This document shows positions 1-64,000 of a stretch of 64,000 bases of DNA, piece by piece. This stretch comes from an uncultured Lachnospiraceae bacterium. GTDB taxonomy: Bacteria > Bacillota > Clostridia > Lachnospirales > Lachnospiraceae. A program made the translations under genes and the position numbers. The stretch covers positions 1 through 64,000 of the forward strand of contig CATLAK010000005.1 of assembly GCA_949878435.1 (NCBI GenBank). The letters are read 5' to 3'. The notes beneath the pieces are model-generated. The model made no database searches and was not told the origin of the DNA. It worked only from the letters and a program-made list of their open reading frames with translations. Positions within the stretch are counted from its first letter, which is position 1. Each line of letters starts with the position of its first letter.

Positions 1-54
1 AGACTGCCAAAGTACATGCAAAAAGCATTGGAGTATGGTTCAGCGGCTGCCTGA
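1..54 (+). CDS. C-terminal end of an unidentified CDS (partial)
   Basis: An open frame enters from the left edge and stops at TGA 52-54, giving about 17 residues that end in YGSAAA. The ending faintly resembles the alanine-rich C-terminal helix of PfkB-type sugar kinases, which normally continues further, so a truncated gene is possible. The fragment is too short to identify. Confidence 0.3.
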   Translation, partial: RLPKYMQKALEYGSAAA

Positions 55-209
55 TTGCTATTTTATAATCTATAGTATTGATTTTTCAAGGAGCAAATCC
101 CATTTTTAATGTGGGAAGTTTGAGTTAAATAACATAAATCACATATATTGTAAGGCTTAAGCTTTGTGACTTACATTAAACCGTTATTTACAAGTAAAAA
201 AGATTGGGG

Positions 210-677
210 ATGATTGAAATAAGAATTATTATATTTATTTGTTGTATTAGCTTGTATATTTTTACGATTGTGCCGAATAATGTGATGCATACGAATCTTT
301 TAACTAATACCGCAACAAGCAATCTGATTGACACATTAATCCAAAAGGGATATCAGAGTATGCTCAAAGACAGCTATAGAGATTTACTCTATAGAACATA
401 TGACGGGACATATATCAATTTAACAGAAGAAGCTTCTTTGATTATCACCAGTACACAGGCTATCCCAGACGAAGAATCCGTTGTTTGGATAATAAATGCA
501 AATAATAATACAATCACTACGATTCCTTTTGAAGAAGGAATGACTATTGATCATATAACGAGCGGAAGATATTATATTTGTATTTGCCAAAATGAAAGCG
601 GAATCATAATTGATCCAACACCTGAAGTCAAAACATTCTATGCAGATAGTCAGACATTAGGCAATATTTTAAATTGA
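210..677 (+). CDS. Hypothetical small secreted or membrane-anchored protein
   Basis: I do not recognise this family. The product of about 155 residues begins with one hydrophobic segment (roughly residues 3-20) that could be a signal anchor. A polar beta-rich region follows, with a repeated-strand look near SGRYYICIC. The first ATG at 210 is preceded by GGGG directly against the codon; a TTG at 204 is the alternative, and neither has a good Shine-Dalgarno site. The gene is AT-rich compared with the downstream operon and stands alone, ending just before a hairpin. It may be accessory DNA. The open frame is long for such AT-rich sequence, which supports a real gene, but only moderately. Confidence 0.55.
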   Translation: MIEIRIIIFICCISLYIFTIVPNNVMHTNLLTNTATSNLIDTLIQKGYQSMLKDSYRDLLYRTYDGTYINLTEEASLIITSTQAIPDEESVVWIINANNNTITTIPFEEGMTIDHITSGRYYICICQNESGIIIDPTPEVKTFYADSQTLGNILN

Positions 678-720
678 GAAAGGGGAATCTGCCATTTATC
701 ATAACAGATTCCCTTTCCTC
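676..720. terminator. Hairpin terminator after the first gene
   Basis: A stem of about 14 bp (GAAAGGGGAATCTG against CAGATTCCCTTTC) lies directly after the stop codon at 677 and before the convergent CPBP gene. No clear T run follows on the plus strand, so it may work mainly as a shared 3' end between convergent genes. Confidence 0.6.
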
Positions 721-737
721 ACATACAGACTATCTAT

Positions 738-1493
738 TTAATGAAATATTTTTTTCTTGTCATTGACTTTTACAAAAGCATAAGAACACAGCATCAAGAG
801 TACCGTTGTCACCACATTTCCCCATATATTATCTTTGATGACATAAATTCCCGATAAAGAATTTACAAGGCAGTGAAACAGCACGCATAACCATACGCTA
901 TCCGTATTTTTTCTTATGCCCGCCAAAGCAAAGCTTAATCCCAATACATTGATTCCAAATGCAAGATAATGCTGTCCATACTGTGATACATATTTTATGT
1001 AAAATAAGGGCAGATGCCACAGCCACCAGATGACGCTTACGAATATCGTTGATGTAATAAACGAATACTTTTTCTCTAATTCCGGCTGCAGAATATACCG
1101 CCAGCCTGCTTCCTCCAATCCTCCGCCTAACAGCATCATGGGTATCATAACGACAATCGCAAAAAACGGAGCGCCGCTTTCATATCCGGAAATGAGGCAT
1201 TGTGGTATGATGAACACCATGCCCAGGAGTACTACCATCATGTATGAAAAAGCATTGTGCTTAAAATCAAAAATATTTTTCAGCCACTCCTTTACACTTT
1301 TAATTCTATTATTTTTCTTTAATGCAAAAAAGGAAGCAATTGTCGGCGACCATCCTCCTAGCAGGTATGGGACAAATAATATATAATGATTGTCTAAAAA
1401 AATCCCGTTTAAACTGCATATTACACATATTCCCCAACAAATCAGCATAATCAAAAATGTGCAGCATAAAAAATCTTTATTCAATTTGTTCAT
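738..1493 (-). CDS. CPBP family intramembrane glutamic endopeptidase
   Basis: This is a polytopic membrane protein of about 250 residues with the hallmarks of the CPBP (Abi/CAAX) family: an EEAGWR motif (EExxxR) after a glycine run, a WWLWHLP segment supplying the second-motif histidine, and a LFHCLVNS histidine/asparagine motif near the C-terminus. Family members are intramembrane proteases, some of them used in bacteriocin self-immunity or membrane-stress responses. The start at 1493 (MNKLNKDF) has an AGGGG site upstream; a longer in-frame ATG at 1538 would overlap the preceding gene. It is the last gene of a minus-strand run starting with PadR, so it may share that control. Substrate unknown. 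Confidence 0.85.
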   Translation of the reverse strand: MNKLNKDFLCCTFLIMLICWGICVICSLNGIFLDNHYILFVPYLLGGWSPTIASFFALKKNNRIKSVKEWLKNIFDFKHNAFSYMMVVLLGMVFIIPQCLISGYESGAPFFAIVVMIPMMLLGGGLEEAGWRYILQPELEKKYSFITSTIFVSVIWWLWHLPLFYIKYVSQYGQHYLAFGINVLGLSFALAGIRKNTDSVWLCVLFHCLVNSLSGIYVIKDNIWGNVVTTVLLMLCSYAFVKVNDKKKIFH

Positions 1494-1527
1494 TCCATTT
1501 TGTTCCCCTACTTTCCCATTAGATTCT

Positions 1528-1770
1528 CTATATAACACAGAATCTAAATGGATTAAGCAGAAATCCTACCAGCTTAAAGCATCCAATGCCAAGCGGTATA
1601 AAGACCAACGTGCAGCACAGCACGGCTCCCACCGCTGCGCACAGGATGGCGCAAGGCAGGCAAAAGATTAGCTTAAAGAGCAGCCTGAGGACTCCCCCTA
1701 CCACATGAAAGCACAATCCTAATACCAGAAAAACGATAAAAAGTACCGCCAAAACCATCAATGTAATCAT
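1528..1770 (-). CDS. Small hydrophobic membrane protein
   Basis: An 80-residue protein, almost entirely hydrophobic, with two or three predicted membrane segments and no catalytic motif. It has a good ribosome site (AAAGGAG) before ATG 1770. It lies between the DUF4097 gene and the CPBP protease, all on the minus strand, and is probably the fourth gene of the PadR-led operon. I do not recognise a function. The hydrophobic composition and the operon position make it a plausible accessory subunit of the envelope-associated DUF1700/DUF4097 module. Confidence 0.7.
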   Translation of the reverse strand: MITLMVLAVLFIVFLVLGLCFHVVGGVLRLLFKLIFCLPCAILCAAVGAVLCCTLVFIPLGIGCFKLVGFLLNPFRFCVI

Positions 1771-1834
1771 ATCCTGCTCCTTTCTGCATGCCGGTCAATA
1801 CCCCGTGCATCCTGCGGGGTATATTGACCCTGTT

Positions 1835-2809
1835 TTAGTGTACGCCCTCATCTGTGAGAAAGAACACATCAATATTTCCCATGTTGCATTCTATTTCAAA
1901 CTCTCTATGACCGCCGTTATGGATGCTCTTCTCCAATCCGAGTGCCGTATAACTGTTTTCACCGACCATAACATGACCTGCTCCACATTCGATTTCATAA
2001 TTGAAATCCTTCTCATCTCCCTTCAGGTAAAAGACCATGTTCCCCATATCGCATTCCACATCCAGATTACCGCCAACCGTTCCGTCATAGATGCACTCGC
2101 CCATACTTAGGGCAAAATCAGCATCGGTCGTTTCCACATTGCGGGCTTCCATTCTTCCCGCACCGATCTCTGCCGAAAGGTCTCTGACCCGTGCCTCGTC
2201 TATAATCAGTTCTCCCGCACCGATAAGCGCATCAATCTCTCCCGCGTCCAGCGAACAGATTTCCATTACACCTGCCCCTACTTCTACGTCCACTTCCTCC
2301 AGCCACATTCCGCTGGGAAGTACTAATGTAATCACATTTTCAGACAGATCCGTTCCAATCGTCTTAATCCCTTTAAATCCCTCTACATAAAAGGTATCGC
2401 CTTTTACCAGATAATCGCAGCCGCCTTTTCCCTGTATATAAATATCGATCATACCATCATCCACGTCTTTTTTATTGAGAACAAAGCTGCCCGCCCCTAA
2501 AGATAAGTCGAGATTCTTAATCCCGTCTATTGCCTGATGCGCTTCTATTCCGGCATCGCCTGTAACTTGATTATGATTCACCGTAAGTTCCCTTGGATTT
2601 TCATCATGCAGCCATGTGATATGCTGCCTGCCAAAGATATGCTCCAGTGCATTCCCTATCCTTTCAACCCTTTCCTCCACAAAGGAGTCGTTCAAACCAT
2701 AATAAATCAGGTTTCTTCCTCCCCAAATGGTGCAGATCAAACAGAGTACCACACCTAACGCTCCAAAAATGCCCGCCGTTATCAGACTGCCTTTTACAAA
2801 TTTACTCAT
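1835..2809 (-). CDS. DUF4097-type beta-strand repeat membrane protein
   Basis: A 324-residue protein with one N-terminal transmembrane segment (about residues 7-30) followed by an extracytoplasmic region of repeating short beta strands rich in G, D and E (for example IGAGELIIDEARV and LSMGECIYDG). This is typical of the DUF4097 putative-adhesin fold. The start codon overlaps the stop of the DUF1700 gene by 4 bp (ATGA), indicating translational coupling. In Firmicutes, PadR, DUF1700 and DUF4097 proteins commonly occur together and are linked by inference to envelope sensing. The sequence shows no enzymatic residues. Confidence 0.85.
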   Translation of the reverse strand: MSKFVKGSLITAGIFGALGVVLCLICTIWGGRNLIYYGLNDSFVEERVERIGNALEHIFGRQHITWLHDENPRELTVNHNQVTGDAGIEAHQAIDGIKNLDLSLGAGSFVLNKKDVDDGMIDIYIQGKGGCDYLVKGDTFYVEGFKGIKTIGTDLSENVITLVLPSGMWLEEVDVEVGAGVMEICSLDAGEIDALIGAGELIIDEARVRDLSAEIGAGRMEARNVETTDADFALSMGECIYDGTVGGNLDVECDMGNMVFYLKGDEKDFNYEIECGAGHVMVGENSYTALGLEKSIHNGGHREFEIECNMGNIDVFFLTDEGVH

Positions 2810-3579
2810 GCCGCCGACACCTCCTTTTTACCAAACAGTTTCTTAAATATATACACGATTCCCTGACAGATGCCCGGAACACATTTTCCCGCAAGGAATC
2901 CCGTAAGAAGCATGAACACGATTCCTAATGCCACACAAATGCATCCACCGCCCAAAAGCCCTAAGGCAGACACTGGATGTACGATGATACAACTGAATCC
3001 TGCTACAAAAAGCACAACTGCTACCACGTAGCAGATGATCATCGCCAATCCAAAACCTAAAATCACGCCAAAAATCGCGGCAATAATTCCCAACAAAGTG
3101 CCACCTGCTGCAAATATCACACTGAGAAGCACCGGCGAAAGCAGGACACATCCGATTACAATCAGTACAACTGCCCAAGCAGGCATCGGCTCCTTCTTGC
3201 TTGCTCCGCTGCTGCCTTCCTTTGCCTTTTCCTTTCCACTCTCTGCCGTGGTTTTTTCTGTATTCTCTTTGTCTGCAAAGGCTTTTTCTTTACTTGAGTC
3301 TTCTTCCATTCGCTTTACGATTGGATTTTGCTGCGCATTCTTTGCGCTGGTAAAGCCTGTTTCTGTAAATTCTCCCTGATACGCATTTTCGCTTAAACCA
3401 TCCTTGACGATCTTTGCAACCTGCTTGGGCGAGCCAAGCGCCTTAATCACTTCCTGCTCATTCTCTCTGCCAGCATCATTGAAATAATCATTATAATATT
3501 GAAGCGCTTCCTCTCTCTCATTGGGCGAGATGTCAGAGAGCAATTCTTCCAGCTGCCTCATAAACTCCCATCTGCTCAT
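2806..3579 (-). CDS. DUF1700 family membrane protein
   Basis: The N-terminal part (MSRWEFMRQLEELL, then an NEREEALQYYNDYF pattern and an ALGSP motif) is the conserved DUF1700 cytoplasmic helical domain. A charged low-complexity linker of about 60 residues follows, then a C-terminal block of several hydrophobic helices. The start at 3579 overlaps the PadR stop by 4 bp (ATGA), so the two are translationally coupled; a longer in-frame start at 3633 would lie inside PadR. DUF1700 proteins are usual partners of PadR regulators and DUF4097 proteins. A role in envelope-signal transmission is inferred, not shown here. Confidence 0.88.
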   Translation of the reverse strand: MSRWEFMRQLEELLSDISPNEREEALQYYNDYFNDAGRENEQEVIKALGSPKQVAKIVKDGLSENAYQGEFTETGFTSAKNAQQNPIVKRMEEDSSKEKAFADKENTEKTTAESGKEKAKEGSSGASKKEPMPAWAVVLIVIGCVLLSPVLLSVIFAAGGTLLGIIAAIFGVILGFGLAMIICYVVAVVLFVAGFSCIIVHPVSALGLLGGGCICVALGIVFMLLTGFLAGKCVPGICQGIVYIFKKLFGKKEVSAA

Positions 3580-3899
3580 ATCATCATTCCTCCCTCGAAT
3601 ATACTGTTGATCCTTGCTGAATATGTTTTCCATTCGCTTTCATATAGATTCAGCTGCAGCCTTCCCTTTTCCGTTGCCTTGTAGTACCTTCTGTTCCTGC
3701 CCGCGCATTCCCTGTCGTAGACTTCAAGGCACTCATCTTTCTGCAGCCTTCTGAGCACCGGATATAATGTGGACTCCGAAAGTTCAATGACCTGTCTTAC
3801 GTCCTGGGTGATCTTATATCCATATGCACCCTCCGGCTCCCTTGACACTACTGCAAGAACAATAGCGTCTAAGAGCGCCGCTCCCGTATTAAAAACCAT
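3576..3899 (-). CDS. PadR family transcriptional regulator
   Basis: A 107-residue winged-helix protein with the PadR signature: an N-terminal AYGYKI motif, the recognition-helix region SESTLYPVLRRLQKDECL, and a wing with RRYYKATEKG. It has only a short C-terminal helix, as in the small PadR subfamily. It heads a tightly packed minus-strand operon (overlapping DUF1700, then DUF4097). Its promoter contains two identical palindromic boxes that are probably its own operators, so autoregulation is likely. The ligand or signal is unknown. Confidence 0.93.
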   Translation of the reverse strand: MVFNTGAALLDAIVLAVVSREPEGAYGYKITQDVRQVIELSESTLYPVLRRLQKDECLEVYDRECAGRNRRYYKATEKGRLQLNLYESEWKTYSARINSIFEGGMMI

Positions 3900-3993
3900 A
3901 ACCGCCTCTCCTTTCTGTTTCAGGCAAAATAAAACTGATTCATAAAATGATATCGCTCATCCTTCCACCTCTCTATGCAGTGATTTTCTTTTT

Positions 3994-4062
3994 ATAATAT
4001 TATATGGCATATAGTATTGTTTGCTTTACACATACTATATGCCATATAATATTATTTGTCAA
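3994..4062 (-). promoter_or_regulatory. PadR operon promoter inside a 24-bp inverted repeat
   Basis: Bases 3994-4017 and 4032-4055 form a perfect 24-bp inverted repeat with a 14-base loop, and each arm is itself nearly palindromic around ATATGCCATAT. On the minus strand a -35 TTGACA (4057-4062), a 17-base spacer and a -10 TATAGT (4034-4039) fit a vegetative promoter. One repeat arm fills the spacer and the -10; the other covers the start region. This geometry is what an autorepressing PadR dimer pair would need. Confidence 0.8.
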
Positions 4063-4082
4063 TATATATTTGCCATGAAAAA

Positions 4083-6611
4083 TTAAAATGTTTCAAGTTC
4101 CTCTAATTGCAGCCGCTCTTCCCTGTTCCCTTGATTATTATTTGAAGAATATTCTAGCGTCTTCTCTAACAATTGTTGAATCAGGTCATATAGCGCCCTC
4201 ATTTCAATTTCTTTATTACTATATTGCTCCTTTCCTAAATGGATTTTACCCTCCCGATATTCTACCTGATTATAAGCAGTCACCTCCGGATGATCTGAAA
4301 AATGGGTAAATGCCTTGTCTAAAAACAATCCGTTAATTGTAAAAATCAAATCCGTTTTAGAAAATGACGTATCTTTGATTACCGCTATAGTCGCCATTCT
4401 AACCTCTTTGTTCTTTATAAAATACTTTCTTCTGCCTTTTGTAAAATAAGAGTTAAAATCCTCCTTTGTAAGTGGATTCCATCTGGTATATATGTTTGTA
4501 TTCTTTACATCTTTATCCATAAGCAGCGGAATCTTGTCTTCTATTATCTTTGCCATGATCTGCGCTCTTTTTACTTTTTCTGCTTTTTCAAAAGCTTCTC
4601 CCCCAAACAGGTCGCTGGTGAAAAATACTTTTGATTCTGCAAATTCGTCATACAAATCACCGTCTGTACGCCGCATCTTAAATTCCGGAATATGATGCTC
4701 TAAACAAAAGGTGCGAAGAACCGATTCCTCTTTTGAAAATGCATCCAATCTCTCTAAATGATCTACATGAGATGTTATGCTTTTAATCAAAACTTTAAAA
4801 AATTCCTCAGTAAAGACATCAAAAGATATATCCAAGATCTGCTCTATTGCTTTGACCGGATTATCACCGCCAAGCGCCGCCTGAGCCCTATCCAAATCCT
4901 CCCGCTTTTGCTTAATTTTACCCTCAATTATGTTTACAAGACGATTAATCAGACTTATCTTCTCATTCCCATCATATGGAATGATTTGGGTTATACCGTT
5001 GACCATTTCATTAAAAACATCCAAATACTCTAATACAAAATTTGATTCACTTATCCTGACCAAAAAATCCTGCTGTTTGCTTCCGCCCTGAAACACTTTT
5101 TTATACTCATTCACTCTCTCCGGCATTTTATTTATTGAAAAAAAATCATCATCATATTTTTCTCCATCAAATGGCACCGGCAGCGCCTTATTAAATTTCA
5201 CATAGCAAATATCACAATAATTTCTAAGAACATATGCATATTTCCATAATAAATCTTCCTGTTGATTTTTTACAAACACGCACTGAAGCTCAGTCATATT
5301 CTCGCCATTTTCCGGTAACGGGAACAATATTGTTTTAGATATTTTTTTGCTAAGCAGCTCATATTCTATTTTATAGTTATTATTTCGGTCTTCAATAATC
5401 CCTTTTACCAATATATTACTTAGCAATTGTGCATTCAGTATATCATTGTACCGTTCATTTACTAAATATTTCAATAATGAAACTGCCCTGCCTGTCTCTC
5501 CTAATCTTAAATATGCAATTGCGCATAACTGCAGAATATCGCACTCTCTTCCAGAAGACTCCTGTGCTGCCTCGATTAGTCTTTTCATTTCTTCTCTGTC
5601 ATCAGACTCATCCAGCAAATCAACACATTCAAGCGCGCAAGCGGATGCAATATAATCTTCTCGTAATAATGCGTATTTATTTACTTTCATATAATATCTA
5701 AAATGCGCTAACGCCAGCTTTCGATATACGAGATAAATATCTGTTTCCTCATTCAGCAAAGCTTTCTGTGCAATTTCATTTGCCGCATGACCATAATGGT
5801 ACCAAAACGGCGGATATGCTGTAAAACAGTTTTTGATTGCATCCAGGCGGTCATATTTTCTTAATACATTTGCATCCATTAATATCTGATTATATTGAGA
5901 TATTTGTTTTTCCGTTAATCTATATTCATCTGGAAAATGATATCGATCTGCTAATCTCCAAGAAGTATCGAACAATTCTCTCCTCAAACCATTAAATTGC
6001 TCTATTGCAGTTCTCTGTAATTGCCACTCCTGCCTTTCTTTTTCTAATTTGTTTTCAGCTTTGCTCTTCCTATAGTTCATATATCCGATGCCTATTTGCG
6101 AAGCTAATGATACTGCCATCGTAATCGGATTTCCGCTGGCTACAATAATCCCCCAATTAGGCACTGCAGACCAAATCGCATTCTTCATTTTTTGCTGATA
6201 TTCTTTCTCAATAAACTTCTTTTCTCCTTCCTGTATCCTGAAAAAGGTTATTGTATCTAATAACTGCCTGAGAATACTAAGCAGCGCTTCATCTTTCGGC
6301 ATATGTTCCAAATTCAAATTATTTAAAATCGTCTCATACTCTTGTTCTAATATGTGGATGTCTCCGTAATCCACTATCTGAGACACCGAAACAGTACACA
6401 AATTCAACGCATACGCTGCCCTAATCTTTTCAAACTTTTCTTCATCTTCACTTTCAAATTTGCCAATCCCATCATCTCCCGGCTTATCATTTGTCATCAC
6501 CCTGTCCAAAAACTGAATCATCAATTCAGTGCTTCTTTGAGAGCCTTCCATCGTTTCGCTCATTTTCTTCATCCATTCAATTTCATCTTTTCTTTTGAAA
6601 AATAATGCCAT
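4083..6611 (-). CDS. Large uncharacterised membrane-associated protein (842 aa)
   Basis: I do not recognise this family. Visible parts: an N-terminal charged helical region (1-160); a short hydrophobic glycine/alanine stretch near residues 165-195 (GIIVASGNPITMAVSLASQIG) that could insert in a membrane; then KSKAENKLEKERQEW, likely coiled coil; a long helical region containing TPR-like segments (ILQLCAIAYLRLGETGRAVS); and a C-terminal alpha/beta domain with many alternating strands. No nucleotide-binding or metal motif was seen. It has a strong AGGAGG site and starts 15 bases after the nuclease-like gene 6627-7763, so the two are surely cotranscribed. The gene is AT-rich relative to its flanks, suggesting acquisition as part of a cassette. 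Confidence 0.85.
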   Translation of the reverse strand: MALFFKRKDEIEWMKKMSETMEGSQRSTELMIQFLDRVMTNDKPGDDGIGKFESEDEEKFEKIRAAYALNLCTVSVSQIVDYGDIHILEQEYETILNNLNLEHMPKDEALLSILRQLLDTITFFRIQEGEKKFIEKEYQQKMKNAIWSAVPNWGIIVASGNPITMAVSLASQIGIGYMNYRKSKAENKLEKERQEWQLQRTAIEQFNGLRRELFDTSWRLADRYHFPDEYRLTEKQISQYNQILMDANVLRKYDRLDAIKNCFTAYPPFWYHYGHAANEIAQKALLNEETDIYLVYRKLALAHFRYYMKVNKYALLREDYIASACALECVDLLDESDDREEMKRLIEAAQESSGRECDILQLCAIAYLRLGETGRAVSLLKYLVNERYNDILNAQLLSNILVKGIIEDRNNNYKIEYELLSKKISKTILFPLPENGENMTELQCVFVKNQQEDLLWKYAYVLRNYCDICYVKFNKALPVPFDGEKYDDDFFSINKMPERVNEYKKVFQGGSKQQDFLVRISESNFVLEYLDVFNEMVNGITQIIPYDGNEKISLINRLVNIIEGKIKQKREDLDRAQAALGGDNPVKAIEQILDISFDVFTEEFFKVLIKSITSHVDHLERLDAFSKEESVLRTFCLEHHIPEFKMRRTDGDLYDEFAESKVFFTSDLFGGEAFEKAEKVKRAQIMAKIIEDKIPLLMDKDVKNTNIYTRWNPLTKEDFNSYFTKGRRKYFIKNKEVRMATIAVIKDTSFSKTDLIFTINGLFLDKAFTHFSDHPEVTAYNQVEYREGKIHLGKEQYSNKEIEMRALYDLIQQLLEKTLEYSSNNNQGNREERLQLEELETF

Positions 6612-6626
6612 TTTAAGTCCTCCTGA

Positions 6627-7763
6627 CTATTTGCTTCTCCTTGTGATATCAATTTCTATGTACACAGGCAAATGATCAGAAATTTTATTTCTGTATATAT
6701 CAAATTTCGTTTCATCGCCTTGGGATGTATAATGGTCAAATGCCCAAATAACCTCCGGCACACCTACCTGATTGGCTTCAAACCTATTTCTATCATAAGT
6801 AAAGTGATCATAGTTATTTGATAAATGGTGTTCAACAATAGGATCCGCATCCAGCTTTGCCTGTAATTCCGGGCTTTTTCTTTTTCCCTTTAACGTTGTC
6901 AATTTATCATTTACTGTAACAATCTCTAATTTACCTTTAGAAACACGACTTATGCATTCATCTTCCCTATCAAATCTCGCTTTAGGATTCCCTGCAGACG
7001 AATTTAGATTTAAATTGTAATCACCCAAAACGAATGTAAACGGCTCCAGCAGCCTTGCCTCTCTATCCTGAAAATTTGTATCAAAAACCTTTTCGCTATA
7101 CGAAATAAAAATCGTATCAATTAATGATCTAAATTCTTTCTTCCTCAATTGGACATCCTCATTTCCAGTCATAAAAAAATCTGCTGCGGAGTCTTCATCT
7201 TCGTCTATTTTTTTGGATGGGACAGAATATACGATATGAGTATTTATCAACCGAAATTCAAACCTGCCATTTATCGGCATGAATCTGCCTAAGAAAGGCG
7301 GTCTGACAAGATTTTTTACATTTCCAGCATCTGCAATCCTAGGTTCAAAGGATTCTCCTTTTAAATTTGTGACCAATTTTATTCTGTCCCGGTTCCATAT
7401 ATAAGCATATCCTTCCGCTATACCGTTGCCGAAGTTTGATATTGGAATTGCCCACCTTCCCTCCCAGTGTTTGGTTCTATATCCATAGGAATCGCTCATT
7501 CTTGCATTAACATGATAGCTTCCATACTCTTTAGAACCTCTTTTAGACCTATCTGCCTCTGCATATTGCCCTGATATTGTCTCGAGCAGCTCCTTCAACG
7601 CTTCTTTATGAAGAATCTCCTGAATTGCAATAATATCGATACAATTTTCACGTATAATTTGAGCTATTGTCTCCAAGTCTTTTTTCCTATTGCCATCCTT
7701 ATTTTCAAAAGCGGCTTGTCTGCTGAACTTTCGGATATTGAATGTTGCAATTCTGTATGACAT
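6627..7763 (-). CDS. Endonuclease/exonuclease/phosphatase (EEP) fold enzyme
   Basis: A protein of about 378 residues carrying the EEP (DNase I-like) motifs in order: TFNIRKF at the N-terminus, IIAIQEI (metal-binding glutamate), RLINTHIVY (NTH), FVLGDYNLN (GD.N) and a C-terminal ISDHLPVYIEI (SDH). The full catalytic set appears intact, so it should be a metal-dependent phosphodiesterase acting on nucleic acid or on a lipid or sugar phosphate; sequence alone does not decide which. The start at 7763 (MSYRIA) has GGAG eight bases upstream. It has no signal peptide, so it is probably cytoplasmic. It lies between a pair of small related proteins and the 842-residue protein in one operon, which suggests that the partners recruit or control it. 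Confidence 0.85.
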   Translation of the reverse strand: MSYRIATFNIRKFSRQAAFENKDGNRKKDLETIAQIIRENCIDIIAIQEILHKEALKELLETISGQYAEADRSKRGSKEYGSYHVNARMSDSYGYRTKHWEGRWAIPISNFGNGIAEGYAYIWNRDRIKLVTNLKGESFEPRIADAGNVKNLVRPPFLGRFMPINGRFEFRLINTHIVYSVPSKKIDEDEDSAADFFMTGNEDVQLRKKEFRSLIDTIFISYSEKVFDTNFQDREARLLEPFTFVLGDYNLNLNSSAGNPKARFDREDECISRVSKGKLEIVTVNDKLTTLKGKRKSPELQAKLDADPIVEHHLSNNYDHFTYDRNRFEANQVGVPEVIWAFDHYTSQGDETKFDIYRNKISDHLPVYIEIDITRRSK

Positions 7764-7810
7764 AATTTTATCTCCATTCAAATTATGTGGAATAACATAA
7801 TTAATTTCTT

Positions 7811-8278
7811 TTATGCAAAGCCAAATCTTTTCATCACCATTTCAAATTCTCTTGTTGTCATAGCTGCATCTGCCTTCAAATGAATATGCAAATTTCCATT
7901 TTCATACAAATGATTTAATTCTTCAATTTTTAAATCTAAATCCGCTTTCAAGAACGATTTAACCTGTTTCGGAATAATAATTTTTTTTGCAAATGCAGTG
8001 TTGCCTAACCACAACATAAGCTGGGTTTTTTCAAGCGAAAATCTTGACTTCTGATTGAGCCTTTCAACTAGTTTCTTTTCAGCGTTCAGGTCAAGCTCCG
8101 TGCGCACGCTCATCCACCCTTCTCTATTTTCAGCACATAAATTGCTGATTGAAACATCATATTCAAATTTCTCCTCAAATTTTCTTTTTAAATATTTTTC
8201 TATCGGTATTTTTATCGATTTTGAAATTATTTCTTTCATAATTTCAGTTTCGATAACTACCTCGTCCCATTCCTGCAT
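7811..8278 (-). CDS. Uncharacterised cassette protein, paralogue of the 8279-8506 product
   Basis: A 155-residue protein of unknown family. Its first 80 residues align by eye with the preceding small protein: both have an IET..M segment, a K.L..K helix, then a DISI or DVSI strand and an LDL.AE strand-helix. The C-terminal half repeats a similar strand pattern (NLHIHLKADAAM). The protein may therefore hold two diverged copies of one alpha/beta domain. It has a strong GGGAGGAG ribosome site, abuts the upstream gene's stop and is cotranscribed with the EEP enzyme. No catalytic motif is visible, so a scaffold or regulatory role is the simplest guess. Confidence 0.8.
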   Translation of the reverse strand: MQEWDEVVIETEIMKEIISKSIKIPIEKYLKRKFEEKFEYDVSISNLCAENREGWMSVRTELDLNAEKKLVERLNQKSRFSLEKTQLMLWLGNTAFAKKIIIPKQVKSFLKADLDLKIEELNHLYENGNLHIHLKADAAMTTREFEMVMKRFGFA

Positions 8279-8506
8279 TTACAACTCCTCCCATGAAATC
8301 ATGCCATCTAACATTTCTTTCAGCTCAACAGCATTCATTTCAGCATCTAAGTCTACATGAACATGTATCCTTCCCGCCTCATTCGTAATGCTGAGTCCGT
8401 TAGCCTGAATTGAAATATCATGCGCAAGTTTTTTCTTCAGCAACTTCTCTGCTATTTCACTAAGATAATTTTTCATAAAACTTGTTTCAATTTTTATCTG
8501 ATCCAT
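8279..8506 (-). CDS. Small uncharacterised protein heading the EEP cassette
   Basis: A protein of about 75 residues; the start at 8506 (MDQIKIETSF) is preferred because GGAG stands about eight bases upstream. An in-frame ATG at 8539 is the alternative. The pattern is helix, strand (ISIQANGLSI), strand (RIHVHVDLDAEM), helix, and it matches the first half of the downstream 155-residue protein. It is the first gene of the four-gene AT-rich cassette. A TTGACA sequence lies just upstream (about 8586-8591, minus strand), but a convincing -10 was not found. Confidence 0.72.
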   Translation of the reverse strand: MDQIKIETSFMKNYLSEIAEKLLKKKLAHDISIQANGLSITNEAGRIHVHVDLDAEMNAVELKEMLDGMISWEEL

Positions 8507-8601
8507 TTTTTCTCTCCATTTCTCTGTACGTTTACTCATTATCTGTCTGCAATCAGTCTGCTATTTGATGATGCCATATATTTGTCAATTATTGAATCAA
8601 G

Positions 8602-9945
8602 TCACCTCCCTTGCTCTACAAGTTTTGCATTTGGATAGATTTTCTCCATTCTGGCATTATCAAAATGGCTATCCAGAAATAGATCCAATCCGCTTGCATC
8701 CTCAGTCTGTATCTGCACTCCTTCCATTCTCTGCCTTTCCTCATATCGACTCAGTGCCAAAGCTGACAGAAGACAATTGAATACCATAAAGATAATCATA
8801 ATATTGCAGAGGATGATTCCCGTTTTCAGTGGGAGCTTTTCTATCCATCTGGACAGATGGGGGTATAGGAGTTTCATCCAGACTACGGCGGCAATTCCCC
8901 AGAAAAAGCAGTAGAGGAGATTGATTCTTCCCCCTAAGTTGAAGCGGAAGCCGCTGTAGTCCCAGAACACGGTACCGAAAAGAAGTTCTGTGAAGACGCT
9001 GCAGATGTATTCGTAAGCACCTCCCAGAAGGGTTCCTGCTATGAATATGTAGGAATCACTTTTATCTTTGATACGGTACAGGACTGCGGTCAGGAGTGCA
9101 CAGCCTAAGCCCCACACAATGCTGAAGGGACCATAGACCACGCTGCTGCGGCTCATAAGGCGTCCGGTCGTGATCAGACAGAATATGGTCTCTGTCACGT
9201 CGCCTAGAAATGCGCCGATGAAAAAGAGGCTGATTAGTTTATAAAAACTGCATCCTTCTGCAAAAACCTTTGATTTTGCTTTTTGTTTTTCCTGTCCTTT
9301 TAGGTTTTTTGCGTCCAGTGCCGGGAATGCCTTTTCCATACGCCCGGTAATTTTTCTGGTAATGGCGTTTTCCAACAGTTTCGATACTTTTCCCATCTCC
9401 TCTGTAAGCTGGGTAATCTGCCGCATCCGCTTCTGCATGCCTAAAATGGCAAGAGCAGTTCCCAGCGCGTCCACAATAAGCAATCCTCCCAGCGCCCACA
9501 GCGTAATGACACCGGGAAGAGGAGGCAAAAGACTTAGCAGAGATGCAAAAAGGGGATTGACGAAATAAATCATAAGCACGGCAAAAATACCCCAGAGGAC
9601 AGAATATCTAAGGCAGATATAGCCCTCGAAGTTGAACCGGATCTTTGAATAATCCCACCATTTTTTGTGAAAAACCTTTTCCAGAAGCGCGCCTGTGGTA
9701 AACTCAATGAAAGAAGCTAAAATGACCCCGCCCAGAAAAAGGAAGAATAGATTTTCCCGAAGTTCGGGAAGGAAAATGGTAAATGCCGCCGCGCCGATTC
9801 CGTAAACAGGACAAAATGGACCATTCACGAAGCCGCGGTTGATGAATTTCTTCCTATTAAAAGCGGCAGCACATACTTCCGCGCTCCATCCGATAAAAGA
9901 ATAGATAAAAAAGAACCAACAGATTTCGTAAAAAGAATATACCAT
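8602..9945 (-). CDS. CmpB/DUF1113-type membrane protein (putative ABC transporter permease)
   Basis: An integral membrane protein of about 447 residues made of two related halves. Each half has the pattern of the ABC_trans_CmpB family: a Y.F.GW..E or GDVTE segment, then a NGPFCPVYGIGA or YGPFSIVWGLGC motif, then WDYS..RFN.(E/G)G.I.L.Y...WG. The start at 9945 (MVYSFYEICW) has a GAGGAG site; an in-frame ATG at 9972 lacks one. Despite the family name, no ATPase gene is adjacent, so a transport role is not supported by context. The charged C-terminal tail may be extracellular. Its substrate is unknown. Confidence 0.85.
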   Translation of the reverse strand: MVYSFYEICWFFFIYSFIGWSAEVCAAAFNRKKFINRGFVNGPFCPVYGIGAAAFTIFLPELRENLFFLFLGGVILASFIEFTTGALLEKVFHKKWWDYSKIRFNFEGYICLRYSVLWGIFAVLMIYFVNPLFASLLSLLPPLPGVITLWALGGLLIVDALGTALAILGMQKRMRQITQLTEEMGKVSKLLENAITRKITGRMEKAFPALDAKNLKGQEKQKAKSKVFAEGCSFYKLISLFFIGAFLGDVTETIFCLITTGRLMSRSSVVYGPFSIVWGLGCALLTAVLYRIKDKSDSYIFIAGTLLGGAYEYICSVFTELLFGTVFWDYSGFRFNLGGRINLLYCFFWGIAAVVWMKLLYPHLSRWIEKLPLKTGIILCNIMIIFMVFNCLLSALALSRYEERQRMEGVQIQTEDASGLDLFLDSHFDNARMEKIYPNAKLVEQGR

Positions 9946-10026
9946 GATAATTGTCTCCTCTTTTGTAGTCATACAATTATCATGGTATCACAAACATGAC
10001 TTAAATCCTATTCTTTATAAAGTATT

Positions 10027-10263
10027 TTACATTTTTCTTTTGTAGTAGAAAAATGACGCAATATAGGAAAAAGCAAATACATCCATCAGAAAGACGGTCG
10101 CCTTAACCAGGCTCGGCACAAAAAGACCATATATCATTCCGCCGACACAGATTACCAGCAACATGACCATACAGGTCGTACTTGCTGCCTTGTTCCTGAT
10201 TTCAACCAGCCGCTCGTCTGCATTTTCCAGGCGTTCCTGTTTTAGTTTTTCTTCATTTCCCAT
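10027..10263 (-). CDS. Small two-helix membrane protein
   Basis: A protein of about 78 residues: a charged N-terminal helix (KLKQERLENADERLVEIRN) followed by two hydrophobic segments and a basic tail (YYKRKM). Similar small proteins often accompany Xre-family regulators in Clostridia, but none is adjacent here. ATG 10263 is preferred over the TTG at 10266, with AAAGG ten bases upstream. Function unknown. Confidence 0.6.
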   Translation of the reverse strand: MGNEEKLKQERLENADERLVEIRNKAASTTCMVMLLVICVGGMIYGLFVPSLVKATVFLMDVFAFSYIASFFYYKRKM

Positions 10264-10427
10264 CAAAATTAAACCTTTAATTAGTGTCTGCCCGGCTTTT
10301 CTATATCAAAGGTATCCTGTCCTATTGCTTACATTTCGTTCAATTTCATCATAACAAAAGTACATGCGAAAGAAGAACAACAAAAACCTGCGCAGGAAAT
10401 GTAAAATTGTTGTAGATAGACGGATGA

Positions 10428-10466
10428 AAAAAGCTGTGGGAACATCGTTGGTCAATGTCCTCACAG
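10428..10466 (-). terminator. Intrinsic terminator of the toxin/membrane-protein operon
   Basis: On the minus strand AGCTGTG pairs with CACAGCT, extended by AGGACATTG against an imperfect complement, and is followed by TTTTTTC. It lies about 40 bases after the stop of the 10506-11192 gene. Confidence 0.75.
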
Positions 10467-10505
10467 CTCCTTATTTCTTATTATAAAATTGAGACCTCAC
10501 TTAGA

Positions 10506-11192
10506 TTATGAAACAGGATTCTCCGCTGTTCCTTCTGTATTATCACCAACATAAAGCGTCCGCATCAGCCACCAGAGCATAATCATGAAAAAAGTATAAG
10601 TCCAGACATTTACGGGAAGCACAGATCCATATGCATAAAAATAATCTATTTTAGTAATGTTCTCTTCGGTGGTTCCGATCAGCCTGGTCATCCTGTCAAT
10701 CTCGCTGTATATGCCCAGAAGAGCTGCCGCATAAAGCAGGGCATCGGCTGTTATCCACAAAAACGGTTTTTTTACCCGTTCTGTCCATTTTTTCTTTCCT
10801 TTCACAAATAGGAGAAAAAGCGCAACGGTCAGAAAAATGCCGAATATATCGGACAGTATTCCTGATAAGCACAATATTTTGTACATGCTCCAGATAGAAC
10901 ATATAAACTGGTCAGATATATAATCAAATACAGCTCTCATCATTACCATCACCACGCTTGTCCCGGCTGACAGAAGACATATTTTTTTCCAACCATATAA
11001 TTCCCTTCTTTCCCACAGCAAAACCACACACAGGCTGCATACATACAAAAACCAGCCAATCATCGCTGAATATGTTATTCCGCCTATCTCTATAAGTGAA
11101 ATATATAGCATACTTCCCATAAAGATCCTCGTATATATTGCAAACATTACATTTATCACCGTAACTAAAAAAAGCTCTTTTCTTCTACTCAT
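10506..11192 (-). CDS. Six-helix membrane protein, possible immunity partner of the LXG-like toxin
   Basis: A protein of about 228 residues with around six hydrophobic segments and a short acidic tail; I recognise no family. The start at 11192 overlaps the end of the upstream toxin-like gene by 8 bp and has a GGAGGA site inside that gene, so the two are translationally coupled. Single downstream membrane proteins of this type are the usual immunity partners of polymorphic toxins that act at the envelope. That role is inferred from position only. A terminator follows, so the pair forms the 3' end of its transcript. Confidence 0.72.
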   Translation of the reverse strand: MSRRKELFLVTVINVMFAIYTRIFMGSMLYISLIEIGGITYSAMIGWFLYVCSLCVVLLWERRELYGWKKICLLSAGTSVVMVMMRAVFDYISDQFICSIWSMYKILCLSGILSDIFGIFLTVALFLLFVKGKKKWTERVKKPFLWITADALLYAAALLGIYSEIDRMTRLIGTTEENITKIDYFYAYGSVLPVNVWTYTFFMIMLWWLMRTLYVGDNTEGTAENPVS

Positions 11193-13200
11193 CTTCCCAT
11201 TCCTCCCATGCACTTTCCAATACCTCTCTTACATCCGCTGGTACATTTATTGTCCGCTTTAACAATTCTGTGCAATCGTAAATATTTTCTTTTTCTGTAC
11301 CATACATAAATGAACATTCTGAAATATGTGCCTCTTCATCAGGAAAGACATATGGTGTATACAATAATTCATTATTTTCCGAATTTATCGCATATATATT
11401 TCGGGGGATATTAAGATTGCAGTTTTGAATATTCATCCTGCTTTCACTATCCCCTACATAAATCCTGACGCGTCGGTTATCTCCATATGATTCAAACACC
11501 ATTTCAACATTCGTGCTTGATAATGAATGTTCTATAAAATCAGATAATCCTGTAAGCAATGAAAGCGCTACTGTAGCTGGAACATTTTTATCAGCTAAAT
11601 CTACTTTTCGTGTTCTTGCAAAATGAAGCCCTTCTTTATTTTCTTTAATTACAGTTTTTTCAGGCATTTCTTCTAAATCCACTCCTAAAACCCCAGCTGC
11701 CAAATCAAAATCCATTTGTGAAAATTCTTTTGTTCCATCCTTATTCCATATTGGTTCAAAAACAGCAGCTTCTGTTGGTACATCAATACAGTATACTTTT
11801 CCGTGATATATAACCGCCCTATGGTCACTTGATATCTTTGCATTGTTTCTGTACATTGTATTTTCCATATTTTTAATATCTGTCTGTGTCAGGTGGACTC
11901 CATTTCTTTCCAAAATCTCTATTTCATTTATCGTTAGTCCTAACGCAATTGCCTCGTAAGTATATCCCCTGGCAAGCATTTTCCCAATTTCTTCTTTGCC
12001 AATTACCTTATTCATATCCATCGATTCAATTTCTGTCTTTGCTCCTCCCACATCAATTATTGATACCAGCTTGCCATCAACTTCATTAACTGTGACAGAA
12101 GCACATGCTCCGGGTTCCTTTGGAAATGAGCCATACACAACCCTCTTATCTCTTGCACAATAAAAACTTCTGCGTTGTAAGGAATAATATGCCAGTCCAT
12201 TTTTATACGGATCCAATTCTTTCAAAATATTTGCCACTGCCTCTTCATCAAAGCGCACTTCGTATGTATATGTTGTTTTGTTTGTGTTGGTATGGATTTC
12301 AGATGCTATATTTATTAGTCTTTCTTTCATCAGCTTGCTATAAATCTCTGTTAAAAGCTCTTCATTATAGTTATTTTCTCCATAATCAAGTAATTTTGCC
12401 GCAACATATATTTCTCCGGCTGTCCATTCCCCATCTATGCTATCCCCCATACTATCAACTATTTTTTTGAGCTCTTTCATTTCTTCACTTTCTATCAGTT
12501 CTGTCAATACTTCATCTATTATTCTTCTGTCTTCTTCTGATATATTTTCAATCGATTTATCCATGCTATCTATTAAAATATCTGTATGAAATTTTTCTAA
12601 TTTCTTTTTATCTTCCTGCATTTTCTTTATTTTCACATTAATGCTCTTATACGCCAGCTTACTCCGCTCCGCACTTTCCGGCGTCATGAAGGTATCATAG
12701 ATTCCAGCAAGCGCCGCCGCCAGCTCCCTGTCCGTAGTCTCCACATAATCCCCGTAGTTCTCCAGATTCCTTCTGTGCGCCCCCAGCCGCTCGATCTTAT
12801 CGCATTCCGCCCTCACTGCCGACGTATACGTCTCTACATCGAAAGAGACCACCTCCAGATCCAGCACCCTTTCTATGGCGTAAGTGGACTGGCGGATCTC
12901 CTCCCCCATATTTTCCGCCTCCGTGCACATATCCATCAGCCCCATCACCGCATCATAGTCACAGAATAGATTCCCCGGAATTTCCTTGTTGTCACTCTTT
13001 GCCCCGTTGGCGCCGCCTTCCAGCGCATCCGGAAAGTGCTGGCAGTAATCCTTGCAGAATCTGGCATTTTCCAGCCCCTGTGTCAGCGCACGCTCCATTG
13101 CGCCTGCATTCCGGCAGAGATCCCCTACCTTATCCTCCAGAAACTTTCCCATCTGCTCCTGCAGGATGTCTGCGTCCTCCCTATATACGCCTAATTTCAC
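11185..13200 (-). CDS. LXG-like polymorphic toxin candidate with mosaic composition
   Basis: A 671-residue protein. The first 185 residues are helical and resemble the LXG/WXG trafficking domain found on Firmicute type VII secretion effectors, with segments such as ENYGDYVETTDRELAAALAG and YDTFMTPESAE. The rest is alpha/beta and unrecognised. DNA composition changes sharply at about 12650: the line from 12661 is 60% GC, that from 12541 is 20% GC. The exchange of variable C-terminal modules behind a conserved N-terminus would give this pattern. The start shown is a GTG at 13200 with no good ribosome site, so the true start is uncertain. No secretion genes are nearby. The overlapping membrane gene downstream may be its immunity protein. 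Confidence 0.7.
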   Translation of the reverse strand: MKLGVYREDADILQEQMGKFLEDKVGDLCRNAGAMERALTQGLENARFCKDYCQHFPDALEGGANGAKSDNKEIPGNLFCDYDAVMGLMDMCTEAENMGEEIRQSTYAIERVLDLEVVSFDVETYTSAVRAECDKIERLGAHRRNLENYGDYVETTDRELAAALAGIYDTFMTPESAERSKLAYKSINVKIKKMQEDKKKLEKFHTDILIDSMDKSIENISEEDRRIIDEVLTELIESEEMKELKKIVDSMGDSIDGEWTAGEIYVAAKLLDYGENNYNEELLTEIYSKLMKERLINIASEIHTNTNKTTYTYEVRFDEEAVANILKELDPYKNGLAYYSLQRRSFYCARDKRVVYGSFPKEPGACASVTVNEVDGKLVSIIDVGGAKTEIESMDMNKVIGKEEIGKMLARGYTYEAIALGLTINEIEILERNGVHLTQTDIKNMENTMYRNNAKISSDHRAVIYHGKVYCIDVPTEAAVFEPIWNKDGTKEFSQMDFDLAAGVLGVDLEEMPEKTVIKENKEGLHFARTRKVDLADKNVPATVALSLLTGLSDFIEHSLSSTNVEMVFESYGDNRRVRIYVGDSESRMNIQNCNLNIPRNIYAINSENNELLYTPYVFPDEEAHISECSFMYGTEKENIYDCTELLKRTINVPADVREVLESAWEEWEDE

Positions 13201-13426
13201 AAAGTGATAATTATGTTTTTCATAATATAATTTTTTATTTTTTATATTCTTCTATGAAAACTCCTTCTCAATTCTATACTAAAACACGTCAGAATGCTAT
13301 GTATTTTTCAAAAGCAGTGATAATTTTACACTTTTATACATTCAAATCTTTTTATATCAGACCAATGTATATACAATTATTCTTTTTATTATAACCTATA
13401 GGTATATCTTTACTGTTCCGGGACAC

Positions 13427-13463
13427 GAAAAAAGCGCCTACCAGAATCTTCTGATACGCGCTT
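13427..13463 (-). terminator. Intrinsic terminator after the GH13 gene
   Basis: On the minus strand AGCGC pairs with GCGCT around an inner CAGAA/TTCTG stem and is followed by a run of six T. It lies about 30 bases past the GH13 stop. Confidence 0.7.
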
Positions 13464-13494
13464 CCTCATTTATCAATTTTTGCGTCTTTTTATC

Positions 13495-14805
13495 TTACCG
13501 CTCCATTTTCCAGAAGTATGCACTATAGGGAGGCAATTCACTTCCTCCTCCAAAATCATGCAATTTGCCGCTAATCAAGTCTACTGCCTGACCGCATCCG
13601 GCATCAAAATGTGCAGTATAGGGCTCGCTGTCCGCATTAATTGCAACCAACACTCTCTCCCCATCCGTCTTTCTCTCAAAAATACACTGCTTATTGGTCA
13701 GCACCACAGATCTGAAATCTCCATAATTTAGTGCAGGTGATTCCTTCTTTGCCTTCGCAAGCTTACTGATCCACTCCGTCAGTTCATTGCATACCGGCTC
13801 CTCGTAGCAGGCGCGGAGCGCAGGGTCGCCTTCGCTCTTGTTCGCCTTTGCCCCCCATTCACTTCCATAGTATACACATGGAATTCCGGGCATGCCAAAG
13901 CACAACGCATAGATAAGCGGCAGATGCTTTTCATTGCTCAAAATGCTTGCCACTCTGGTCACATCATGGTTGTCCACAAAAGACAGCAGATGTTTCCCTT
14001 TGTACAAAGTCCAGTTTTCCGGTCCGAACTGCCGAAGCAGAGAATGTACGATTTCAAACATATTCATGCTGTTAAAGCTGGAGAACAATCCCTTGTAGCA
14101 CTCATAATTTGTTGCGGAATGAAGCATCCCGTCATTCACCAGACGATTATAATCACCGTGAAGCATCTCACCTAATAAATAAAAGTCAGGTTTTAACCCT
14201 TCCGTAAAACTCCTGAGTCTTCTCACAAAATTTTCATCCAGACAATACGCTACATCAAGACGCAATCCATCAATATCAAATTCATCTACCCAGTACTTTA
14301 CCGCATCTAAGATATGATCCACCACTTCTCCATTTTGAAGGTTCAGCTTCACAAGATCATAATTCCCTTCCCAGCCTTCATACCACAGACCGTCATTATA
14401 ATTGGAATTGCCGTCCAGACTGATTTTAAACCAATGAAGGAAGGGAGAATTTTCCCGGTTCTTCACTACATCCTGAAACTGATAGAACCCTCTGCCTACA
14501 TGATTGAATACCCCGTCTAACACCACCTTGATTCCATTTTCATGAAGCTTTGCGCAGACTTCCTTAAAATCTTCATTCGTCCCAAGACGAGTATCGATTT
14601 TCTTATAATCCCTCGTATTGTAGCCATGGGTATCAGATTCAAACACCGGTGAAAAGTAAACCGCATTTGCTCCTAGCTTCTTTATATGAGGAATCCAGTC
14701 CTCCACTTTCTTGATCCTGCTGGTCAGGACGCCGTCATTTTCAAAAGGTGCCCCGCAAAACCCCAGCGGATAAATCTGATAAAAAACACTTTCATATGCC
14801 CACAT
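13495..14805 (-). CDS. GH13 alpha-glucosidase / maltodextrin-hydrolase type enzyme
   Basis: A 436-residue cytoplasmic enzyme (no signal peptide) of the alpha-amylase superfamily. Conserved regions in order: DGVFNHVG (region I), GLRLDVAY with the nucleophilic aspartate (II), LLGEMLHGDY with the acid/base glutamate (III) and FVDNHDVTR with the transition-state aspartate (IV). The early start of the barrel (YQIYPLGFCGAP) and the modest length suit intracellular oligo-alpha-glucosidases or cyclomaltodextrinase-like enzymes that trim maltodextrins. The start has an AAGGAGG site. It is monocistronic, with its own terminator, and its role would complement the glycogen phosphorylase at the right end of the window. 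Exact specificity cannot be read from sequence. Confidence 0.93.
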   Translation of the reverse strand: MWAYESVFYQIYPLGFCGAPFENDGVLTSRIKKVEDWIPHIKKLGANAVYFSPVFESDTHGYNTRDYKKIDTRLGTNEDFKEVCAKLHENGIKVVLDGVFNHVGRGFYQFQDVVKNRENSPFLHWFKISLDGNSNYNDGLWYEGWEGNYDLVKLNLQNGEVVDHILDAVKYWVDEFDIDGLRLDVAYCLDENFVRRLRSFTEGLKPDFYLLGEMLHGDYNRLVNDGMLHSATNYECYKGLFSSFNSMNMFEIVHSLLRQFGPENWTLYKGKHLLSFVDNHDVTRVASILSNEKHLPLIYALCFGMPGIPCVYYGSEWGAKANKSEGDPALRACYEEPVCNELTEWISKLAKAKKESPALNYGDFRSVVLTNKQCIFERKTDGERVLVAINADSEPYTAHFDAGCGQAVDLISGKLHDFGGGSELPPYSAYFWKMER

Positions 14806-15105
14806 ATTGTGCGCCTCCTTACTCTGTCATAGTTGGGTCTAAGTCATTCCTTCCTGTGTTATGGCTTATGTATTTTGACCCTTCATCAGTTTACCACACT
14901 TTCATTTTAATGTACATGTTTTCATTTCAGCAGCGTCATTTTAAGGGTTAGTACGCACTTGGTCAATTTGAGAGGCATTTCTATTGACCAAATAAGTATT
15001 TTTTTAAATTTGAAGTATGGCACTTTCAATTTTTAACTAAAAAACAGCTACAAAATTTTTGACAGAAAAGAGCAAAAAAAAGAGAAATCCCCAATTTCCA
15101 CATAG

Positions 15106-15275
15106 TTATCCACAATGACACTTTTGTCACAATATGCAAACCAAGTACCTTTTCTTTCAAAATCCGACGTCATTTTTCCTTCATCCTGCATTTTTTGCGC
15201 TTTTTATACTTTTTTGAGTCAAATTCCCACAAAAAAATCTAATGGGCATAAAAAGAGCATGTGAAGTTATCCACA
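15106..15275. promoter_or_regulatory. Two perfect DnaA-box sequences in an AT-rich gap
   Basis: TTATCCACA occurs at 15106-15114 and 15267-15275, both on the plus strand, inside the 513-base gap between the GH13 and helicase genes. This gap holds no gene I can see; it is AT-rich and also carries the 13-bp repeats below. The sequence matches the consensus DnaA box. No dnaA, dnaN or other origin genes are present, so this is not evidence of oriC. Confidence 0.35.
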
Positions 15276-15280
15276 TGCCC

Positions 15281-15331
15281 TATAGCCATAGCTTATAGCC
15301 TTAGCTTATAGCCACAGCTTATAGCCACTCG
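15281..15331. repeat. 13-bp tandem repeat, four copies, reaching into the helicase stop
   Basis: The unit TATAGCC..AGCT is repeated four times with a 13-bp period; the last copy includes the TAA stop and final codons of the helicase gene. Slippage here could alter the C-terminus of the helicase. Confidence 0.7.
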
Positions 15332-17739
15332 TCCCAAAATCTTTCAATCCTTTTTCCGATTTGCTCTAAGGATACTCTTTCATACTCTTTCCATTCTCTT
15401 GGGAACATCCTGAGATAGGAATTGGTCAGAAACCTCTCGTCTAAAAGCGCTATGATTCCCACGTCCTGTGCAGTCCTTATAACTCTGCCGGCTGCCTGAA
15501 GGACCTTGTTCATGCCTGGGTATTTATACGCAAAGTCAAATCCATCATCTCCCTTTATGTCAAAGTACCGTTTCAGAATCTCTCGTTCGGTACAAACCTG
15601 GGGCAGTCCTGTTCCAACGATCATTGCGCCGATCAGGCGCTCATTTTTAAGATCGATTCCTTCACTAAAAATACCTCCAAGCACGCAGAATCCAAGGAGG
15701 GTGCTTCCCTCTTCCCGATCCGATTCAAATTCTTTCAAAAACGCTTCCCTGCTTTCCTCATCCATATGCTCTGCCTGCAGCAGGCATTTCGTTTGATTCT
15801 CCGCAAAGCGGCGGCAGTATGCATTATATATGTTCTGTAAAAAAACATGAGAAGGAAAGAACACCATATAATTTCCTTCCCGTCTGCAAATAATCCTGTG
15901 GATGTAATCGGCAATATGATCATACTCCGATTCTGTCCGCCTGGTATACTTGCTGGTCACATCACACGCCACAAACAGTCCTTTCCGCCTTGGATCAAAG
16001 ACAGAATGTGCATATACCTCATAATCCCCCTCTTCCGCCCCCAGCAGCTGCTTATAATATTGAATGGGAAGCAGAGTCGCCGAAAAAAGAATCGTGCTTC
16101 GTCCCCGCATCATGCATTCCTGCAGGTTCTTGGACGGGTTGACACAAAAAAGCTTGATGAAAAAACCACCGTCTTCTTCCAACTGTGTATAAATCACATA
16201 GTTTTGGTCCAGCTTATCATTAATCAGCAAAAAGTGGGAGACCTCAAAATAAAATTCCAGAACGTCTCTTCTCACCGGACTTTCTTCATGATCCTCAAGG
16301 TATGTTTCCATGGTGGAGGACAGCCTAATCAGCGCCTTCATAAATGGCGCTGCATCCTCATCGTCCAGATAGGCATAGTTCTCACATGCACGCTTTAACT
16401 CTAAAAGTTCTCTGTTGCACTTTTCCAACTGATGGTACATCTTTTTATCATACTCTTTGATGATTCCTTTAAGTTCTAGAAAATCTTCCTTTCTAAGAAC
16501 CGCACTGTACATTTCTCTTCCCCGGTCCACCAGATTATGCGCCTCATCGATCAAAAACAGATGCGCCCCCCTTGCTCCCTCCTGAAAAAAGCGCTTTAAA
16601 TAAACATGCGGATCAAACAGATAATTATAATCTCCAATAATGGCATCTGCAAAAAGGCTCATGTCAAGGCTCATCTCAAAGGGACAGACCCTGTGCTTCC
16701 TTGCAAATTCCTCAATCGCTTCCCGGTTAAAATTGTCTCTATGAGTCAACAGATCATAAATTGCATCATTGATGCGGTCATAGTGCCCTTTCGCATAAGG
16801 ACAGTATTCCGGGTTACATTCCGTCTCCTCCATAAAGCATATTTTGTCCTTAGCAGTCAATATAACCGACTTAAGAAAGAGTCCATGTCTCCGCATCAGC
16901 TCAATAGTATCGTCCGCCACCGTCCTGGTAATGGTCTTCGCCGTCAGGTAAAAAATCTTTTCGCCCCTGCCCTCACCCATTGCCTTTACTGCAGGAAACA
17001 ATGTGGATATGGTTTTCCCCACACCGGTGGGCGCTTCTAAGAATAATTTTCTCTTGTGATAAATGGTTTGATAGACATAAGATACAAGCTCCTTCTGCCC
17101 TTCCCTGTATAAAAATGGAAAAGAAAGTTCCTTAATGGACTGCGTGCGCTGCTTCTGCCACGCAGACTGGAAATCTGCCCACTTCTTATACTCCTTCATC
17201 AGCCTCTCAAACCATTCCTCCAGCTCATTCATCTCATATTCAAAGTGAAAGTATTTGATTTCTTCCGTGTAAATGTTACAGTATGTAAGACGTACCCGTA
17301 TATGCCTCAATTCATTCTGCTTTCCATAAATATAGGCATAACACTGTGCCTGGGCAAGATGCACTGGAACAGCTTCTTTGATCTTGTGAATATCCCTGTA
17401 GGTTCCCTTGATCTCATCTACAGTGACCGTCACTAGATCCCGATATGCGGCAGAAACTTCTGTCTCTGTAAGCTCTGGTACCAGAGCCAGATCACCTCCG
17501 CTTTGTATGATGATTCCGTCAGCACGCCCTTCCACCCGTATCTCGTAATCGGCGGCTGTATAGACGTAGCGCAAAAAAACCTCTGCATGATAGTCCGCCC
17601 CCATACGCCGCTGTATCATACGATGAATCCTTCCGCCCTCCTGCATAGCATTTTCAGGCGCTGACGCTCTTCTATTGTCAATATTGCCGGAACGGAGAAT
17701 AAATTCCACCAGATTGCGGACTGATATATATATTTCCAA
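15319..17739 (-). CDS. RecB/Cas4-like nuclease domain fused to an XPD/DinG-type helicase
   Basis: A protein of about 806 residues. The N-terminal 190 residues carry a PD-(D/E)XK-like pattern: GRADGII (aspartate), VDEIKG (E.K) and HLAQAQCYAYIY (Q..Y), as in RecB/Cas4 nucleases. Then come superfamily 2 helicase motifs: EAPTGVGKT (Walker A), four cysteines positioned for a 4Fe-4S cluster (KICF, ECNPEYC, HRVCPF) and IDEAHNL (DEAH), with C-terminal motifs GIDLKNERL and QAAGRVIRT. It should unwind DNA 5' to 3' and take part in repair. A TTG start at 17739 is preferred: AAGGA precedes it and the product begins EIYISVRNLVEF. ATG 17781 has no ribosome site. The gene has its own transcript, because a terminator separates it from the upstream gene. 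Confidence 0.85.
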   Translation of the reverse strand: MEIYISVRNLVEFILRSGNIDNRRASAPENAMQEGGRIHRMIQRRMGADYHAEVFLRYVYTAADYEIRVEGRADGIIIQSGGDLALVPELTETEVSAAYRDLVTVTVDEIKGTYRDIHKIKEAVPVHLAQAQCYAYIYGKQNELRHIRVRLTYCNIYTEEIKYFHFEYEMNELEEWFERLMKEYKKWADFQSAWQKQRTQSIKELSFPFLYREGQKELVSYVYQTIYHKRKLFLEAPTGVGKTISTLFPAVKAMGEGRGEKIFYLTAKTITRTVADDTIELMRRHGLFLKSVILTAKDKICFMEETECNPEYCPYAKGHYDRINDAIYDLLTHRDNFNREAIEEFARKHRVCPFEMSLDMSLFADAIIGDYNYLFDPHVYLKRFFQEGARGAHLFLIDEAHNLVDRGREMYSAVLRKEDFLELKGIIKEYDKKMYHQLEKCNRELLELKRACENYAYLDDEDAAPFMKALIRLSSTMETYLEDHEESPVRRDVLEFYFEVSHFLLINDKLDQNYVIYTQLEEDGGFFIKLFCVNPSKNLQECMMRGRSTILFSATLLPIQYYKQLLGAEEGDYEVYAHSVFDPRRKGLFVACDVTSKYTRRTESEYDHIADYIHRIICRREGNYMVFFPSHVFLQNIYNAYCRRFAENQTKCLLQAEHMDEESREAFLKEFESDREEGSTLLGFCVLGGIFSEGIDLKNERLIGAMIVGTGLPQVCTEREILKRYFDIKGDDGFDFAYKYPGMNKVLQAAGRVIRTAQDVGIIALLDERFLTNSYLRMFPREWKEYERVSLEQIGKRIERFWDEWL

Positions 17740-17797
17740 GCTATGCTTTCCTTTCCATCTATGACCGCCTTTGCCAGGCATCTTTATATTAATAAGA

Positions 17798-17840
17798 AAC
17801 TCCCTAAAGAGATAGTAAGCTATCTTTTTCAGGGAGTCAA
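17798..17840 (-). terminator. Intrinsic terminator after the Crh-like gene
   Basis: ACTCCCT pairs with AGGGAGT, extended by a further stem of about 10 bp with a TAAG loop, and is followed on the minus strand by TTTCTTATT. Confidence 0.8.
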
Positions 17841-17875
17841 TAAGATACTATTCTGTTGTATGCATATAGATATGT

Positions 17876-18103
17876 CTAGCTAGCCAATGCAAAGCGGCTT
17901 ACTACTTTTTCGAAATCTGGATTGTACCCGTCATAGGACACGGTCAGCACCTGCCTTAAATCAAGACCCAACACTCCAACAATTGATTTTGCATCCACTG
18001 TATACCTGTTGTAAAAAACGTCAATATCAAAATCACATTTTGAAGCTGCGGCTACAAAATCCTTCACTTCATCCAAGTTTAATTTTATTCTTCGCTGCAT
18101 CAT
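17876..18103 (-). CDS. Crh-like HPr family protein lacking the phosphocarrier histidine
   Basis: A 75-residue protein with the HPr fold pattern: the strand-helix VKDFVAAASKCDFDIDV, then VDAKSIVGVLGLDL, which keeps the regulatory serine (Ser46 region), and a final helix. The segment where HPr has GLHARPA with the active histidine reads IKLNLDEVK, so PTS phosphotransfer from enzyme I is not expected. This matches Crh-type proteins, which act as corepressors of CcpA after serine phosphorylation. The start at 18103 (MMQRRIKL) has an AAAGG site. It is monocistronic, with its own promoter and a cre-like box just downstream of the -10, so catabolite autoregulation is plausible. Confidence 0.8.
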   Translation of the reverse strand: MMQRRIKLNLDEVKDFVAAASKCDFDIDVFYNRYTVDAKSIVGVLGLDLRQVLTVSYDGYNPDFEKVVSRFALAS

Positions 18104-18138
18104 ATTATCACCTTTCTTTCTCCTCAAATGCAGGCTGT

Positions 18139-18193
18139 GAAAACGTTTTCTGGTACTTGAAGAAAGATTACCACCCCTTTTCGGATTTGTAAA
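18139..18193 (-). promoter_or_regulatory. Promoter with cre-like operator for the Crh-like gene
   Basis: On the minus strand -35 TTTACA (18188-18193), a 17-base spacer and -10 TAATCT (18165-18170) precede a palindrome GAAAACGTTTTC at 18139-18150. The extended box TGAAAACGTTTTCT matches 13 of 14 consensus cre positions and lies near +8 to +20, a repressing position for CcpA or another LacI-family protein. Confidence 0.65.
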
Positions 18194-18298
18194 GTACTTT
18201 TTCTAGTACAATTTACCAAACTTCGTCATATACTGGCAGTTGGCACATTTCTTTCCTGCATTAACCTATTATTGACATAAAACTTTTATTTTATACCA

Positions 18299-19072
18299 CT
18301 ATTTTTCTTGAAACTCCGTCATATACCTCCGGTATCTTATAGGAAGCATATTGCGTTGGAGTCCATAATTGCTGCGCTCCTTTATTGCTATAGTATGAAA
18401 AAAGCTGGTAAACAGTTCACTGTACTTTTTCTCTCCCTCAGAAAAAGCATGCTCTGCCTGCAGCCTGTTTTCATCTCCGCAAACCAGATACCACTCTCCT
18501 TTCGCAGGATGCATAGCAAATATATTTCGTATTTCGTCATGAATCACAAAATTCTCAAGGGGAAGCCTGTCCGCAAAATGAGGCACGATAAAAGTGAGCA
18601 CATTATTTTTGGGTCCTATGACGGCATATAGGATGCCATTTTCCAATTCCTTGAACCGAAGGAACTCCACATGATAGTGCGCCTCATTTGCCGTAAAGCG
18701 CGCAAGCTCAAATACCCTGTGAATATATGGATTGGACAGATTCCCCATTAAATCTCTCTTATCCTTCAAGGCAAGTCCTGCTGCCACCGTCTTATACACC
18801 GCCTCCGCCTTATCCGGCTTTTCAGAGGCAAGCGCCCTGCAGATGGCAAGATAGGTCTCTTCTCCAAACTGCCTGATCACGGTTCTCGCAACGCTGGCAG
18901 CCTTCTTTTCATCCGGAGGGTGTGTCTGATAAACGGCAAACAACCGGTAATTGTCATCCTCCCCGAGGCAGATATGAATCCGGTTATGGGGCTTTTTCAT
19001 AAGATAAGCGTCATAGATTCCCGTAAAAATTCCTTCCAGGGAGTCTTCACAAATCAGATAATATTCTTCCAT
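18299..19072 (-). CDS. TIGR03915/DUF4130 family putative DNA repair protein
   Basis: A 257-residue protein matching the DUF4130 family: an N-terminal YYLICEDSLEGIFTGIYDAY segment, a central region with NPYIHRVFELARFTANEAHY and a C-terminal LPIRYRRYMTEF. Members almost always sit beside the TIGR03916 radical SAM protein, as here (13 bases apart on the same strand), and are proposed to act together in DNA modification or repair; the reaction is not established. The start has a good upstream purine-rich site inside the intergenic gap. Cytoplasmic, no membrane segments. Confidence 0.88.
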   Translation of the reverse strand: MEEYYLICEDSLEGIFTGIYDAYLMKKPHNRIHICLGEDDNYRLFAVYQTHPPDEKKAASVARTVIRQFGEETYLAICRALASEKPDKAEAVYKTVAAGLALKDKRDLMGNLSNPYIHRVFELARFTANEAHYHVEFLRFKELENGILYAVIGPKNNVLTFIVPHFADRLPLENFVIHDEIRNIFAMHPAKGEWYLVCGDENRLQAEHAFSEGEKKYSELFTSFFHTIAIKERSNYGLQRNMLPIRYRRYMTEFQEK

Positions 19073-19085
19073 CCCTTCTTCCTCC

Positions 19086-20423
19086 TCAGCCGCTTACCGC
19101 CTGCTTCCAGTACAACTCGCTGTTGTCGTCAAACAGGGACAATTGTCTGTATGTCATGCCGTCCTTATCAAAAGGCAGCTTTTCTTTGCGATCGATCAGA
19201 TTCCGCGTTATATAGTCTTCTTCCAGCTTCGTGGGATACATCATCTTTCCGTTACAGGTGATGAAATACAGTGCACGCTTTAATGTGACCCCAATTTTCT
19301 TTAAATCATCAAAGGTTAAATTACCGCTGCGCCTCGCTCTAATGATTCTCTGGGCGCTTTTCACGCCGATTCCAGGTACCCGCAAAATGGTATGATAATC
19401 CGCCCTGTTGATTTCAACCGGAAACACCTCCAAATGACGCAGTGCCCAATCCGCCTTAGGATCCAGCAATATATTAAAATTCGGGCGGCTTTCACTCAAA
19501 AGTTCCTGCGCCTCAAAGCCATAAAACCGCAAAAGCCAGTCCGCCTGATACAGCCTGTGTTCCCGTAAGAGCGGAGGACCGCCCGGCAACGCAGGCAAAT
19601 CCTTGTCCTCATTCACACTGACGAATGCGGAATAGTACACCCGTTTTAAATCAAATTTCTTATACAAATTCTCCGCAACCATCATGACCTGATAGTCGCT
19701 TTCCGGTGTGGCGCCTACGATCATCTGGGTAGACTGTCCTGCCGGGACAAAGGAAGGCGCATGCCTGTAAACCACAAGCTCATTCTTATTCTGTGTAATC
19801 CCCTGTTGAATCTGGCGCATGGGCGATAGGATATTCTTGCGGTGCTTGTTCGGCGCCAGCTTCTTAAGCCCTTCCGCCGTGGGAAGTTCTAAATTGACGC
19901 TCATCCTGTCTGCCAAGAGTCCCAGCCTCTGAATCAGCTGGGGATCCGCCCCCGGAATCGCCTTCACATGAATATACCCTTGGAAGCGGTAGAGCGTGCG
20001 CAGTTTATGCACTGCCTCATAAATCAGTTCCATTGTATAAGTAGGACTATACACAATCCCGGAACTTAAAAATAAACCTTCTATATAATTCCGTCTGTAA
20101 AATTGTATGGTCAGCTCACAGATTTCATCCGGTGTAAAAGTCGCCCGGGGAACATCATTTGATTTCCGGTTGATACAGTACTTACAATCATAAATACACT
20201 CGTTGGTAAAAAGTATCTTTAAAAGAGAGATGCACCTTCCGTCCGCCCCGAAGCTGTGACAGATGCCTGCCGCAAGTGTATTGCCGATTCCGGTACCGTC
20301 TCCCCTCCTCCCTACCCCGCTTGAGGAACAGGAGACATCATACTTAGCGGCATCCGAAAGAATGCCCAGCTTTTCCATGAGGGATTTATTTTCAGTTGTT
20401 TGAACAATAAGTTCGCCTTCCAT
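19086..20423 (-). CDS. TIGR03916 radical SAM protein with helix-hairpin-helix domain
   Basis: A 445-residue protein with the radical SAM cluster motif CIYDCKYC (CxxxCxxC) near residue 80, followed by a TIM-barrel core and a C-terminal helix-hairpin-helix (VPGIGVKSAQRIIRARR) that should bind DNA. Extra cysteines occur near residue 31 (YDVSCSSS) and residue 54 (GICHSFG). The family is described as a putative DNA modification/repair protein and is paired with DUF4130. The start at 20423 has GGAG eight bases upstream. It is the first gene of the pair, with a divergent AraC gene beyond it. Confidence 0.92.
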   Translation of the reverse strand: MEGELIVQTTENKSLMEKLGILSDAAKYDVSCSSSGVGRRGDGTGIGNTLAAGICHSFGADGRCISLLKILFTNECIYDCKYCINRKSNDVPRATFTPDEICELTIQFYRRNYIEGLFLSSGIVYSPTYTMELIYEAVHKLRTLYRFQGYIHVKAIPGADPQLIQRLGLLADRMSVNLELPTAEGLKKLAPNKHRKNILSPMRQIQQGITQNKNELVVYRHAPSFVPAGQSTQMIVGATPESDYQVMMVAENLYKKFDLKRVYYSAFVSVNEDKDLPALPGGPPLLREHRLYQADWLLRFYGFEAQELLSESRPNFNILLDPKADWALRHLEVFPVEINRADYHTILRVPGIGVKSAQRIIRARRSGNLTFDDLKKIGVTLKRALYFITCNGKMMYPTKLEEDYITRNLIDRKEKLPFDKDGMTYRQLSLFDDNSELYWKQAVSG

Positions 20424-20591
20424 ATCTGTGCTCCAATCAGAACGTTTGTTTGTTTTATACTAGCACAGATACCTGCAAAAAGCAATATATTTCCGAACAT
20501 TTGTTTTGTATTTTTGTTTGCTTAATCATGGAAAAAATCTTATAATGATTTATAAGACCTTACATCTATATTGCGCAAAGGAGCGTTCCTT

Positions 20592-21428
20592 ATGATTTCA
20601 AATGAAGCGGTGAACCACGCCATCGACTATATTTTGCAGCACCTCAATGAAGATTTATCCGTAGATGATGTTGCTGCGCAGTGTCATTTTTCTAAATATT
20701 ATTTCAGCCGCATGTTCAAGGAGGAAACCGGCGAGAGCATCTATGCCTTCATTAAACGACTGAAACTGGAGCAGAGCGCCTTCCGTCTGAAAGCAGAACC
20801 GAAGCGTACCATCACCGATATCGGTTATGCCTTCGGCTACAGTCCCTCGAACTATAGCTGGACTTTCAGATCACGGTACCAGAAAAGCCCCATTGATTTT
20901 AGGCGGAACATCCAACAAGGCTCCATACAGCATCCTTTTTATCACGATACACCTGTCCACATGGATACCTTGGAATCCTGTAATCGAAAGATCACCGTCA
21001 AGACCCTGCCGGACTATTTCGTAATATACGAACGCAGGATTGGCAGTTATCATCATCTGAGCCAAAAGTGGAGTAATTTTATCCGTCGATATCAAAAATA
21101 TATCACCCCACAAACGCTGTTTTTAGAGCGCACCTTTGACGATCCGGCGATAACCGACCTAGACGGCTGTCTTTATGACATCTGCATGAGCGTGGACCGG
21201 CACTGTCCCCTGCCGAATACCTGTATTATAGAAGGGGGCAAATGCGCAGTTTATCCCTATAAGGGCTTGGGGAAACACATCTATGCTGCTTATCAGACTC
21301 TCTTTACCGTGTGGCTGCCACAGACAGACTATGTGCTTGATGACCGCTGCGGATTTGATATTTATCGAAAAATAGACAGTGCCTCCGGCTATATGGAACT
21401 GGATATCTGCCTTCCATTAAAACCTTAA
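20592..21428 (+). CDS. AraC family regulator with GyrI-like effector domain
   Basis: A protein of about 278 residues. The N-terminal 100 residues hold two helix-turn-helix motifs of AraC type (LSVDDVAAQCHFSKYYFSRM and ITDIGYAFGYSPSNYSWTF). The rest is a GyrI-like small-molecule binding domain (VHMDTLESCNRKITVKTLPD, ending GYMELDICLPL). This Rob/SoxS-like layout usually controls multidrug export. The start at 20592 has AAAGGAG upstream. The MATE efflux gene follows 114 bases later on the same strand and is the likely target. No clear operator was picked out by eye. Confidence 0.9.
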   Translation: MISNEAVNHAIDYILQHLNEDLSVDDVAAQCHFSKYYFSRMFKEETGESIYAFIKRLKLEQSAFRLKAEPKRTITDIGYAFGYSPSNYSWTFRSRYQKSPIDFRRNIQQGSIQHPFYHDTPVHMDTLESCNRKITVKTLPDYFVIYERRIGSYHHLSQKWSNFIRRYQKYITPQTLFLERTFDDPAITDLDGCLYDICMSVDRHCPLPNTCIIEGGKCAVYPYKGLGKHIYAAYQTLFTVWLPQTDYVLDDRCGFDIYRKIDSASGYMELDICLPLKP

Positions 21429-21542
21429 AAGCGCACGAATTCAGAAGTTTATATTTAATCCCCCTGCTATGATGATGCATATAACAAAGACGCGCTTCGC
21501 ACACTTCCGCGTCCAAATATTTCATCATAGGAGGCATTACTT

Positions 21543-22874
21543 ATGAACTTAGAACTAATCAGACAACACACCACTAAGACCATCCTTCGCTTTTCGGTTC
21601 CCTCTATCATCGCAATGATTTTGACTTCATTAGTCACTATTGTGGATGGATTTTTTATCGGAAACTACATTGGCGCAGACGGCATTGCGGCTGTCAATTT
21701 AGGTCTCCCCATTATCTATCTGTTTCTGTCCATAGGGCTTATGGTATCGGTGGGCGGCGCTGCCATTGCAGGCATGACCTTCGGCGGAGGAAATCTGTCA
21801 GCGTGCAGTCAGGTTTTCCGGCAGACAATTGCAACCACCGTCCTATTTTCTGTGCTGACCTGCTTGGTCGTTCTGGCGTTTTTTGATCCGATGCTAAATT
21901 TCCTGGGTGCAAAGGGACAAGTGCGGGAATCTTTCAAGATCTACTACGGCATCCTGCTCCCCGAGCTGGTCATCATGGTAGTCAATTCTTCCTTCGGCAT
22001 GTTCTTGAGAGCCGAGGGTTCCCCCATCCTTTACATGAAAATCAACCTCATCCATGTAAGCCTGAATGTATTTCTGGATTATATCGGGACGGCCGCCCTG
22101 CACCTTGGCATTGCCGGGATTGCAGCGGCGTCCCTTCTTTCTGCCCTCATCTCGCTCCTGCTCACCCTGCACTTCTTCTTAAAAAGAGCCAAAGTCTACC
22201 GTCTGGGTGCATTTACTTTCGACTCAAAAGTCCTAAAAAGCACTCTGGCAAATGGCAGTTCTGAATTTATCGGTGAAATGTCAATCGGAATCGCCATGTT
22301 TGCGTATAACTTTGTAATCATGCAGAGAATCGGCGTAAACGGCGTAACCGCCTTTACCATCGTAGGATATGTGTCCTATCTGTTCAATATGATTGTGGTA
22401 GGATTCGGACAGGGGGCAAGCCCTCTCGTCAGCTTCGCCTTCGGTGCCTGCGAGCCGGCACTTGCCAGAAAGATACGGCAGAAAACAAATAGATTTGTAT
22501 TTATCATTGGTACAGCAGCTTTCTTACTGCTTGCTCTTTTCCAAGACCAGTACAGCCGCCTCTTTATAAAAGATGATCTCATTTCGCAGATGATCCGCTC
22601 CGGCATGAGCCTTTTTATGATCTCCTTTTTCTTTTCCGGCATCAATGCGATCACTTCCTTCTATTTTACTGCTATCGGAAAAGCCCTCGCATCCGCGGTG
22701 ATTTCCTCCTCAAGAGGATTGGTCGTCCTCTTATCCTGCATCTTCATCCTTCCCGCCTACCTGGGCATGACGGGCATCTGGCTGGCTGCACCCATAACAG
22801 AAGCAATAACCTTCGTCATCACTGCTTCCTTCCTGCTTGCAGAGCGCTATAAATTTTTAAATTCCTTGATTTGA
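21543..22874 (+). CDS. MATE family efflux transporter
   Basis: A 443-residue polytopic protein, the usual length for MATE transporters, with about twelve hydrophobic segments. Characteristic stretches include FSVPSIIAMILTSLVTIVDG in helix 1, FIGNYIGADGIAAVNLGLP, and the matching second-half region FGQGASPLVSFAFGA. It should export drugs or metabolites driven by a sodium or proton gradient across the cytoplasmic membrane. The ribosome site ATAGGAGG is strong. The gene follows the AraC-GyrI regulator and converges on rarA, with its last 28 bases overlapping the 3' end of rarA. Confidence 0.95.
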   Translation: MNLELIRQHTTKTILRFSVPSIIAMILTSLVTIVDGFFIGNYIGADGIAAVNLGLPIIYLFLSIGLMVSVGGAAIAGMTFGGGNLSACSQVFRQTIATTVLFSVLTCLVVLAFFDPMLNFLGAKGQVRESFKIYYGILLPELVIMVVNSSFGMFLRAEGSPILYMKINLIHVSLNVFLDYIGTAALHLGIAGIAAASLLSALISLLLTLHFFLKRAKVYRLGAFTFDSKVLKSTLANGSSEFIGEMSIGIAMFAYNFVIMQRIGVNGVTAFTIVGYVSYLFNMIVVGFGQGASPLVSFAFGACEPALARKIRQKTNRFVFIIGTAAFLLLALFQDQYSRLFIKDDLISQMIRSGMSLFMISFFFSGINAITSFYFTAIGKALASAVISSSRGLVVLLSCIFILPAYLGMTGIWLAAPITEAITFVITASFLLAERYKFLNSLI

Positions 22875-24166
22875 CGGAGCCGTTCACTGATCTGTGCCTC
22901 CTTACCCTGATTGGTGGGAGTATAGTACTCCCTCCCCTTAAGGGATGCTGGCAGGCACTCCATATCGGTCAGCTTCTCCGCCGTATCATGGGCATATTGA
23001 TACCCTTCTCCATAGTGGAGTTCCTGCATCAGATTGGTAACTCCGTTCCTGATCTGGAGGGGTACCGGTTCGTTAAGCATTTTTTCCGCATCCCTTTTTG
23101 CTCTTTCATACCCCATATACAGCGCATTGGATTTAGGCGCCATGGATAAATAAACCACTGCCTGGGTCAGATTCACATTACACTCAGGCATCCCATTGAA
23201 ATGGCATGCCTGATAGGCTGCTACCGCTGTCTGCAGCGCCTGGGAATCCGCCATCCCGACATCTTCGCTGGCAAACCGAATCAGCCGTCTTGCCACATAA
23301 AGCGGATCCTCTCCCGCTTCCAGCATCCTTGCCAGCCAATAAATGGCGGCATCCGGGTCACTGTTGCGCATGGACTTATGCAGTGCGGAAATCAAATTAT
23401 AGTGTTCCTCGCCGGCTCTGTCATATAAAAGCATCTTTTTGCCGGTACACTGCTCTAATATTTCCTCCTGCACCGTAATGGAACCATCCTCCTCTATCTT
23501 TCCGTTCAGTACTGCCATATCCAGCGTATTAAGGGCAATCCTTGCATCTCCATTGGCAAAGGCTGCAATCGCATTTAAGAGTCTTTCTTCTATATGAATG
23601 GTGTTGTTTCCAAATCCCCGCTTATCCCTCAATGCATTATGTAGAAGCCTTCTCATGTCCTGTTCGGTCAACGCCTGCAGCACAAACACCTTGCATCTTG
23701 ACAAAAGAGCGGAATTAATCTCAAAGGAAGGATTTTCTGTGGTAGCCCCAATTAAAATAATGCTTCCCTTCTCCACATAGGGAAGAAAAGCATCCTGCTG
23801 TGCCTTATTGAAACGATGGATCTCATCCACGAATACAATCGTCTTAAGTCCCATCATGCGGTCGCTTTCCGCCTGCTTCATTACGTCCTTAATTTCCTTG
23901 ATACCGCTTGTCACTGCACTGAAATCAATAAATGACGAACGTGTCATGTGTGCGATAATCCGCGCCAGCGTGGTTTTTCCTACCCCCGGCGGTCCCCAGA
24001 ATACCATGGAGGAAATCCGATCCTTCTCCAGCATCTGGCGCAGTACCTTTCCTTTTCCCACAAGATGTTCCTGACCAATATAGTCATCAAGTGTCTGTGG
24101 ACGAAGCCTGCTCGCTAAGGGGGCACTTAAATTTATTTCCTGCGTAAAAAGTGATAACTGTTCCAT
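22847..24166 (-). CDS. rarA: Replication-associated recombination protein A (RarA/MgsA)
   Basis: A 439-residue AAA+ ATPase of the clamp-loader clade. Motifs: LRPQTLDDYIGQEHLVG at the N-terminus, GPPGVGKTT (Walker A), VDEIHRFNKAQQD (Walker B), IGATTENPSFE (sensor 1) and the arginine finger region LLSRCKVF. The C-terminal tetramerisation domain contains EDVGMADSQALQ. It acts at stalled replication forks. The length is typical. It is the third gene of a minus-strand run behind a zinc-ribbon gene (20-base gap) and the flagellin-protease gene, an unusual neighbourhood for rarA. Confidence 0.96.
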   Translation of the reverse strand: MEQLSLFTQEINLSAPLASRLRPQTLDDYIGQEHLVGKGKVLRQMLEKDRISSMVFWGPPGVGKTTLARIIAHMTRSSFIDFSAVTSGIKEIKDVMKQAESDRMMGLKTIVFVDEIHRFNKAQQDAFLPYVEKGSIILIGATTENPSFEINSALLSRCKVFVLQALTEQDMRRLLHNALRDKRGFGNNTIHIEERLLNAIAAFANGDARIALNTLDMAVLNGKIEEDGSITVQEEILEQCTGKKMLLYDRAGEEHYNLISALHKSMRNSDPDAAIYWLARMLEAGEDPLYVARRLIRFASEDVGMADSQALQTAVAAYQACHFNGMPECNVNLTQAVVYLSMAPKSNALYMGYERAKRDAEKMLNEPVPLQIRNGVTNLMQELHYGEGYQYAHDTAEKLTDMECLPASLKGREYYTPTNQGKEAQISERLRQIKEFKNL

Positions 24167-24186
24167 CCCCTATTCCTTCCAAGACC

Positions 24187-24564
24187 TCAGTCCCACCCAC
24201 CAATTTCTTCCGTCTCAATAAACGCCCCATGGCACACCGGGCACTGCATCTTTTCTTCCTCTCCTATCAATTCTGTCTTTTGTCCGCACTGTTCACAGAG
24301 TCCGATATACTTTCTGTCCTCCTCCAAAAAACACAATACGGGAACACTCTCTATTCTTTGGCATTCCTCACAATATGATAGTTGATAGGCAAAGTCGAAC
24401 GGGACAAAGTCTCTTTTTTCGGCGATGCCTGTAATCTCCTTTTTTATATCCTCCGGAAAAACCGCTGCCACACGTTCCAGCTTTCCATGCATCATACCGC
24501 ACCCGGTTCTGCATTCCCATCCTGCCCCACATGACCTGCAGGTAATCTTCTTTATTTCCCCCAC
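24187..24564 (-). CDS. Zinc-ribbon protein of unknown function
   Basis: A protein of about 125 residues with three or four pairs of cysteines (CRSCGAGWEC, YCEEC, LCEQC, MQCPVC), indicating two zinc ribbons, and an acidic tail ending GGWD. I do not recognise a specific family. A GTG at 24564 is the preferred start because AAAGGAG lies nine bases upstream; ATG 24585 has only a weak site. It lies between the flagellinolysin and rarA with short gaps and could be cotranscribed with both. A nucleic-acid or protein-binding role is the general expectation for such ribbons. Confidence 0.7.
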   Translation of the reverse strand: MGEIKKITCRSCGAGWECRTGCGMMHGKLERVAAVFPEDIKKEITGIAEKRDFVPFDFAYQLSYCEECQRIESVPVLCFLEEDRKYIGLCEQCGQKTELIGEEEKMQCPVCHGAFIETEEIGGWD

Positions 24565-24603
24565 CCTATCATGCTCCTTTCTCATCCTGCCTGCAATTGC
24601 CGC

Positions 24604-26460
24604 TTATTGTAAAAGACTAAGCAGCATATCCGGTTGATGATTTGCCTGTGCCAGCATAGACTGTCCTGCCTGAAGAAGAATCTTGAAATTGGAAAACCGC
24701 ACCATCTCTTCCGCCATATCGGTATCTCTGACACGTGATTCCGCCGCAGTGGTATTTTCGACAATATTGTTCAAATTTGTCATGGTATGTTCCAGCCGGT
24801 TCTGAATAGCGCCGTACTGGCTGCGCACATTGCTCACATAAGTAATCGCATGCTTAACTGCATTCACAGCATCCCCGGCATCTTCTATGGTTTTCACATT
24901 TGTTTCTGCAATTCCAAGTGCCTCTGCGTCCATCTGATAAAGGTCGATATAGATAAACTGATCCTCAAAGGCATCCGTTCCAACCAGAATACCTAACTTC
25001 GCTCCTCCGCTCATATCTACCGCTATCTTGGTAGGATCGATACCGATTAGCTGTTCCGGAGCTGTAGCGCCCAAAATACTGGTTCCGCCTTCTGAAAGGT
25101 TATTGGTTATCACAGAGCCGGCGCCATCCTTGGATTCATAGGCAAGCTTTCTTACGAATTCTACCAAATCTTTGTCGGCACTGCTGAACATTCCCGCAAT
25201 CTCAGATTCCGTTTTTCCAGTTTGACGTTTGATCGCCTCCCCAAGGCTCTTACCTGCCAAAAGGTCTGTAAACACTTTATTCATTCCGCTTGCTATATTT
25301 GCACCGGTTACGGCTCCGCCGCCGTTGGCAAGATAGCCGATATATGCTGCCCCCAGATACCCATGCCCGTAAGGTCTTCCATTCATGGTAAATCTCTTCA
25401 GATAGTCCCCGATAGGACCGTCCTGGCTGTCGTCCTGATCGCTTTGAAGCAGTTTTGCATAATAAAGCAGAGTGTCATTCCAACCAGTAGTAAAACCTCC
25501 ACCCGCAAGCTGTGCCGTTCCTTCCACAAACCATGTGGGATATTTTTCACCGCCTCTGCCACTCATCCCATCCGTCAGATTGTACTGCATGACCGTATGC
25601 ATAAGTTCATGCGCTATGGTAGATTCTAATACCTCCGCTTTTGCGCCGGTGCCTTCTGCATCTGCGTCGTTAAAGTCGGCAGCATCCACCTTGATCATCA
25701 TAGATACAGGTCTGCCGCTTCCGCCATAAGAATACTGGGCATAAGCCAGCGTATTGTTAGGACCATCTATAAAGGAAACATTCAAAGCCAGCTTAATCGG
25801 CGTAGTTCCCGTCGCCTGCTCCAATGCCGGAAATGCATCAAAAATCTGCCTGACTGCATTCGGCACAAATTCCTTGGCAATCTTGTCAGCCAACACACTT
25901 CCGCTGGTCACATCCACCCCGGCGCGCCCTGAAGCACCGACATCCTGCGCAGACTCCACCGCTATGGTTCCATCCTGCAGATTACAGGTCAGTTCATATT
26001 GATAACTCTTCATGACAGCGCCTGATCTGGGAGAAAGCCCGTTGTCCGGAAAGAGCTTGCGTTCATTAAATACCGTATGATGCGCCGAAGCATCAATCTG
26101 CGCCTTAATCTCCTGAATCTCATCATCCACAAGCGCACGGTCATCATCCGACAATGTCCCGTTTGCCGCCTTAATTGCAAGTTCATTGATACGATGCAGC
26201 ATCTCATGGACTTCATGCAAAGCCCCCTCCGCCGACTGCACCAGCGAGATTCCATCCTGCGCATTCGCCGTCGCCTGCGTCAGCCCCCTGATCTGCCTGC
26301 GCATCTTCTCCGAAATGGACAACCCCGCCGCATCATCTGCGCCACGGTTGATTTTATATCCGGAGGACAATTTTTCCATTGTCTTCACGTTGTTGCGATT
26401 GTTAACACCAAACTGCCTTTCCGCATTCCATGCAGGCAAGTTATTCCTCACAGACAGCAT
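24604..26460 (-). CDS. Flagellinolysin: flagellin with an internal metallopeptidase domain
   Basis: A protein of about 618 residues. The N-terminal flagellin D0/D1 region (NAERQFGVNNRNNVKTMEKL, SSGYKINRGADDAAGLSISE) and the C-terminal flagellin region (ending SMLAQANHQPDMLLSLLQ) are complete. Between them, in place of the hypervariable domain, is a gluzincin-like peptidase with AHELMH (HExxH) and a downstream WFVEGTAQ glutamate about 25 residues later. Flagellinolysins of this design are known to form proteolytic flagellar filaments. The start at 26460 has a GGAGG site; a longer frame opens at 26505. A flagellar-sigma promoter lies upstream. No other flagellar gene is in the window. Confidence 0.93.
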   Translation of the reverse strand: MLSVRNNLPAWNAERQFGVNNRNNVKTMEKLSSGYKINRGADDAAGLSISEKMRRQIRGLTQATANAQDGISLVQSAEGALHEVHEMLHRINELAIKAANGTLSDDDRALVDDEIQEIKAQIDASAHHTVFNERKLFPDNGLSPRSGAVMKSYQYELTCNLQDGTIAVESAQDVGASGRAGVDVTSGSVLADKIAKEFVPNAVRQIFDAFPALEQATGTTPIKLALNVSFIDGPNNTLAYAQYSYGGSGRPVSMMIKVDAADFNDADAEGTGAKAEVLESTIAHELMHTVMQYNLTDGMSGRGGEKYPTWFVEGTAQLAGGGFTTGWNDTLLYYAKLLQSDQDDSQDGPIGDYLKRFTMNGRPYGHGYLGAAYIGYLANGGGAVTGANIASGMNKVFTDLLAGKSLGEAIKRQTGKTESEIAGMFSSADKDLVEFVRKLAYESKDGAGSVITNNLSEGGTSILGATAPEQLIGIDPTKIAVDMSGGAKLGILVGTDAFEDQFIYIDLYQMDAEALGIAETNVKTIEDAGDAVNAVKHAITYVSNVRSQYGAIQNRLEHTMTNLNNIVENTTAAESRVRDTDMAEEMVRFSNFKILLQAGQSMLAQANHQPDMLLSLLQ

Positions 26461-26526
26461 TCCTTTGCCCTCCAATTTCATCAACCCTAACGCTGCACCA
26501 TCCAAAGAAGTTTATAATATAAAAAT

Positions 26527-26554
26527 ATATCGGCAAAATAAGAAAAAAATCTTA
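26527..26554 (-). promoter_or_regulatory. Flagellar sigma factor (SigD/FliA-type) promoter
   Basis: On the minus strand TAAGATTT (26547-26554) and GCCGATAT (26527-26534) are separated by 12 bases. GCCGATAT is the exact -10 of SigD promoters, and TAAG with 16 bases to the -10 is close to the TAAA consensus. It lies about 65 bases upstream of the flagellinolysin start. Confidence 0.75.
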
Positions 26555-26628
26555 GGACAAAATTAATATTTATCTACTATTTAATACTCCTTCACCATCA
26601 AGGCAGGTCGTCAATGTAGTGGCAGCGA

Positions 26629-27033
26629 AGCCCAGCAAAGATGGATGCCAGCGTCCGTTTCCGTTAGCCGGGGCTGACAGGACAGCGCGCCGCAGGGCTT
26701 AAGGGCAGAGAGCGCACGGCAGGCGGCATACCGTATCGTTTCAAGTCCCTGCGAAAAATCGGCAATTTCACTTACAGAATGTTGAATCCGTAGGGTGAAA
26801 TCGCCACGGATGGCGATTTCAGGAGCCAAATGGCATGGATGCCATCTTGGCTCCGCCCCGACCGCGTTGAAACACCTATATACATTCTGTTAGTGAAATC
26901 CGATTTTGAGAAAAGACTTGAAACGATACTGTATGCCGCCTGCTGTGCGCCCTCTGCCCTTAAGCCCTGCGGCGCGCTGTCCTGTCAGCTTCGGCTAATG
27001 GAAACGGACGCTGGCATCCATCTTTGCCGGGCT
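26629..27033 (+). repeat. Long-hairpin element, copy 1
   Basis: A 405-bp inverted repeat. The conserved core is 26722-26940, from GGCGGCA to TGCCGCC, 219 bp, shared with copies at 41186-41404 and 53290-53509 (inverted). Outside the core, 26629-26721 and 26941-27033 pair with each other at about 95% but resemble neither other copy. Two hairpins sit at the apex: AATCGCCA/TGGCGATT near 26800-26819 and GGAGCCAA/TTGGCTCC at 26822-26853. Open frames of 72 codons on both strands are mirror shadows of the arms. The right end lies six bases from the stop of the M56 gene. Confidence 0.9.
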
Positions 27034-27038
27034 CCCCC

Positions 27039-29501
27039 TCACGGGTGAAACCGCCCCCTTCCTTCAGCAATCTCCTGTGCCTCCTTTATAAATCGGTCAT
27101 ATTCCTCCTGGGTCGTTGTCACGATTCCTTCTCCGTCTTCATCACTAAATCCAAAATCATAAACTTCCCACGGAATCTGCGCCCCGTCCCACCACTGCGC
27201 GGGAGGAAGATCGTTGTGGAAAAATCCATCCACATACCATCCGTCATCCCCTTTTTTCAGATAAAGGAACCGCTCCACAGATGCCCCGTTGTCCGGCAGT
27301 TCCAGAACGCCGCTGTCCCCGAACACAAGGTTTACTTGAAACAGCGCGCTTTTGCCTTCTTCATCCACCACAAGTTCCCTGCCCGACAAGAATACCTTTA
27401 CTGTCCGCCAGGCATCCTGCATCTCCGCATCCAAGGGTGTGTTTGAAAGAAGTGAAATCATATATGGATTCAATCCGAAATGCTCTGTAAAAAGCCACGC
27501 TGTCTGCTCCGCTTTCTCCCCTGCCTTTTCAACGGCTTTTGCCGCCTGCTCTTTCATTGCCTGATCCGTTTCTTTTATAAGGTCAGAAGAAACATATTGT
27601 TTATCCGGATAATATAATTCATGCAGACGCGCAAGCTCCTCTTCCCACTCCAAACTAAGCAGCGCATACCCCACACTGCATTCTAAGTAGACAGACCGTC
27701 CCAATTCCTCCTGAATAAATACCTCCCCCTCTATAATTTCCTTTCCTTCCTTTTGAAACAGCGTACAGACCACATGTTTCCACCTATCCAGCTTGCCAAA
27801 ATAGCCTGCCGTTCCATACCTGACCTGCAGATAGCTGGCTATCTGGATCCCATTCAATAGCTGCTCTCCGCTTTCAATAACCTGATTTTCCGAAAGATCC
27901 CCATTGCCGGTTAACATAAGTTGGTAATTGTTGATATGCTGGATTTCTTCCTCTCTCACATCTACCATGATTCCTCCGGCTTGGTCCACCCTTTCCATGA
28001 GTTCATTATATTCCCACACTTCTATTTCTTCCAGATCAAGCGCCAGATTCTGATTCAGAACCGCAAGGATTTCCTGGTCCGTATATTTCTCCAATATTTC
28101 TTCCAGCTTGCATCCCTCTCCCGCAAGATCTGTCAAATATAAATCGTCTGAAATCAATACCACGTATCTTTCATCCCCATGGTTCTGATCAGGACCGGGC
28201 AGTAACAGAATCACCGCTCCCTGCAGATTCCCGTTTAGTCCTTCTCCCGTTCCCTTTACTGCCACCGCCTCTCCGGTAAAGAAATCCTTTTCTACCGGGG
28301 AGGGCTCTACCGCTCCGGTTTCTTCCTGTCCCGGATTTGTTTCCACGGTCCTCAAATTGCTTTCAGAAACTTCCTCCTTTGCAGCAAGACCTCCCGTATA
28401 AGTGCACCCAGCCATAAGGAAAATAGAAATAACCAGAATGACCAACGCTGCTATGCTGGTTTTTCTTTTCTGCGCAATCTCTTCCATTCGTCTTCTCATA
28501 AATGCTTTTCCTCCGGTCATCATGGTTGCCGTTTTTAATACCTGTTCTTTCTCCTTTGACTGCATAATCATTGCAAGAAGGGTCTCCCCATAGTCACAGC
28601 GCTTTTCTTCCCCCAGTCTGCGCAGGCAGCCTGCATCGCAGGCAAGTTCTCCATCACGCAAAGACAGTCTTGCTGCAATCCACACAAGCGGATTGTACCA
28701 GTTTATGACAAGGCACAGGCTTCTGACAAGCGCCCATATATGATCCCCGTGTTTGTAATGCATAAGTTCATGCATCAAGATGAAATCAAGCTGCTCTGCG
28801 TCCTTTCGCTCTTCACATTCCCAGGGAATATAAATTGCCGGCAAAAGCCCGAACAGACAAGGGGATGAAAGCCTGTCTCCTATCAGGAACACAGGAATCC
28901 TGCTTTTGCCTGTCAGTGATTCAGGCAGTCTCTTCCTCACAGACTTAAGGTAATGATAAAAGGAAAGATTCTGCCACAGGAAAACCAATGCAGTCACCAC
29001 CATTCCCACCATCCATACCCTGCATGCTGCCAGTTTGATTTTCCCAAAGAGCGTTCCTGGCGCCTGCTGCTTCAATTCTATGGATTCGGTAGAAACCGCC
29101 TCCCTTTCCTGATCTTTTCCATTTTCTTCTACGCCAGCCTCTATGCCTTTACTGTCCTGCACAGTCAGGTCCATATCCTCCCCCTGCGTCCAGTTATTTT
29201 CCGCTCCGGCAGCCTTTAGGCTTTCTTCTGTTAAATGGTCATAATATGCCTGATACTGCTGCATCTTATATTCCAGGTCCTGCCTGTCCGCTTCTTCTTC
29301 CACCATGCGGCTTCCGGTACTCCAAACTGCCGTATTCATTACACTGATCGGACTGTAAAAGAGTACCCCAGGCATCAAAAGACGCAGCGCCGCAAGCAGC
29401 CAGATCGGATATAGGATCAGCGGACTTATTTTTTTCCTAAAAATTGCTCTTATAAGCAAAATTCCTGCTATCAGCAGCGAGGATGTAACGATTCTCGTCA
29501 T
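27039..29501 (-). CDS. M56 (BlaR1-type) metallopeptidase fused to an LCP-like domain
   Basis: An 820-residue protein. Residues 1-50 and 150-300 form a BlaR1/MecR1-like M56 membrane peptidase with MHELMHYKHGDH (HExxH near 244) and a downstream GELACDAG glutamate. A transmembrane segment near 349-366 then leads to an external region. At about 420-600 this looks like a LytR-CpsA-Psr domain: LNQNLALDLEEIEVW, DQAGGIMVDV and LNGIQIASYLQVR followed by DRWKHVV. The C-terminal 200 residues are unrecognised. BlaR1 proteins normally end in a penicillin-binding sensor; here the sensor slot seems to be LCP-like. It is cotranscribed after BlaI (19-base gap), so signal-induced cleavage of BlaI is the likely output. 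Confidence 0.85.
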   Translation of the reverse strand: MTRIVTSSLLIAGILLIRAIFRKKISPLILYPIWLLAALRLLMPGVLFYSPISVMNTAVWSTGSRMVEEEADRQDLEYKMQQYQAYYDHLTEESLKAAGAENNWTQGEDMDLTVQDSKGIEAGVEENGKDQEREAVSTESIELKQQAPGTLFGKIKLAACRVWMVGMVVTALVFLWQNLSFYHYLKSVRKRLPESLTGKSRIPVFLIGDRLSSPCLFGLLPAIYIPWECEERKDAEQLDFILMHELMHYKHGDHIWALVRSLCLVINWYNPLVWIAARLSLRDGELACDAGCLRRLGEEKRCDYGETLLAMIMQSKEKEQVLKTATMMTGGKAFMRRRMEEIAQKRKTSIAALVILVISIFLMAGCTYTGGLAAKEEVSESNLRTVETNPGQEETGAVEPSPVEKDFFTGEAVAVKGTGEGLNGNLQGAVILLLPGPDQNHGDERYVVLISDDLYLTDLAGEGCKLEEILEKYTDQEILAVLNQNLALDLEEIEVWEYNELMERVDQAGGIMVDVREEEIQHINNYQLMLTGNGDLSENQVIESGEQLLNGIQIASYLQVRYGTAGYFGKLDRWKHVVCTLFQKEGKEIIEGEVFIQEELGRSVYLECSVGYALLSLEWEEELARLHELYYPDKQYVSSDLIKETDQAMKEQAAKAVEKAGEKAEQTAWLFTEHFGLNPYMISLLSNTPLDAEMQDAWRTVKVFLSGRELVVDEEGKSALFQVNLVFGDSGVLELPDNGASVERFLYLKKGDDGWYVDGFFHNDLPPAQWWDGAQIPWEVYDFGFSDEDGEGIVTTTQEEYDRFIKEAQEIAEGRGRFHP

Positions 29502-29520
29502 TTTATGTTCACCGCCTTTC

Positions 29521-29922
29521 TTAACTTTGTTCCGAAGAGGACCTCTTCTTTTCCTCTGCCCTATGTAAGATTTCCCTCAGCTGCGCAATGTCCCTGTCTG
29601 TCAGCTGATTATTTTCCACAAACATATTGACCAGCATTCCAAGACTTCCACCGTAGGTCCGTTTTAGAAAAGACTCCGTCTCCTTTAAGACCACCTCTTC
29701 CCTTTTTAAATCCGTGTGGTAAAGCCTTGCCTTCTCTCCCTCTTCATAGCGGATATATGCCTTTTCCTGCATCCGGCGCAGCATGGTATTGGTGGTGCTC
29801 TTGCTCCATCCCTGCCTATCCTTCATTTCACGCACCAGCTGCATTAAGGTCTTAGGCTGTTTCTGCCATAGCGCCTCTAGAATGCACCATTCTGAATGAT
29901 TTAAACTGATATTTCCGTCCAT
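29521..29922 (-). CDS. BlaI/MecI family repressor
   Basis: A protein of about 133 residues with the winged-helix BlaI pattern: LNHSEWCILEALWQ, WSKSTTNTMLRRMQEKAYI (recognition helix and wing) and a C-terminal dimerisation helix with FVENNQLTDRDIAQLREIL. The start at 29922 (MDGNIS) has a GGAGG site; the frame is open to 29997 but that stretch overlaps the operator. It precedes the M56-LCP gene and should be its cleavage target. Two TTACA-type boxes over its own promoter suggest autorepression. Confidence 0.93.
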   Translation of the reverse strand: MDGNISLNHSEWCILEALWQKQPKTLMQLVREMKDRQGWSKSTTNTMLRRMQEKAYIRYEEGEKARLYHTDLKREEVVLKETESFLKRTYGGSLGMLVNMFVENNQLTDRDIAQLREILHRAEEKKRSSSEQS

Positions 29923-29948
29923 GCTTTCCTTCCTCCTGTAAATTTGGT

Positions 29949-29997
29949 TTACACTTGTAACCCTTTTTATGATAGCAATTTGTATTACAGTTGTCAA
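29949..29997 (-). promoter_or_regulatory. blaI-M56 promoter with two BlaI-type boxes
   Basis: On the minus strand -35 TTGACA (29992-29997), a 17-base spacer and -10 TATCAT. A TTACACTTGTAA palindrome at 29949-29960 lies in the start region, and TATTACAGTTGTCAA (29983-29997) covers the -35. Both resemble the TACA..TGTA BlaI operator. The plus-strand acyltransferase begins 70 bases away and may be affected. Confidence 0.75.
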
Positions 29998-30069
29998 CCA
30001 TTTAAAATACAGATTTACAGTTCAAGAAGAATTTGATATATTCTTAATGTAGGATGTGAGGTTGATTTT

Positions 30070-30798
30070 ATGTTGAGATTTTGTTATGTGATTCTGATTT
30101 CTTTGCCCTTTATACTTTTTTATCTGGGGAAAGCTTTTTATATTGAACGGCACGATGACAAGTATACAGAAGCAGACCGTTACATAGTCGCCAGACGCGC
30201 TGTAGCCATTCTGCAGCGCAATGGCTTTATACATACAAATGTGTTCGGGACGGAAAACCTGCCTAGGGAAGGCGGCTATGTGATGTACGCCAATCATCAG
30301 GGGAAGTATGATGCTTTAGGTATCATATCCGGTCATAAGACGCCCTGCACCGTTATGATTGATGACAAACGTTCCCACAAGCCGATAACGACGCAGTTCA
30401 TTACCCTGCTTAAGGGCACCCGTCTGGACAAGACCAGCATGAAGGAACAGATGAAAACCATTCTGAAAGTCATAGAAGAAGTGAAAAACGGACGCAGGAT
30501 CATCATTTTCCCCGAGGGCGGTTATTATCATAACAGAAATCAGGTACAGGACTTTCTGCCGGGTGCTTTCAAATGTGCAATTAAAGCCCAAAGTCCGATT
30601 GTACCGGTAGCGTTGATCGATTCCTATAAACCCTTTGAAATCAACTCCATAAAGCCGGTCACCACCCAAGTGTACTTTCTGCCTCCCATTCATTATGAGG
30701 ACTACAAGGAACTGACCTCAAAGGAAATTGCAGAGCTTACCAAAAATAAGATTGTAGAAACCATAAATATGGTATGTAATGGTAACGCGCGCCTCTAG
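30070..30798 (+). CDS. PlsC-like lysophospholipid acyltransferase
   Basis: A 242-residue protein with an N-terminal membrane helix and acyltransferase motifs: NHQGKYD (the HxxxxD catalytic pair, with glutamine in position two), LDKTSMKEQ in the second block, FPEGG (EGT-like block III) and IVPVALIDSY (block IV). It probably transfers an acyl chain to a lysophospholipid or related acceptor at the inner membrane face. The ribosome site GAGG precedes the start. It diverges from blaI across 147 bases and ends at a strong terminator. Acyl acceptor not determined. Confidence 0.9.
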   Translation: MLRFCYVILISLPFILFYLGKAFYIERHDDKYTEADRYIVARRAVAILQRNGFIHTNVFGTENLPREGGYVMYANHQGKYDALGIISGHKTPCTVMIDDKRSHKPITTQFITLLKGTRLDKTSMKEQMKTILKVIEEVKNGRRIIIFPEGGYYHNRNQVQDFLPGAFKCAIKAQSPIVPVALIDSYKPFEINSIKPVTTQVYFLPPIHYEDYKELTSKEIAELTKNKIVETINMVCNGNARL

Positions 30799-30813
30799 GC
30801 GCACTGTCAAAAA

Positions 30814-30851
30814 TAAACCTCAGGGATAACATCAATTCCCTGAGGTCTTTT
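30814..30851. terminator. Bidirectional intrinsic terminator
   Basis: CCTCAGGGA (30818-30826) pairs with TCCCTGAGG (30837-30845), followed by TCTTTTC on the plus strand and preceded by an A-rich run, so it can end both the acyltransferase and the convergent GH36 transcript. Confidence 0.85.
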
Positions 30852-30855
30852 CATT

Positions 30856-33045
30856 TTATTTGTTTTTTCTTCTTAAAACGATTTGATAAGACACATATTC
30901 TCCCATTTCCACGGGCATCGGGATTCCCGCCTCCATCAGTGCCCTGCCATAATAGCATCTTCCAGCTGCCTCATCCTCATATACAGCATCCGGAAAAAGA
31001 CCCTTCATCCGCACATAATTGACGGTCATATTTCCATGAATCTCCAGCATCACCACATTTATCAGCGCCTGTTCCCCGTCCTCTGATACGAACATCCATG
31101 CGCCTACACTGTCACAGAAAGGATTAGACAGACGGTAATACTTCCCGTTTTGAATAAGCTTTGCATATTCCTTATACTTGCTGATCTGTCCTTTAATCTC
31201 CTCTTTCTCTTCCTTTGTAAGCTTACCCGGATCCAGTTCATAGCCAAAGGTGCCTGCCATTGCCACTACTCCCCGGGTATGAAGGCTCACGCTGCGCCCC
31301 GTCTGGTGGTTCGGCACTGCCGATACATGGGCTCCCACGGCAGATGCCGGATAAAAGAAGGAGGTTCCGTATTGGATGCGCACCCGATCCACCGCATCGG
31401 TGTTGTCACTGCACCAGATCTGGGGAGTATAATACAGCATGCCTGCATCAAATCTTCCGCCGCCTCCGCTGCATCCCTCTATCAGCATATCAGGGTATCT
31501 CTCTATCAGCTTGTCCAGAAATTCATATACGCCCAGCACATAATCATAGGTGACCTGCCCCTGTCCCTGTGTCATTTTCATCGAATAAAAATCTGCAAGG
31601 CTTCGGTTCATATCCCACTTGATATATTCGATATTTCCCTGATCGAGCACAGCGCAGATCTGCTCGAAGACATGATTTCTCACCTCTTCCCTGGAAAAAT
31701 CAAGCACCAGCTGGTTTCTGCCCCGTATCGGCCCTCTTCCCGGAATCTGAATCGCATAATCCGGGTGGGCTCTATATAGATTGCTGTCTTCTGACACCAT
31801 TTCCGGCTCAATCCAGATGCCAAATTTCACGCCATAGGAGTTGACCTTTTCAGTCAGTTCTTTTAATGTATATCCGAGCTTTTCCTCATTGACCTGCCAG
31901 TCTCCCAAGCCGCTGTTGTCGTCATTCCGCTTTCCAAACCAGCCATCATCCATGACAACCATGTCAATTCCAAGTCCTGCCGCTTCCTTTGCTAGATTAA
32001 CAATCGTCTCACCGCTAATGTCAAAGTAAGCTGCTTCCCAGCTATTTAGCAGGATTGGTCTCACCTGATCTCTATATCTGCCTCTGCATATATGCTCCCG
32101 GATACACTTGTGGTACTGCTGGGAAAGCTTTCCCAGCCCCTGCCCTGAATAACTTAAAATCGTCTCTGGAATCACCAGTTCCTGCCCCTTGTCCAAAGGA
32201 TAATGAAACAGATCGCTGTGCAGTCCCATCAATGCTCTGGTTTGACCATATTGGTCATTTTCCGCTTCAAACATAAAATTTCCGCTGTATACGAACAGCA
32301 TTCCGTAGCATCTTCCCGCATCCTCTGTGGCATCTTTTTCTGCAATGACCACGCCTGGATTATATTGGTGGCTGGAAGTCCCTCTGCGGCTTCCTATGAC
32401 ATAATTACCATGGGTGATTTCCGTACGCTGGAAATTCCGTTCCATCGCATGCCTGCCGTAAAAACTGATCACATCATACTTTCCGTCTACAAAGTCCAGA
32501 CAGGCAGAACCGGCCTTTTCAACAATGATCCTGTGATCTCCCCGATTGATAATCTTCGCGCTTCTTGTAATGATATCCGCCTTTTCCAGCACGCCATACA
32601 GCAGCAGCACCTGCACTTTGCTCACCCCATCTTCCAAAAGAATCTTAAGTGTATCCGCTTCTTCCTCTTTTGCATATACAGACGGGAGCCCTTCCAAACC
32701 ATATTTCCCCTTCGTAATTTCATGGCTTACATAGCGGAGATTACAACAGTCTGTTCCGTCCACATTGTGGACAATCAACGCACTGCTTCTATAATCCCCC
32801 ATTCCCATGGCAGGATATTCCTGGGGCAGTGCATCCATAGAATAGGTGCGGTCATTTTTTACTTCTGAGGGGTTTCCCGAAAAACCTCTGTCATAGTAAG
32901 TCAGCAGATAATCCAGATTACCGGCTGTCCTTCCTCCGTAATATAAATGCACTAAAAACCCAAAATCATCTACCTTCATCTGATAGGTGCTATGGGTCGT
33001 CTGCAATGTAAATGTCCTTTTTTCTTTTTCAAAACCAATTGCCAT
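30856..33045 (-). CDS. GH36 alpha-galactosidase
   Basis: A 729-residue protein of usual GH36 length without signal peptide. Diagnostic motifs are VMDDGWFGKRNDDN, FGIWIEPEMVSEDS, IKWDMNR (nucleophilic aspartate), EGCSGGGGRFD and WCSDNTDAVDR (acid/base aspartate). It should hydrolyse terminal alpha-1,6-galactose from melibiose and raffinose-family sugars in the cytoplasm. It is the last gene of the minus-strand set after the ABC importer genes, about 210 bases behind the second permease; that gap holds a GC-rich hairpin that may set differential expression. The divergent AraC regulator at 36430 is the likely controller. Confidence 0.96.
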   Translation of the reverse strand: MAIGFEKEKRTFTLQTTHSTYQMKVDDFGFLVHLYYGGRTAGNLDYLLTYYDRGFSGNPSEVKNDRTYSMDALPQEYPAMGMGDYRSSALIVHNVDGTDCCNLRYVSHEITKGKYGLEGLPSVYAKEEEADTLKILLEDGVSKVQVLLLYGVLEKADIITRSAKIINRGDHRIIVEKAGSACLDFVDGKYDVISFYGRHAMERNFQRTEITHGNYVIGSRRGTSSHQYNPGVVIAEKDATEDAGRCYGMLFVYSGNFMFEAENDQYGQTRALMGLHSDLFHYPLDKGQELVIPETILSYSGQGLGKLSQQYHKCIREHICRGRYRDQVRPILLNSWEAAYFDISGETIVNLAKEAAGLGIDMVVMDDGWFGKRNDDNSGLGDWQVNEEKLGYTLKELTEKVNSYGVKFGIWIEPEMVSEDSNLYRAHPDYAIQIPGRGPIRGRNQLVLDFSREEVRNHVFEQICAVLDQGNIEYIKWDMNRSLADFYSMKMTQGQGQVTYDYVLGVYEFLDKLIERYPDMLIEGCSGGGGRFDAGMLYYTPQIWCSDNTDAVDRVRIQYGTSFFYPASAVGAHVSAVPNHQTGRSVSLHTRGVVAMAGTFGYELDPGKLTKEEKEEIKGQISKYKEYAKLIQNGKYYRLSNPFCDSVGAWMFVSEDGEQALINVVMLEIHGNMTVNYVRMKGLFPDAVYEDEAAGRCYYGRALMEAGIPMPVEMGEYVSYQIVLRRKNK

Positions 33046-33152
33046 GCTTTACACCAGTCCTTATCCTTTTTATTTCACACTTTCCATATGCTCCTTCTTT
33101 CGTCCCCATGAACCCGCCGCGTTTTTTACCTGTACTTATCTTGTCACGTCAA

Positions 33153-33170
33153 GGCGGCATTTCTGCCGCC
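33153..33170. other. GC-rich hairpin between permease and GH36 genes
   Basis: GGCGGCA and TGCCGCC pair around a TTTC loop. No T run follows in the minus direction, so it looks like an RNA-stabilising or processing stem rather than a terminator. The surrounding gap (33046-33255) also contains a stretch related to the 37-bp repeats at 43021. Confidence 0.55.
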
Positions 33171-33255
33171 CTGCGTGGCAATTAGTTACGATAAGCTGGC
33201 TCGCAAAGCGTGGCGGCGTTCGTTTAGCTATTTGCATAGCTGTGACTATTTAACC

Positions 33256-34089
33256 TTATTTGACTGCTCCGTTGACAACGCCATTCAAAATCTGCTTCTG
33301 ACAGATAATGTAGAAAATCAGAATGGGAATCAGCGACAACAGGTAAGATGCAAATGCTAAGTTATAGTTCGTTCCAAACTGTGTCTGGAAATTAAGCTGT
33401 GCCAGCGGCAGCGTGTTCTGACCGGACCCTGCCAGAATGACAAGGGGGGTCATTACGTCATTCCAAACTGCCAGTGCCGTCAGGACTGCAACCGTTGCAT
33501 GCATAGGCTTCATAATCGGGAAAATGATTTTCCAGTAAGTCGTCCAGGTAGATGCACCATCCACCTTAGCTGCCTCCTCAAGCGCCATGGGAATATTCAC
33601 AAGATATCCTGAGTACAGAAGAATATTCATAGGCATGTAGAACACCACATACAGAAGAATTACGCCAAACCAGTTGGCAAGCCCCATTTCTGCCGTCTGT
33701 TTTGCCAGCGGCATCATCAGAATCGCAAAGGGCACGAACATACCGCTTACAATGAAAAGATAAACAAAATTGTAGAACTTACTCTTTGCTTTATTTCTTC
33801 CAAGCGCATATCCCATCAGGGAATGTACCGCAAGGGATAAACCAACCGACGCCAATGTGATCAAAAGGCTGTTTCTAAGGGAACGCCAGAAGTCTGTCAC
33901 CCGCATTGCTTCTTTAAAGTTTTCAAGATTCCACACTTTTGGCAAGGCTAAAATACCGCCAATACTGTTGGTCATTTCGGACGGCTGTTTGAAGGCGATG
34001 ATAATCGTCATGTACAGCGGAAAAATAATGGTGGAAAGACCAAGGATTAAAAGGATCATTGCTGGCCAGTTGCCTTTTCTTTTTATCAT
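33256..34089 (-). CDS. Carbohydrate ABC transporter permease (MalG-type)
   Basis: A 277-residue protein with six hydrophobic segments and the CUT1 permease EAA loop EEAAKVDGASTWTTYW. It pairs with the 34086-34952 permease (4-bp overlap, ATGA) and the solute-binding lipoprotein. No ATPase gene is present, so a shared MsmX-type ATPase elsewhere probably energises it, as is common in Firmicutes. The neighbouring GH36 gene suggests alpha-galactosides as substrate. Confidence 0.95.
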   Translation of the reverse strand: MIKRKGNWPAMILLILGLSTIIFPLYMTIIIAFKQPSEMTNSIGGILALPKVWNLENFKEAMRVTDFWRSLRNSLLITLASVGLSLAVHSLMGYALGRNKAKSKFYNFVYLFIVSGMFVPFAILMMPLAKQTAEMGLANWFGVILLYVVFYMPMNILLYSGYLVNIPMALEEAAKVDGASTWTTYWKIIFPIMKPMHATVAVLTALAVWNDVMTPLVILAGSGQNTLPLAQLNFQTQFGTNYNLAFASYLLSLIPILIFYIICQKQILNGVVNGAVK

Positions 34090-34952
34090 AACTGTTCCTC
34101 CTTTTTACCTGAAAACTTCATCTGTGCAACAGAAATACATACAATCATGATAAAGAAAACGACTGCATTGGCGCTTTGGAATCCAAACTGCCCGCCTGAC
34201 ATACCATTGTTGTAGATCAGGTAAGAGATAGACTCTGTACTTTGCGCCGGTCCGCCTTTTGTCAATGCCATGATCTGGTCGAATACCATCAGGAAATTCT
34301 TCACACAGAGCACCATATTGATGGAAAAGAAGGGAATGATAAGGGGGAACGTCAGGTAACGGAACTGCTTCCATCCTGTGGCTCCGTCCAGTCCACCCGC
34401 CTCATATACATCCTCAGGCACAGTCTGTAATCCTGATATGTATATGATTGTATTCATTGCAATTGCCTGCCATGCACACACAATCATAATACCGATCCAT
34501 GCTGAATCAGGTTTTGATAAGATACTGGAACTCAAAGAATTGATTCCTATCATGGAGGCAACTGCCGGAAGGATATAGGTAAAAAAGTAGTTAAAAATGT
34601 AACCTACAACCAGCGCGCCTAATATATTGGGCAGGAAATATGCGCCTCGGAAAAAGCTTTTTGCCCTAATCTTGCTGTTCAGCGCCAGCGCCAGAATCAG
34701 CGATATCACATTGACCACAACGGTCGTCACAATTGCCAGTTTAAATGTGAACAGATAGGATTTCCCCACACGTGCATCTGAAAATAAATCCACATAATTT
34801 CTAAAACCAACCCAGTCATAGCTTCCGAAGCCTTTAAAGTTCGTAAAGCTGTATATGACACCTCTTATCAGCGGAATCGTATTGAAGCAGACAAACAATG
34901 CCAGTATCGGAATCGTGATCAGTAAAAATGTTCTTTTTCTCTCATTTTTCAT
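34086..34952 (-). CDS. Sugar ABC transporter permease (MalF-type)
   Basis: A 288-residue six-helix permease with the EAA motif YEAGGLDGATGWKQFRYLTF near its C-terminal third. It is shorter than enteric MalF, matching the CUT1 form of Firmicutes. It is translated between the binding protein (15-base gap) and the second permease (4-bp overlap). With these it forms the membrane channel of an importer, most likely for raffinose-type sugars given the GH36 gene downstream. Confidence 0.95.
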   Translation of the reverse strand: MKNERKRTFLLITIPILALFVCFNTIPLIRGVIYSFTNFKGFGSYDWVGFRNYVDLFSDARVGKSYLFTFKLAIVTTVVVNVISLILALALNSKIRAKSFFRGAYFLPNILGALVVGYIFNYFFTYILPAVASMIGINSLSSSILSKPDSAWIGIMIVCAWQAIAMNTIIYISGLQTVPEDVYEAGGLDGATGWKQFRYLTFPLIIPFFSINMVLCVKNFLMVFDQIMALTKGGPAQSTESISYLIYNNGMSGGQFGFQSANAVVFFIMIVCISVAQMKFSGKKEEQL

Positions 34953-34967
34953 AGTCTCTTTTCTCCT

Positions 34968-36257
34968 TTACTCTTTCACATTTCCATGCTCTTTTTCATA
35001 TTCCTGCACCAGGCGGATGATGTCTCTGTTGTACCGCTGCCAGTCTGTGTCAAATTTGCTTAAAAAAGCATCCACGTCCTGCTCGATGAGGAAGGTCTGA
35101 AGCTGTGCGTCCACTGCCATCTCCGAAGGATAATAGTGATCCTGATAGTCTGTCATATTGCCTGATTGGATAAATTCAAGCATTCCGTCCAACATGGAGG
35201 AAAGCTGGAACTCTCCTGCTTTACAAGGAACTGCATTTTGGGCATCGATATACTTTTGCAGGTTCTCATCCGCGAGAAGGAAATCCAAAACTTCATAAGC
35301 TGCTTCCTTGTTCTTGCAGTCTGCCGTCACGCAGAATCCAAGGTCGATTCCTGAGTTTAATGTACGGTCTTCCTTGTTATCGCTTGCCGGCATAACAAAG
35401 GAATCAATGTTTAGGTCCGGATTCACCGACAAAATCTGCGGTGTTGCATAACTTCCGATGGGATACATTGCCGCCTCTCCTCTTGCAAAAGCGGTACACG
35501 CATCATTGTAGTTGTACGCAAACGGATCATTCGGTCCGTAAGGCAGGAGCTGCAAATATTTCTCTGACAATTCCCTGTACTCCTTGGTAAATGTGGTCTT
35601 GCCTGCATTCACCTGCTTTGCCGTATCCGAAGGTGAAAGTTCTACTGCCATGGCATTCCACGGAGCAAGACAGGTCCATATGTCCTTAAATCCAAAGTAA
35701 AAAGGAAGAATCCCTTCTGCTTTGATCTCTTCGCACAGCGCCGTCATTTCCTCCCATGTTTCAGGAATCTTCCAGCCATGCTCTGCAAACAAGTCCCTGT
35801 TATACAGAACGCCTGCCGCATTTGCCACATAAGGCACGATATAGGTTCCCTGTGTTGGAACCAATTCCAATGACTCCGCAATGTCCAGATACCCCTGATT
35901 GATTTCCTTAAGTCCTTCATACTCTGAAACATCTGCAAGAATCTGTGCATCCACAAAATAGGAATAATTGATGTCGCCGCCGATTCCTATAATGTCGGGA
36001 TAATCTTCCCTGATGAATCTGGTTCTGAGTATCGTCATTGCATCATTGGGAGAACTGATCTTCAATTGAATGTCATCGTGGGTGGCATTGAACTCTTCTT
36101 CCACCGCTGCGAAGTAAGCTGCCGCTTCCGGCTTGTACTGAACAATTTCAATTTCAACCTTCTCATTTCCAGATGATGCGCCGCATCCCCAGACAGATAA
36201 CGCTGCCAGCATACAGCATAATGCCGTCCCCAGATACTTAATCCTCTTTCCTTTCAT
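34968..36257 (-). CDS. Extracellular solute-binding lipoprotein of a sugar ABC importer
   Basis: A 429-residue family 1 solute-binding protein. The signal peptide (MKGKRIKYLGTALCCMLAA) ends in a lipobox with VWGCGAS, giving a lipidated cysteine near residue 25. The mature part has the usual NGI-type openings (FNATHDDIQLKI) and a mid-region DIWTCLAPWN pattern. It captures sugar outside the cell for the two permeases encoded directly after it. It is the first gene of the operon and is divergent from the AraC regulator, with about 170 bases of promoter region between them. Confidence 0.95.
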   Translation of the reverse strand: MKGKRIKYLGTALCCMLAALSVWGCGASSGNEKVEIEIVQYKPEAAAYFAAVEEEFNATHDDIQLKISSPNDAMTILRTRFIREDYPDIIGIGGDINYSYFVDAQILADVSEYEGLKEINQGYLDIAESLELVPTQGTYIVPYVANAAGVLYNRDLFAEHGWKIPETWEEMTALCEEIKAEGILPFYFGFKDIWTCLAPWNAMAVELSPSDTAKQVNAGKTTFTKEYRELSEKYLQLLPYGPNDPFAYNYNDACTAFARGEAAMYPIGSYATPQILSVNPDLNIDSFVMPASDNKEDRTLNSGIDLGFCVTADCKNKEAAYEVLDFLLADENLQKYIDAQNAVPCKAGEFQLSSMLDGMLEFIQSGNMTDYQDHYYPSEMAVDAQLQTFLIEQDVDAFLSKFDTDWQRYNRDIIRLVQEYEKEHGNVKE

Positions 36258-36429
36258 AGCATTATCTCCTTCTTTTTTTGATACTTAGATTGTAACATAC
36301 CATTATGCCATCAATAAATACCGCCGTTTTAGGTGTTTTATATCATTATGCAATTTTTATGCTATATACTTGAAGTCACCTAGCATTTTGGTATATACTA
36401 ATATAAAATATTCCAATTTGAGGGAAAAT

Positions 36430-37329
36430 ATGAGTGAAGTGATCTTTTCTGTCTTTCCAAGTGAAAATTTTGTTGATCTGGGGCTGTATCAATTCGGCTG
36501 GGAACAGTGCGACCCTTCCCATTCCTTTGGGCCTGCTGCCAGAAACCACTATCTATTCCATCTTTGCTTATCCGGCACAGGTACCTTGTATGCCCACAAT
36601 GCCAAAGGCGAGACCATCACTTATCAGATCAAAAGTGGGCAAGGATTCATGCTTTTTCCTCATCAGATCTGCACCTATATCGCAGATGCCGAGATTCCCT
36701 GGGAATATGCCTGGATTGAGTTTGACGGACTTCGGGCAAAAGAATCCGTTGAACTGGCGGGCTTTCATTTAGACCATCCGGTCTATCGGGCAAACCATAA
36801 AGATATCGCAGAATTCATGAAAGAAGAACTTCTCTACATTATCAACCACAAGGATGAATCTCCTTTTCATCTGATCGGTCATCTATATCTGTTTATAGAC
36901 GGGCTGCTGCGCTCCTCCGCCTCCACCCAATTGAGCAAAGGAAACAGCTTACGTGATTTTTATATAAAAGAAGCCTTTTCTTTTATTGAGCAAAATTTTC
37001 AGAACGATATCTCTGTGGAGGATATCGCCGCTTCCTGCGGACTCAACCGCAGCTACTTTGGGAAAATATTTCATGAAAGCACCGGCAAATCCCCCCAGGA
37101 ATTTCTGATTTCCTACCGCATGACCAAAGCAACGGAACTTCTAAAACTGACGGGACTGTCTATCGGGGATATTGGAAATGCAGTAGGCTATCCAAACCAG
37201 CTGCATTTTTCCAGAGCTTTTAAGAATGTATATGGGATTTCGCCGAGACAATGGCGGAATGAGAACGGCGGCGGGAAGCGCCTTGATGAGTCAAAGTCCT
37301 CACGGGAGCCAAAGCCCCCGCTGCAGTGA
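36430..37329 (+). CDS. AraC family regulator of the alpha-galactoside locus
   Basis: A protein of about 299 residues with an N-terminal cupin-like arm (HYLFHLCLSGTGTLY, SGQGFMLFPHQICTYIAD) and two C-terminal AraC helix-turn-helix motifs (ISVEDIAASCGLNRSYFGK, SIGDIGNAVGYPNQLHFS) ending in a YGISPRQWR signature. The start at 36430 has a GAGGG site. The divergent position next to the binding-protein gene and the resemblance to MsmR/RafR-type activators indicate that it turns on the importer and GH36 in response to the sugar. Confidence 0.93.
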   Translation: MSEVIFSVFPSENFVDLGLYQFGWEQCDPSHSFGPAARNHYLFHLCLSGTGTLYAHNAKGETITYQIKSGQGFMLFPHQICTYIADAEIPWEYAWIEFDGLRAKESVELAGFHLDHPVYRANHKDIAEFMKEELLYIINHKDESPFHLIGHLYLFIDGLLRSSASTQLSKGNSLRDFYIKEAFSFIEQNFQNDISVEDIAASCGLNRSYFGKIFHESTGKSPQEFLISYRMTKATELLKLTGLSIGDIGNAVGYPNQLHFSRAFKNVYGISPRQWRNENGGGKRLDESKSSREPKPPLQ

Positions 37330-37341
37330 ATGGGTGCGCGC

Positions 37342-37983
37342 CTACCACTGCTTATCAAGGTCTTTTCTTTTAAGACCGTTTTTCTTTGCCGAACGGCGCC
37401 AGCCATATTCCGCCTGCCACTTATATGCCCACGCCGGGTAATTCATTTCAAAGGTCTTAATCTGGTTATCGCCGTTTAGCTTTTCCTGCTCCATATCTTC
37501 CGCCATTTCTTTTAATGCCGCTGAAAGATTCTTCTTCGGTCCGTGCCCCTCCGGCACAGCCCGAAGAAAGCAAATCATTCCGCCCCCGCCGACGCCCAGC
37601 GCCCTGCCAAAAGTAAACCCGCACCGGTCTGACCAATGCTTCATCACTTCTATCGCCGGCAGGTTCTGCTTCCCTTGAAAAAAACCGTTATTGACGGCAA
37701 CATACACCCTGATTTTCCGCTCCTGCCTGTGCGCCTTGGCATACGCTTCTATCTGCATAAGACACCGAAGCAGATGGGAGGGCACGGAATCAATATAAAG
37801 AGGAAATGCTATCACGATCACATCGCATGTAAACAGCTCCTCCATATCCTGTTTCTCCACCTGCATCCTGTTTAACCGAAGCTCCGCCACTTCCCCACAT
37901 AAATATTTTTTCAACATAGAAAGGATTTCTCCCGAAGCGCTGTCCTTTGCCTTGGGACTGCCATTAACCATTGCAATTTTCAT
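37342..37983 (-). CDS. Flavodoxin-like NAD(P)H-dependent oxidoreductase
   Basis: A protein of about 213 residues beginning with the FMN-phosphate loop MVNGSPKAKDSAS, followed by a flavodoxin-like alpha/beta core (DVIVIAFPLYIDSVPSHLL) and GGGGMICFL. This matches the NAD(P)H-dependent FMN reductase superfamily. The start at 37983 has GGAGG seven bases upstream. It follows a second flavodoxin-like gene by 21 bases and a TetR regulator, together forming a probable redox-stress operon. Substrate unknown. Confidence 0.85.
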   Translation of the reverse strand: MKIAMVNGSPKAKDSASGEILSMLKKYLCGEVAELRLNRMQVEKQDMEELFTCDVIVIAFPLYIDSVPSHLLRCLMQIEAYAKAHRQERKIRVYVAVNNGFFQGKQNLPAIEVMKHWSDRCGFTFGRALGVGGGGMICFLRAVPEGHGPKKNLSAALKEMAEDMEQEKLNGDNQIKTFEMNYPAWAYKWQAEYGWRRSAKKNGLKRKDLDKQW

Positions 37984-38004
37984 TTTTACCTCCATTCCGA
38001 AGCA

Positions 38005-38508
38005 TCATAAACTCTTAATTTCTTCCCTGCTTCCTGCAAAAGAAATATGCGCAAGGATTCCATTGAAATTCAATACATTTGCCTTTACCGTCCTGACTGC
38101 CGTTTCCTTTTCCTCTTCCGTACAATCTCCATAGAAATATACGGAAATCCGCAGCTTGTCCGGATATCTGACCTTGTGATGGATCTCGCCTCCGCGTTTT
38201 GTAAAATAGGGATGTATATAAGGAAGGCTCCTGTCCAAAACATTTCTCACAAAGGGGGCATAAGTCCCGTAAACGCATCTGCTCACGATAATTATCTCGT
38301 CTGCGTGCGCCATCTTCTCTCCCATCCTGTTGTAATCGTCCTTCAGCACACACCGCCCCGGCGTCTTTACCCAGCAGCCAAAGCATCCGATACAGTTTCG
38401 TATTTTCTCTTGTTCTGTGATGATCTCCGCCTGCTCCCCCGATTCCAGAAACGTTTTCCGCATCCAGTCTTCCCATTCCTTACTTCCATCATGTATAATC
38501 AGTTTCAT
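38005..38508 (-). CDS. Flavodoxin family protein with cysteine-rich loop
   Basis: A protein of about 167 residues of the NADPH-dependent FMN reductase type. After an N-terminal strand (MKLIIHDGS) it has CIGCFGCWVKTPGRC, the cysteine loop typical of iron-sulfur flavoprotein-like members, then DDYNRMGEKMAHADEIIIVS and VYGTYAPFVRNVLDRSLPY. The start at 38508 has a GGAGG site. It lies in one operon with the neighbouring oxidoreductase and TetR gene. It may reduce quinones or nitro compounds, by analogy only. Confidence 0.83.
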   Translation of the reverse strand: MKLIIHDGSKEWEDWMRKTFLESGEQAEIITEQEKIRNCIGCFGCWVKTPGRCVLKDDYNRMGEKMAHADEIIIVSRCVYGTYAPFVRNVLDRSLPYIHPYFTKRGGEIHHKVRYPDKLRISVYFYGDCTEEEKETAVRTVKANVLNFNGILAHISFAGSREEIKSL

Positions 38509-38542
38509 CTTTTCCTCCATTCCAGGGTATCACAAATTCTTC

Positions 38543-39115
38543 CTAGTCAATAATCCTATTTACCATTTCCATCCAGTCCCCTTCATAGTTAAATCCCTGC
38601 ATTGCATAAATGCCAGCCAGACCGCTTACCAGCGCCCACAATTCCAGAATTTTCTGGGGAATCATTTTCTCCGGTATCCCCCACTCTAAAAGCACCGGGG
38701 AAGATTGCTCGACAAACAGTTGAAAAGGCGCATAATTGCTCTTTTGAATCTCTTTTTCAGATAAGCAGATTCTAATGTCCTTTTGGTTTGTAATCAGCGC
38801 ATACGCCTGAGGATAATCCTTGAAAAATCTCACGAATGCACGTCCCATGTCACGGATGATCTCATTTTTATTGGTGTTCTTATCAATTACTTCCTGCAGA
38901 TACCGCGTAAATTCCTCTGCAACATAGTCCTTGACTGCTTCCTCAAATTCTTCCTTGCTCTGAAAGTGGCTTTTAGGCGCTGCATGGCTGACCCCGCACA
39001 TCGCTGCCGCTTTGCGCAGTGACAAATGCCCTATCCCATCCTCTTCAATCATCCTGATACCGGCTAATATCAGTTCCTGCTTCAGATTTCCGTGGTGATA
39101 AGATGTTTTTTCCAT
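38543..39115 (-). CDS. TetR/AcrR family regulator
   Basis: A 190-residue protein with the TetR N-terminal helix-turn-helix (LSLRKAAAMCGVSHAAPKSHF) and a WHG-type C-terminal ligand-binding domain (FKDYPQAYALI, LWALVSGLAGIYAM). It is the first gene of the operon with the two flavodoxin-like reductases. Two palindromic boxes overlap its promoter, so it probably represses itself and the reductases until an inducer binds. Confidence 0.93.
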   Translation of the reverse strand: MEKTSYHHGNLKQELILAGIRMIEEDGIGHLSLRKAAAMCGVSHAAPKSHFQSKEEFEEAVKDYVAEEFTRYLQEVIDKNTNKNEIIRDMGRAFVRFFKDYPQAYALITNQKDIRICLSEKEIQKSNYAPFQLFVEQSSPVLLEWGIPEKMIPQKILELWALVSGLAGIYAMQGFNYEGDWMEMVNRIID

Positions 39116-39144
39116 CCAATCTCTCTCCCTTTTTAGGTTTTATC

Positions 39145-39187
39145 TTGACACTGTCTAGATTGTATCATTAAATATTGACGCCGTCAA
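39145..39187 (-). promoter_or_regulatory. tetR promoter with two operator boxes
   Basis: On the minus strand -35 TTGACG (39182-39187), a 17-base spacer and -10 TACAAT (39159-39164). The palindrome TTGACGCCGTCAA (39175-39187) covers the -35, and a related TTGACACTGTC (39145-39155) covers the start region. Two TetR dimers could occlude this promoter. Confidence 0.75.
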
Positions 39188-39303
39188 GATATAATTTCAG
39201 AATAGTTATTTCAAGTCCGTCTTATATTGCTTGTGAAACATATCGTATGCTATAATGCATGGTGTGAAATAGGAAAAGCTTTTAAAGGATATGGGATATA
39301 TAC

Positions 39304-39981
39304 ATGAAAAAAGATGCCTCTTCCGTCAGCATAATCGGTGGTGCCGACGGTCCTACTTCCATCTTTCTTGTAGGACGCAAAGAAATGAATATTTGGCAGC
39401 GTATCAAAGCCTCATTTTTTAATAGGAAATATATACGGAAACGTGCACGCGCTGAGAGGACCCTTGCTTCTCTTGCCCCAAACGCGCATACCATAGAAGA
39501 AACGATACAGTATATCAGGCAGCGCTATCATGCAGCCGAAGCAGACAGCTCTTACCCTCTTTACAACAGCAGAAAGCGAAGCATGAAACATCAGCTGATT
39601 CAGCGCAATCAACCGGAACTGCTTGGAGAAGAAAAGCAGTTTCTTCCGCCTGCCGATTTGAATGACGAGCAGGCGCTCCTTGCATGGCAGCAAAAAATCG
39701 ACGCGTGGGCTGATGAATGCATGGCAAGGACGGATGCCGTACCTTACGACGTATTTCCCACTGATTACCACCTTTTCATTATAGACCGCCAAGACGAAGG
39801 AGCCTTGGAAGTCGAAATAGACAGCATAAATTCCAGCCTTTCTGTTTCCTTTTCCGGCAATCAAAAAATCATGGAGCCCATTTTAAAAGATATTTATCTG
39901 TACTTTGGTGTTTCTGAGGAGGATATTGCGCATAGGTCGGAACGTTATCTTTCATTACTGGGTGCATTGACCTTCGATTAA
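39304..39981 (+). CDS. Protein with N-terminal IGGADGPTSIFL motif, function unknown
   Basis: A 225-residue soluble protein. Residues 7-21 read SVSIIGGADGPTSIF, nearly identical to the motif that lines the sodium-translocating decarboxylase beta subunit, yet the rest of that membrane protein is absent. The remainder is helical and polar, with KYIRKRARAERTLASL and a DYHLFIID strand, and shows no known domain. The motif also heads other clostridial proteins I have seen described as hypothetical, so it may be a portable tag. The 3' end overlaps the convergent Rpn-family gene by 27 bp. No regulator is evident. Confidence 0.75.
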   Translation: MKKDASSVSIIGGADGPTSIFLVGRKEMNIWQRIKASFFNRKYIRKRARAERTLASLAPNAHTIEETIQYIRQRYHAAEADSSYPLYNSRKRSMKHQLIQRNQPELLGEEKQFLPPADLNDEQALLAWQQKIDAWADECMARTDAVPYDVFPTDYHLFIIDRQDEGALEVEIDSINSSLSVSFSGNQKIMEPILKDIYLYFGVSEEDIAHRSERYLSLLGALTFD

Positions 39982-40767
39982 TGTCTGATACAATTGCTCC
40001 CTATATGCCTGATCCGCAATTACCTGCACTAACTCTCCGCTTCTTCCCGTGTCTATAAGGAATTTCTGCAAGCGCAGGAGTTTTCCCTCCCCTTCTGCTT
40101 TTCCTTCCTCTTTTCCTTCTCTAAGCCCATCCCGATATGCATATTCTCTTTCCATCTCCAAATATTTTTCTTCATCAAATTCAAAAATACACATCTCTAT
40201 CGCCTCCGCCCGATTCTTTATTAAAAAATCCCTCAATATCCCCTTTTTAATGCATTCATCCACTGCCTTCTCCACCGCTTCCCTAAAATGCAGTTTCTCC
40301 GCATACTTCCTCACCATTTCCACATACTGCGCATATTCCTTCAGCGGTCGGCATGCCTCCATCAGTTCCTTGTTATTGCCCGGATTGATATTGTAAACCG
40401 TCACCGTAAGCTCCAGCTCCGGTTCCTCCTGCCTTTCCTCAAAGGCATCCGACAGCCGCAGCTTTTGCTTCTTCGACTGAAATTCGACTCCATTGTAAAA
40501 GACGACAAACTTAGGCACTGGCAGCCTGACCAGTTCCTTCCCATACAGCCTCTCATCCTTCACCCTGCCCTGCAGCACCTTTGCAACGTAAATCAGACTC
40601 CTCAAAGGCATGTTAGGATTTACCGTAGACTGATGCTCATAAAGCATCAACTCATGCCCCAGCACAAAGGAGACATCATTCTTATAATTGCGTTGCACAC
40701 TGACATCCTTCATCCGATATCCTCCCGACTGACAGACCATTTCCCTTAAGAAATGCCCCATAGACAC
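39955..40767 (-). pseudogene. N-terminally truncated Rpn/PD-(D/E)XK nuclease family protein
   Basis: A 270-residue frame similar to the Rpn-type recombination-promoting nuclease/transposase family. It has NDVSFVLGHELMLYEHQSTV (E.Q catalytic strand), NPNMPLRSLIYVAKVLQG, PKFVVFYNG and a C-terminal lysine/glutamate-rich GLREGKEEGKAEGEG tail. Full-length relatives carry a further N-terminal region before the ND(V/I)SF strand; here it is short and unconvincing. An alternative frame upstream (NKQEILERF) suggests a frameshift or deletion. No strong ribosome site precedes 40767. It is probably a decaying gene, although the C-terminal two thirds are intact. Hairpin element copy 2 lies just upstream. 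Confidence 0.65.
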
Positions 40768-41095
40768 AGGAGAACCGTTCCAGAATCTCCTGCTTATTTA
40801 GATTGTTGATTGAAATAAAAAGCATGGATTTTCTGAAAGCTTAATTATAGATGAATTGAGATGTTGCTTGATAGGAGCAAATGGATACACACGATGAAAA
40901 CCCATCTGCACGAAAGAAAAATATGCTTTTTATTATCATAGCACATTTTGATTGAAATTGTAAATATATTTTCTCTTTTTATTGCAGATATTTATGACAT
41001 ATTAATGACTAAAAGCCGAAGGCTAGCCTATTGCTAAACTCTTCCACTTCCATTCTTTTTGCAGGTAAGAATATCCAGTTAGGGAAGCCAAGAGC

Positions 41096-41492
41096 GGCAG
41101 AGGCAGGAATGGAACCCTCGCACAGGAAGATGTACCCTGGAGGCAGCAGTGCCGTAGGAGTGGAGGACGGGCTATACACAGGGGGGGCGGCACATCATAT
41201 CGTTTCAAGTTCCTGCGAAAAATCAGCAATTTCACTTACAGAATATTGAGTCCCTAGGGCAAAATCGCCATGGATGGCGATTTTAGGAGCCAAACGGCAT
41301 GGATGCCGTCTTGGCTCCGACCCGACCGCATTGAAACACCTGCACACATTCTGTTAGTGAAATCTGATTTTGAGAAGAGACTTGAAACGATATGATGTGC
41401 CGCCCCCTGTGTATAACCCGTCCTCCACTCCTACGGCACTGCTGCCTCCAGGGTACATCTTCCTGTGCAGGGGTTCCATTCCTGCCTCTGCC
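41096..41492 (+). repeat. Long-hairpin element, copy 2
   Basis: A 397-bp inverted repeat with the conserved core at 41186-41404 (219 bp). The outer arms 41096-41185 and 41405-41492 pair with each other with three small differences but do not resemble the arms of the other copies. Apical hairpins: AAAATCGCCA/TGGCGATTTT near 41261-41284 and GGAGCCAA/TTGGCTCC at 41286-41317. It has the same orientation as copy 1. Its right end lies 23 bases from the stop of the ATPase gene. The rest of the gap 40768-41095 holds no gene that I can support. Confidence 0.9.
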
Positions 41493-41515
41493 ACTCCTTT
41501 CCCCTCCTGCAACTC

Positions 41516-42850
41516 CTACCTGCCCTTCAAATACCTTTTCAGCAGAAACGCACAGAAATACGGAAACGTATAAATCTGATTCTCAAACCCAATATTCCCC
41601 CCAGTAAACTTAATCCCGTAATGAATATCCTCATACTTATCGCTGTTTATCAGCGTCCTTAAGGATTTCGCCCTTCCATTTACCGCCTTTACCTCCACCG
41701 GAATCAAATCCTTTGCCGTCCGCACAAAGAAATTCTCCTCCAGCGTAGAATCCTCCCGCTTATAGTAATACAGTCCATAGCCGCTCTTTACCAGTGCTTC
41801 CCCCACTATGTTCTCATATAGGGCTCCCTTATAAACACCCAGATTTTTGTTTGCCCGCAAATCCTCCTGCGCCTCTTCGTCCAGCATTGCCACAAGCAGC
41901 CCGCTATCCGCGAAATAAATCTTATACTTCGATTCATCGAAATTTCCTTTCAGGGGAAGTTCCGGATAGTTCATGCAATAGCAGACTTGAATCATTCCTG
42001 CATCTGCCAGCCATTCTATACATCCCCTGTAATCTTTAAACCGCGCCCCCGGCGCCACTTTAGAAATCTGAAATTTCTTGTTATCTTTTGCAAGCTGCAC
42101 CGGAATCTGCCGGAAGACATTTAAAATTCTTGTCTGATCCATACCATCAGCATATTTTCTGACATCTTCCTCGTAATCGGCAAGAAGCTGTCTTTGCGTA
42201 GAAAGAGAACCCTCAAAGGTCCCCTTCACAATGTATTCCCTGACTATAGCAGGCATTCCCCCCAAAATGCAATAGTCCAAAAAAAGTCCGCTGCATACAG
42301 ACATTTCCACTTCATTAAAAGGAACAAGATCGACCATATGTGTAAGCAGCTCCTCTGTGAAAGCAGCTTCATATCTATTCGCCCACAAAAATTCCTCAAA
42401 GTCTAAAGAGTACATTTCATAATCTGTCTTATATCCCACACTATTGCTTTCAATCCGGCTATAATGAATCCCCAGCATGGAACCGCTGCAAATGACGTCA
42501 AATCTGCCATCTATGCAAAAAAACTTAAGCGCTGTCGCTATTTCCGGGAACTCCTGCAATTCGTCAAAAAAGATAAGCGTCTTTCCTTCTTCAAATTCTT
42601 TCGATGGATCTATGCGGGAAATATTTTTAATCAAATCATCTGTTTTATATCCGTCTGCCGCAATAAGCTTATATTTTGGTTCTTCTACAAAATTTATTTC
42701 AATCAAATGCTCATAATTTTCTAGTCCGAACTTCCTGATCGATTCCGTTTTGCCAACCTGTCTTGGACCTCTTACGATAACAGGCTTTCTATCTGCAGTA
42801 TCCTTCCACACTCTCAGGAAATCATCTATTTTTCGTTTTAGATAGACCAT
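41516..42850 (-). CDS. AAA family ATP-binding protein with DUF4143 domain
   Basis: A 444-residue protein with RGPRQVGKTESIRKFG (Walker A), IFFDELQEFPE (Walker B) and a GSMLG sensor, then a winged DUF4143 region ending in a restriction-nuclease-like segment (ENIVGEALVKSG, LIPVEVKAVNGRAKSL) with an E.K pair. The family is common in gut Firmicutes and Bacteroidetes and is of unknown role, sometimes placed with mobile or defence genes. It is monocistronic on the minus strand; three 32-bp direct repeats lie upstream of its start, and element copy 2 directly follows its stop. Confidence 0.92.
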   Translation of the reverse strand: MVYLKRKIDDFLRVWKDTADRKPVIVRGPRQVGKTESIRKFGLENYEHLIEINFVEEPKYKLIAADGYKTDDLIKNISRIDPSKEFEEGKTLIFFDELQEFPEIATALKFFCIDGRFDVICSGSMLGIHYSRIESNSVGYKTDYEMYSLDFEEFLWANRYEAAFTEELLTHMVDLVPFNEVEMSVCSGLFLDYCILGGMPAIVREYIVKGTFEGSLSTQRQLLADYEEDVRKYADGMDQTRILNVFRQIPVQLAKDNKKFQISKVAPGARFKDYRGCIEWLADAGMIQVCYCMNYPELPLKGNFDESKYKIYFADSGLLVAMLDEEAQEDLRANKNLGVYKGALYENIVGEALVKSGYGLYYYKREDSTLEENFFVRTAKDLIPVEVKAVNGRAKSLRTLINSDKYEDIHYGIKFTGGNIGFENQIYTFPYFCAFLLKRYLKGR

Positions 42851-42917
42851 GCTGTTCCCTCCCGCTTATACTACTATTAGTATATGCTCTTTTTTCAATA
42901 AATACAACGCATCGCCC

Positions 42918-43000
42918 AAAAAATGAGGGAATTATTTAAGTTTGAAGCAAAAAAATGAGGGAATTATTTAAGTTTATTACAAAAAAATGAGGAATTTTAT
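42918..43000. repeat. 32-bp direct repeats upstream of the DUF4143 ATPase
   Basis: The unit contains ATGAGGGAATTATTTAAG and recurs with a 32-bp period (ATG at 42923, 42955 and 42987); the third copy is diverged. The block is AT-rich, contiguous and lies about 70 bases upstream of the ATPase start. Confidence 0.8.
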
Positions 43001-43020
43001 CAATCTGACAGACAGTCATA

Positions 43021-43131
43021 AACAAACGCCGCCGCACTTCGCGCATCGGCTTATTGTAACAAACGTCGCCGCACTTCGCGCATCGGCTTATTGTAACAAA
43101 CGCCGCCGCACTTCGCGCGTCGGCTTATTGT
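43021..43131. repeat. 37-bp tandem repeat, three copies
   Basis: Units at 43021-43057, 43058-43094 and 43095-43131 differ at only a few positions. Each contains CGCCGCACTTCGCGC and ends in GGCTTATTGT. They are GC-rich, unlike the AT-rich repeats next to them, and lie after the GGDEF gene terminator. No gene is seen in 42851-43177. Confidence 0.85.
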
Positions 43132-43154
43132 AAAGAAACGGGGCTTTTGCCCCG
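43132..43154 (-). terminator. Intrinsic terminator after the GGDEF gene
   Basis: CGGGGC and GCCCCG pair around a four-base loop (43139-43154), followed on the minus strand by TTTCTTT. Confidence 0.75.
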
Positions 43155-43177
43155 CATCCAACATAGATAACAAGCTG

Positions 43178-44509
43178 TTAGCAGTTCTCGCCGTCTGCCT
43201 CCCTGCCATACCACGCTCGCTTTTCTTCATACATCCGCTCATCTGCCCGCCGAATCAGCCCATCCATATCTTCCGTTATAGCAGGCTTCCATACATAGCC
43301 GATTGCCATCACGGCATCTTTTTTCTTCATGTCCGCCCGCAGCGCCTTTACTCTTTCTTCCAGTTCCTCTTCCTCGATCTGAAGGCACAGGATAAGGAAC
43401 TCGTCTCCGCCCACACGGAATAAGGCATATCCGTCAAACTGCCTTTTTAAACAATCGCTTGCCCGAATCAGCAGTTGATCCCCCACTTCATGCCCTTTTG
43501 TGTCATTCATCCTTTTCAAGCCCATGACATCACAATATACAATGCCAATACTCTTTTGTAGATGCAGCCCGTCTATGTATTCATGCATTGCGTGGCGGTT
43601 TCCGATTCCTGTCAGCTGATCCTGAAAACACATTTCCTCCAGACGTCTGACCAAATTTCTTCTGCGCAGAAGTGACACAATGAAATGCCCCCATATCTGA
43701 AACATGGTCGTGATATGATTCAAGTATTTCCCAGGCGGATTGTCCACCCCATAAAAACCAATGATCTTTTTCTCACTTACCAGCGGACTCACCACCAAAG
43801 TCTGGATATTCTGCGGTTCCAAATATTCATAAATTTCAGGCTCCGTTTCCCTGATGCTTTCCACATTTTTAACAATCACATTCTTTCCCATATGAAATCT
43901 TTGATACCACAGCCGAACAACGCTCCGCGGAACATTCTGGAGATTCTCTTTCTGAGGAAGGACGCCTTTTGCACACCACTCATAGGTGTTGCTGAATACG
44001 CCTCCCTCCATCTCCTCAAAAATATACACTCTCCCACTGCTCAAAGACTGACCAAGATACTCTAAGAGCGTATTGATAGACTTCTCCGGCGTGGGCGCTG
44101 AAAGAGAAATACGAAGACCTTCATTGATCATGGCTTCATTCTCTTCCCCTTCCCCGTCCTTCCATTCCCCTGCCCCCATATCTATTGCAAGGTCGAACCG
44201 GTATCTTTTTCCTGCCTCCTCCACCATCGTCCTTTTCATACCCAGCTTTTTCTTGATGAACGGATTATAACGAATCTCTTCCAGAAAATGACCTGTCTTT
44301 AGTTTTTGATTCGTGCACATCGTACAGGGCATTAAACTGCCAGCAAGCAGCTCATAACATTTTTTTCCTTTCAGCTCCTCCATGCCATTTATTCCGTAAG
44401 TTTCTCTTGCCCTGCGGTTCATATACACTATTTCATGGCTATCCATATCCACAACATATACAATCTCATTTAATTCTTCATAGAATTCCCATATTTTTTT
44501 ATCTGTCAT
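43178..44509 (-). CDS. PAS-GAF-GGDEF diguanylate cyclase
   Basis: A 443-residue cytoplasmic protein. Residues 8-90 form a PAS domain (NEIVYVVDMDSHEIVYMNRR) that includes a CTMC cysteine pair. Residues about 125-280 look like a GAF domain (SPLVSEKKIIGFYGVDNP). The C-terminal GGDEF domain keeps DQLTGIGNRHAM, the substrate-binding DVMGLKRMND and an intact RVGGDEF signature, so c-di-GMP synthesis is expected. The RxxD upstream is seven residues from the signature rather than five, so the usual product-inhibition site seems absent. It is monocistronic, downstream of the GHKL/LytTR operon. Confidence 0.93.
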   Translation of the reverse strand: MTDKKIWEFYEELNEIVYVVDMDSHEIVYMNRRARETYGINGMEELKGKKCYELLAGSLMPCTMCTNQKLKTGHFLEEIRYNPFIKKKLGMKRTMVEEAGKRYRFDLAIDMGAGEWKDGEGEENEAMINEGLRISLSAPTPEKSINTLLEYLGQSLSSGRVYIFEEMEGGVFSNTYEWCAKGVLPQKENLQNVPRSVVRLWYQRFHMGKNVIVKNVESIRETEPEIYEYLEPQNIQTLVVSPLVSEKKIIGFYGVDNPPGKYLNHITTMFQIWGHFIVSLLRRRNLVRRLEEMCFQDQLTGIGNRHAMHEYIDGLHLQKSIGIVYCDVMGLKRMNDTKGHEVGDQLLIRASDCLKRQFDGYALFRVGGDEFLILCLQIEEEELEERVKALRADMKKKDAVMAIGYVWKPAITEDMDGLIRRADERMYEEKRAWYGREADGENC

Positions 44510-44653
44510 ATTTTACACCTCTAATGATGCTACTGCCTGATTGAAAAGCTTAGTCAAAAAATATTGATTCTCTCCACATATTTTATCAAAATGTTAACAT
44601 CATATTAACATCAAAAAAACGGATATACTACTTTATGGGATATTTGGTGTCTT

Positions 44654-45949
44654 TTATGGGATATTCATCAATATTCTGACGACGAACATCCCCTCCTCCA
44701 TAGAAAAATCCGTTTCTCCATTATAATAGGACGCTACCTTCCGTATACTAGACACCCCTATGCCTCCTGCTGAACTTGGCAGTCCCTTGTGAAACTTAAT
44801 ATTTTGTGAACAAGTATTTTTACACTGGATGGCGATCTTGTTTTCTTTCTGAAGAATGGAAAGCTGAATCTCTCTCTTTTTTGTCTCCACGCCAAGGCAT
44901 CCGTGAATGGCATTCTCAACCACATTTGCCAGAATCGCAACCAAGTCGATATCCCGCACTTTAAGATGCTCCTCCGCCTTCACATCCATTGCCATATCTA
45001 TTTTTTCATCTTTTGCATATCTTTCATAGGCGGATAAAATACTGTTGATCGTTTCATTGCTGCTGATGCGCTCTGCTTTATTGCGCGCCACCTCTTCTCC
45101 ATATTCTCTTACATAGGCAAGAAGCTTGTCATTTTCTTTGTTTCTGATATATTCTTCCATCAAAAGGCAGTGATGCCGGATATCATGCCTGATTCTGGCT
45201 GCCTCTTCCTCTGACTCCCGCATCAGCTCCATCTGCCGGTGCAAAAGCTGCTCGTTCATTTCCAGCAATTCTTTTTCCACTTGATAGCGGTGCTCTCTTC
45301 CCTGATGCAGATACATCCGAAACATCATATATTGAATCAGCCCTGCCATAATCAGCAAGACCAGCGTCTTTACGATATTGAACATGGAAAATGCATGGTC
45401 ACTGGGCCAAAAAGCAATCAGCGCAGCTATACCAATCGATATAAACAGTGTGACCACGCTGAAAAAGTCCATCTCTTCCTCCAGCATATCAACGCTGTCC
45501 AAAAAGCTTCCCCTGATTTTCCTGGTAATTAAAAATAGGATTGCGCCAGTCATCAAGAATCTAATCGCAATATCCGCCCACATATCCGCGCCGAACCATA
45601 TTCGTGATGCATCCACGCCGCAGAATACGACTATCGCAAGAAGATAAAACCCCAGCGCAATTTTGTACAATGACACATATAGCTTTTCTCTGCTCATCCA
45701 TATGCCGAATCCCCCAGTAACTGGAATGCACATAATTCCCGAAAATCGAATGAACCTCTCCTGATCCAGCACATACCAGATACTAAAAAGAGCGGCGAAG
45801 AGACCTCCGAAAAGGACGTACCATCTTATGGTTTTTTTCATAGGCTTTCTAGGACGGTCCAAAAGCAAAAAAACAGACATGACCAGCACAACTCCCATTC
45901 CGTTCCGAAAAAAAGCGACCCAGAAGGAACCTCCCAACATTCTCCTCAC
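44654..45949 (-). CDS. GHKL-domain sensor histidine kinase
   Basis: A 431-residue protein with six or seven N-terminal transmembrane helices, then a helical dimerisation region with the AgrC-like ARIRHDIRHH phosphoacceptor segment, and an ATPase domain with NVVENAIHG (N box) and SAGGIGVSSIRK (G box). This is the AgrC/VirS class that pairs with LytTR regulators. Its start overlaps the regulator's stop by 4 bp. The signal is unknown; such kinases often detect peptides. A weak candidate peptide-like frame is noted upstream of the operon. Confidence 0.94.
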   Translation of the reverse strand: MRRMLGGSFWVAFFRNGMGVVLVMSVFLLLDRPRKPMKKTIRWYVLFGGLFAALFSIWYVLDQERFIRFSGIMCIPVTGGFGIWMSREKLYVSLYKIALGFYLLAIVVFCGVDASRIWFGADMWADIAIRFLMTGAILFLITRKIRGSFLDSVDMLEEEMDFFSVVTLFISIGIAALIAFWPSDHAFSMFNIVKTLVLLIMAGLIQYMMFRMYLHQGREHRYQVEKELLEMNEQLLHRQMELMRESEEEAARIRHDIRHHCLLMEEYIRNKENDKLLAYVREYGEEVARNKAERISSNETINSILSAYERYAKDEKIDMAMDVKAEEHLKVRDIDLVAILANVVENAIHGCLGVETKKREIQLSILQKENKIAIQCKNTCSQNIKFHKGLPSSAGGIGVSSIRKVASYYNGETDFSMEEGMFVVRILMNIP

Positions 45950-46671
45950 TCCCCTCTGAAATAGAATGTAAAATACTTTTTCTTAAATTCTGCCGCCTTA
46001 TTCCGAGGCAGATAAATACTCCTTCCATTATCCATTCGGATTTCCCCTCTGTCCACAGACACAATATGTCTTAAATTGACGATATAAGAACTGCCGCATC
46101 TCAAAAACTGGGAATAATCTTCTAAAATCCCATACAGTTTCCCTCCCGTCATCCGCACCCTTACTTCCTCCCCTTCAAGATACAGAATCTGATAGTTTTT
46201 TTGTGCTTCGCAATAAATGATTTGTTCTGGATCAATCTGGCGGCTGCCGCCTGATATCTTCACGAGCAGTGATTCCTTCCGCTCCTTTCCTGAGATGCCA
46301 AGTACCCTGTCCATCGCATGAAAAAGAGCCTGCGGCTGCAACGGTTTGACCAGATAGGAAATGGCGTCCACTTCATATGCCTTTAACGCATACTCTGTGG
46401 ATGTGGTAAGAAAAACGACAGGCATTTCATACCCATCCCTGCGCAATTCCCGAACTGCCTCAAGTCCATTCTTACCTGGCATAAAGATATCCATGAGCAA
46501 AAGATCCGGTATCTCTCTTTCCTCTCTTACCCAGTCAATCAACCTCTGCGCATTGTCAAACCTCTTTATCCCATAGCGCAGCATTGGGTTTCTTCTTCCA
46601 TACGCGTGTAAAAAATCTTCTATCTGCTCAAGTTCCGAATCCATGTCATCACATAAAGCCACTCTGTACAT
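45946..46671 (-). CDS. LytTR family response regulator
   Basis: A 241-residue protein: receiver domain with VALCDDM acidic pocket, LLMDIFMPG phosphoacceptor aspartate, FLTTSTEYA and YLVKPL lysine; then a LytTR DNA-binding domain (IIYCEAQKNYQILYL, SYIVNLRHIVSVDRG). It heads the operon and overlaps the kinase gene. LytTR proteins bind paired direct repeats 21 bp apart, and such a pair is present about 100 bases upstream, suggesting autoregulation. Confidence 0.95.
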   Translation of the reverse strand: MYRVALCDDMDSELEQIEDFLHAYGRRNPMLRYGIKRFDNAQRLIDWVREEREIPDLLLMDIFMPGKNGLEAVRELRRDGYEMPVVFLTTSTEYALKAYEVDAISYLVKPLQPQALFHAMDRVLGISGKERKESLLVKISGGSRQIDPEQIIYCEAQKNYQILYLEGEEVRVRMTGGKLYGILEDYSQFLRCGSSYIVNLRHIVSVDRGEIRMDNGRSIYLPRNKAAEFKKKYFTFYFRGE

Positions 46672-46722
46672 CCCATCCCCCTTATGCCCTGTCTTTTATG
46701 TCAACAATATCTTTCCTTTTTG

Positions 46723-46752
46723 CTAAGTCACTATTTTTATCATATCATACAT
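46723..46752 (-). CDS. Possible 9-residue leader peptide
   Basis: After a strong AGGAGG site, ATG 46752 opens a frame encoding MYDMIKIVT and a stop. It lies between the LytTR-type repeats and the regulator gene. It may be a leader affecting expression; there is no homology evidence, and a chance frame is quite possible. Confidence 0.25.
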   Translation of the reverse strand: MYDMIKIVT

Positions 46753-46768
46753 ATTTCGTCCTCCTTCT

Positions 46769-46800
46769 GTTAATTTTGTCTCCAAACGCGTTAATTTTGT
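46769..46800. promoter_or_regulatory. Paired 21-bp-spaced repeats, probable LytTR binding site
   Basis: GTTAATTTTGT occurs at 46769-46779 and 46790-46800, identical and exactly 21 bp apart, the spacing used by AgrA-type LytTR dimers. The half site GTTAAT fits the core of the LytTR consensus, although flanking bases match only partly. It lies upstream of the response-regulator gene. Confidence 0.6.
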
Positions 46801-46802
46801 AA

Positions 46803-46838
46803 ACAAGGGATGACCGAAATATTTCGGCCATCCCTTGT
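46803..46838 (-). terminator. Intrinsic terminator after gltD
   Basis: ACAAGGGATG and CATCCCTTGT form the stem, extended by CCGAAAT/ATTTCGG, followed on the minus strand by TTTAC. It closes the gltB-gltD transcript. Confidence 0.8.
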
Positions 46839-46864
46839 TCTTAAAATCTATGTCCGCTATTTAA

Positions 46865-48358
46865 TTATTGCGCTGCCAGATTGGTATAGCCCATCAGGCT
46901 TTCATCCACTGCCCGCGCGGCTTCTCTGCCTTCCCGGATCGCCCATACCACCAGCGACTGTCCCCGGTGCATATCGCCTGCGGTAAAGACGTTCTTTACG
47001 TTCGTCTCATACTGTCCCGGCGCTGTATTCACATTGGTGCGCTGGTTCAGCTCCACCTTGAAGGCATCTGTCACGTATTTCTGGCTTCCCAGAAAACCTG
47101 CAGCAATGAGTACGATTTCCGCGGGAAGGGTCTGTTCCGATCCCGGAACCTCCTTCATCTCCATGCGTCCTGTGTCAGGATTCTTCTCCCATGAGAGCTT
47201 TACGATCTTGACTGCCTTCAGGTTCCCGTTTTTGTCCTTTACGAATTCTTTTACCGTAGATTCATAGATCCTCGGGTCGTGCCCGAAAAGGGCAATGGCT
47301 TCCTCCTGACCATAATCTGTCTTACAGATCTTCGGCCACTCCGGCCAAGGGTTATTTTCCGCCCTTGTATCCGGCGCCTTAGGCATCATCTCGATCTGGG
47401 TCACGGACTTGCATCCATGACGGATGCTGGTGCCCACGCAGTCATTTCCTGTATCTCCCCCTCCGATGATCACTACATTTTTATCCTTGGTATTGATGAA
47501 GCTTCCGTCTTCAAAATTGGAATCCAGAAGGCTTTTGGTATTGGCTTTCAGAAAATCCACCGCAAAGTAAATTCCCTTTGCGTCCCTTCCCGGTGCGCTT
47601 ATATCCCGGGGATTGGAGGCACCGCAGGCGAGCACCACTTTGTCAAATTCCTTCAGCAGCTTTTCCGCCTTCACGTCCTTTCCCACGTCCGTTCCTGTGA
47701 CAAAGGAGACGCCTTCCGCTTCCATGACCTTCACTTTACGGTCCACGATCTGTTTTTCCAGCTTCATGTTGGGAATGCCATACATGAGCAGTCCCCCTAC
47801 CCGGTCAGAGCGTTCGAACACAGTGACGCTGTGTCCCCTCTTGTTGAGCTGGTCCGCCACCGCAAGCCCGGCGGGGCCGCTTCCTACCACCGCAACTTTT
47901 TTGCCAGTCCTCACTTTAGGCGGCTTGGGATCTGCATACCCCTGCTCATAAGCATTCTCGATAATGGCAAATTCATTTTCCTTAGTGGCTACCGGCTCCC
48001 CATTCAGCCCGCAGGTACATGCTGCCTCACATAAGGCAGGACATACCCGGGATGTAAATTCCGGAAAGCTGTTGGTCTTTTTCAAGCGGTTATATGCCTG
48101 CTTCCAGTTGCCCGTATAGACCAGATCATTCCACTCGGGAACCAGATTGTGCAAAGGACAGCCGCTGGTCATCCCACAAATATCCATACCCGCCTGGCAG
48201 AACGGTACCCCGCATTCCATGCAGCGGGCGCCCTGCAATTGCTGTCTGGCCTTGGGAAGGTGCTCATGAAACTCGTTAAAATTTTTGATCCGTTCCTTGG
48301 GCTTTACATCCTTTGATACTTCTCTTTTATAATCCATAAATCCTGTTGGTTTTCCCAT
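46865..48358 (-). CDS. gltD: Glutamate synthase small subunit
   Basis: A protein of about 497 residues. The N-terminal cysteine-rich region (CMECGVPFCQAGMDICG, GCPLHN) binds two 4Fe-4S clusters. Next come the FAD-binding VAVVGSGPAGLAVADQL and the NADPH-binding VVIIGGGDTGNDCVGTS Rossmann motifs, with a final FTAGDMHRGQSLVVWA. It passes electrons from NADPH to the large subunit for glutamate formation. The start at 48358 (MGKPTGF) has GAGAGG upstream. It follows gltB by 47 bases. Confidence 0.97.
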   Translation of the reverse strand: MGKPTGFMDYKREVSKDVKPKERIKNFNEFHEHLPKARQQLQGARCMECGVPFCQAGMDICGMTSGCPLHNLVPEWNDLVYTGNWKQAYNRLKKTNSFPEFTSRVCPALCEAACTCGLNGEPVATKENEFAIIENAYEQGYADPKPPKVRTGKKVAVVGSGPAGLAVADQLNKRGHSVTVFERSDRVGGLLMYGIPNMKLEKQIVDRKVKVMEAEGVSFVTGTDVGKDVKAEKLLKEFDKVVLACGASNPRDISAPGRDAKGIYFAVDFLKANTKSLLDSNFEDGSFINTKDKNVVIIGGGDTGNDCVGTSIRHGCKSVTQIEMMPKAPDTRAENNPWPEWPKICKTDYGQEEAIALFGHDPRIYESTVKEFVKDKNGNLKAVKIVKLSWEKNPDTGRMEMKEVPGSEQTLPAEIVLIAAGFLGSQKYVTDAFKVELNQRTNVNTAPGQYETNVKNVFTAGDMHRGQSLVVWAIREGREAARAVDESLMGYTNLAAQ

Positions 48359-48405
48359 CGTTACCTCTCTATTCCGCCACTTATATGGCAATCATGCAAA
48401 TTTCC

Positions 48406-51400
48406 TTACGCATTCTTGACTGCATAAAACGCTTCAATCTGTGCCTGCTCTGCGCTCAATCCCTTTTCCTCCATCTGCACGATTGCAGCCTGCATCTTCT
48501 CATAATCATGAGGGATGATCTTCTTGAACTTGGGCAGATAATCTTTAAAGTTATCCAGCACCATCTTCCCTTTTTCAGAATTGGTCAGCGCCACGTGCTC
48601 CTTGATCATTTCTTTCAGCTCTATGACGTCATATTTTGATGTCACCTCATAAGAGGAAACCATTTCTTTATTTAAGCGAATATATAGATCGTTGTCTTCA
48701 TCCAGTACATAGGCGATGCCGCCGCTCATGCCTGCCGCAAAGTTCTTGCCCGTCCTTCCAAGCACCACCACGCGTCCGCCGGTCATATACTCGCAGCCGT
48801 GGTCGCCCACGCCTTCCACCACCGCCACAGCCCCGGAATTGCGCACGCAGAACCGTTCCCCGGCTACGCCGTTGATAAAGGCTTTGCCGCTGGTGGCGCC
48901 GTAGAGCGCAACGTTGCCGATGATGATATTTTCTTCCGCCTTGAACCGGCTTCCCTTAGGGGGATAAACAACCAGCTTGCCGCCGGAAAGACCTTTTCCG
49001 AAATAATCATTACTGTCTCCCACCAGCTCTAATGTCAGTCCTTTAGGGATGAATGCGCCGAAGCTCTGTCCCCCTGCGCCGGTGCACAGCACTCTGTAAG
49101 TATCTTCCTCCAGTTCATCTCCCAGTCTTCTGGTAATCTCCGATCCTAAGATTGTTCCGAATGCCCGATCGGTATTCTTCACATCCACTTCTATGCTGCG
49201 TTTGCTCTTTTCGTTCATAGACTTATTCAGCTGTTTTAAAAGGACCTTTTCATCCACCGTATTCTCCAGCTTAAAGTCATAGACCTTCTTGGGGTCAAAG
49301 GTTACTTTTTCCTTGCCGCCGGCGTAAGGGTTGGTGAGAATCAGGCTTAAATCAATCTGCTTCTGGCTCTCTGTCAAGTGATCCTTTACCTTCAAAAGTT
49401 CTGTGTGCCCTACCAGTTCGTCCACACGGCGGACGCCTAATTTCGCCATATATTCCCGTAGTTCCTGGGCGATAAAGTGCATGAAATTCACCACGTATTC
49501 GGGTTTTCCTTTAAAATTCTTGCGAAGCTCCGGATTCTGGGTGGCAACCCCCACCGGACAGGTATCCAGATTGCACACGCGCATCATGACACAGCCCATG
49601 GTAACTAAGGGCGCCGTGGCAAAACCAAATTCCTCTGCCCCTAAGATGGCGGCAATGGCAACATCCCTGCCACTCATCAGCTTCCCGTCGGTCTCGATCC
49701 TTACTTTATTTCTAAGTCCGTTCATAATCAGCGTCTGATGGGTCTCCGCCAGCCCTAATTCCCAGGGAAGTCCCGCATTGTGAATGGAATTTCGGGGCGC
49801 CGCGCCGGTACCTCCGTCATAGCCGGACACTAAGATCACCTGCGCCCCTGCCTTTGCCACACCGGCAGCGACCGTTCCCACGCCTGCCTCGGAAACCAGC
49901 TTGACGCTGATTCGTGCCTGTTTATTGGCATTTTTCAAATCGTAGATCAGTTCCGCCAAGTCTTCAATGGAATAAATATCATGGTGGGGCGGAGGGGAAA
50001 TCAGTCCTACCCCCGGCGTAGAGTGCCTGGTCTTGGCAATCCACGGGTAAACCTTGCCGCCGGGCAGATGTCCACCCTCTCCGGGCTTTGCCCCCTGTGC
50101 CATTTTAATCTGAATCTCATTGGCGCTTACCAGATATCTGCTGGTAACGCCGAAACGTCCTGATGCCACCTGCTTAATGGCGGAGCATCTGTTGACCCCG
50201 TCAGCGCCGGGGGTAAGCCGGTCTAAGTCCTCCCCCCCTTCACCTGAATTGGATTTGCCGTGAATCCGGTTCATGGCAATTGCCATGGTCTCATGGGCTT
50301 CCTTGGAAATAGAACCGTAGGACATAGCCCCTGTCTTAAATCTGGTGACGATAGATTCCACACTCTCCACCTCTTCAATGGGCACGCCCTTCTTGGGAAA
50401 ATTGAAGTCCATCAGCCCCCGCAGGTTCTTCACCGATTCCTCATCATTCACAAGGGAAGTGTATTCTTTGAACATCTGGTAGTCCCCCCGTCTGGTGGAC
50501 TCCTGAAGCAGATGGATGGTCGCCGGATTGTAAAGGTGCTCATCCGCCCCGCTGCGCATCTTGTGGTGTCCTAAACTGTCAAGGGTCAAGTCATTTGCAA
50601 GTCCCAGCGGATCAAATGCCTGTGAATGCAGTTTATCCACCTGCTCTTCTATATCCTTTATGGTGATGCCGCCCACTCGGCATACCGTGTGGGGGAAATA
50701 CTTATTGATTACTTCTTTATCAATGCCGATTGCCTCAAAAATCTGGGAACCTTCATAGGACTGTATGGTGCTGATTCCCATCTTGGAAGCGATTTTTACG
50801 ATTCCGTGAAGGATGGCGTTGTTGTAGTCCTCCACTGCCGCATAATAGTCTTTATCCAGCATATGATTGTCGATCAACTCTTTGATGGACTCCTGTGCCA
50901 GATAGGGATTGATGGCGCATGCCCCATAGCCCAGCAGGGTGGCAAAGTGATGCACCTCCCTCGGTTCCCCGGATTCCAGAATCAACGCCACACTGGTCTT
51001 TTTCTTGGTTTCTACCAGATGCTGGTTCAGGGCTGAAACGGCAAGCAGGGAAGGAATCGCCACGTGGTTTTCATCCACGCCGCGGTCGGAAAGAACCATG
51101 ATATTGACGCCGTCCCGGTACGCTCTGTCCACTTCCACGAACAGTCTGGCTATGGCGCGTTCAAGGCTGGTGTTCTTGTAGTAGGTAATGGGAATCACCT
51201 CTACTTTGAATCCGTCCTTCTTCATGCTCTTGATCTTCATCAAATCCGTGTTGGTCAGGATGGGATTGTTCACCCGGAGCACGTTACAATTCTTCGGTAT
51301 CTCTTCCAATATATTGCCGTCAGTGCCGATATAAACGGTGGTGGATGTGACCACTTCCTCCCTGATGGCATCGATCGGCGGGTTAGTCACCTGTGCAAAC

Positions 51401-52953
51401 AGCTGCTTAAAGTAATGGAACAGCGGATGATGGGTCTTGCTCAGAACCGGAATCGGTGTGTCCACGCCCATCGCCGCAATCGCCTCACTTCCCGTCTTCG
51501 CCATGGGAAGGATACTGTTTTTCAGCTCTTCATAGGCGTATCCAAAGGCTTTCTGCATGCGCTGTCTTTCTTCATAAGTAAACTCCGGCACTCTCTCATT
51601 GGGAATCTTCAGGTCATGGAGCCTTACCAGATTGCTGTCCAGCCATTCCCCGTAAGGCGCTCTTGAGGCATAGGTCTCCTTCAGCTCGTCATCATCGATC
51701 ACCCTTCCCTTTAGGGTGTCAACCAGAAGCATCTTACCCGGGCGCAGTCTTTCCTTTACCAGGATTTTCCCCGGATCAATATCCAGCACCCCTACTTCTG
51801 AGGAGAGAATCAACTGGTCGTCATCCGTAATCATATAACGAGAAGGACGCAGACCATTCCGGTCCAGTACTGCTCCCATCATGTCGCCGTCGCTGAACAA
51901 GATAGAGGCGGGACCGTCCCAAGGCTCCATCATGGTCGCATAATATTGATAAAAGTCTCTCTTCTTCTGAGACATAGTCTTATTGTTTGCCCAAGGCTCA
52001 GGAATCGTAATCATCACCGCAAGGGGCAGATCCATGCCGCTCATAACCAGAAATTCCAAGGTATTATCCAGCATAGCGGAGTCGGAACCGGAAGCATTCA
52101 CCACCGGCAGCACCTTATGTAAAAGTCCATGCAGGTGCTCAGATTCCATGTTTTCCTCACGCGCCAGCATCTTATCTGCATTGCCCCTGATGGTGTTGAT
52201 TTCTCCGTTATGTACAATAAAGCGGTTTGGATGGGCACGCTCCCAGCTGGGATTGGTGTTGGTGGAAAAGCGGGAATGCACCATGGCAATCGCCGACTCA
52301 TAATCTCCATCCTGCAAATCGGAAAAAAAGGTCCGAAGCTGGTCTACCAGAAACATCCCTTTATATACAATGGTCCTGCTGGATAAGGACACCACATAGG
52401 TATTGTCGGAGGACTGCTCAAACACCCTTCTCGCCACAAACAAAAGACGGTCAAAGGCTGCGCCTTTTGCCACCCCCGCAGGCTTTTTGACGAACGCCTG
52501 CATAATGTGGGGCATACATTCCACTGCCTTATGTCCCAGCACAGAAGGATTGGTTGGCACTTCCCTCCATCCCAAAAAGGTCAGTCCTTCCTTTTCCACA
52601 ATGATCTCAAACATTTTCTTCGCCTGATTTTTCTGCAGCTCATCCTGTGGAAAAAAGAACATGCCCACGCCATATTCTCTTTCCTCTCCTATGGAAATGC
52701 CTAAGGGCTTTGTCACCTTCTTGAAGAATTTATGGGGAATCTGCGTCAGGATCCCTACGCCGTCACCGGTTTTGCCTTCCGCATCCTTTCCGGCTCTGTG
52801 CTCTAAATTCTCCACAATCTTTAGCGCATTTTCCACCGTTTCACGGCTTTTAATCCCTTTAATGTTGACGCAGGCTCCGATCCCGCAGTTATCGTGTTCA
52901 AATTCCGGGCGGTACAAAGGGGCGTCCGGCCAGGTCTTCTTTACATCAAACAT
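48406..52953 (-). CDS. gltB: Glutamate synthase large subunit
   Basis: A protein of about 1515 residues. A short propeptide (MFDVKKTWPDAPLYRP) precedes the catalytic cysteine of the class II glutaminase domain (CGIGACVNIKG). The FMN-binding synthase domain has PPPHHDIYSIEDLAELIYDL and SGYDGGTGAAP, then the 3Fe-4S cluster motif CVMMRVCNLDTCPVG. The C-terminal beta-helix (GGQSFGAFIPKG, GGRVVVLGRTG) completes the enzyme. It converts glutamine and 2-oxoglutarate to two glutamates. The start at 52953 has GGAGAG upstream. The leader contains a terminator-like hairpin, so attenuation is possible. Confidence 0.97.
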   Translation of the reverse strand: MFDVKKTWPDAPLYRPEFEHDNCGIGACVNIKGIKSRETVENALKIVENLEHRAGKDAEGKTGDGVGILTQIPHKFFKKVTKPLGISIGEEREYGVGMFFFPQDELQKNQAKKMFEIIVEKEGLTFLGWREVPTNPSVLGHKAVECMPHIMQAFVKKPAGVAKGAAFDRLLFVARRVFEQSSDNTYVVSLSSRTIVYKGMFLVDQLRTFFSDLQDGDYESAIAMVHSRFSTNTNPSWERAHPNRFIVHNGEINTIRGNADKMLAREENMESEHLHGLLHKVLPVVNASGSDSAMLDNTLEFLVMSGMDLPLAVMITIPEPWANNKTMSQKKRDFYQYYATMMEPWDGPASILFSDGDMMGAVLDRNGLRPSRYMITDDDQLILSSEVGVLDIDPGKILVKERLRPGKMLLVDTLKGRVIDDDELKETYASRAPYGEWLDSNLVRLHDLKIPNERVPEFTYEERQRMQKAFGYAYEELKNSILPMAKTGSEAIAAMGVDTPIPVLSKTHHPLFHYFKQLFAQVTNPPIDAIREEVVTSTTVYIGTDGNILEEIPKNCNVLRVNNPILTNTDLMKIKSMKKDGFKVEVIPITYYKNTSLERAIARLFVEVDRAYRDGVNIMVLSDRGVDENHVAIPSLLAVSALNQHLVETKKKTSVALILESGEPREVHHFATLLGYGACAINPYLAQESIKELIDNHMLDKDYYAAVEDYNNAILHGIVKIASKMGISTIQSYEGSQIFEAIGIDKEVINKYFPHTVCRVGGITIKDIEEQVDKLHSQAFDPLGLANDLTLDSLGHHKMRSGADEHLYNPATIHLLQESTRRGDYQMFKEYTSLVNDEESVKNLRGLMDFNFPKKGVPIEEVESVESIVTRFKTGAMSYGSISKEAHETMAIAMNRIHGKSNSGEGGEDLDRLTPGADGVNRCSAIKQVASGRFGVTSRYLVSANEIQIKMAQGAKPGEGGHLPGGKVYPWIAKTRHSTPGVGLISPPPHHDIYSIEDLAELIYDLKNANKQARISVKLVSEAGVGTVAAGVAKAGAQVILVSGYDGGTGAAPRNSIHNAGLPWELGLAETHQTLIMNGLRNKVRIETDGKLMSGRDVAIAAILGAEEFGFATAPLVTMGCVMMRVCNLDTCPVGVATQNPELRKNFKGKPEYVVNFMHFIAQELREYMAKLGVRRVDELVGHTELLKVKDHLTESQKQIDLSLILTNPYAGGKEKVTFDPKKVYDFKLENTVDEKVLLKQLNKSMNEKSKRSIEVDVKNTDRAFGTILGSEITRRLGDELEEDTYRVLCTGAGGQSFGAFIPKGLTLELVGDSNDYFGKGLSGGKLVVYPPKGSRFKAEENIIIGNVALYGATSGKAFINGVAGERFCVRNSGAVAVVEGVGDHGCEYMTGGRVVVLGRTGKNFAAGMSGGIAYVLDEDNDLYIRLNKEMVSSYEVTSKYDVIELKEMIKEHVALTNSEKGKMVLDNFKDYLPKFKKIIPHDYEKMQAAIVQMEEKGLSAEQAQIEAFYAVKNA

Positions 52954-53015
52954 AATCTCTCTCCTTTTCCACAAATCCTCTGCCTGCAGACGGGCTCTAA
53001 AGAAACTCCTGCATA

Positions 53016-53058
53016 CAAAAAGGTCGCAAAGAGCTTTAAACTCGCTCCTTTGCGACCT
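53016..53058 (-). terminator. Terminator-like hairpin in the gltB leader
   Basis: On the minus strand AGGTCGCAAAG pairs with CTTTGCGACCT around an inner GAGC/GCTC stem and is followed by TTTTTG, about 60 bases before the gltB start. It could attenuate gltBD. No known glutamine riboswitch consensus was recognised near it. Confidence 0.7.
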
Positions 53059-53228
53059 GTAGGTCTAATATACAACAGATTTCTTTATTTGTAAATAATG
53101 AATATTTCGGAAATCGTCAGATTATTTGTCAATTCTTTCTATGAGCGCTAATTGTTTTAATATTGTTTTAGTTTTCTTCATCACACGTATCGTACCGTAC
53201 AATTTATTCTGACACATAGACGGTTTGA

Positions 53229-53570
53229 GTAACAGTTCAGCCTGCAAGTACAGGAGAGCAGTTTGGAGAGCGGATGGCTCAGCGCAGATGGCGGCACACC
53301 TTATCTTTTCCAGTCTCCTCTCAAAATCGGATTTCACTAGCAGAATGTATATAGGTATTTCAGGACGGTCGGGTCGGATCCAAGACGGCATCCATGCCGT
53401 TTGGATCCTAAAATCGCCATCCATGGCGATTTTGCCCTGGGTATCCTCACATTCTGTAAGTGAAATTGCCGATTTTTCGCAGAGACTGGAAAAGATAAGG
53501 TGTGCCGCCATCTGCGCTGAGCCATCCGCTCTCCAAACTGCTCTCCTGTACTTGCAGGCTGAACTGTTAC
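53229..53570 (-). repeat. Long-hairpin element, copy 3 (inverted)
   Basis: A 342-bp inverted repeat. The conserved core is 53290-53509 (220 bp), in opposite orientation to copies 1 and 2. The outer arms 53229-53289 and 53510-53570 are exact complements over 61 bp and unlike those of the other copies. The apical hairpins read GGATCCAA/TTGGATCC and AAAATCGCCA/TGGCGATTTT, so the first differs from the GGAGCC/GGCTCC form by a compensating base pair. It lies between the gltB leader and the ncRNA promoter, 30 bases from the latter. Confidence 0.9.
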
Positions 53571-53599
53571 CGGTTTGAAACAAAAAAACTGATAAACAA

Positions 53600-53628
53600 T
53601 TGACATATTCCCAGCTCTTCCGTATAAT
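53600..53628 (+). promoter_or_regulatory. Consensus vegetative promoter for the orphan RNA
   Basis: TTGACA (53600-53605), a 17-base spacer and TATAAT (53623-53628): both hexamers are perfect, predicting a strongly expressed transcript from about 53635. Confidence 0.85.
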
Positions 53629-53634
53629 AATACT

Positions 53635-53810
53635 ACCATACAGGTAACGGAGTGTACCTGTTTAAGCGTTGATATAAGGGAGTGTGCCGGTATGCATTGC
53701 CTTATAGAGCTTGCAAGAGGGGTTGGGCAATGAAACCTCAAACCGGCGTAGGCTGAAAAGCTGAAAGAAAATGCCCTAAAGGTCCTGCCATAACGGCAGG
53801 ACCTTTGTCA
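53635..53810 (+). ncRNA. Structured non-coding RNA of unknown class (about 175 nt)
   Basis: A perfect promoter and an end hairpin (AAAGGTCCTGCC/GGCAGGACCTTT, 53778-53806) bound a region without a credible open frame. Local stems include ACAGGTA/TACCTGT near the 5' end and GCCGGT/ACCGGC enclosing ATTGCC/GGCAAT in the middle. GGAGTGT or GGGAGTGT recurs twice in unpaired positions. I could not match it to 6S, SRP, tmRNA or RNase P features I know. It might instead be a long leader for the PBECR4 gene that starts at 53857, but the terminal hairpin and perfect promoter favour a free RNA. Confidence 0.65.
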
Positions 53811-53856
53811 AAATCAAATCTTCCGCTACAAGCGGCATAGCATCAAACTTCTATCT

Positions 53857-54480
53857 ATGACACATCTTAATCTCAAAAGAAAGTCAAATCATCAAATGGA
53901 TTTATTAATGAAATGTGCTTCCAATTTTCAAAAACTAATGGACTATGAGTATCGATTCATATTGGGGCGAAAAGGACAATTACAAGATATCACGCTTGGC
54001 TTTTCAAATACAGATTTCCATCATCTTGCCGGACTGCACAAACTAAAAGATATAGACCTTGCCCGGTTAAACCGGAACATAGTATTTCAACAAATCCTTA
54101 ATGGCAATATAACATATAGCACATTATTGAAAAGTCAGTTCCTGCCTGAAATACAAAGCCGCCTCAATACACTTCCCTATCTTGAATCCCTTCTGGACGG
54201 AAACCAATTGTTCTATAAATATAATAAGAAAGTCTTCCCGCATTCTTCTATTCAAAGTGAGTTCTTACTAAAACTAGGGGATGGTATCATTCTAAATCTT
54301 TCCTTCCTGTTTGTGGATCACGCAAAAAAAGATGTCTATTTCTGCAGAAGTTTTTTTCCAATGGAACAAACAGACTATTCTAAGAGGCAAATGCAATATA
54401 CCCTTTTAAAAAAAGAAAAGCATAACCTAAAAACCCATCAAACTCTTATCCTATATGACCACCTGACTCGTCCAAAATAA
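53857..54480 (+). CDS. PBECR4 domain-containing protein (toxin-like nuclease fold)
   Basis: A 207-residue protein that resembles the PBECR4 group of the Barnase-EndoU-ColicinE5/D-RelE superfamily: FILGRKGQLQDITLGF, HLAGLHKL, FQQILNGNITY and YFCRSFFP motifs occur in family order, and the conserved histidine in the HLAGL segment is present. Such domains usually sit in phage or polymorphic-toxin proteins and are predicted RNases. Here the domain stands alone, with no delivery region. No clear ribosome site precedes ATG 53857. Its 3' end overlaps the convergent CPBP gene by 35 bp. No antitoxin gene is seen. Confidence 0.75.
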   Translation: MTHLNLKRKSNHQMDLLMKCASNFQKLMDYEYRFILGRKGQLQDITLGFSNTDFHHLAGLHKLKDIDLARLNRNIVFQQILNGNITYSTLLKSQFLPEIQSRLNTLPYLESLLDGNQLFYKYNKKVFPHSSIQSEFLLKLGDGIILNLSFLFVDHAKKDVYFCRSFFPMEQTDYSKRQMQYTLLKKEKHNLKTHQTLILYDHLTRPK

Positions 54481-55351
54481 TCCGCCGCTTCATATAAAAG
54501 AAAATACCTGCTGCCGCCACAAGGAATCCTGCCCCTGCCGCAATTGCCTGCCCCCTTCCCATATCAGCCAGACTGCTCTGATAGGTCATGGCAAACACGC
54601 TGATATTCGCCACTCCATGGAACAGCACCGGCGCTGCAAAGCTCTTATATCGCTCATAAAAATAGGCAATCAATAGTCCAAGTATGGTTCCATATACCGC
54701 CTGCACCAGATTTCCATGATAAATGCCGAATAAGAGGGACGAAACCACCAGCGCGATCTTATCGTTAAAACAGCGTTTCATCCGGTTATAAAGAATCCCG
54801 CGGAACACTGCCTCCTCCGCCAGCGGAGAAATGAACCCATATAAGAAAAGTCCGGCGGCAAACTGTACGCCGTACTGCATCTTATGTACTTCATTGTACG
54901 TCTGGGAGCTGTCTGAGAAGCCTGCCCCCCAGAAAAGGAAATTGATACCTGCCGCTATGCACAAGGCAAAAACAGCAAGGAAACAATATGCGGTTACTCT
55001 CTTTCCATCTATCTGCTGTTTTTCCGCCTTATCCTTTTCATCTGCCAGCGGTACAGCGATTTCTCCTTTTACTACCGTCAGGATTGATGCCACGCCGATC
55101 AAAGAAGCCGCGCCATATACCATTCCCCGTATGGTATACACATGCCGCGAGATAAAAGCAGCAACTCCTTCCCCGCCTGCTGTACCCAATACATTCAGCA
55201 GAAAATACAGCAGGATTTCTGCAATATCATGCACGGCAAAATATACAAAAAGAGGCAGCAGTAAATAGGCTGTCTTCTTAAGGGAAGACCATTTCTGCAG
55301 TTCTTCTTTTTTCCATGGAAATCCAAAGGTCTTCCACACATTCATCTTCAT
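54446..55351 (-). CDS. CPBP family intramembrane metallo/glutamic protease
   Basis: A 301-residue polytopic membrane protein. The protease motifs are EEAVFRGILYNRM (EExxxR), LLFGIYHGNLVQA (FxxxH type) and VLFHGVANIS. The N-terminal 160 residues add four or so helices. Members process prenylated or membrane-bound proteins, or confer bacteriocin immunity. It precedes the HAD phosphatase and S1 genes' convergent neighbour on the same strand, with a 21-base gap to the HAD gene. Substrate unknown. Confidence 0.9.
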   Translation of the reverse strand: MKMNVWKTFGFPWKKEELQKWSSLKKTAYLLLPLFVYFAVHDIAEILLYFLLNVLGTAGGEGVAAFISRHVYTIRGMVYGAASLIGVASILTVVKGEIAVPLADEKDKAEKQQIDGKRVTAYCFLAVFALCIAAGINFLFWGAGFSDSSQTYNEVHKMQYGVQFAAGLFLYGFISPLAEEAVFRGILYNRMKRCFNDKIALVVSSLLFGIYHGNLVQAVYGTILGLLIAYFYERYKSFAAPVLFHGVANISVFAMTYQSSLADMGRGQAIAAGAGFLVAAAGIFFYMKRRIILDESGGHIG

Positions 55352-55372
55352 AAGCGCTCTTCCCTTCCAATC

Positions 55373-56041
55373 TTATTCTTGTGTCAGGAAAGTTCCCAGT
55401 TCTTCCACCGAATCTATGAGATAGTCCGCCCCTTCTGCCTCAAGCTCTCCTTCTCCCGCATAGCCAAACGTCACTCCTACTCCGGTCAGCCCATACGCTT
55501 TCGCGCCCTGAATGTCGAACTTTCTATCTCCGATCATGGCGCAGATTTCTTTTCGCTCTTTTCTCGGAAGAGAAAGCAGACCCAGCTGTGAAAGCGCTTC
55601 CTCCACCACCTCTTCTTTGGTGGTTCTGCTTCCGTCCAGCCCGCTTCCCACGATTACCTCGAAATACTGTTCTATTTCAAAGTGGGCAAGAATCTGACAG
55701 ACAAATTCCGTAGGCTTGCTGGACGCCACCGCCAGGTGAATCCCTTTTTCACAAAGTTTTGCAAGCATCTGCGCCATCCCCGGATAAATCTGGTTTTCCA
55801 GCACACCTATGGGCGCATACCGCTCCCTGTAATAGACGACCGCCTTATCCAGCTCTTCCTCTGGGAAACCATAAAACTCCCTAAAGCTGTCCTTAAGAGG
55901 CGGTCCCACAAAGGGCTCTAATTTGTCCAGATCCGGCTCTTCGATGCCAAACTTTTTAAGTGCATACTGCACCGACTTGGTAATTCCTTCCTTGGAGTCC
56001 GTCAGAGTGCCGTCCAGATCAAATAAACAATATCGAAACAT
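55373..56041 (-). CDS. HAD family phosphatase (phosphoglycolate phosphatase-like)
   Basis: A protein of about 222 residues with HAD motifs: FDLDGTLTDS (I), VASSKPT (II), the lysine in the KPTEF/SRTTKEEV region (III) and MIGDRKFDIQGAK (IV). A helical C1 cap follows motif I. It dephosphorylates a small metabolite, possibly phosphoglycolate or a nucleotide. The start at 56041 (MFRYCL) has GAGGAG upstream; a longer frame to 56143 would overlap the S1 gene. It follows that gene by 22 bases and is likely cotranscribed. Confidence 0.92.
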   Translation of the reverse strand: MFRYCLFDLDGTLTDSKEGITKSVQYALKKFGIEEPDLDKLEPFVGPPLKDSFREFYGFPEEELDKAVVYYRERYAPIGVLENQIYPGMAQMLAKLCEKGIHLAVASSKPTEFVCQILAHFEIEQYFEVIVGSGLDGSRTTKEEVVEEALSQLGLLSLPRKERKEICAMIGDRKFDIQGAKAYGLTGVGVTFGYAGEGELEAEGADYLIDSVEELGTFLTQE

Positions 56042-56063
56042 CGCAATCGCTCCTCTATCTATT

Positions 56064-56969
56064 TTACTTAAGTCCCAGTTTTGCAAACAGATCCCCCAGG
56101 CTCGTCCCCACGCTCTCACCGGAGTCGAACTGCTTCGTGTCAAAACTCTCCACTTCCTCCGCCTGCTGTTCCTCCGCCGCCTTCATGCTTAAGGAAATTT
56201 TGCCGTCGTTGGTATTTAAGACCTTTACCTTGACCTTATCCCCTACCTTCAGCACTTCGGAGGGCTTTTTGATTCTTCTCTGACAAATCTGTGAAATATG
56301 CACCAGACCGCTTAAGCCATCTTTCAAATCTACAAATGCTCCATATGGCTGGAGACTTTCAACCGTGCCTTCCAGAATCGTTCCTGGCACGATCATTGCC
56401 ACCTTATGGTCATGTTCTTCCTTCTGCTGTTCTTTTAAAATTTCCTTCGCGGAGAGCACCAGCTTTTCTTTCTCCTGATCCACCGTTATGACCCTTACGG
56501 TCAATGTCTTTCCTTTATAGGCTTCCAAGTCCTCCACATAGGACAAATCAAGCTGGGATGCAGGGATAAATCCCCTGATGCCTTCCAAATAAGCAACCAC
56601 ACCTGCATTGACCACTTCGCTCACCTTTACGGAAAGGTTTTTCTTTTCTTCCTTATAGCCCTCAAGCACATCCCATGCAAGCACCTCATTTGCTTCCTTT
56701 TTAGAAAGAAGGATGTTGCCCTGCCCATCGTCCATCTTTACCACCGTGGCTTCTATCACATCTCCTGCCTGTACATCCGTCAGGATTGAAAATCCCGGGT
56801 CGCTGCTCATATCAGCCGCCTTGATGATGCCCTGGGTGTAATACTTAAGGTCTAAGGTCACTTCCTCCTCATTCACATCGATCACTGTTCCCTGAATCAC
56901 ATCCCCTTCCTGAATCTTGCGGAAAGATGCCTCCAGTTCCTTTTCATAGTCCTTCATTGTCTCTTCCAT
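56064..56969 (-). CDS. S1 RNA-binding domain protein (ribosomal S1-like)
   Basis: A 301-residue protein with three S1 OB folds: residues 20-90 (EGDVIQGTVIDVNEEEVTLDL), 105-175 (GIRGFIPASQLDLSYVED) and 195-265 (GTILEGTVESLQPYGAFVDL, LSGLVHISQI). The third is the most canonical. Such short S1-like proteins in Firmicutes are annotated as 30S protein S1 homologues and bind mRNA. The ribosome site GGGAG precedes ATG 56969. It is the first gene of the operon with the HAD phosphatase. Confidence 0.93.
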   Translation of the reverse strand: MEETMKDYEKELEASFRKIQEGDVIQGTVIDVNEEEVTLDLKYYTQGIIKAADMSSDPGFSILTDVQAGDVIEATVVKMDDGQGNILLSKKEANEVLAWDVLEGYKEEKKNLSVKVSEVVNAGVVAYLEGIRGFIPASQLDLSYVEDLEAYKGKTLTVRVITVDQEKEKLVLSAKEILKEQQKEEHDHKVAMIVPGTILEGTVESLQPYGAFVDLKDGLSGLVHISQICQRRIKKPSEVLKVGDKVKVKVLNTNDGKISLSMKAAEEQQAEEVESFDTKQFDSGESVGTSLGDLFAKLGLK

Positions 56970-57175
56970 AACCTTCTCCCATCTGTCATTTATTATGACT
57001 GCTTCTTAATCGTGTGCAGTATACATTTCTATCATTCCTGTCCGCTATTCATATGCTTACACACATATGGATAGTATATCACACTTTAACCCTCTTTAAG
57101 AATATCAAAATATACATTTTTTGCAACATGTGATATACTTATGTTGCTCAATTACTACAAATAAGGAATAAGAAC

Positions 57176-58732
57176 ATGAAAATCAGAAGAACACTGGAAA
57201 AAAGCATTGCTGTTATCTTTTCAATTGTATTTGCAGTATGCAGTTTTTTTACATTATTTCACTTTGAAAAATATCCCCTCGGGTTTCATCACAGCACACT
57301 TAAAACGCTCATCTTTGCGCTGGTCTGTGCCGGAATTTTAATTGGATATGTAAAACTCTTTGATGGACGCAACACCAAAAGAGTAAATATTGCCAGATTA
57401 TCTATTGCCTTTTTATTGATTATCCTTCAAGTACTACTGTTTCTCAAGGTTATGACACCGATTGGATGGGACGCCTTTGAGATTACCAATTCTGCTGAAT
57501 ACGGCATGTATAACGGAGATTACTTTATCCGTCATACCAACAATTTATTTATGCAGATTCTATTGTCGGATTATTTAAAGATTACGAAATTCCTTCCCAT
57601 TCTCTCTCCCTTAAGAAAAATGGAACTACTGAACCTGCTTTTTGTGGACGTCTCTATCCTGATGGCAGTCATGACTGCCAGAAAGTTATATGGGATAAAG
57701 GCATCTGACCGCGTATTTATCTGTTCCGTTTTATTAATTGGATTTCATCCAACCCTTTCTACGATTTACAGTGATACCCTCGCCATGCCCTTTCCTGTCG
57801 GCGTTCTGTTTTTCATTGTACATGCTGTACATAAGGCGCCAACTGCAGATGCCCCCTGTAGGCAGGCATATCGCATAAAAGTAAAAAAAGCTCTGTGTAT
57901 GTTCATGGCAGGTGTTTTGGGTATTTTCGGATATTATATCAAACCTACCGTTCTGATCATCTATATTGCCATGGGCATTTTGCTTTTTCTTCGCTGGGAA
58001 AAGGAGAAACTGCCAAAGCAGCTTCTTTTGCTGTTTGTCAGCTTTGCTTTGGGATGCGGAACTGCCGCCACAGTAATTTATATGAGAGAGGCGCCTGTAA
58101 AAAGGACGCTTGAAGAGCAATATCCCGGTATCATACCGTTAGGGGTACTGCACTATATGGGATTGGGATTGAGTTCCCTGGAAGACGACCCTTCCGGATA
58201 CGGCGGTTGGAACAAACCGGAAGTGCGCTGGACACAACAGCACATTGAGGATGACGACTACGCACAGGAAGCAATGGCACATATTGGAGAGCGGATCAGT
58301 AATTACGGTCCCATTGGCTATCCGGAACATTTATTCAACAAGCTGGTCTGGGCAGGCAGCGACGGAACCTTTTTCTATGGGTTAGAAGGCGGATTCCATT
58401 TAGAAGAGCAGGCCCCTTCCAACACTTTGCGGGGTCTGCTCCAAAATGGATTCTATATTGAAACGAACTTTTATCAAAACTGGTTTTCGTCCTTTATGCA
58501 GGGTGTATGGCTGATGATCTGCGTCATGAGTGCTCTGAGCATCTTCCGCAGATCTGGCAGTATTTATAGCTCCGCCGCCAAATTATCCGTCCTTGGTCTG
58601 TTCCTGTTTCTTTTGCTGTTCGAAAACCGGAGCCGATATCTATTTTTGTACCTGCCCCTCCTGCTTCTTGCACTTGAATCTGAAACCGGCTGGACTACCG
58701 CTTTTACCCGACGGATTTCCAAGTCCTCCTAA
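57176..58732 (+). CDS. Polytopic membrane protein, probable GT-C glycosyltransferase
   Basis: A 518-residue protein with ten or more hydrophobic helices. Early in the sequence, after the third helix, PIGWDAFEITNSAEYGMY may correspond to the acidic first-loop motif of GT-C lipid-linked sugar transferases, and RHTNNLFMQILL follows as in that group. SDTLAMPFPVG and YYIKPTVLIIYI are further conserved-looking segments. It would move a sugar from an isoprenoid carrier outside the membrane. The assignment rests on this pattern alone. It is monocistronic and diverges from the S1 gene. Confidence 0.78.
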   Translation: MKIRRTLEKSIAVIFSIVFAVCSFFTLFHFEKYPLGFHHSTLKTLIFALVCAGILIGYVKLFDGRNTKRVNIARLSIAFLLIILQVLLFLKVMTPIGWDAFEITNSAEYGMYNGDYFIRHTNNLFMQILLSDYLKITKFLPILSPLRKMELLNLLFVDVSILMAVMTARKLYGIKASDRVFICSVLLIGFHPTLSTIYSDTLAMPFPVGVLFFIVHAVHKAPTADAPCRQAYRIKVKKALCMFMAGVLGIFGYYIKPTVLIIYIAMGILLFLRWEKEKLPKQLLLLFVSFALGCGTAATVIYMREAPVKRTLEEQYPGIIPLGVLHYMGLGLSSLEDDPSGYGGWNKPEVRWTQQHIEDDDYAQEAMAHIGERISNYGPIGYPEHLFNKLVWAGSDGTFFYGLEGGFHLEEQAPSNTLRGLLQNGFYIETNFYQNWFSSFMQGVWLMICVMSALSIFRRSGSIYSSAAKLSVLGLFLFLLLFENRSRYLFLYLPLLLLALESETGWTTAFTRRISKSS

Positions 58733-58734
58733 TT

Positions 58735-59376
58735 CTATATTTCTACAAACTTGTCTGTCCCCATGCCGCAGACAGGGCACTTATAGTCATCCGGGAGTCC
58801 TTCGCCTTCATAAATATAACCGCAGACCTGACATCTAAATCTGCGTCCCTTTCCTCCCTCCGGCTTCTTTTCATCCTCTTCCGGGATATAGGTAGGCGCA
58901 TTCTTAGGGCTTTTGCCTTTGATAACTTTATGATAATAAGCGTAGGTCATAGCATCCCTGTTTCCTAAAACTTCCGCCCCCTTTACTTCGCCCAGAAAGA
59001 CCGTATGGGTTGCGGTTTCCATTTTATCAATGACATCGCATACGATATAGGCACAGCTGTCAGATACGATCGGCATATGATCTTCCACGCTGTACTTCAC
59101 TTCTGCAAATTTATCCGATTCTTTTCCTGTTTTAAAACCGAACGTTCCGATGATGGAAGGATCGGAATCCTCCGCTAAAATGGAAATTGCAAACTTGCCC
59201 GTTTCGCTGATACATTTGTTGGTGTAATTGTTGTGATTGATGCTGACAGCAATCGTTGCCGGAGTGGATGTGATCTGCATGGCGCTGTTTGCCGTACATC
59301 CTGTAGGTCTTCCGTTGTCCCATGTGCTTACGACATATACACCGTAAGATAATTTGTGAAATGCACTCTGATTCAT
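58735..59376 (-). CDS. Flavin reductase-rubredoxin fusion (high-molecular-weight rubredoxin)
   Basis: A 213-residue protein. Residues 1-160 form a flavin-reductase FMN-binding domain ([37 protein letters not shown]). A linker leads to a C-terminal rubredoxin domain with [10 protein letters not shown] and [13 protein letters not shown], an Fe(Cys)4 centre. This is the Hrb architecture known from acetogens, which hands electrons to flavodiiron proteins that reduce oxygen or NO. It has its own promoter with a Fur/PerR-like box at the start site, consistent with an oxidative stress role. Confidence 0.93.
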
Positions 59377-59400
59377 TATTTTCTCCTTTTCTTATAATAT

Positions 59401-59448
59401 TAGGAATGATTCTTATTTTAGTCTAATCACATTTCCAGAAAAAGTCAA
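59401..59448 (-). promoter_or_regulatory. Promoter of the Hrb gene with a Fur/PerR-type 7-1-7 box
   Basis: On the minus strand -35 TTGACT (59443-59448), a 17-base spacer and -10 TAGACT (59420-59425). Just downstream, 59401-59415 reads TAAGAATCATTCCTA, a 7-1-7 inverted repeat with one mismatch in length and arrangement like PerR and Fur boxes. Confidence 0.55.
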
Positions 59449-59638
59449 TACACTTTCAGTGTGCACCAATTTACATGAAGCAATACATGTTCGTTTCACA
59501 CCCACGCCAATCACTCCGCTGATTGCCACTGAGAATGTGCCGCCTCTTGTTCACATTCTACGCTCTGAGCCTACACGCTGCTGCCATGCTCCTGCAGGAT
59601 GGACTGTTGTCATGGCCTTAACTTCTTCTTTTTATCTT
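59449..59638. other. Intergenic stretch without a supported gene
   Basis: Between the Hrb promoter and the ABC-F promoter there is a moderately GC-rich stretch. Open frames across it lack a ribosome site and resemble nothing known. No tRNA or terminator was recognised. Confidence 0.4.
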
Positions 59639-59667
59639 TTGACTTTCATTGAATTTCCCATTATAAT
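59639..59667 (+). promoter_or_regulatory. Promoter of the ABC-F gene
   Basis: TTGACT (59639-59644), a 17-base spacer and TATAAT (59662-59667), about 40 bases upstream of the start codon; transcript leader of roughly 35 bases. Confidence 0.8.
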
Positions 59668-59708
59668 CTTAGCGTATATATCAATTTATCCCAAAATCAG
59701 GAGAAAAC

Positions 59709-61265
59709 ATGAGTATTTTAAATGTAGAGCACTTAACCCACGGCTTTGGAGACAGAGCCATTTTTCAGGATGTGTCCTTCCGCCTTTTGAAGGGAGAGCA
59801 TATTGGTCTTGTTGGCGCTAACGGAGAGGGTAAATCCACCTTTATGAATATCATTACTGGAAAATTGACGCCCGATGAGGGCAAGATTGAATGGGCAAAG
59901 AATGTCCGCGTAGGTTATCTGGATCAGCACACCGTCCTTGAAAAAGGCATGACAATAAGAACTGTGCTTTCCTCCGCCTTTGACTTTTTGTATGCGCTGG
60001 AAGCACAGATGAACGAAATCTGCGATAAGATGGGGAACGCCTCCGAAACGGAACTGGAAGCCTATATGGAAGAACTAGGTACCATACAGGATCTTCTCAC
60101 CATGCACGATTTTTATCTCATTGATGCCAAGGTAGATGAGGTTGCAAGAGCCCTTGGACTTACTGAGCTTGGATTAGAGCGGGATGTGACAGACTTAAGC
60201 GGCGGACAGCGCACCAAGGTGCTGCTTGGAAAGCTCCTTTTAGAAAAACCCGACATCCTTCTTTTGGATGAGCCGACGAACTATCTGGATGCGGAGCATA
60301 TTGAATGGCTGAAGCGGTATCTGAACGACTACGAGAATGCTTTTATCCTTATTTCCCATGACATTCCCTTCTTAAACAGCGTCATCAACCTGATCTACCA
60401 CATGGACAATCAGGAATTGAACCGCTATCCGGGAGATTACGATAAATTTCAGGAAGTTTACGCCATGAAGAAGGCACAGCTAGAAGCGGCTTATAATAAG
60501 CAGCAGAAAGAAATTGCCGATTTGAAGGATTTCGTTGCCAGAAACAAGGCAAGAGTCGCCACCCGCAACATGGCGATGTCCCGTCAGAAAAAGCTGGATA
60601 AAATGGATGTGATTGAACTTGCAGGGGAAAGACCTAAGCCTGAATTTCACTTTAAAGAAGCCCGCACACCGGGACGGTATGTCTTCCAGACAAAAGAACT
60701 GGTCATCGGCTATGATGAACCCCTCTCATCTCCCTTAAACCTTGAAATGGAGCGAGGGGCGAAAATCGTGCTTACCGGCGCCAACGGGATTGGAAAGACA
60801 ACTCTTTTAAAAAGTATCTTAGGACTCATTCCCCCCATTAGCGGAAGCGTAGAGCAGGGAGACTACTTAAGCATCGGTTACTTTGAGCAGGAGATGGACC
60901 AGAACATTGCCACCACCTGCATTGAAGAAATCTGGCAGGAATTTCCTGGCTTTAGCCAATATGAGGTGCGCTCTGCCCTTGCCAAATGTGGGCTCACCAC
61001 CAGACATATCGAAAGCAAGGTAAAAGTGCTAAGCGGCGGAGAACAGGCTAAGGTACGCCTGTGCAAACTGATCAACCGGGAAACCAACATCCTGCTTCTG
61101 GACGAACCCACCAACCATCTGGATACAGATGCAAAGGAGGAACTGCGGCGCGCCTTGATGGCGTATAAGGGCAGCATCCTTATGGTGTGCCATGAACCCT
61201 TATTCTATGAGGGACTTGCCACAGATGTGTGGGATTGCACCAAGTGGACTACACGGCTTGTCTAG
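59709..61265 (+). CDS. ABC-F family ATP-binding protein
   Basis: A 518-residue protein with two ABC ATPase domains and no membrane segments. The first has GANGEGKST, LSGGQRTKV and LLLDEPTNYLD; the second has GANGIGKTT, LSGGEQAKV and LLLDEPTNHLD. A basic, helical interdomain linker (residues about 245-310, NKARVATRNMAMSRQKKLDK) is the ribosome-contacting arm. These proteins work on the ribosome as translation factors, some giving antibiotic resistance; nothing here shows which. The promoter is vegetative and the leader too short for attenuation. The ribosome site CAGGAG is good. Confidence 0.95.
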   Translation: MSILNVEHLTHGFGDRAIFQDVSFRLLKGEHIGLVGANGEGKSTFMNIITGKLTPDEGKIEWAKNVRVGYLDQHTVLEKGMTIRTVLSSAFDFLYALEAQMNEICDKMGNASETELEAYMEELGTIQDLLTMHDFYLIDAKVDEVARALGLTELGLERDVTDLSGGQRTKVLLGKLLLEKPDILLLDEPTNYLDAEHIEWLKRYLNDYENAFILISHDIPFLNSVINLIYHMDNQELNRYPGDYDKFQEVYAMKKAQLEAAYNKQQKEIADLKDFVARNKARVATRNMAMSRQKKLDKMDVIELAGERPKPEFHFKEARTPGRYVFQTKELVIGYDEPLSSPLNLEMERGAKIVLTGANGIGKTTLLKSILGLIPPISGSVEQGDYLSIGYFEQEMDQNIATTCIEEIWQEFPGFSQYEVRSALAKCGLTTRHIESKVKVLSGGEQAKVRLCKLINRETNILLLDEPTNHLDTDAKEELRRALMAYKGSILMVCHEPLFYEGLATDVWDCTKWTTRLV

Positions 61266-61289
61266 CATAAAAGTTTATAACACATCTTA

Positions 61290-61326
61290 ATGCAAAAAGC
61301 AGGTTCCGCCGAACCTGCTTTTTGAT
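61290..61326. terminator. Bidirectional intrinsic terminator
   Basis: AAAAAGCAGGTTC and GAACCTGCTTTTT (61294-61323) form a perfect 13-bp stem with a four-base loop, shared by the ABC-F gene and the convergent phosphorylase gene. Confidence 0.92.
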
Positions 61327-61335
61327 TATGATAAA

Positions 61336-63645
61336 TTATTTCAATTTCCAGATATCTCTGTTATACTCTGCAATCGTTCTGTCTGATGAGAAGAATCCAG
61401 CCTTTGCAATGTTGACCAGCATCATCTTTTTCCACTTCTGACGGTCTTCATAGTCTGCAAACGCTCTATCCTTTGCAGCAATGTAGTCCTCTAAGTCAAG
61501 CAATGTCATGAACCAGTCTTTGTTAATCAGTTCATTGTACAGACGCTCCAGATTTTCCTTGCGTCCTGCTTTCAGCGCCGGTTCGCTTACAATAAAGTCT
61601 ACTGCTTCTTTAATGACAGCACTCTTTTCGTAGAAATGTCTTGAAACATAGTCAGCCTTCTCATAATGTGCAATGACTGCCTCTGACTTTTCACCAAAGA
61701 CATAAATGTTGTCGTCTCCTACCAGTTCGTGGATTTCCACATTTGCACCGTCAGATGTTCCCAATGTCACAGCGCCGTTTAACATGAACTTCATGTTTCC
61801 GGTACCGGATGCTTCCTTGGAAGCTAAGGAAATCTGTTCGGAAATATCGCAGGCAGGAATCAGTTTCTCTGCATAGCTTACGTTGTAGTTTTCTACCATG
61901 AGTACGGTCATATAAGGGCTTACATCCGGATCATTATTGATGATCTCCTGCAATACTAAAAGCAGGTGGATAATATCCTGTGCAATCACATAAGCAGGAG
62001 CTGCCTTTGCACCAAAGATAAAGGTAAGAGGTCTTGCCGGTTTCTTGCCATTTTTAATTTCCAGATATTTATGAATGATGTAAAGCGCATTCATCTGCTG
62101 GCGCTTATACTCATGGAGTCTCTTTACCTGAATGTCAAATACTGCTTCAGGATTTAAGGTAACGCCTTCTGCTTCTTTTACGTATTCTGCCAAATCTTTC
62201 TTGCGGTTCATCTTGATTTCTGCCAAACGGTCGAGCACAGCCTGGTCATCCTTGTGCTCAAGAAGCTTTTCAAGCTTATCTGCATCTTTCTTGAAACCGT
62301 CGCCGATGGTCTGTGCCAAGAAGCCGGCAAGCTCGCGGTTACAGCTAAGGAGCCATCTTCTAAATGTAATACCGTTGGTCTTATTGTTGAACTTCTCAGG
62401 ATAAATCTTGTAGAACGCATTTAACTCTGAATCCTTTAAGATTTCTGTATGAATGGCAGCAACGCCATTTACAGAAAATCCGTAATGGATGTCGATATGA
62501 GCCATATGCACTCTTCCGCTCTCATCAATAATCTGTACCTTCGGATCGTCATACTTAGCAGCAATTCTCTTATCCAGCTCCTTAATATACGGAACAAGCT
62601 GAGGAACTACCTTCTCAAGGTATGCAAGCGGCCATTTTTCCAATGCTTCTGCAAGGATGGTATGGTTGGTGTAAGCACAGGTCTTGCTTACCACTTCAAT
62701 TGCCTCATCCATGGTAAATGCTTTTTCCTCAACCAGAACACGTATCAATTCAGGAATGACCATGGTAGGATGGGTATCGTTGATCTGAATAACAGCATGC
62801 TCATACATCTTACGCAAATCATATTTCTTTTCTTTCATCTCGCGCAGAATCAGCTGAGCTGCATTACATACCATGAAATACTGCTGATAAATACGCAGCA
62901 GGTTGCCTGCCTCGTCAGAGTCATCGGGATATAAGAACAATGTAAGGTTCTTTTCAATCTGCTCCTTGTCAAAGCTGATGCCATCCTTTACAAGGCTTTC
63001 ATCAAGTGATTCGATATCGAACAGTCTCAATTTATTGACACCACTGTCATAACCGGCAACGTCAATGTCGTAAAGACGTGATGTAACTTTTCTCTTACCA
63101 AAGAATACATCAAATGTAACATCTGTCTTGGTAAGCCATGAATTTTCTTCAATCCAGTCATTCTTTTCAGCTGTCTGTACTTTATCCTTAAATACCTGCT
63201 TGAACAATCCATAGTGATAGTTAAGACCAATACCCTCTCCGGGAAGTCCAAGTGTTGCGATGGAATCCAAGAAGCATGCTGCCAGTCTTCCCAATCCACC
63301 GTTTCCAAGTGAAGGTTCGGGTTCGATTTCTTCGATTACGGAAAGGCTCTTTCCCTTACTCTTTAAAATCTGGTCAATCTTATCATAAATGCCCAGATTG
63401 ATTAAGTTGTTGGATAAAAGCTTTCCGATGAGGAACTCTGCGGAGATATAGTAAATCTTCTTCTCCCCCTCATTCGTGTCTGAAACAGCCATGATTCTCT
63501 TTGCATACACCAGTACCACATAATAGGTCTCCTGGTCAGAAAGTTCGGCTACTGTCTTGCCAAACATCTCTTTTGCAACTTCTTCAAGCTGCTGTTCCAT
63601 GTTCAAAACCAATACGTCCTTTTGTAAATTTGTTTGTGCTGCCAT
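61336..63645 (-). CDS. glgP: Glycogen/alpha-glucan phosphorylase
   Basis: A 769-residue GT35 enzyme. Recognisable parts are [18 protein letters not shown] (phosphorylase signature), [27 protein letters not shown], and the pyridoxal-phosphate lysine in [15 protein letters not shown]. It releases glucose 1-phosphate from glycogen or maltodextrin. The N-terminal region is slightly shorter than in long forms of about 820 residues, with no motif missing. The start has AGGAGG upstream. A LacI-type operator palindrome lies about 100 bases upstream, next to the end of a LacI-family gene. With the GH13 enzyme it would form a glucan-use pathway. Confidence 0.96.
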
Positions 63646-63740
63646 AGTCTCCTCCTGATTTTTAAAAATATATTAATTTTCAATTATCTTCACTCTATTA
63701 TGCCAAAATTTTCCCGCTCACATACTGTAGTGTAACACAA

Positions 63741-63752
63741 GAAAACGTTTTC
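63741..63752. promoter_or_regulatory. LacI-family operator palindrome upstream of glgP
   Basis: GAAAACGTTTTC, a perfect 12-bp palindrome identical to the one at 18139-18150. It is centred about 100 bases before the glgP start and 45 bases after the LacI-family stop, so it could serve that regulator or CcpA. Confidence 0.6.
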
Positions 63753-63795
63753 CGCAAGAGCAAATTTAAAAACCTTTCATTTTTCCTAAATTCCT

Positions 63796-64000
63796 TTAGC
63801 AAATGATATCCATATACTTCATTCGAACCAGCGTATACGGCATTGTGACATTGCGCCCTGGCGCCCCATCCATCAGATAATGCAGTTCCTCCATTGCTTT
63901 TGCCGAAATCCCTGCAAAATCCTGACGCACGGTATTCATCTGCTTTCCTACATATCCCATCAGTACAATCCCGTCAAACCCGCAGACCGGTCTGAAAATA
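63796..64000 (-). CDS. LacI/GalR family regulator (C-terminal part)
   Basis: A frame enters from the right edge on the minus strand and ends at TAA 63796-63798, giving about 67 residues. CGFDGIVLMGYVGKQMNTVR, DFAGISAKAMEELHYLMDG and TMPYTLVRMKY match the end of the sugar-binding domain of LacI-family repressors (GFD, TVRQD and LV.R motifs). The DNA-binding part lies outside the window. It is immediately upstream of glgP on the same strand, and the palindrome between them suggests that it regulates glgP. Confidence 0.85.
   Translation of the reverse strand, partial: IFRPVCGFDGIVLMGYVGKQMNTVRQDFAGISAKAMEELHYLMDGAPGRNVTMPYTLVRMKYMDIIC

Follow-up and report, generated by a model that had tools for sequence, protein, structure and literature searches.

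TwoAYGGAY cores in long, dispersed DNA hairpins of one Lachnospiraceae genus: probable palindromic MITEs with two kinds of transposon ends and arms that change in concert

The window analyzed here, a 64,000-nucleotide stretch of DNA from an uncultured Lachnospiraceae bacterium, contains three long hairpins, each with a core of 219, 219 or 220 bp that starts with GGCGGCA and ends with TGCCGCC. Our analysis confirmed both these cores and the nearly perfect inverted arms around them. The best named hits of one protein encoded in the window are to metagenome genomes of Lachnospiraceae, which agrees with this family. Copy 1 lies on the forward strand, with a left arm at 26629..26721 (93 bp, 87/93 complementary to the right arm), a 219-bp core at 26722..26940 and a right arm at 26941..27033; a gene for a Peptidase_M56-domain protein (27039-29501, reverse strand) has its end 5 bp to the right of that arm. 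Folded as a single strand, 26629-27033 yields -325.9 kcal/mol; 100 shuffled versions average -139.7 (sd 5.7), which gives z = -32.8. Copy 2, also on the forward strand, consists of a left arm at 41092..41185 (94 bp, 96% complementary), a 219-bp core at 41186..41404 and a right arm at 41405..41496; under a looser alignment, which extends the left arm to 41061, the arms measure 125 and 119 bp and are 88% complementary. Copy 3 is on the reverse strand, with a 220-bp core (53290..53509) between one arm at 53229..53289, bearing at its end the IS66-like terminus GTAACAGTTCAGCCTGCAAG, and a second arm at 53510..53570 (61 bp, 61/61 complementary to the first). Its termini read GTAACAG...CTGTTAC and are flanked on both sides by CGGTTTGA (53221..53228 and 53571..53578), i.e. 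an IS66-type GTAA end and an 8-bp target-site duplication are both present. The second arm of copy 3 has 26 matches in its own genome, including itself, its partner arm and partial matches, and some of these occur without a core. About 90 bp from copy 3 there is a drum RNA (RF02958, 95.5 bits; 53664-53779, forward strand), and a gene encoding a PBECR4 nuclease-like domain (PF18813; 53857-54480, forward strand) adjoins both.

The core belongs to Rfam family RF01731, TwoAYGGAY (clan CL00106): all three window copies exceed the curated cut-off of 43 bits (26749-26913, 84.5 bits; 41213-41377, 75.8 bits; 53317-53482, 85.8 bits), and the core matches listed range from 64.6 to 129 bits. The statement of the earlier note that no described family has this design does not hold for the core, which is already catalogued as RF01731 and listed in PMC2864571. 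There, Weinberg et al. graded TwoAYGGAY in 2010 as "probably RNA, probably not cis-regulatory"; the Rfam record gives the type as Cis-reg and describes an RNA of unknown function. According to PMC4333381, the motif is predicted to bind CsrA and is proposed to act as a CsrA sponge, and PMC7657543 places both drum and TwoAYGGAY among the families whose annotated helix was lengthened by further covarying base pairs. The passages on this motif that we found in the literature, mostly in non-subscription papers, mention neither mobility nor long inverted arms.

We found at least 58 elements in the genome from which the window comes (3.4 Mb) and collected 137 from six genomes of the genus. The first collection from the own genome comprised 44 copies and grew to 58 when diverged copies were added; partial cores (profile start >60 or end <180) were excluded before the set of 137 was fixed, and elements found later in loci of G013, G034 and G009 are left out of it and of all counts based on it. 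Searched at the DNA level, the own genome (51 contigs, 86% complete) yielded 88 matches, which include reverse-strand matches due to the palindrome, with 40 of 94 candidates scored. Two core types can be distinguished: type I resembles the window copies (n = 69) and type II is diverged (n = 68, 53 of them in G019 and G035). At least one hairpin with an AYGGAY loop was recognized in 66/69 type-I and 66/68 type-II elements by a pattern limited to such loops; by the simple loop pattern, 58 of the 69 type-I elements have two terminal AYGGAY loops and 66 of the 68 type-II elements only one. The search of related genomes that the earlier note had proposed detected RF01731 in at least 17 of 60 genomes including our own (16 over the cut-off), all 17 of them in one genus, where the core is dispersed; among the candidates scored (at most 38 per genome), none was found in 24 genomes from other families of the order.

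The 44 first-collected copies are dispersed and non-coding; they occupy the gaps between mechanically called ORFs or lie at ORF edges. Inverted arms continue beyond the core in 43 of them, and in the six-genome set arms reach at least 20 bp past the core stem in 66/69 type-I and 61/68 type-II elements, whose total lengths are 182-565 bp. In two loci (L262 and L282, from G019 and G035) type-II elements occur near the RNase P RNA gene, and one of them ends about 35 bp from the 3' end of this RNA.

In elements with recognizable ends the outermost 14-20 bp are transposon termini of one of two kinds: GTAACAG, in some cases with 8-bp target duplications (A, IS66-like), and CAATGTCATTAAGTTAAG, in some cases with 10-bp duplications (B, IS4-like). 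Both ends were scored as one of these kinds in only 23 of the 137 elements, 13 with A and 10 with B ends. With boundaries set by the end motif, the 8-bp flanks of the A-ended elements match at 8, 7, 7, 7, 6, 6, 5, 4, 4, 3, 2, 1 and 1 of 8 positions (permuted mean 2.0) and the 10-bp flanks of the B-ended elements at 10, 9, 8, 6, 5, 4, 4, 2, 2 and 2 of 10 (permuted mean 2.5). The mean flank match was reached by none of 20000 permutations in either set. Near-perfect target duplications are present in 7 of the 23 end-defined elements, namely 7-8/8 repeats in 4 of the 13 IS66-like-ended ones (permutation mean 0.15, maximum 2 in 20000) and 8-10/10 repeats in 3 of the 10 IS4-like-ended ones (permutation maximum 0). 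When arm ends were instead defined by alignment, duplications of 8-9 bp were mostly absent from 43 copies: 7 or 8 of 8 positions matched in 4/43 (of 301 controls, 1.7% had 7 and none had 8), and at 9 bp there was nothing. Window copies 1 and 2 showed neither recognizable ends nor a target duplication, and their putative membership in the family is read from the core and arms alone.

In six sister genomes the B end also bounds a complete insertion sequence (1.57-1.73 kb), the open frame of which has 434-452 aa; in five of the six it is flanked by 9-10-bp target repeats. Two of the six transposases were scanned with Pfam and both matched DDE_Tnp_1; one was scanned with NCBIfam and was assigned to the IS4 family (176 bits versus a cut-off of 115). 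Target duplications of about 10 bp are the rule for that family (PMC2266710). In the own genome, with up to 1 mismatch allowed and an assembly that is 86% complete, we found no two B ends as far apart as those of the complete element. The B terminus also occupies the first bases of many contigs (C6, C8, C12, C42 and C54 of G034, and several contig ends of G001 and G009), as expected of an IS4-type element whose several identical copies break the assembly. Support for an IS66 partner is weaker than for the IS4 partner. IS66 elements have 5'-GTAA ends and 8-bp repeats (PMC11946415), and an end variant GTAACCG is recorded in the family (PMC12888890). Our search for a complete IS66 with matching ends retrieved only a PF03050 (IS66) fragment in G035 (L231), with GTAACTGTTCAG 6 bp past its stop; the frame stops at 1554 and CTGAACAGTTAC occupies 1561-1572. 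As a possible source of GTAACAG, IS66 loci were sought in nine genomes, seven of which had IS66 matches; among the loci retrieved, some of which do not extend to both ends of their element, the full end match was confined to L231. The sole IS66 transposase of the own genome precedes a different end, GTAAGCG.

An ordinary MITE, the earlier note argued, would carry the same terminal repeats in every copy. The end-bearing members do share terminal repeats, some with target duplications, and it is the arm between terminus and core that varies; the terminal repeats common to the complete IS4-family elements are found on both sides in 10/137 elements, which do not include copies 1 and 2. Arm relatedness was compared for the left arms of 127 of the 137 elements (10 with short arms were left out): 59 have a counterpart in the arm of one or more other elements, and 68 match none of those collected. 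The arm of copy 3 matches eight other elements, that of copy 2 only its counterpart in G008, and that of copy 1 none; the outer ~60 bp of the left arm of copy 1 matched only itself in the own genome (40 of 94 candidates scored). The view that arms of different copies are unrelated is thus correct for the three copies in the window and incorrect for the family. Sharing of arms across the genome, which the earlier note regarded as evidence against its reading, was found for copy 3 and its subfamily and not for copies 1 and 2. The arms of subfamily A terminate in GTAACAGTTCAGCCTGCAAG or a near variant, and those of subfamily B in CAATGTCATTAAGTTAAG or a near variant. In L030, an A end precedes inner arms of the B type, so similar inner hairpins occur with different termini. 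A motif of the inner arm reached significance in 20 of 43 copies, among which window copies 1 (p 0.05) and 2 (p 0.09) are not included.

Within a copy, the two arms change in concert, as expected if each is corrected from the other. In elements whose stem extends 45 bp or more past the anchor, mismatches between the outer arms of the same copy amount to 5.0% (236/4754) in type I and 3.4% (109/3233) in type II, and the arms of different copies differ by 18% per arm in subfamily A and by 15% in subfamily B. Across 1626 pair-columns of the eight subfamily A copies we counted 264 differences that affect both arms and 70 that affect one arm, where independence predicts 21 and 489; the five copies of subfamily B (754 pair-columns) gave 106 and 20, where 7 and 196 are predicted, and the pair-columns of either comparison are not mutually independent. 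The closest pairs give mixed counts of two-arm and one-arm differences (copy 3-L029, 3/1; copy 3-L033, 9/0; copy 3-L021, 2/3; L021-L036, 3/6), from which we conclude that correction is fast but not instant. The left arms of type I are asymmetric in composition (G 40%, C 21%). Symmetric tandem blocks appear in both arms of L025 and L030; we considered them as proof of arm copying and rejected them, as nesting explains them equally well.

The core does not look neutral: the AYGGAY loops recur and its orientation is biased. With genes called mechanically (the longest ORF within 800 bp, minimum 90 codons), a gene stop lies within 40 bp on the 3' side of 31/69 type-I elements and on the 5' side of 4/69 (three have both; p = 3e-6, a value that, like others across related species and subfamilies, is too small as the sequences are not independent). 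The corresponding numbers for type I in the own genome are 21/48 and 3/48, and type II shows no orientation (21/68 and 18/68). Neighboring elements at most 300 bp apart are arranged "-" then "+" in 19 of 20 pairs, and none of all 27 element pairs within 1500 bp is arranged "+" then "-"; among 19 spacers compared, no cross-match at E 0.01 pointed to a shared spacer (promoter) between paired elements. A symmetrical MITE should insert either way, so an account of these elements as MITEs still lacks either a function under selection or a process with a direction; since symmetry leaves a transposon no choice of orientation, the direction of the core is probably selected. Of 37 genomes of the genus, 33 were found to encode CsrA, including G013, G019, G035 and G009, and was not found in G000, G034, G016 and G033; G000 and G034 are element-rich, and their incomplete assemblies may explain the absence. 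As a functional test, co-occurrence with CsrA was therefore uninformative or contrary.

A few elements are nested. L034 has a B-ended, core-bearing hairpin enclosed by a further pair of arms, each about 72 bp long, and these outer arms recur at G000 C5:112789-112996 (L336; 79% and 77%), where they abut half a core without a B end. In L296 an A-like end is located just outside the B end, and in L276, too, the arms continue for about 75 bp outside a B end. Some palindromes lack a core but have identical or similar ends (L180, L181, L185, L186, L206, L207 and L250). Those of G000, with A- or B-like ends and some target repeats, lie at positions 734-829 of L180, 710-751 of L181, 731-788 of L185, 748-860 of L186 and 524-695 of L250, and they are either smaller MITEs or deletion derivatives of the hairpins. 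Repeats around A-ended core-less hairpins, as judged by eye, match at 8/8 positions in L206 (AAAGTTTT), at 7/8 in L207 and over 9 bp in L180 (CCATTCTTA). In L180 the left arm is still followed by the initial bases of the core, so this palindrome looks like a deletion derivative.

Comparison with sister genomes revealed a site without the element. In G008 the left flank of copy 1 matches up to 26591 and the right flank from 27055, with 13 bp between them, and both core and arms are absent; the flanks are 89% and 99% identical, a disparity that makes recombination nearby likely, so that the empty state in G008 need not be ancestral. In G013 this site is occupied by a hairpin that has other arms and a partial core without AYGGAY hairpins, and G009 has two elements beside the matching left flank. 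The insertion of copy 2 is also present in G008 (L254; 99.6% over 2.1 kb), as is the part of copy 3 from 53475 on, the G008 contig starting inside the element. A separate dispersed repeat with arms of about 87 bp occurs in G032 and G031 (e.g. L242, L303 and L314-L320), with 22 and 26 matches in the two genomes. In L242 of G032, a complete IS4-family element is situated between 87-bp inverted flanks; we do not take this locus as proof of insertion into a palindrome, since its arms are the dispersed repeat of both genomes and the G031 site is not symmetrical over equal length.

On these grounds we regard the elements as probably palindromic MITEs that have a TwoAYGGAY core and are mobilized in trans by two or more transposases, with arms kept complementary by mutual correction and some copies nested. 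Transposases of the IS66 and IS4 types would move the hairpins in trans, and elements lacking recognizable ends would be older, decayed hairpins. After insertion, a mutation in one arm would be copied into, or erased from, the other arm, the likeliest process being a template switch of the replication fork at the hairpin; the arms of different copies would then drift apart until the core alone can be recognized, and insertion of one hairpin into another would account for the extra arm layers of a few cases. What is new here is the setting of a known RNA motif, namely probable palindromic MITEs whose arms correct themselves and whose transposon ends are of two kinds; transposition in trans, the copying process and any function of the core are predictions.

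Alternatively, selection on RNA could keep the arms paired, if the elements are long hairpin RNAs that serve as CsrA sponges or stabilize 3' ends; compensatory changes would then reflect ordinary RNA evolution. The AYGGAY loop that recurs in nearly all elements of both types is a CsrA-type motif, the published prediction of CsrA binding (PMC4333381) agrees with such a role, and the position of type-I elements is oriented relative to stop codons, but those beside stops are mostly antisense to the gene concerned (31 versus 4), type-II elements are without orientation (21 versus 18), CsrA was not found in 4 of the 37 genomes, including the element-rich though incompletely assembled G000 and G034, and arms of mostly 50-100 bp would be longer than a protein-binding hairpin should need. 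Selection on an RNA stem should leave more G·U than A·C mismatches, so arms without such an excess favor a DNA process. In the arms of elements that passed the 45-bp stem limit, we counted 76 G·U and 105 A·C mismatches in type I (p = 0.037, opposite to the expectation for RNA) and 34 and 35 in type II. In the AYGGAY stems of type II, up to four Watson-Crick types occur per pair, with 0 G·U and 0 A·C in 396 cells, and those of type I have 4 G·U in 744 pair cells (31 of the 35 A·C in type I come from one column that is not paired); these hairpins were required to have at least 4 of 6 inner Watson-Crick pairs, a filter that lowers G·U and A·C alike. By comparison, 24 distinct tRNAs encoded in the fetched loci have 20 G·U and only one A·C among the 256 pairs of their acceptor and T stems, which were included only if mostly Watson-Crick. 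The lack of a G·U excess favors copying of the arms at the DNA level over an RNA stem. With the same 45-bp stem limit, mismatches that would be wobble on the presumed transcribed strand are in slight excess (72 versus 49, p = 0.045), which agrees with the RNA explanation and is not predicted by a purely DNA-level account. We consider selection on RNA unlikely as the main cause of the pairing. The suggestion in the earlier note that the arms are maintained as a locus-specific stem is borne out as far as the maintained complementarity is concerned, and the mismatches favor DNA-level copying as its source.

Another possibility is that strand switching at insertion duplicates the flank in inverted form, the arms being host DNA. 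It agrees with the 68 of 127 arms that lack a match among those collected, with repeats of about 12-15 bp outside the IS4-like end that are inverted rather than direct (L214, L216 and, less perfectly, L296), and with the complete IS4-family element of G032 between its 87-bp inverted flanks; the latter, however, are a dispersed repeat for which no such mechanism is needed, and arms with recognizable ends are common to several loci. The one locus with an element-free allele, copy 1, also fails to support this option from the earlier note, as the G008 allele holds no arm sequence, with the reservation that its flank identities make recombination probable. We judge flank duplication to be improbable, even more so than selection on RNA. 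The earlier note further proposed that the core inserts into pre-existing palindromes, and homing of the core into the center of palindromes of other families would be consistent with the IS4-ended hairpin of L034 inside arms that abut half a core in L336, with the IS66-like end just outside the IS4-like end in L296, and with the existence of core-less palindromes. The few nested cases fit this proposal, but as a general origin we find it the least credible of the three, and very improbable, given that arm and core form one unit in the eight copies of subfamily A and that the core-less L180, with the first bases of the core still in place, looks like a deletion derivative.

As probable MITEs, the elements share with bacterial MITEs and foldback palindromes the short length (182-565 bp), the dispersal, the terminal inverted repeats and, in some, target duplications; they differ in that a single cargo appears under two unrelated termini, that a conserved structured core occupies the middle, and that the arms are almost wholly palindromic and evolve in concert. 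REP and BIME sequences are intergenic palindromes, often past stop codons and in inverted pairs. The present elements, too, are intergenic palindromes, many of them near stops and in inverted pairs, but they are about tenfold longer than REP palindromes (20-40 bp; PMC3733652), and some carry transposon ends. The B-ended hairpins have the end sequence and, in some, the 10-bp target duplications of the IS4-family element and are too short for a transposase gene. The A-ended ones have the 5'-GTAA ends and, in some, the 8-bp duplications described for the IS66 family (PMC11946415), with the difference that the sole partner found is a transposase fragment with a matching right end (L231). TwoAYGGAY itself is recognized by covariance-model scores over the cut-off and by two AYGGAY loops in most type-I elements, but here it forms the center of a dispersed DNA hairpin, with arms that are far longer and fast-changing and with pairs that vary nearly without G·U. 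Like CsrA-sequestering small RNAs of the CsrB/RsmZ type, the elements present GGA in hairpin loops; unlike what would be expected of such RNAs, CsrA was not found in two genomes where they are abundant (G000 and G034, both incomplete assemblies). Template switching is described in PMC8794818 for RNA genes, where it yields paired changes and asymmetric base-pair frequencies; the restoration of stem pairing by copying from arm to arm is the same, and the arms here are asymmetric too (the direction was not compared), but in our case the process is proposed for mobile DNA hairpins with much longer stems.

More tentatively, and with clearly less confidence than in the MITE interpretation, we speculate that TwoAYGGAY in this genus is a cargo that swaps transposase partners, that its RNA covariation is largely a by-product of palindrome correction in DNA, and that only the core loops and the orientation are selected. 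A terminus gained on one side by nesting or recombination would be copied to the other arm, and the hairpin would thereby become mobile with an unrelated transposase. If this is true, the covariation evidence for other multi-copy hairpin RNA families would in part need a control at the DNA level, for example the comparison of G·U with A·C mismatches. The standard argument for an RNA fold is paired substitution, and arms that change in concert far outside the motif, lacking the G·U excess of the tRNA stems, offer a testable case of covariation produced by DNA copying. Present in tens of copies across several genomes of a single genus, the elements provide a natural system for measuring the correction of long palindrome arms, and for asking how one small cargo acquires the ends of two unrelated transposon families.
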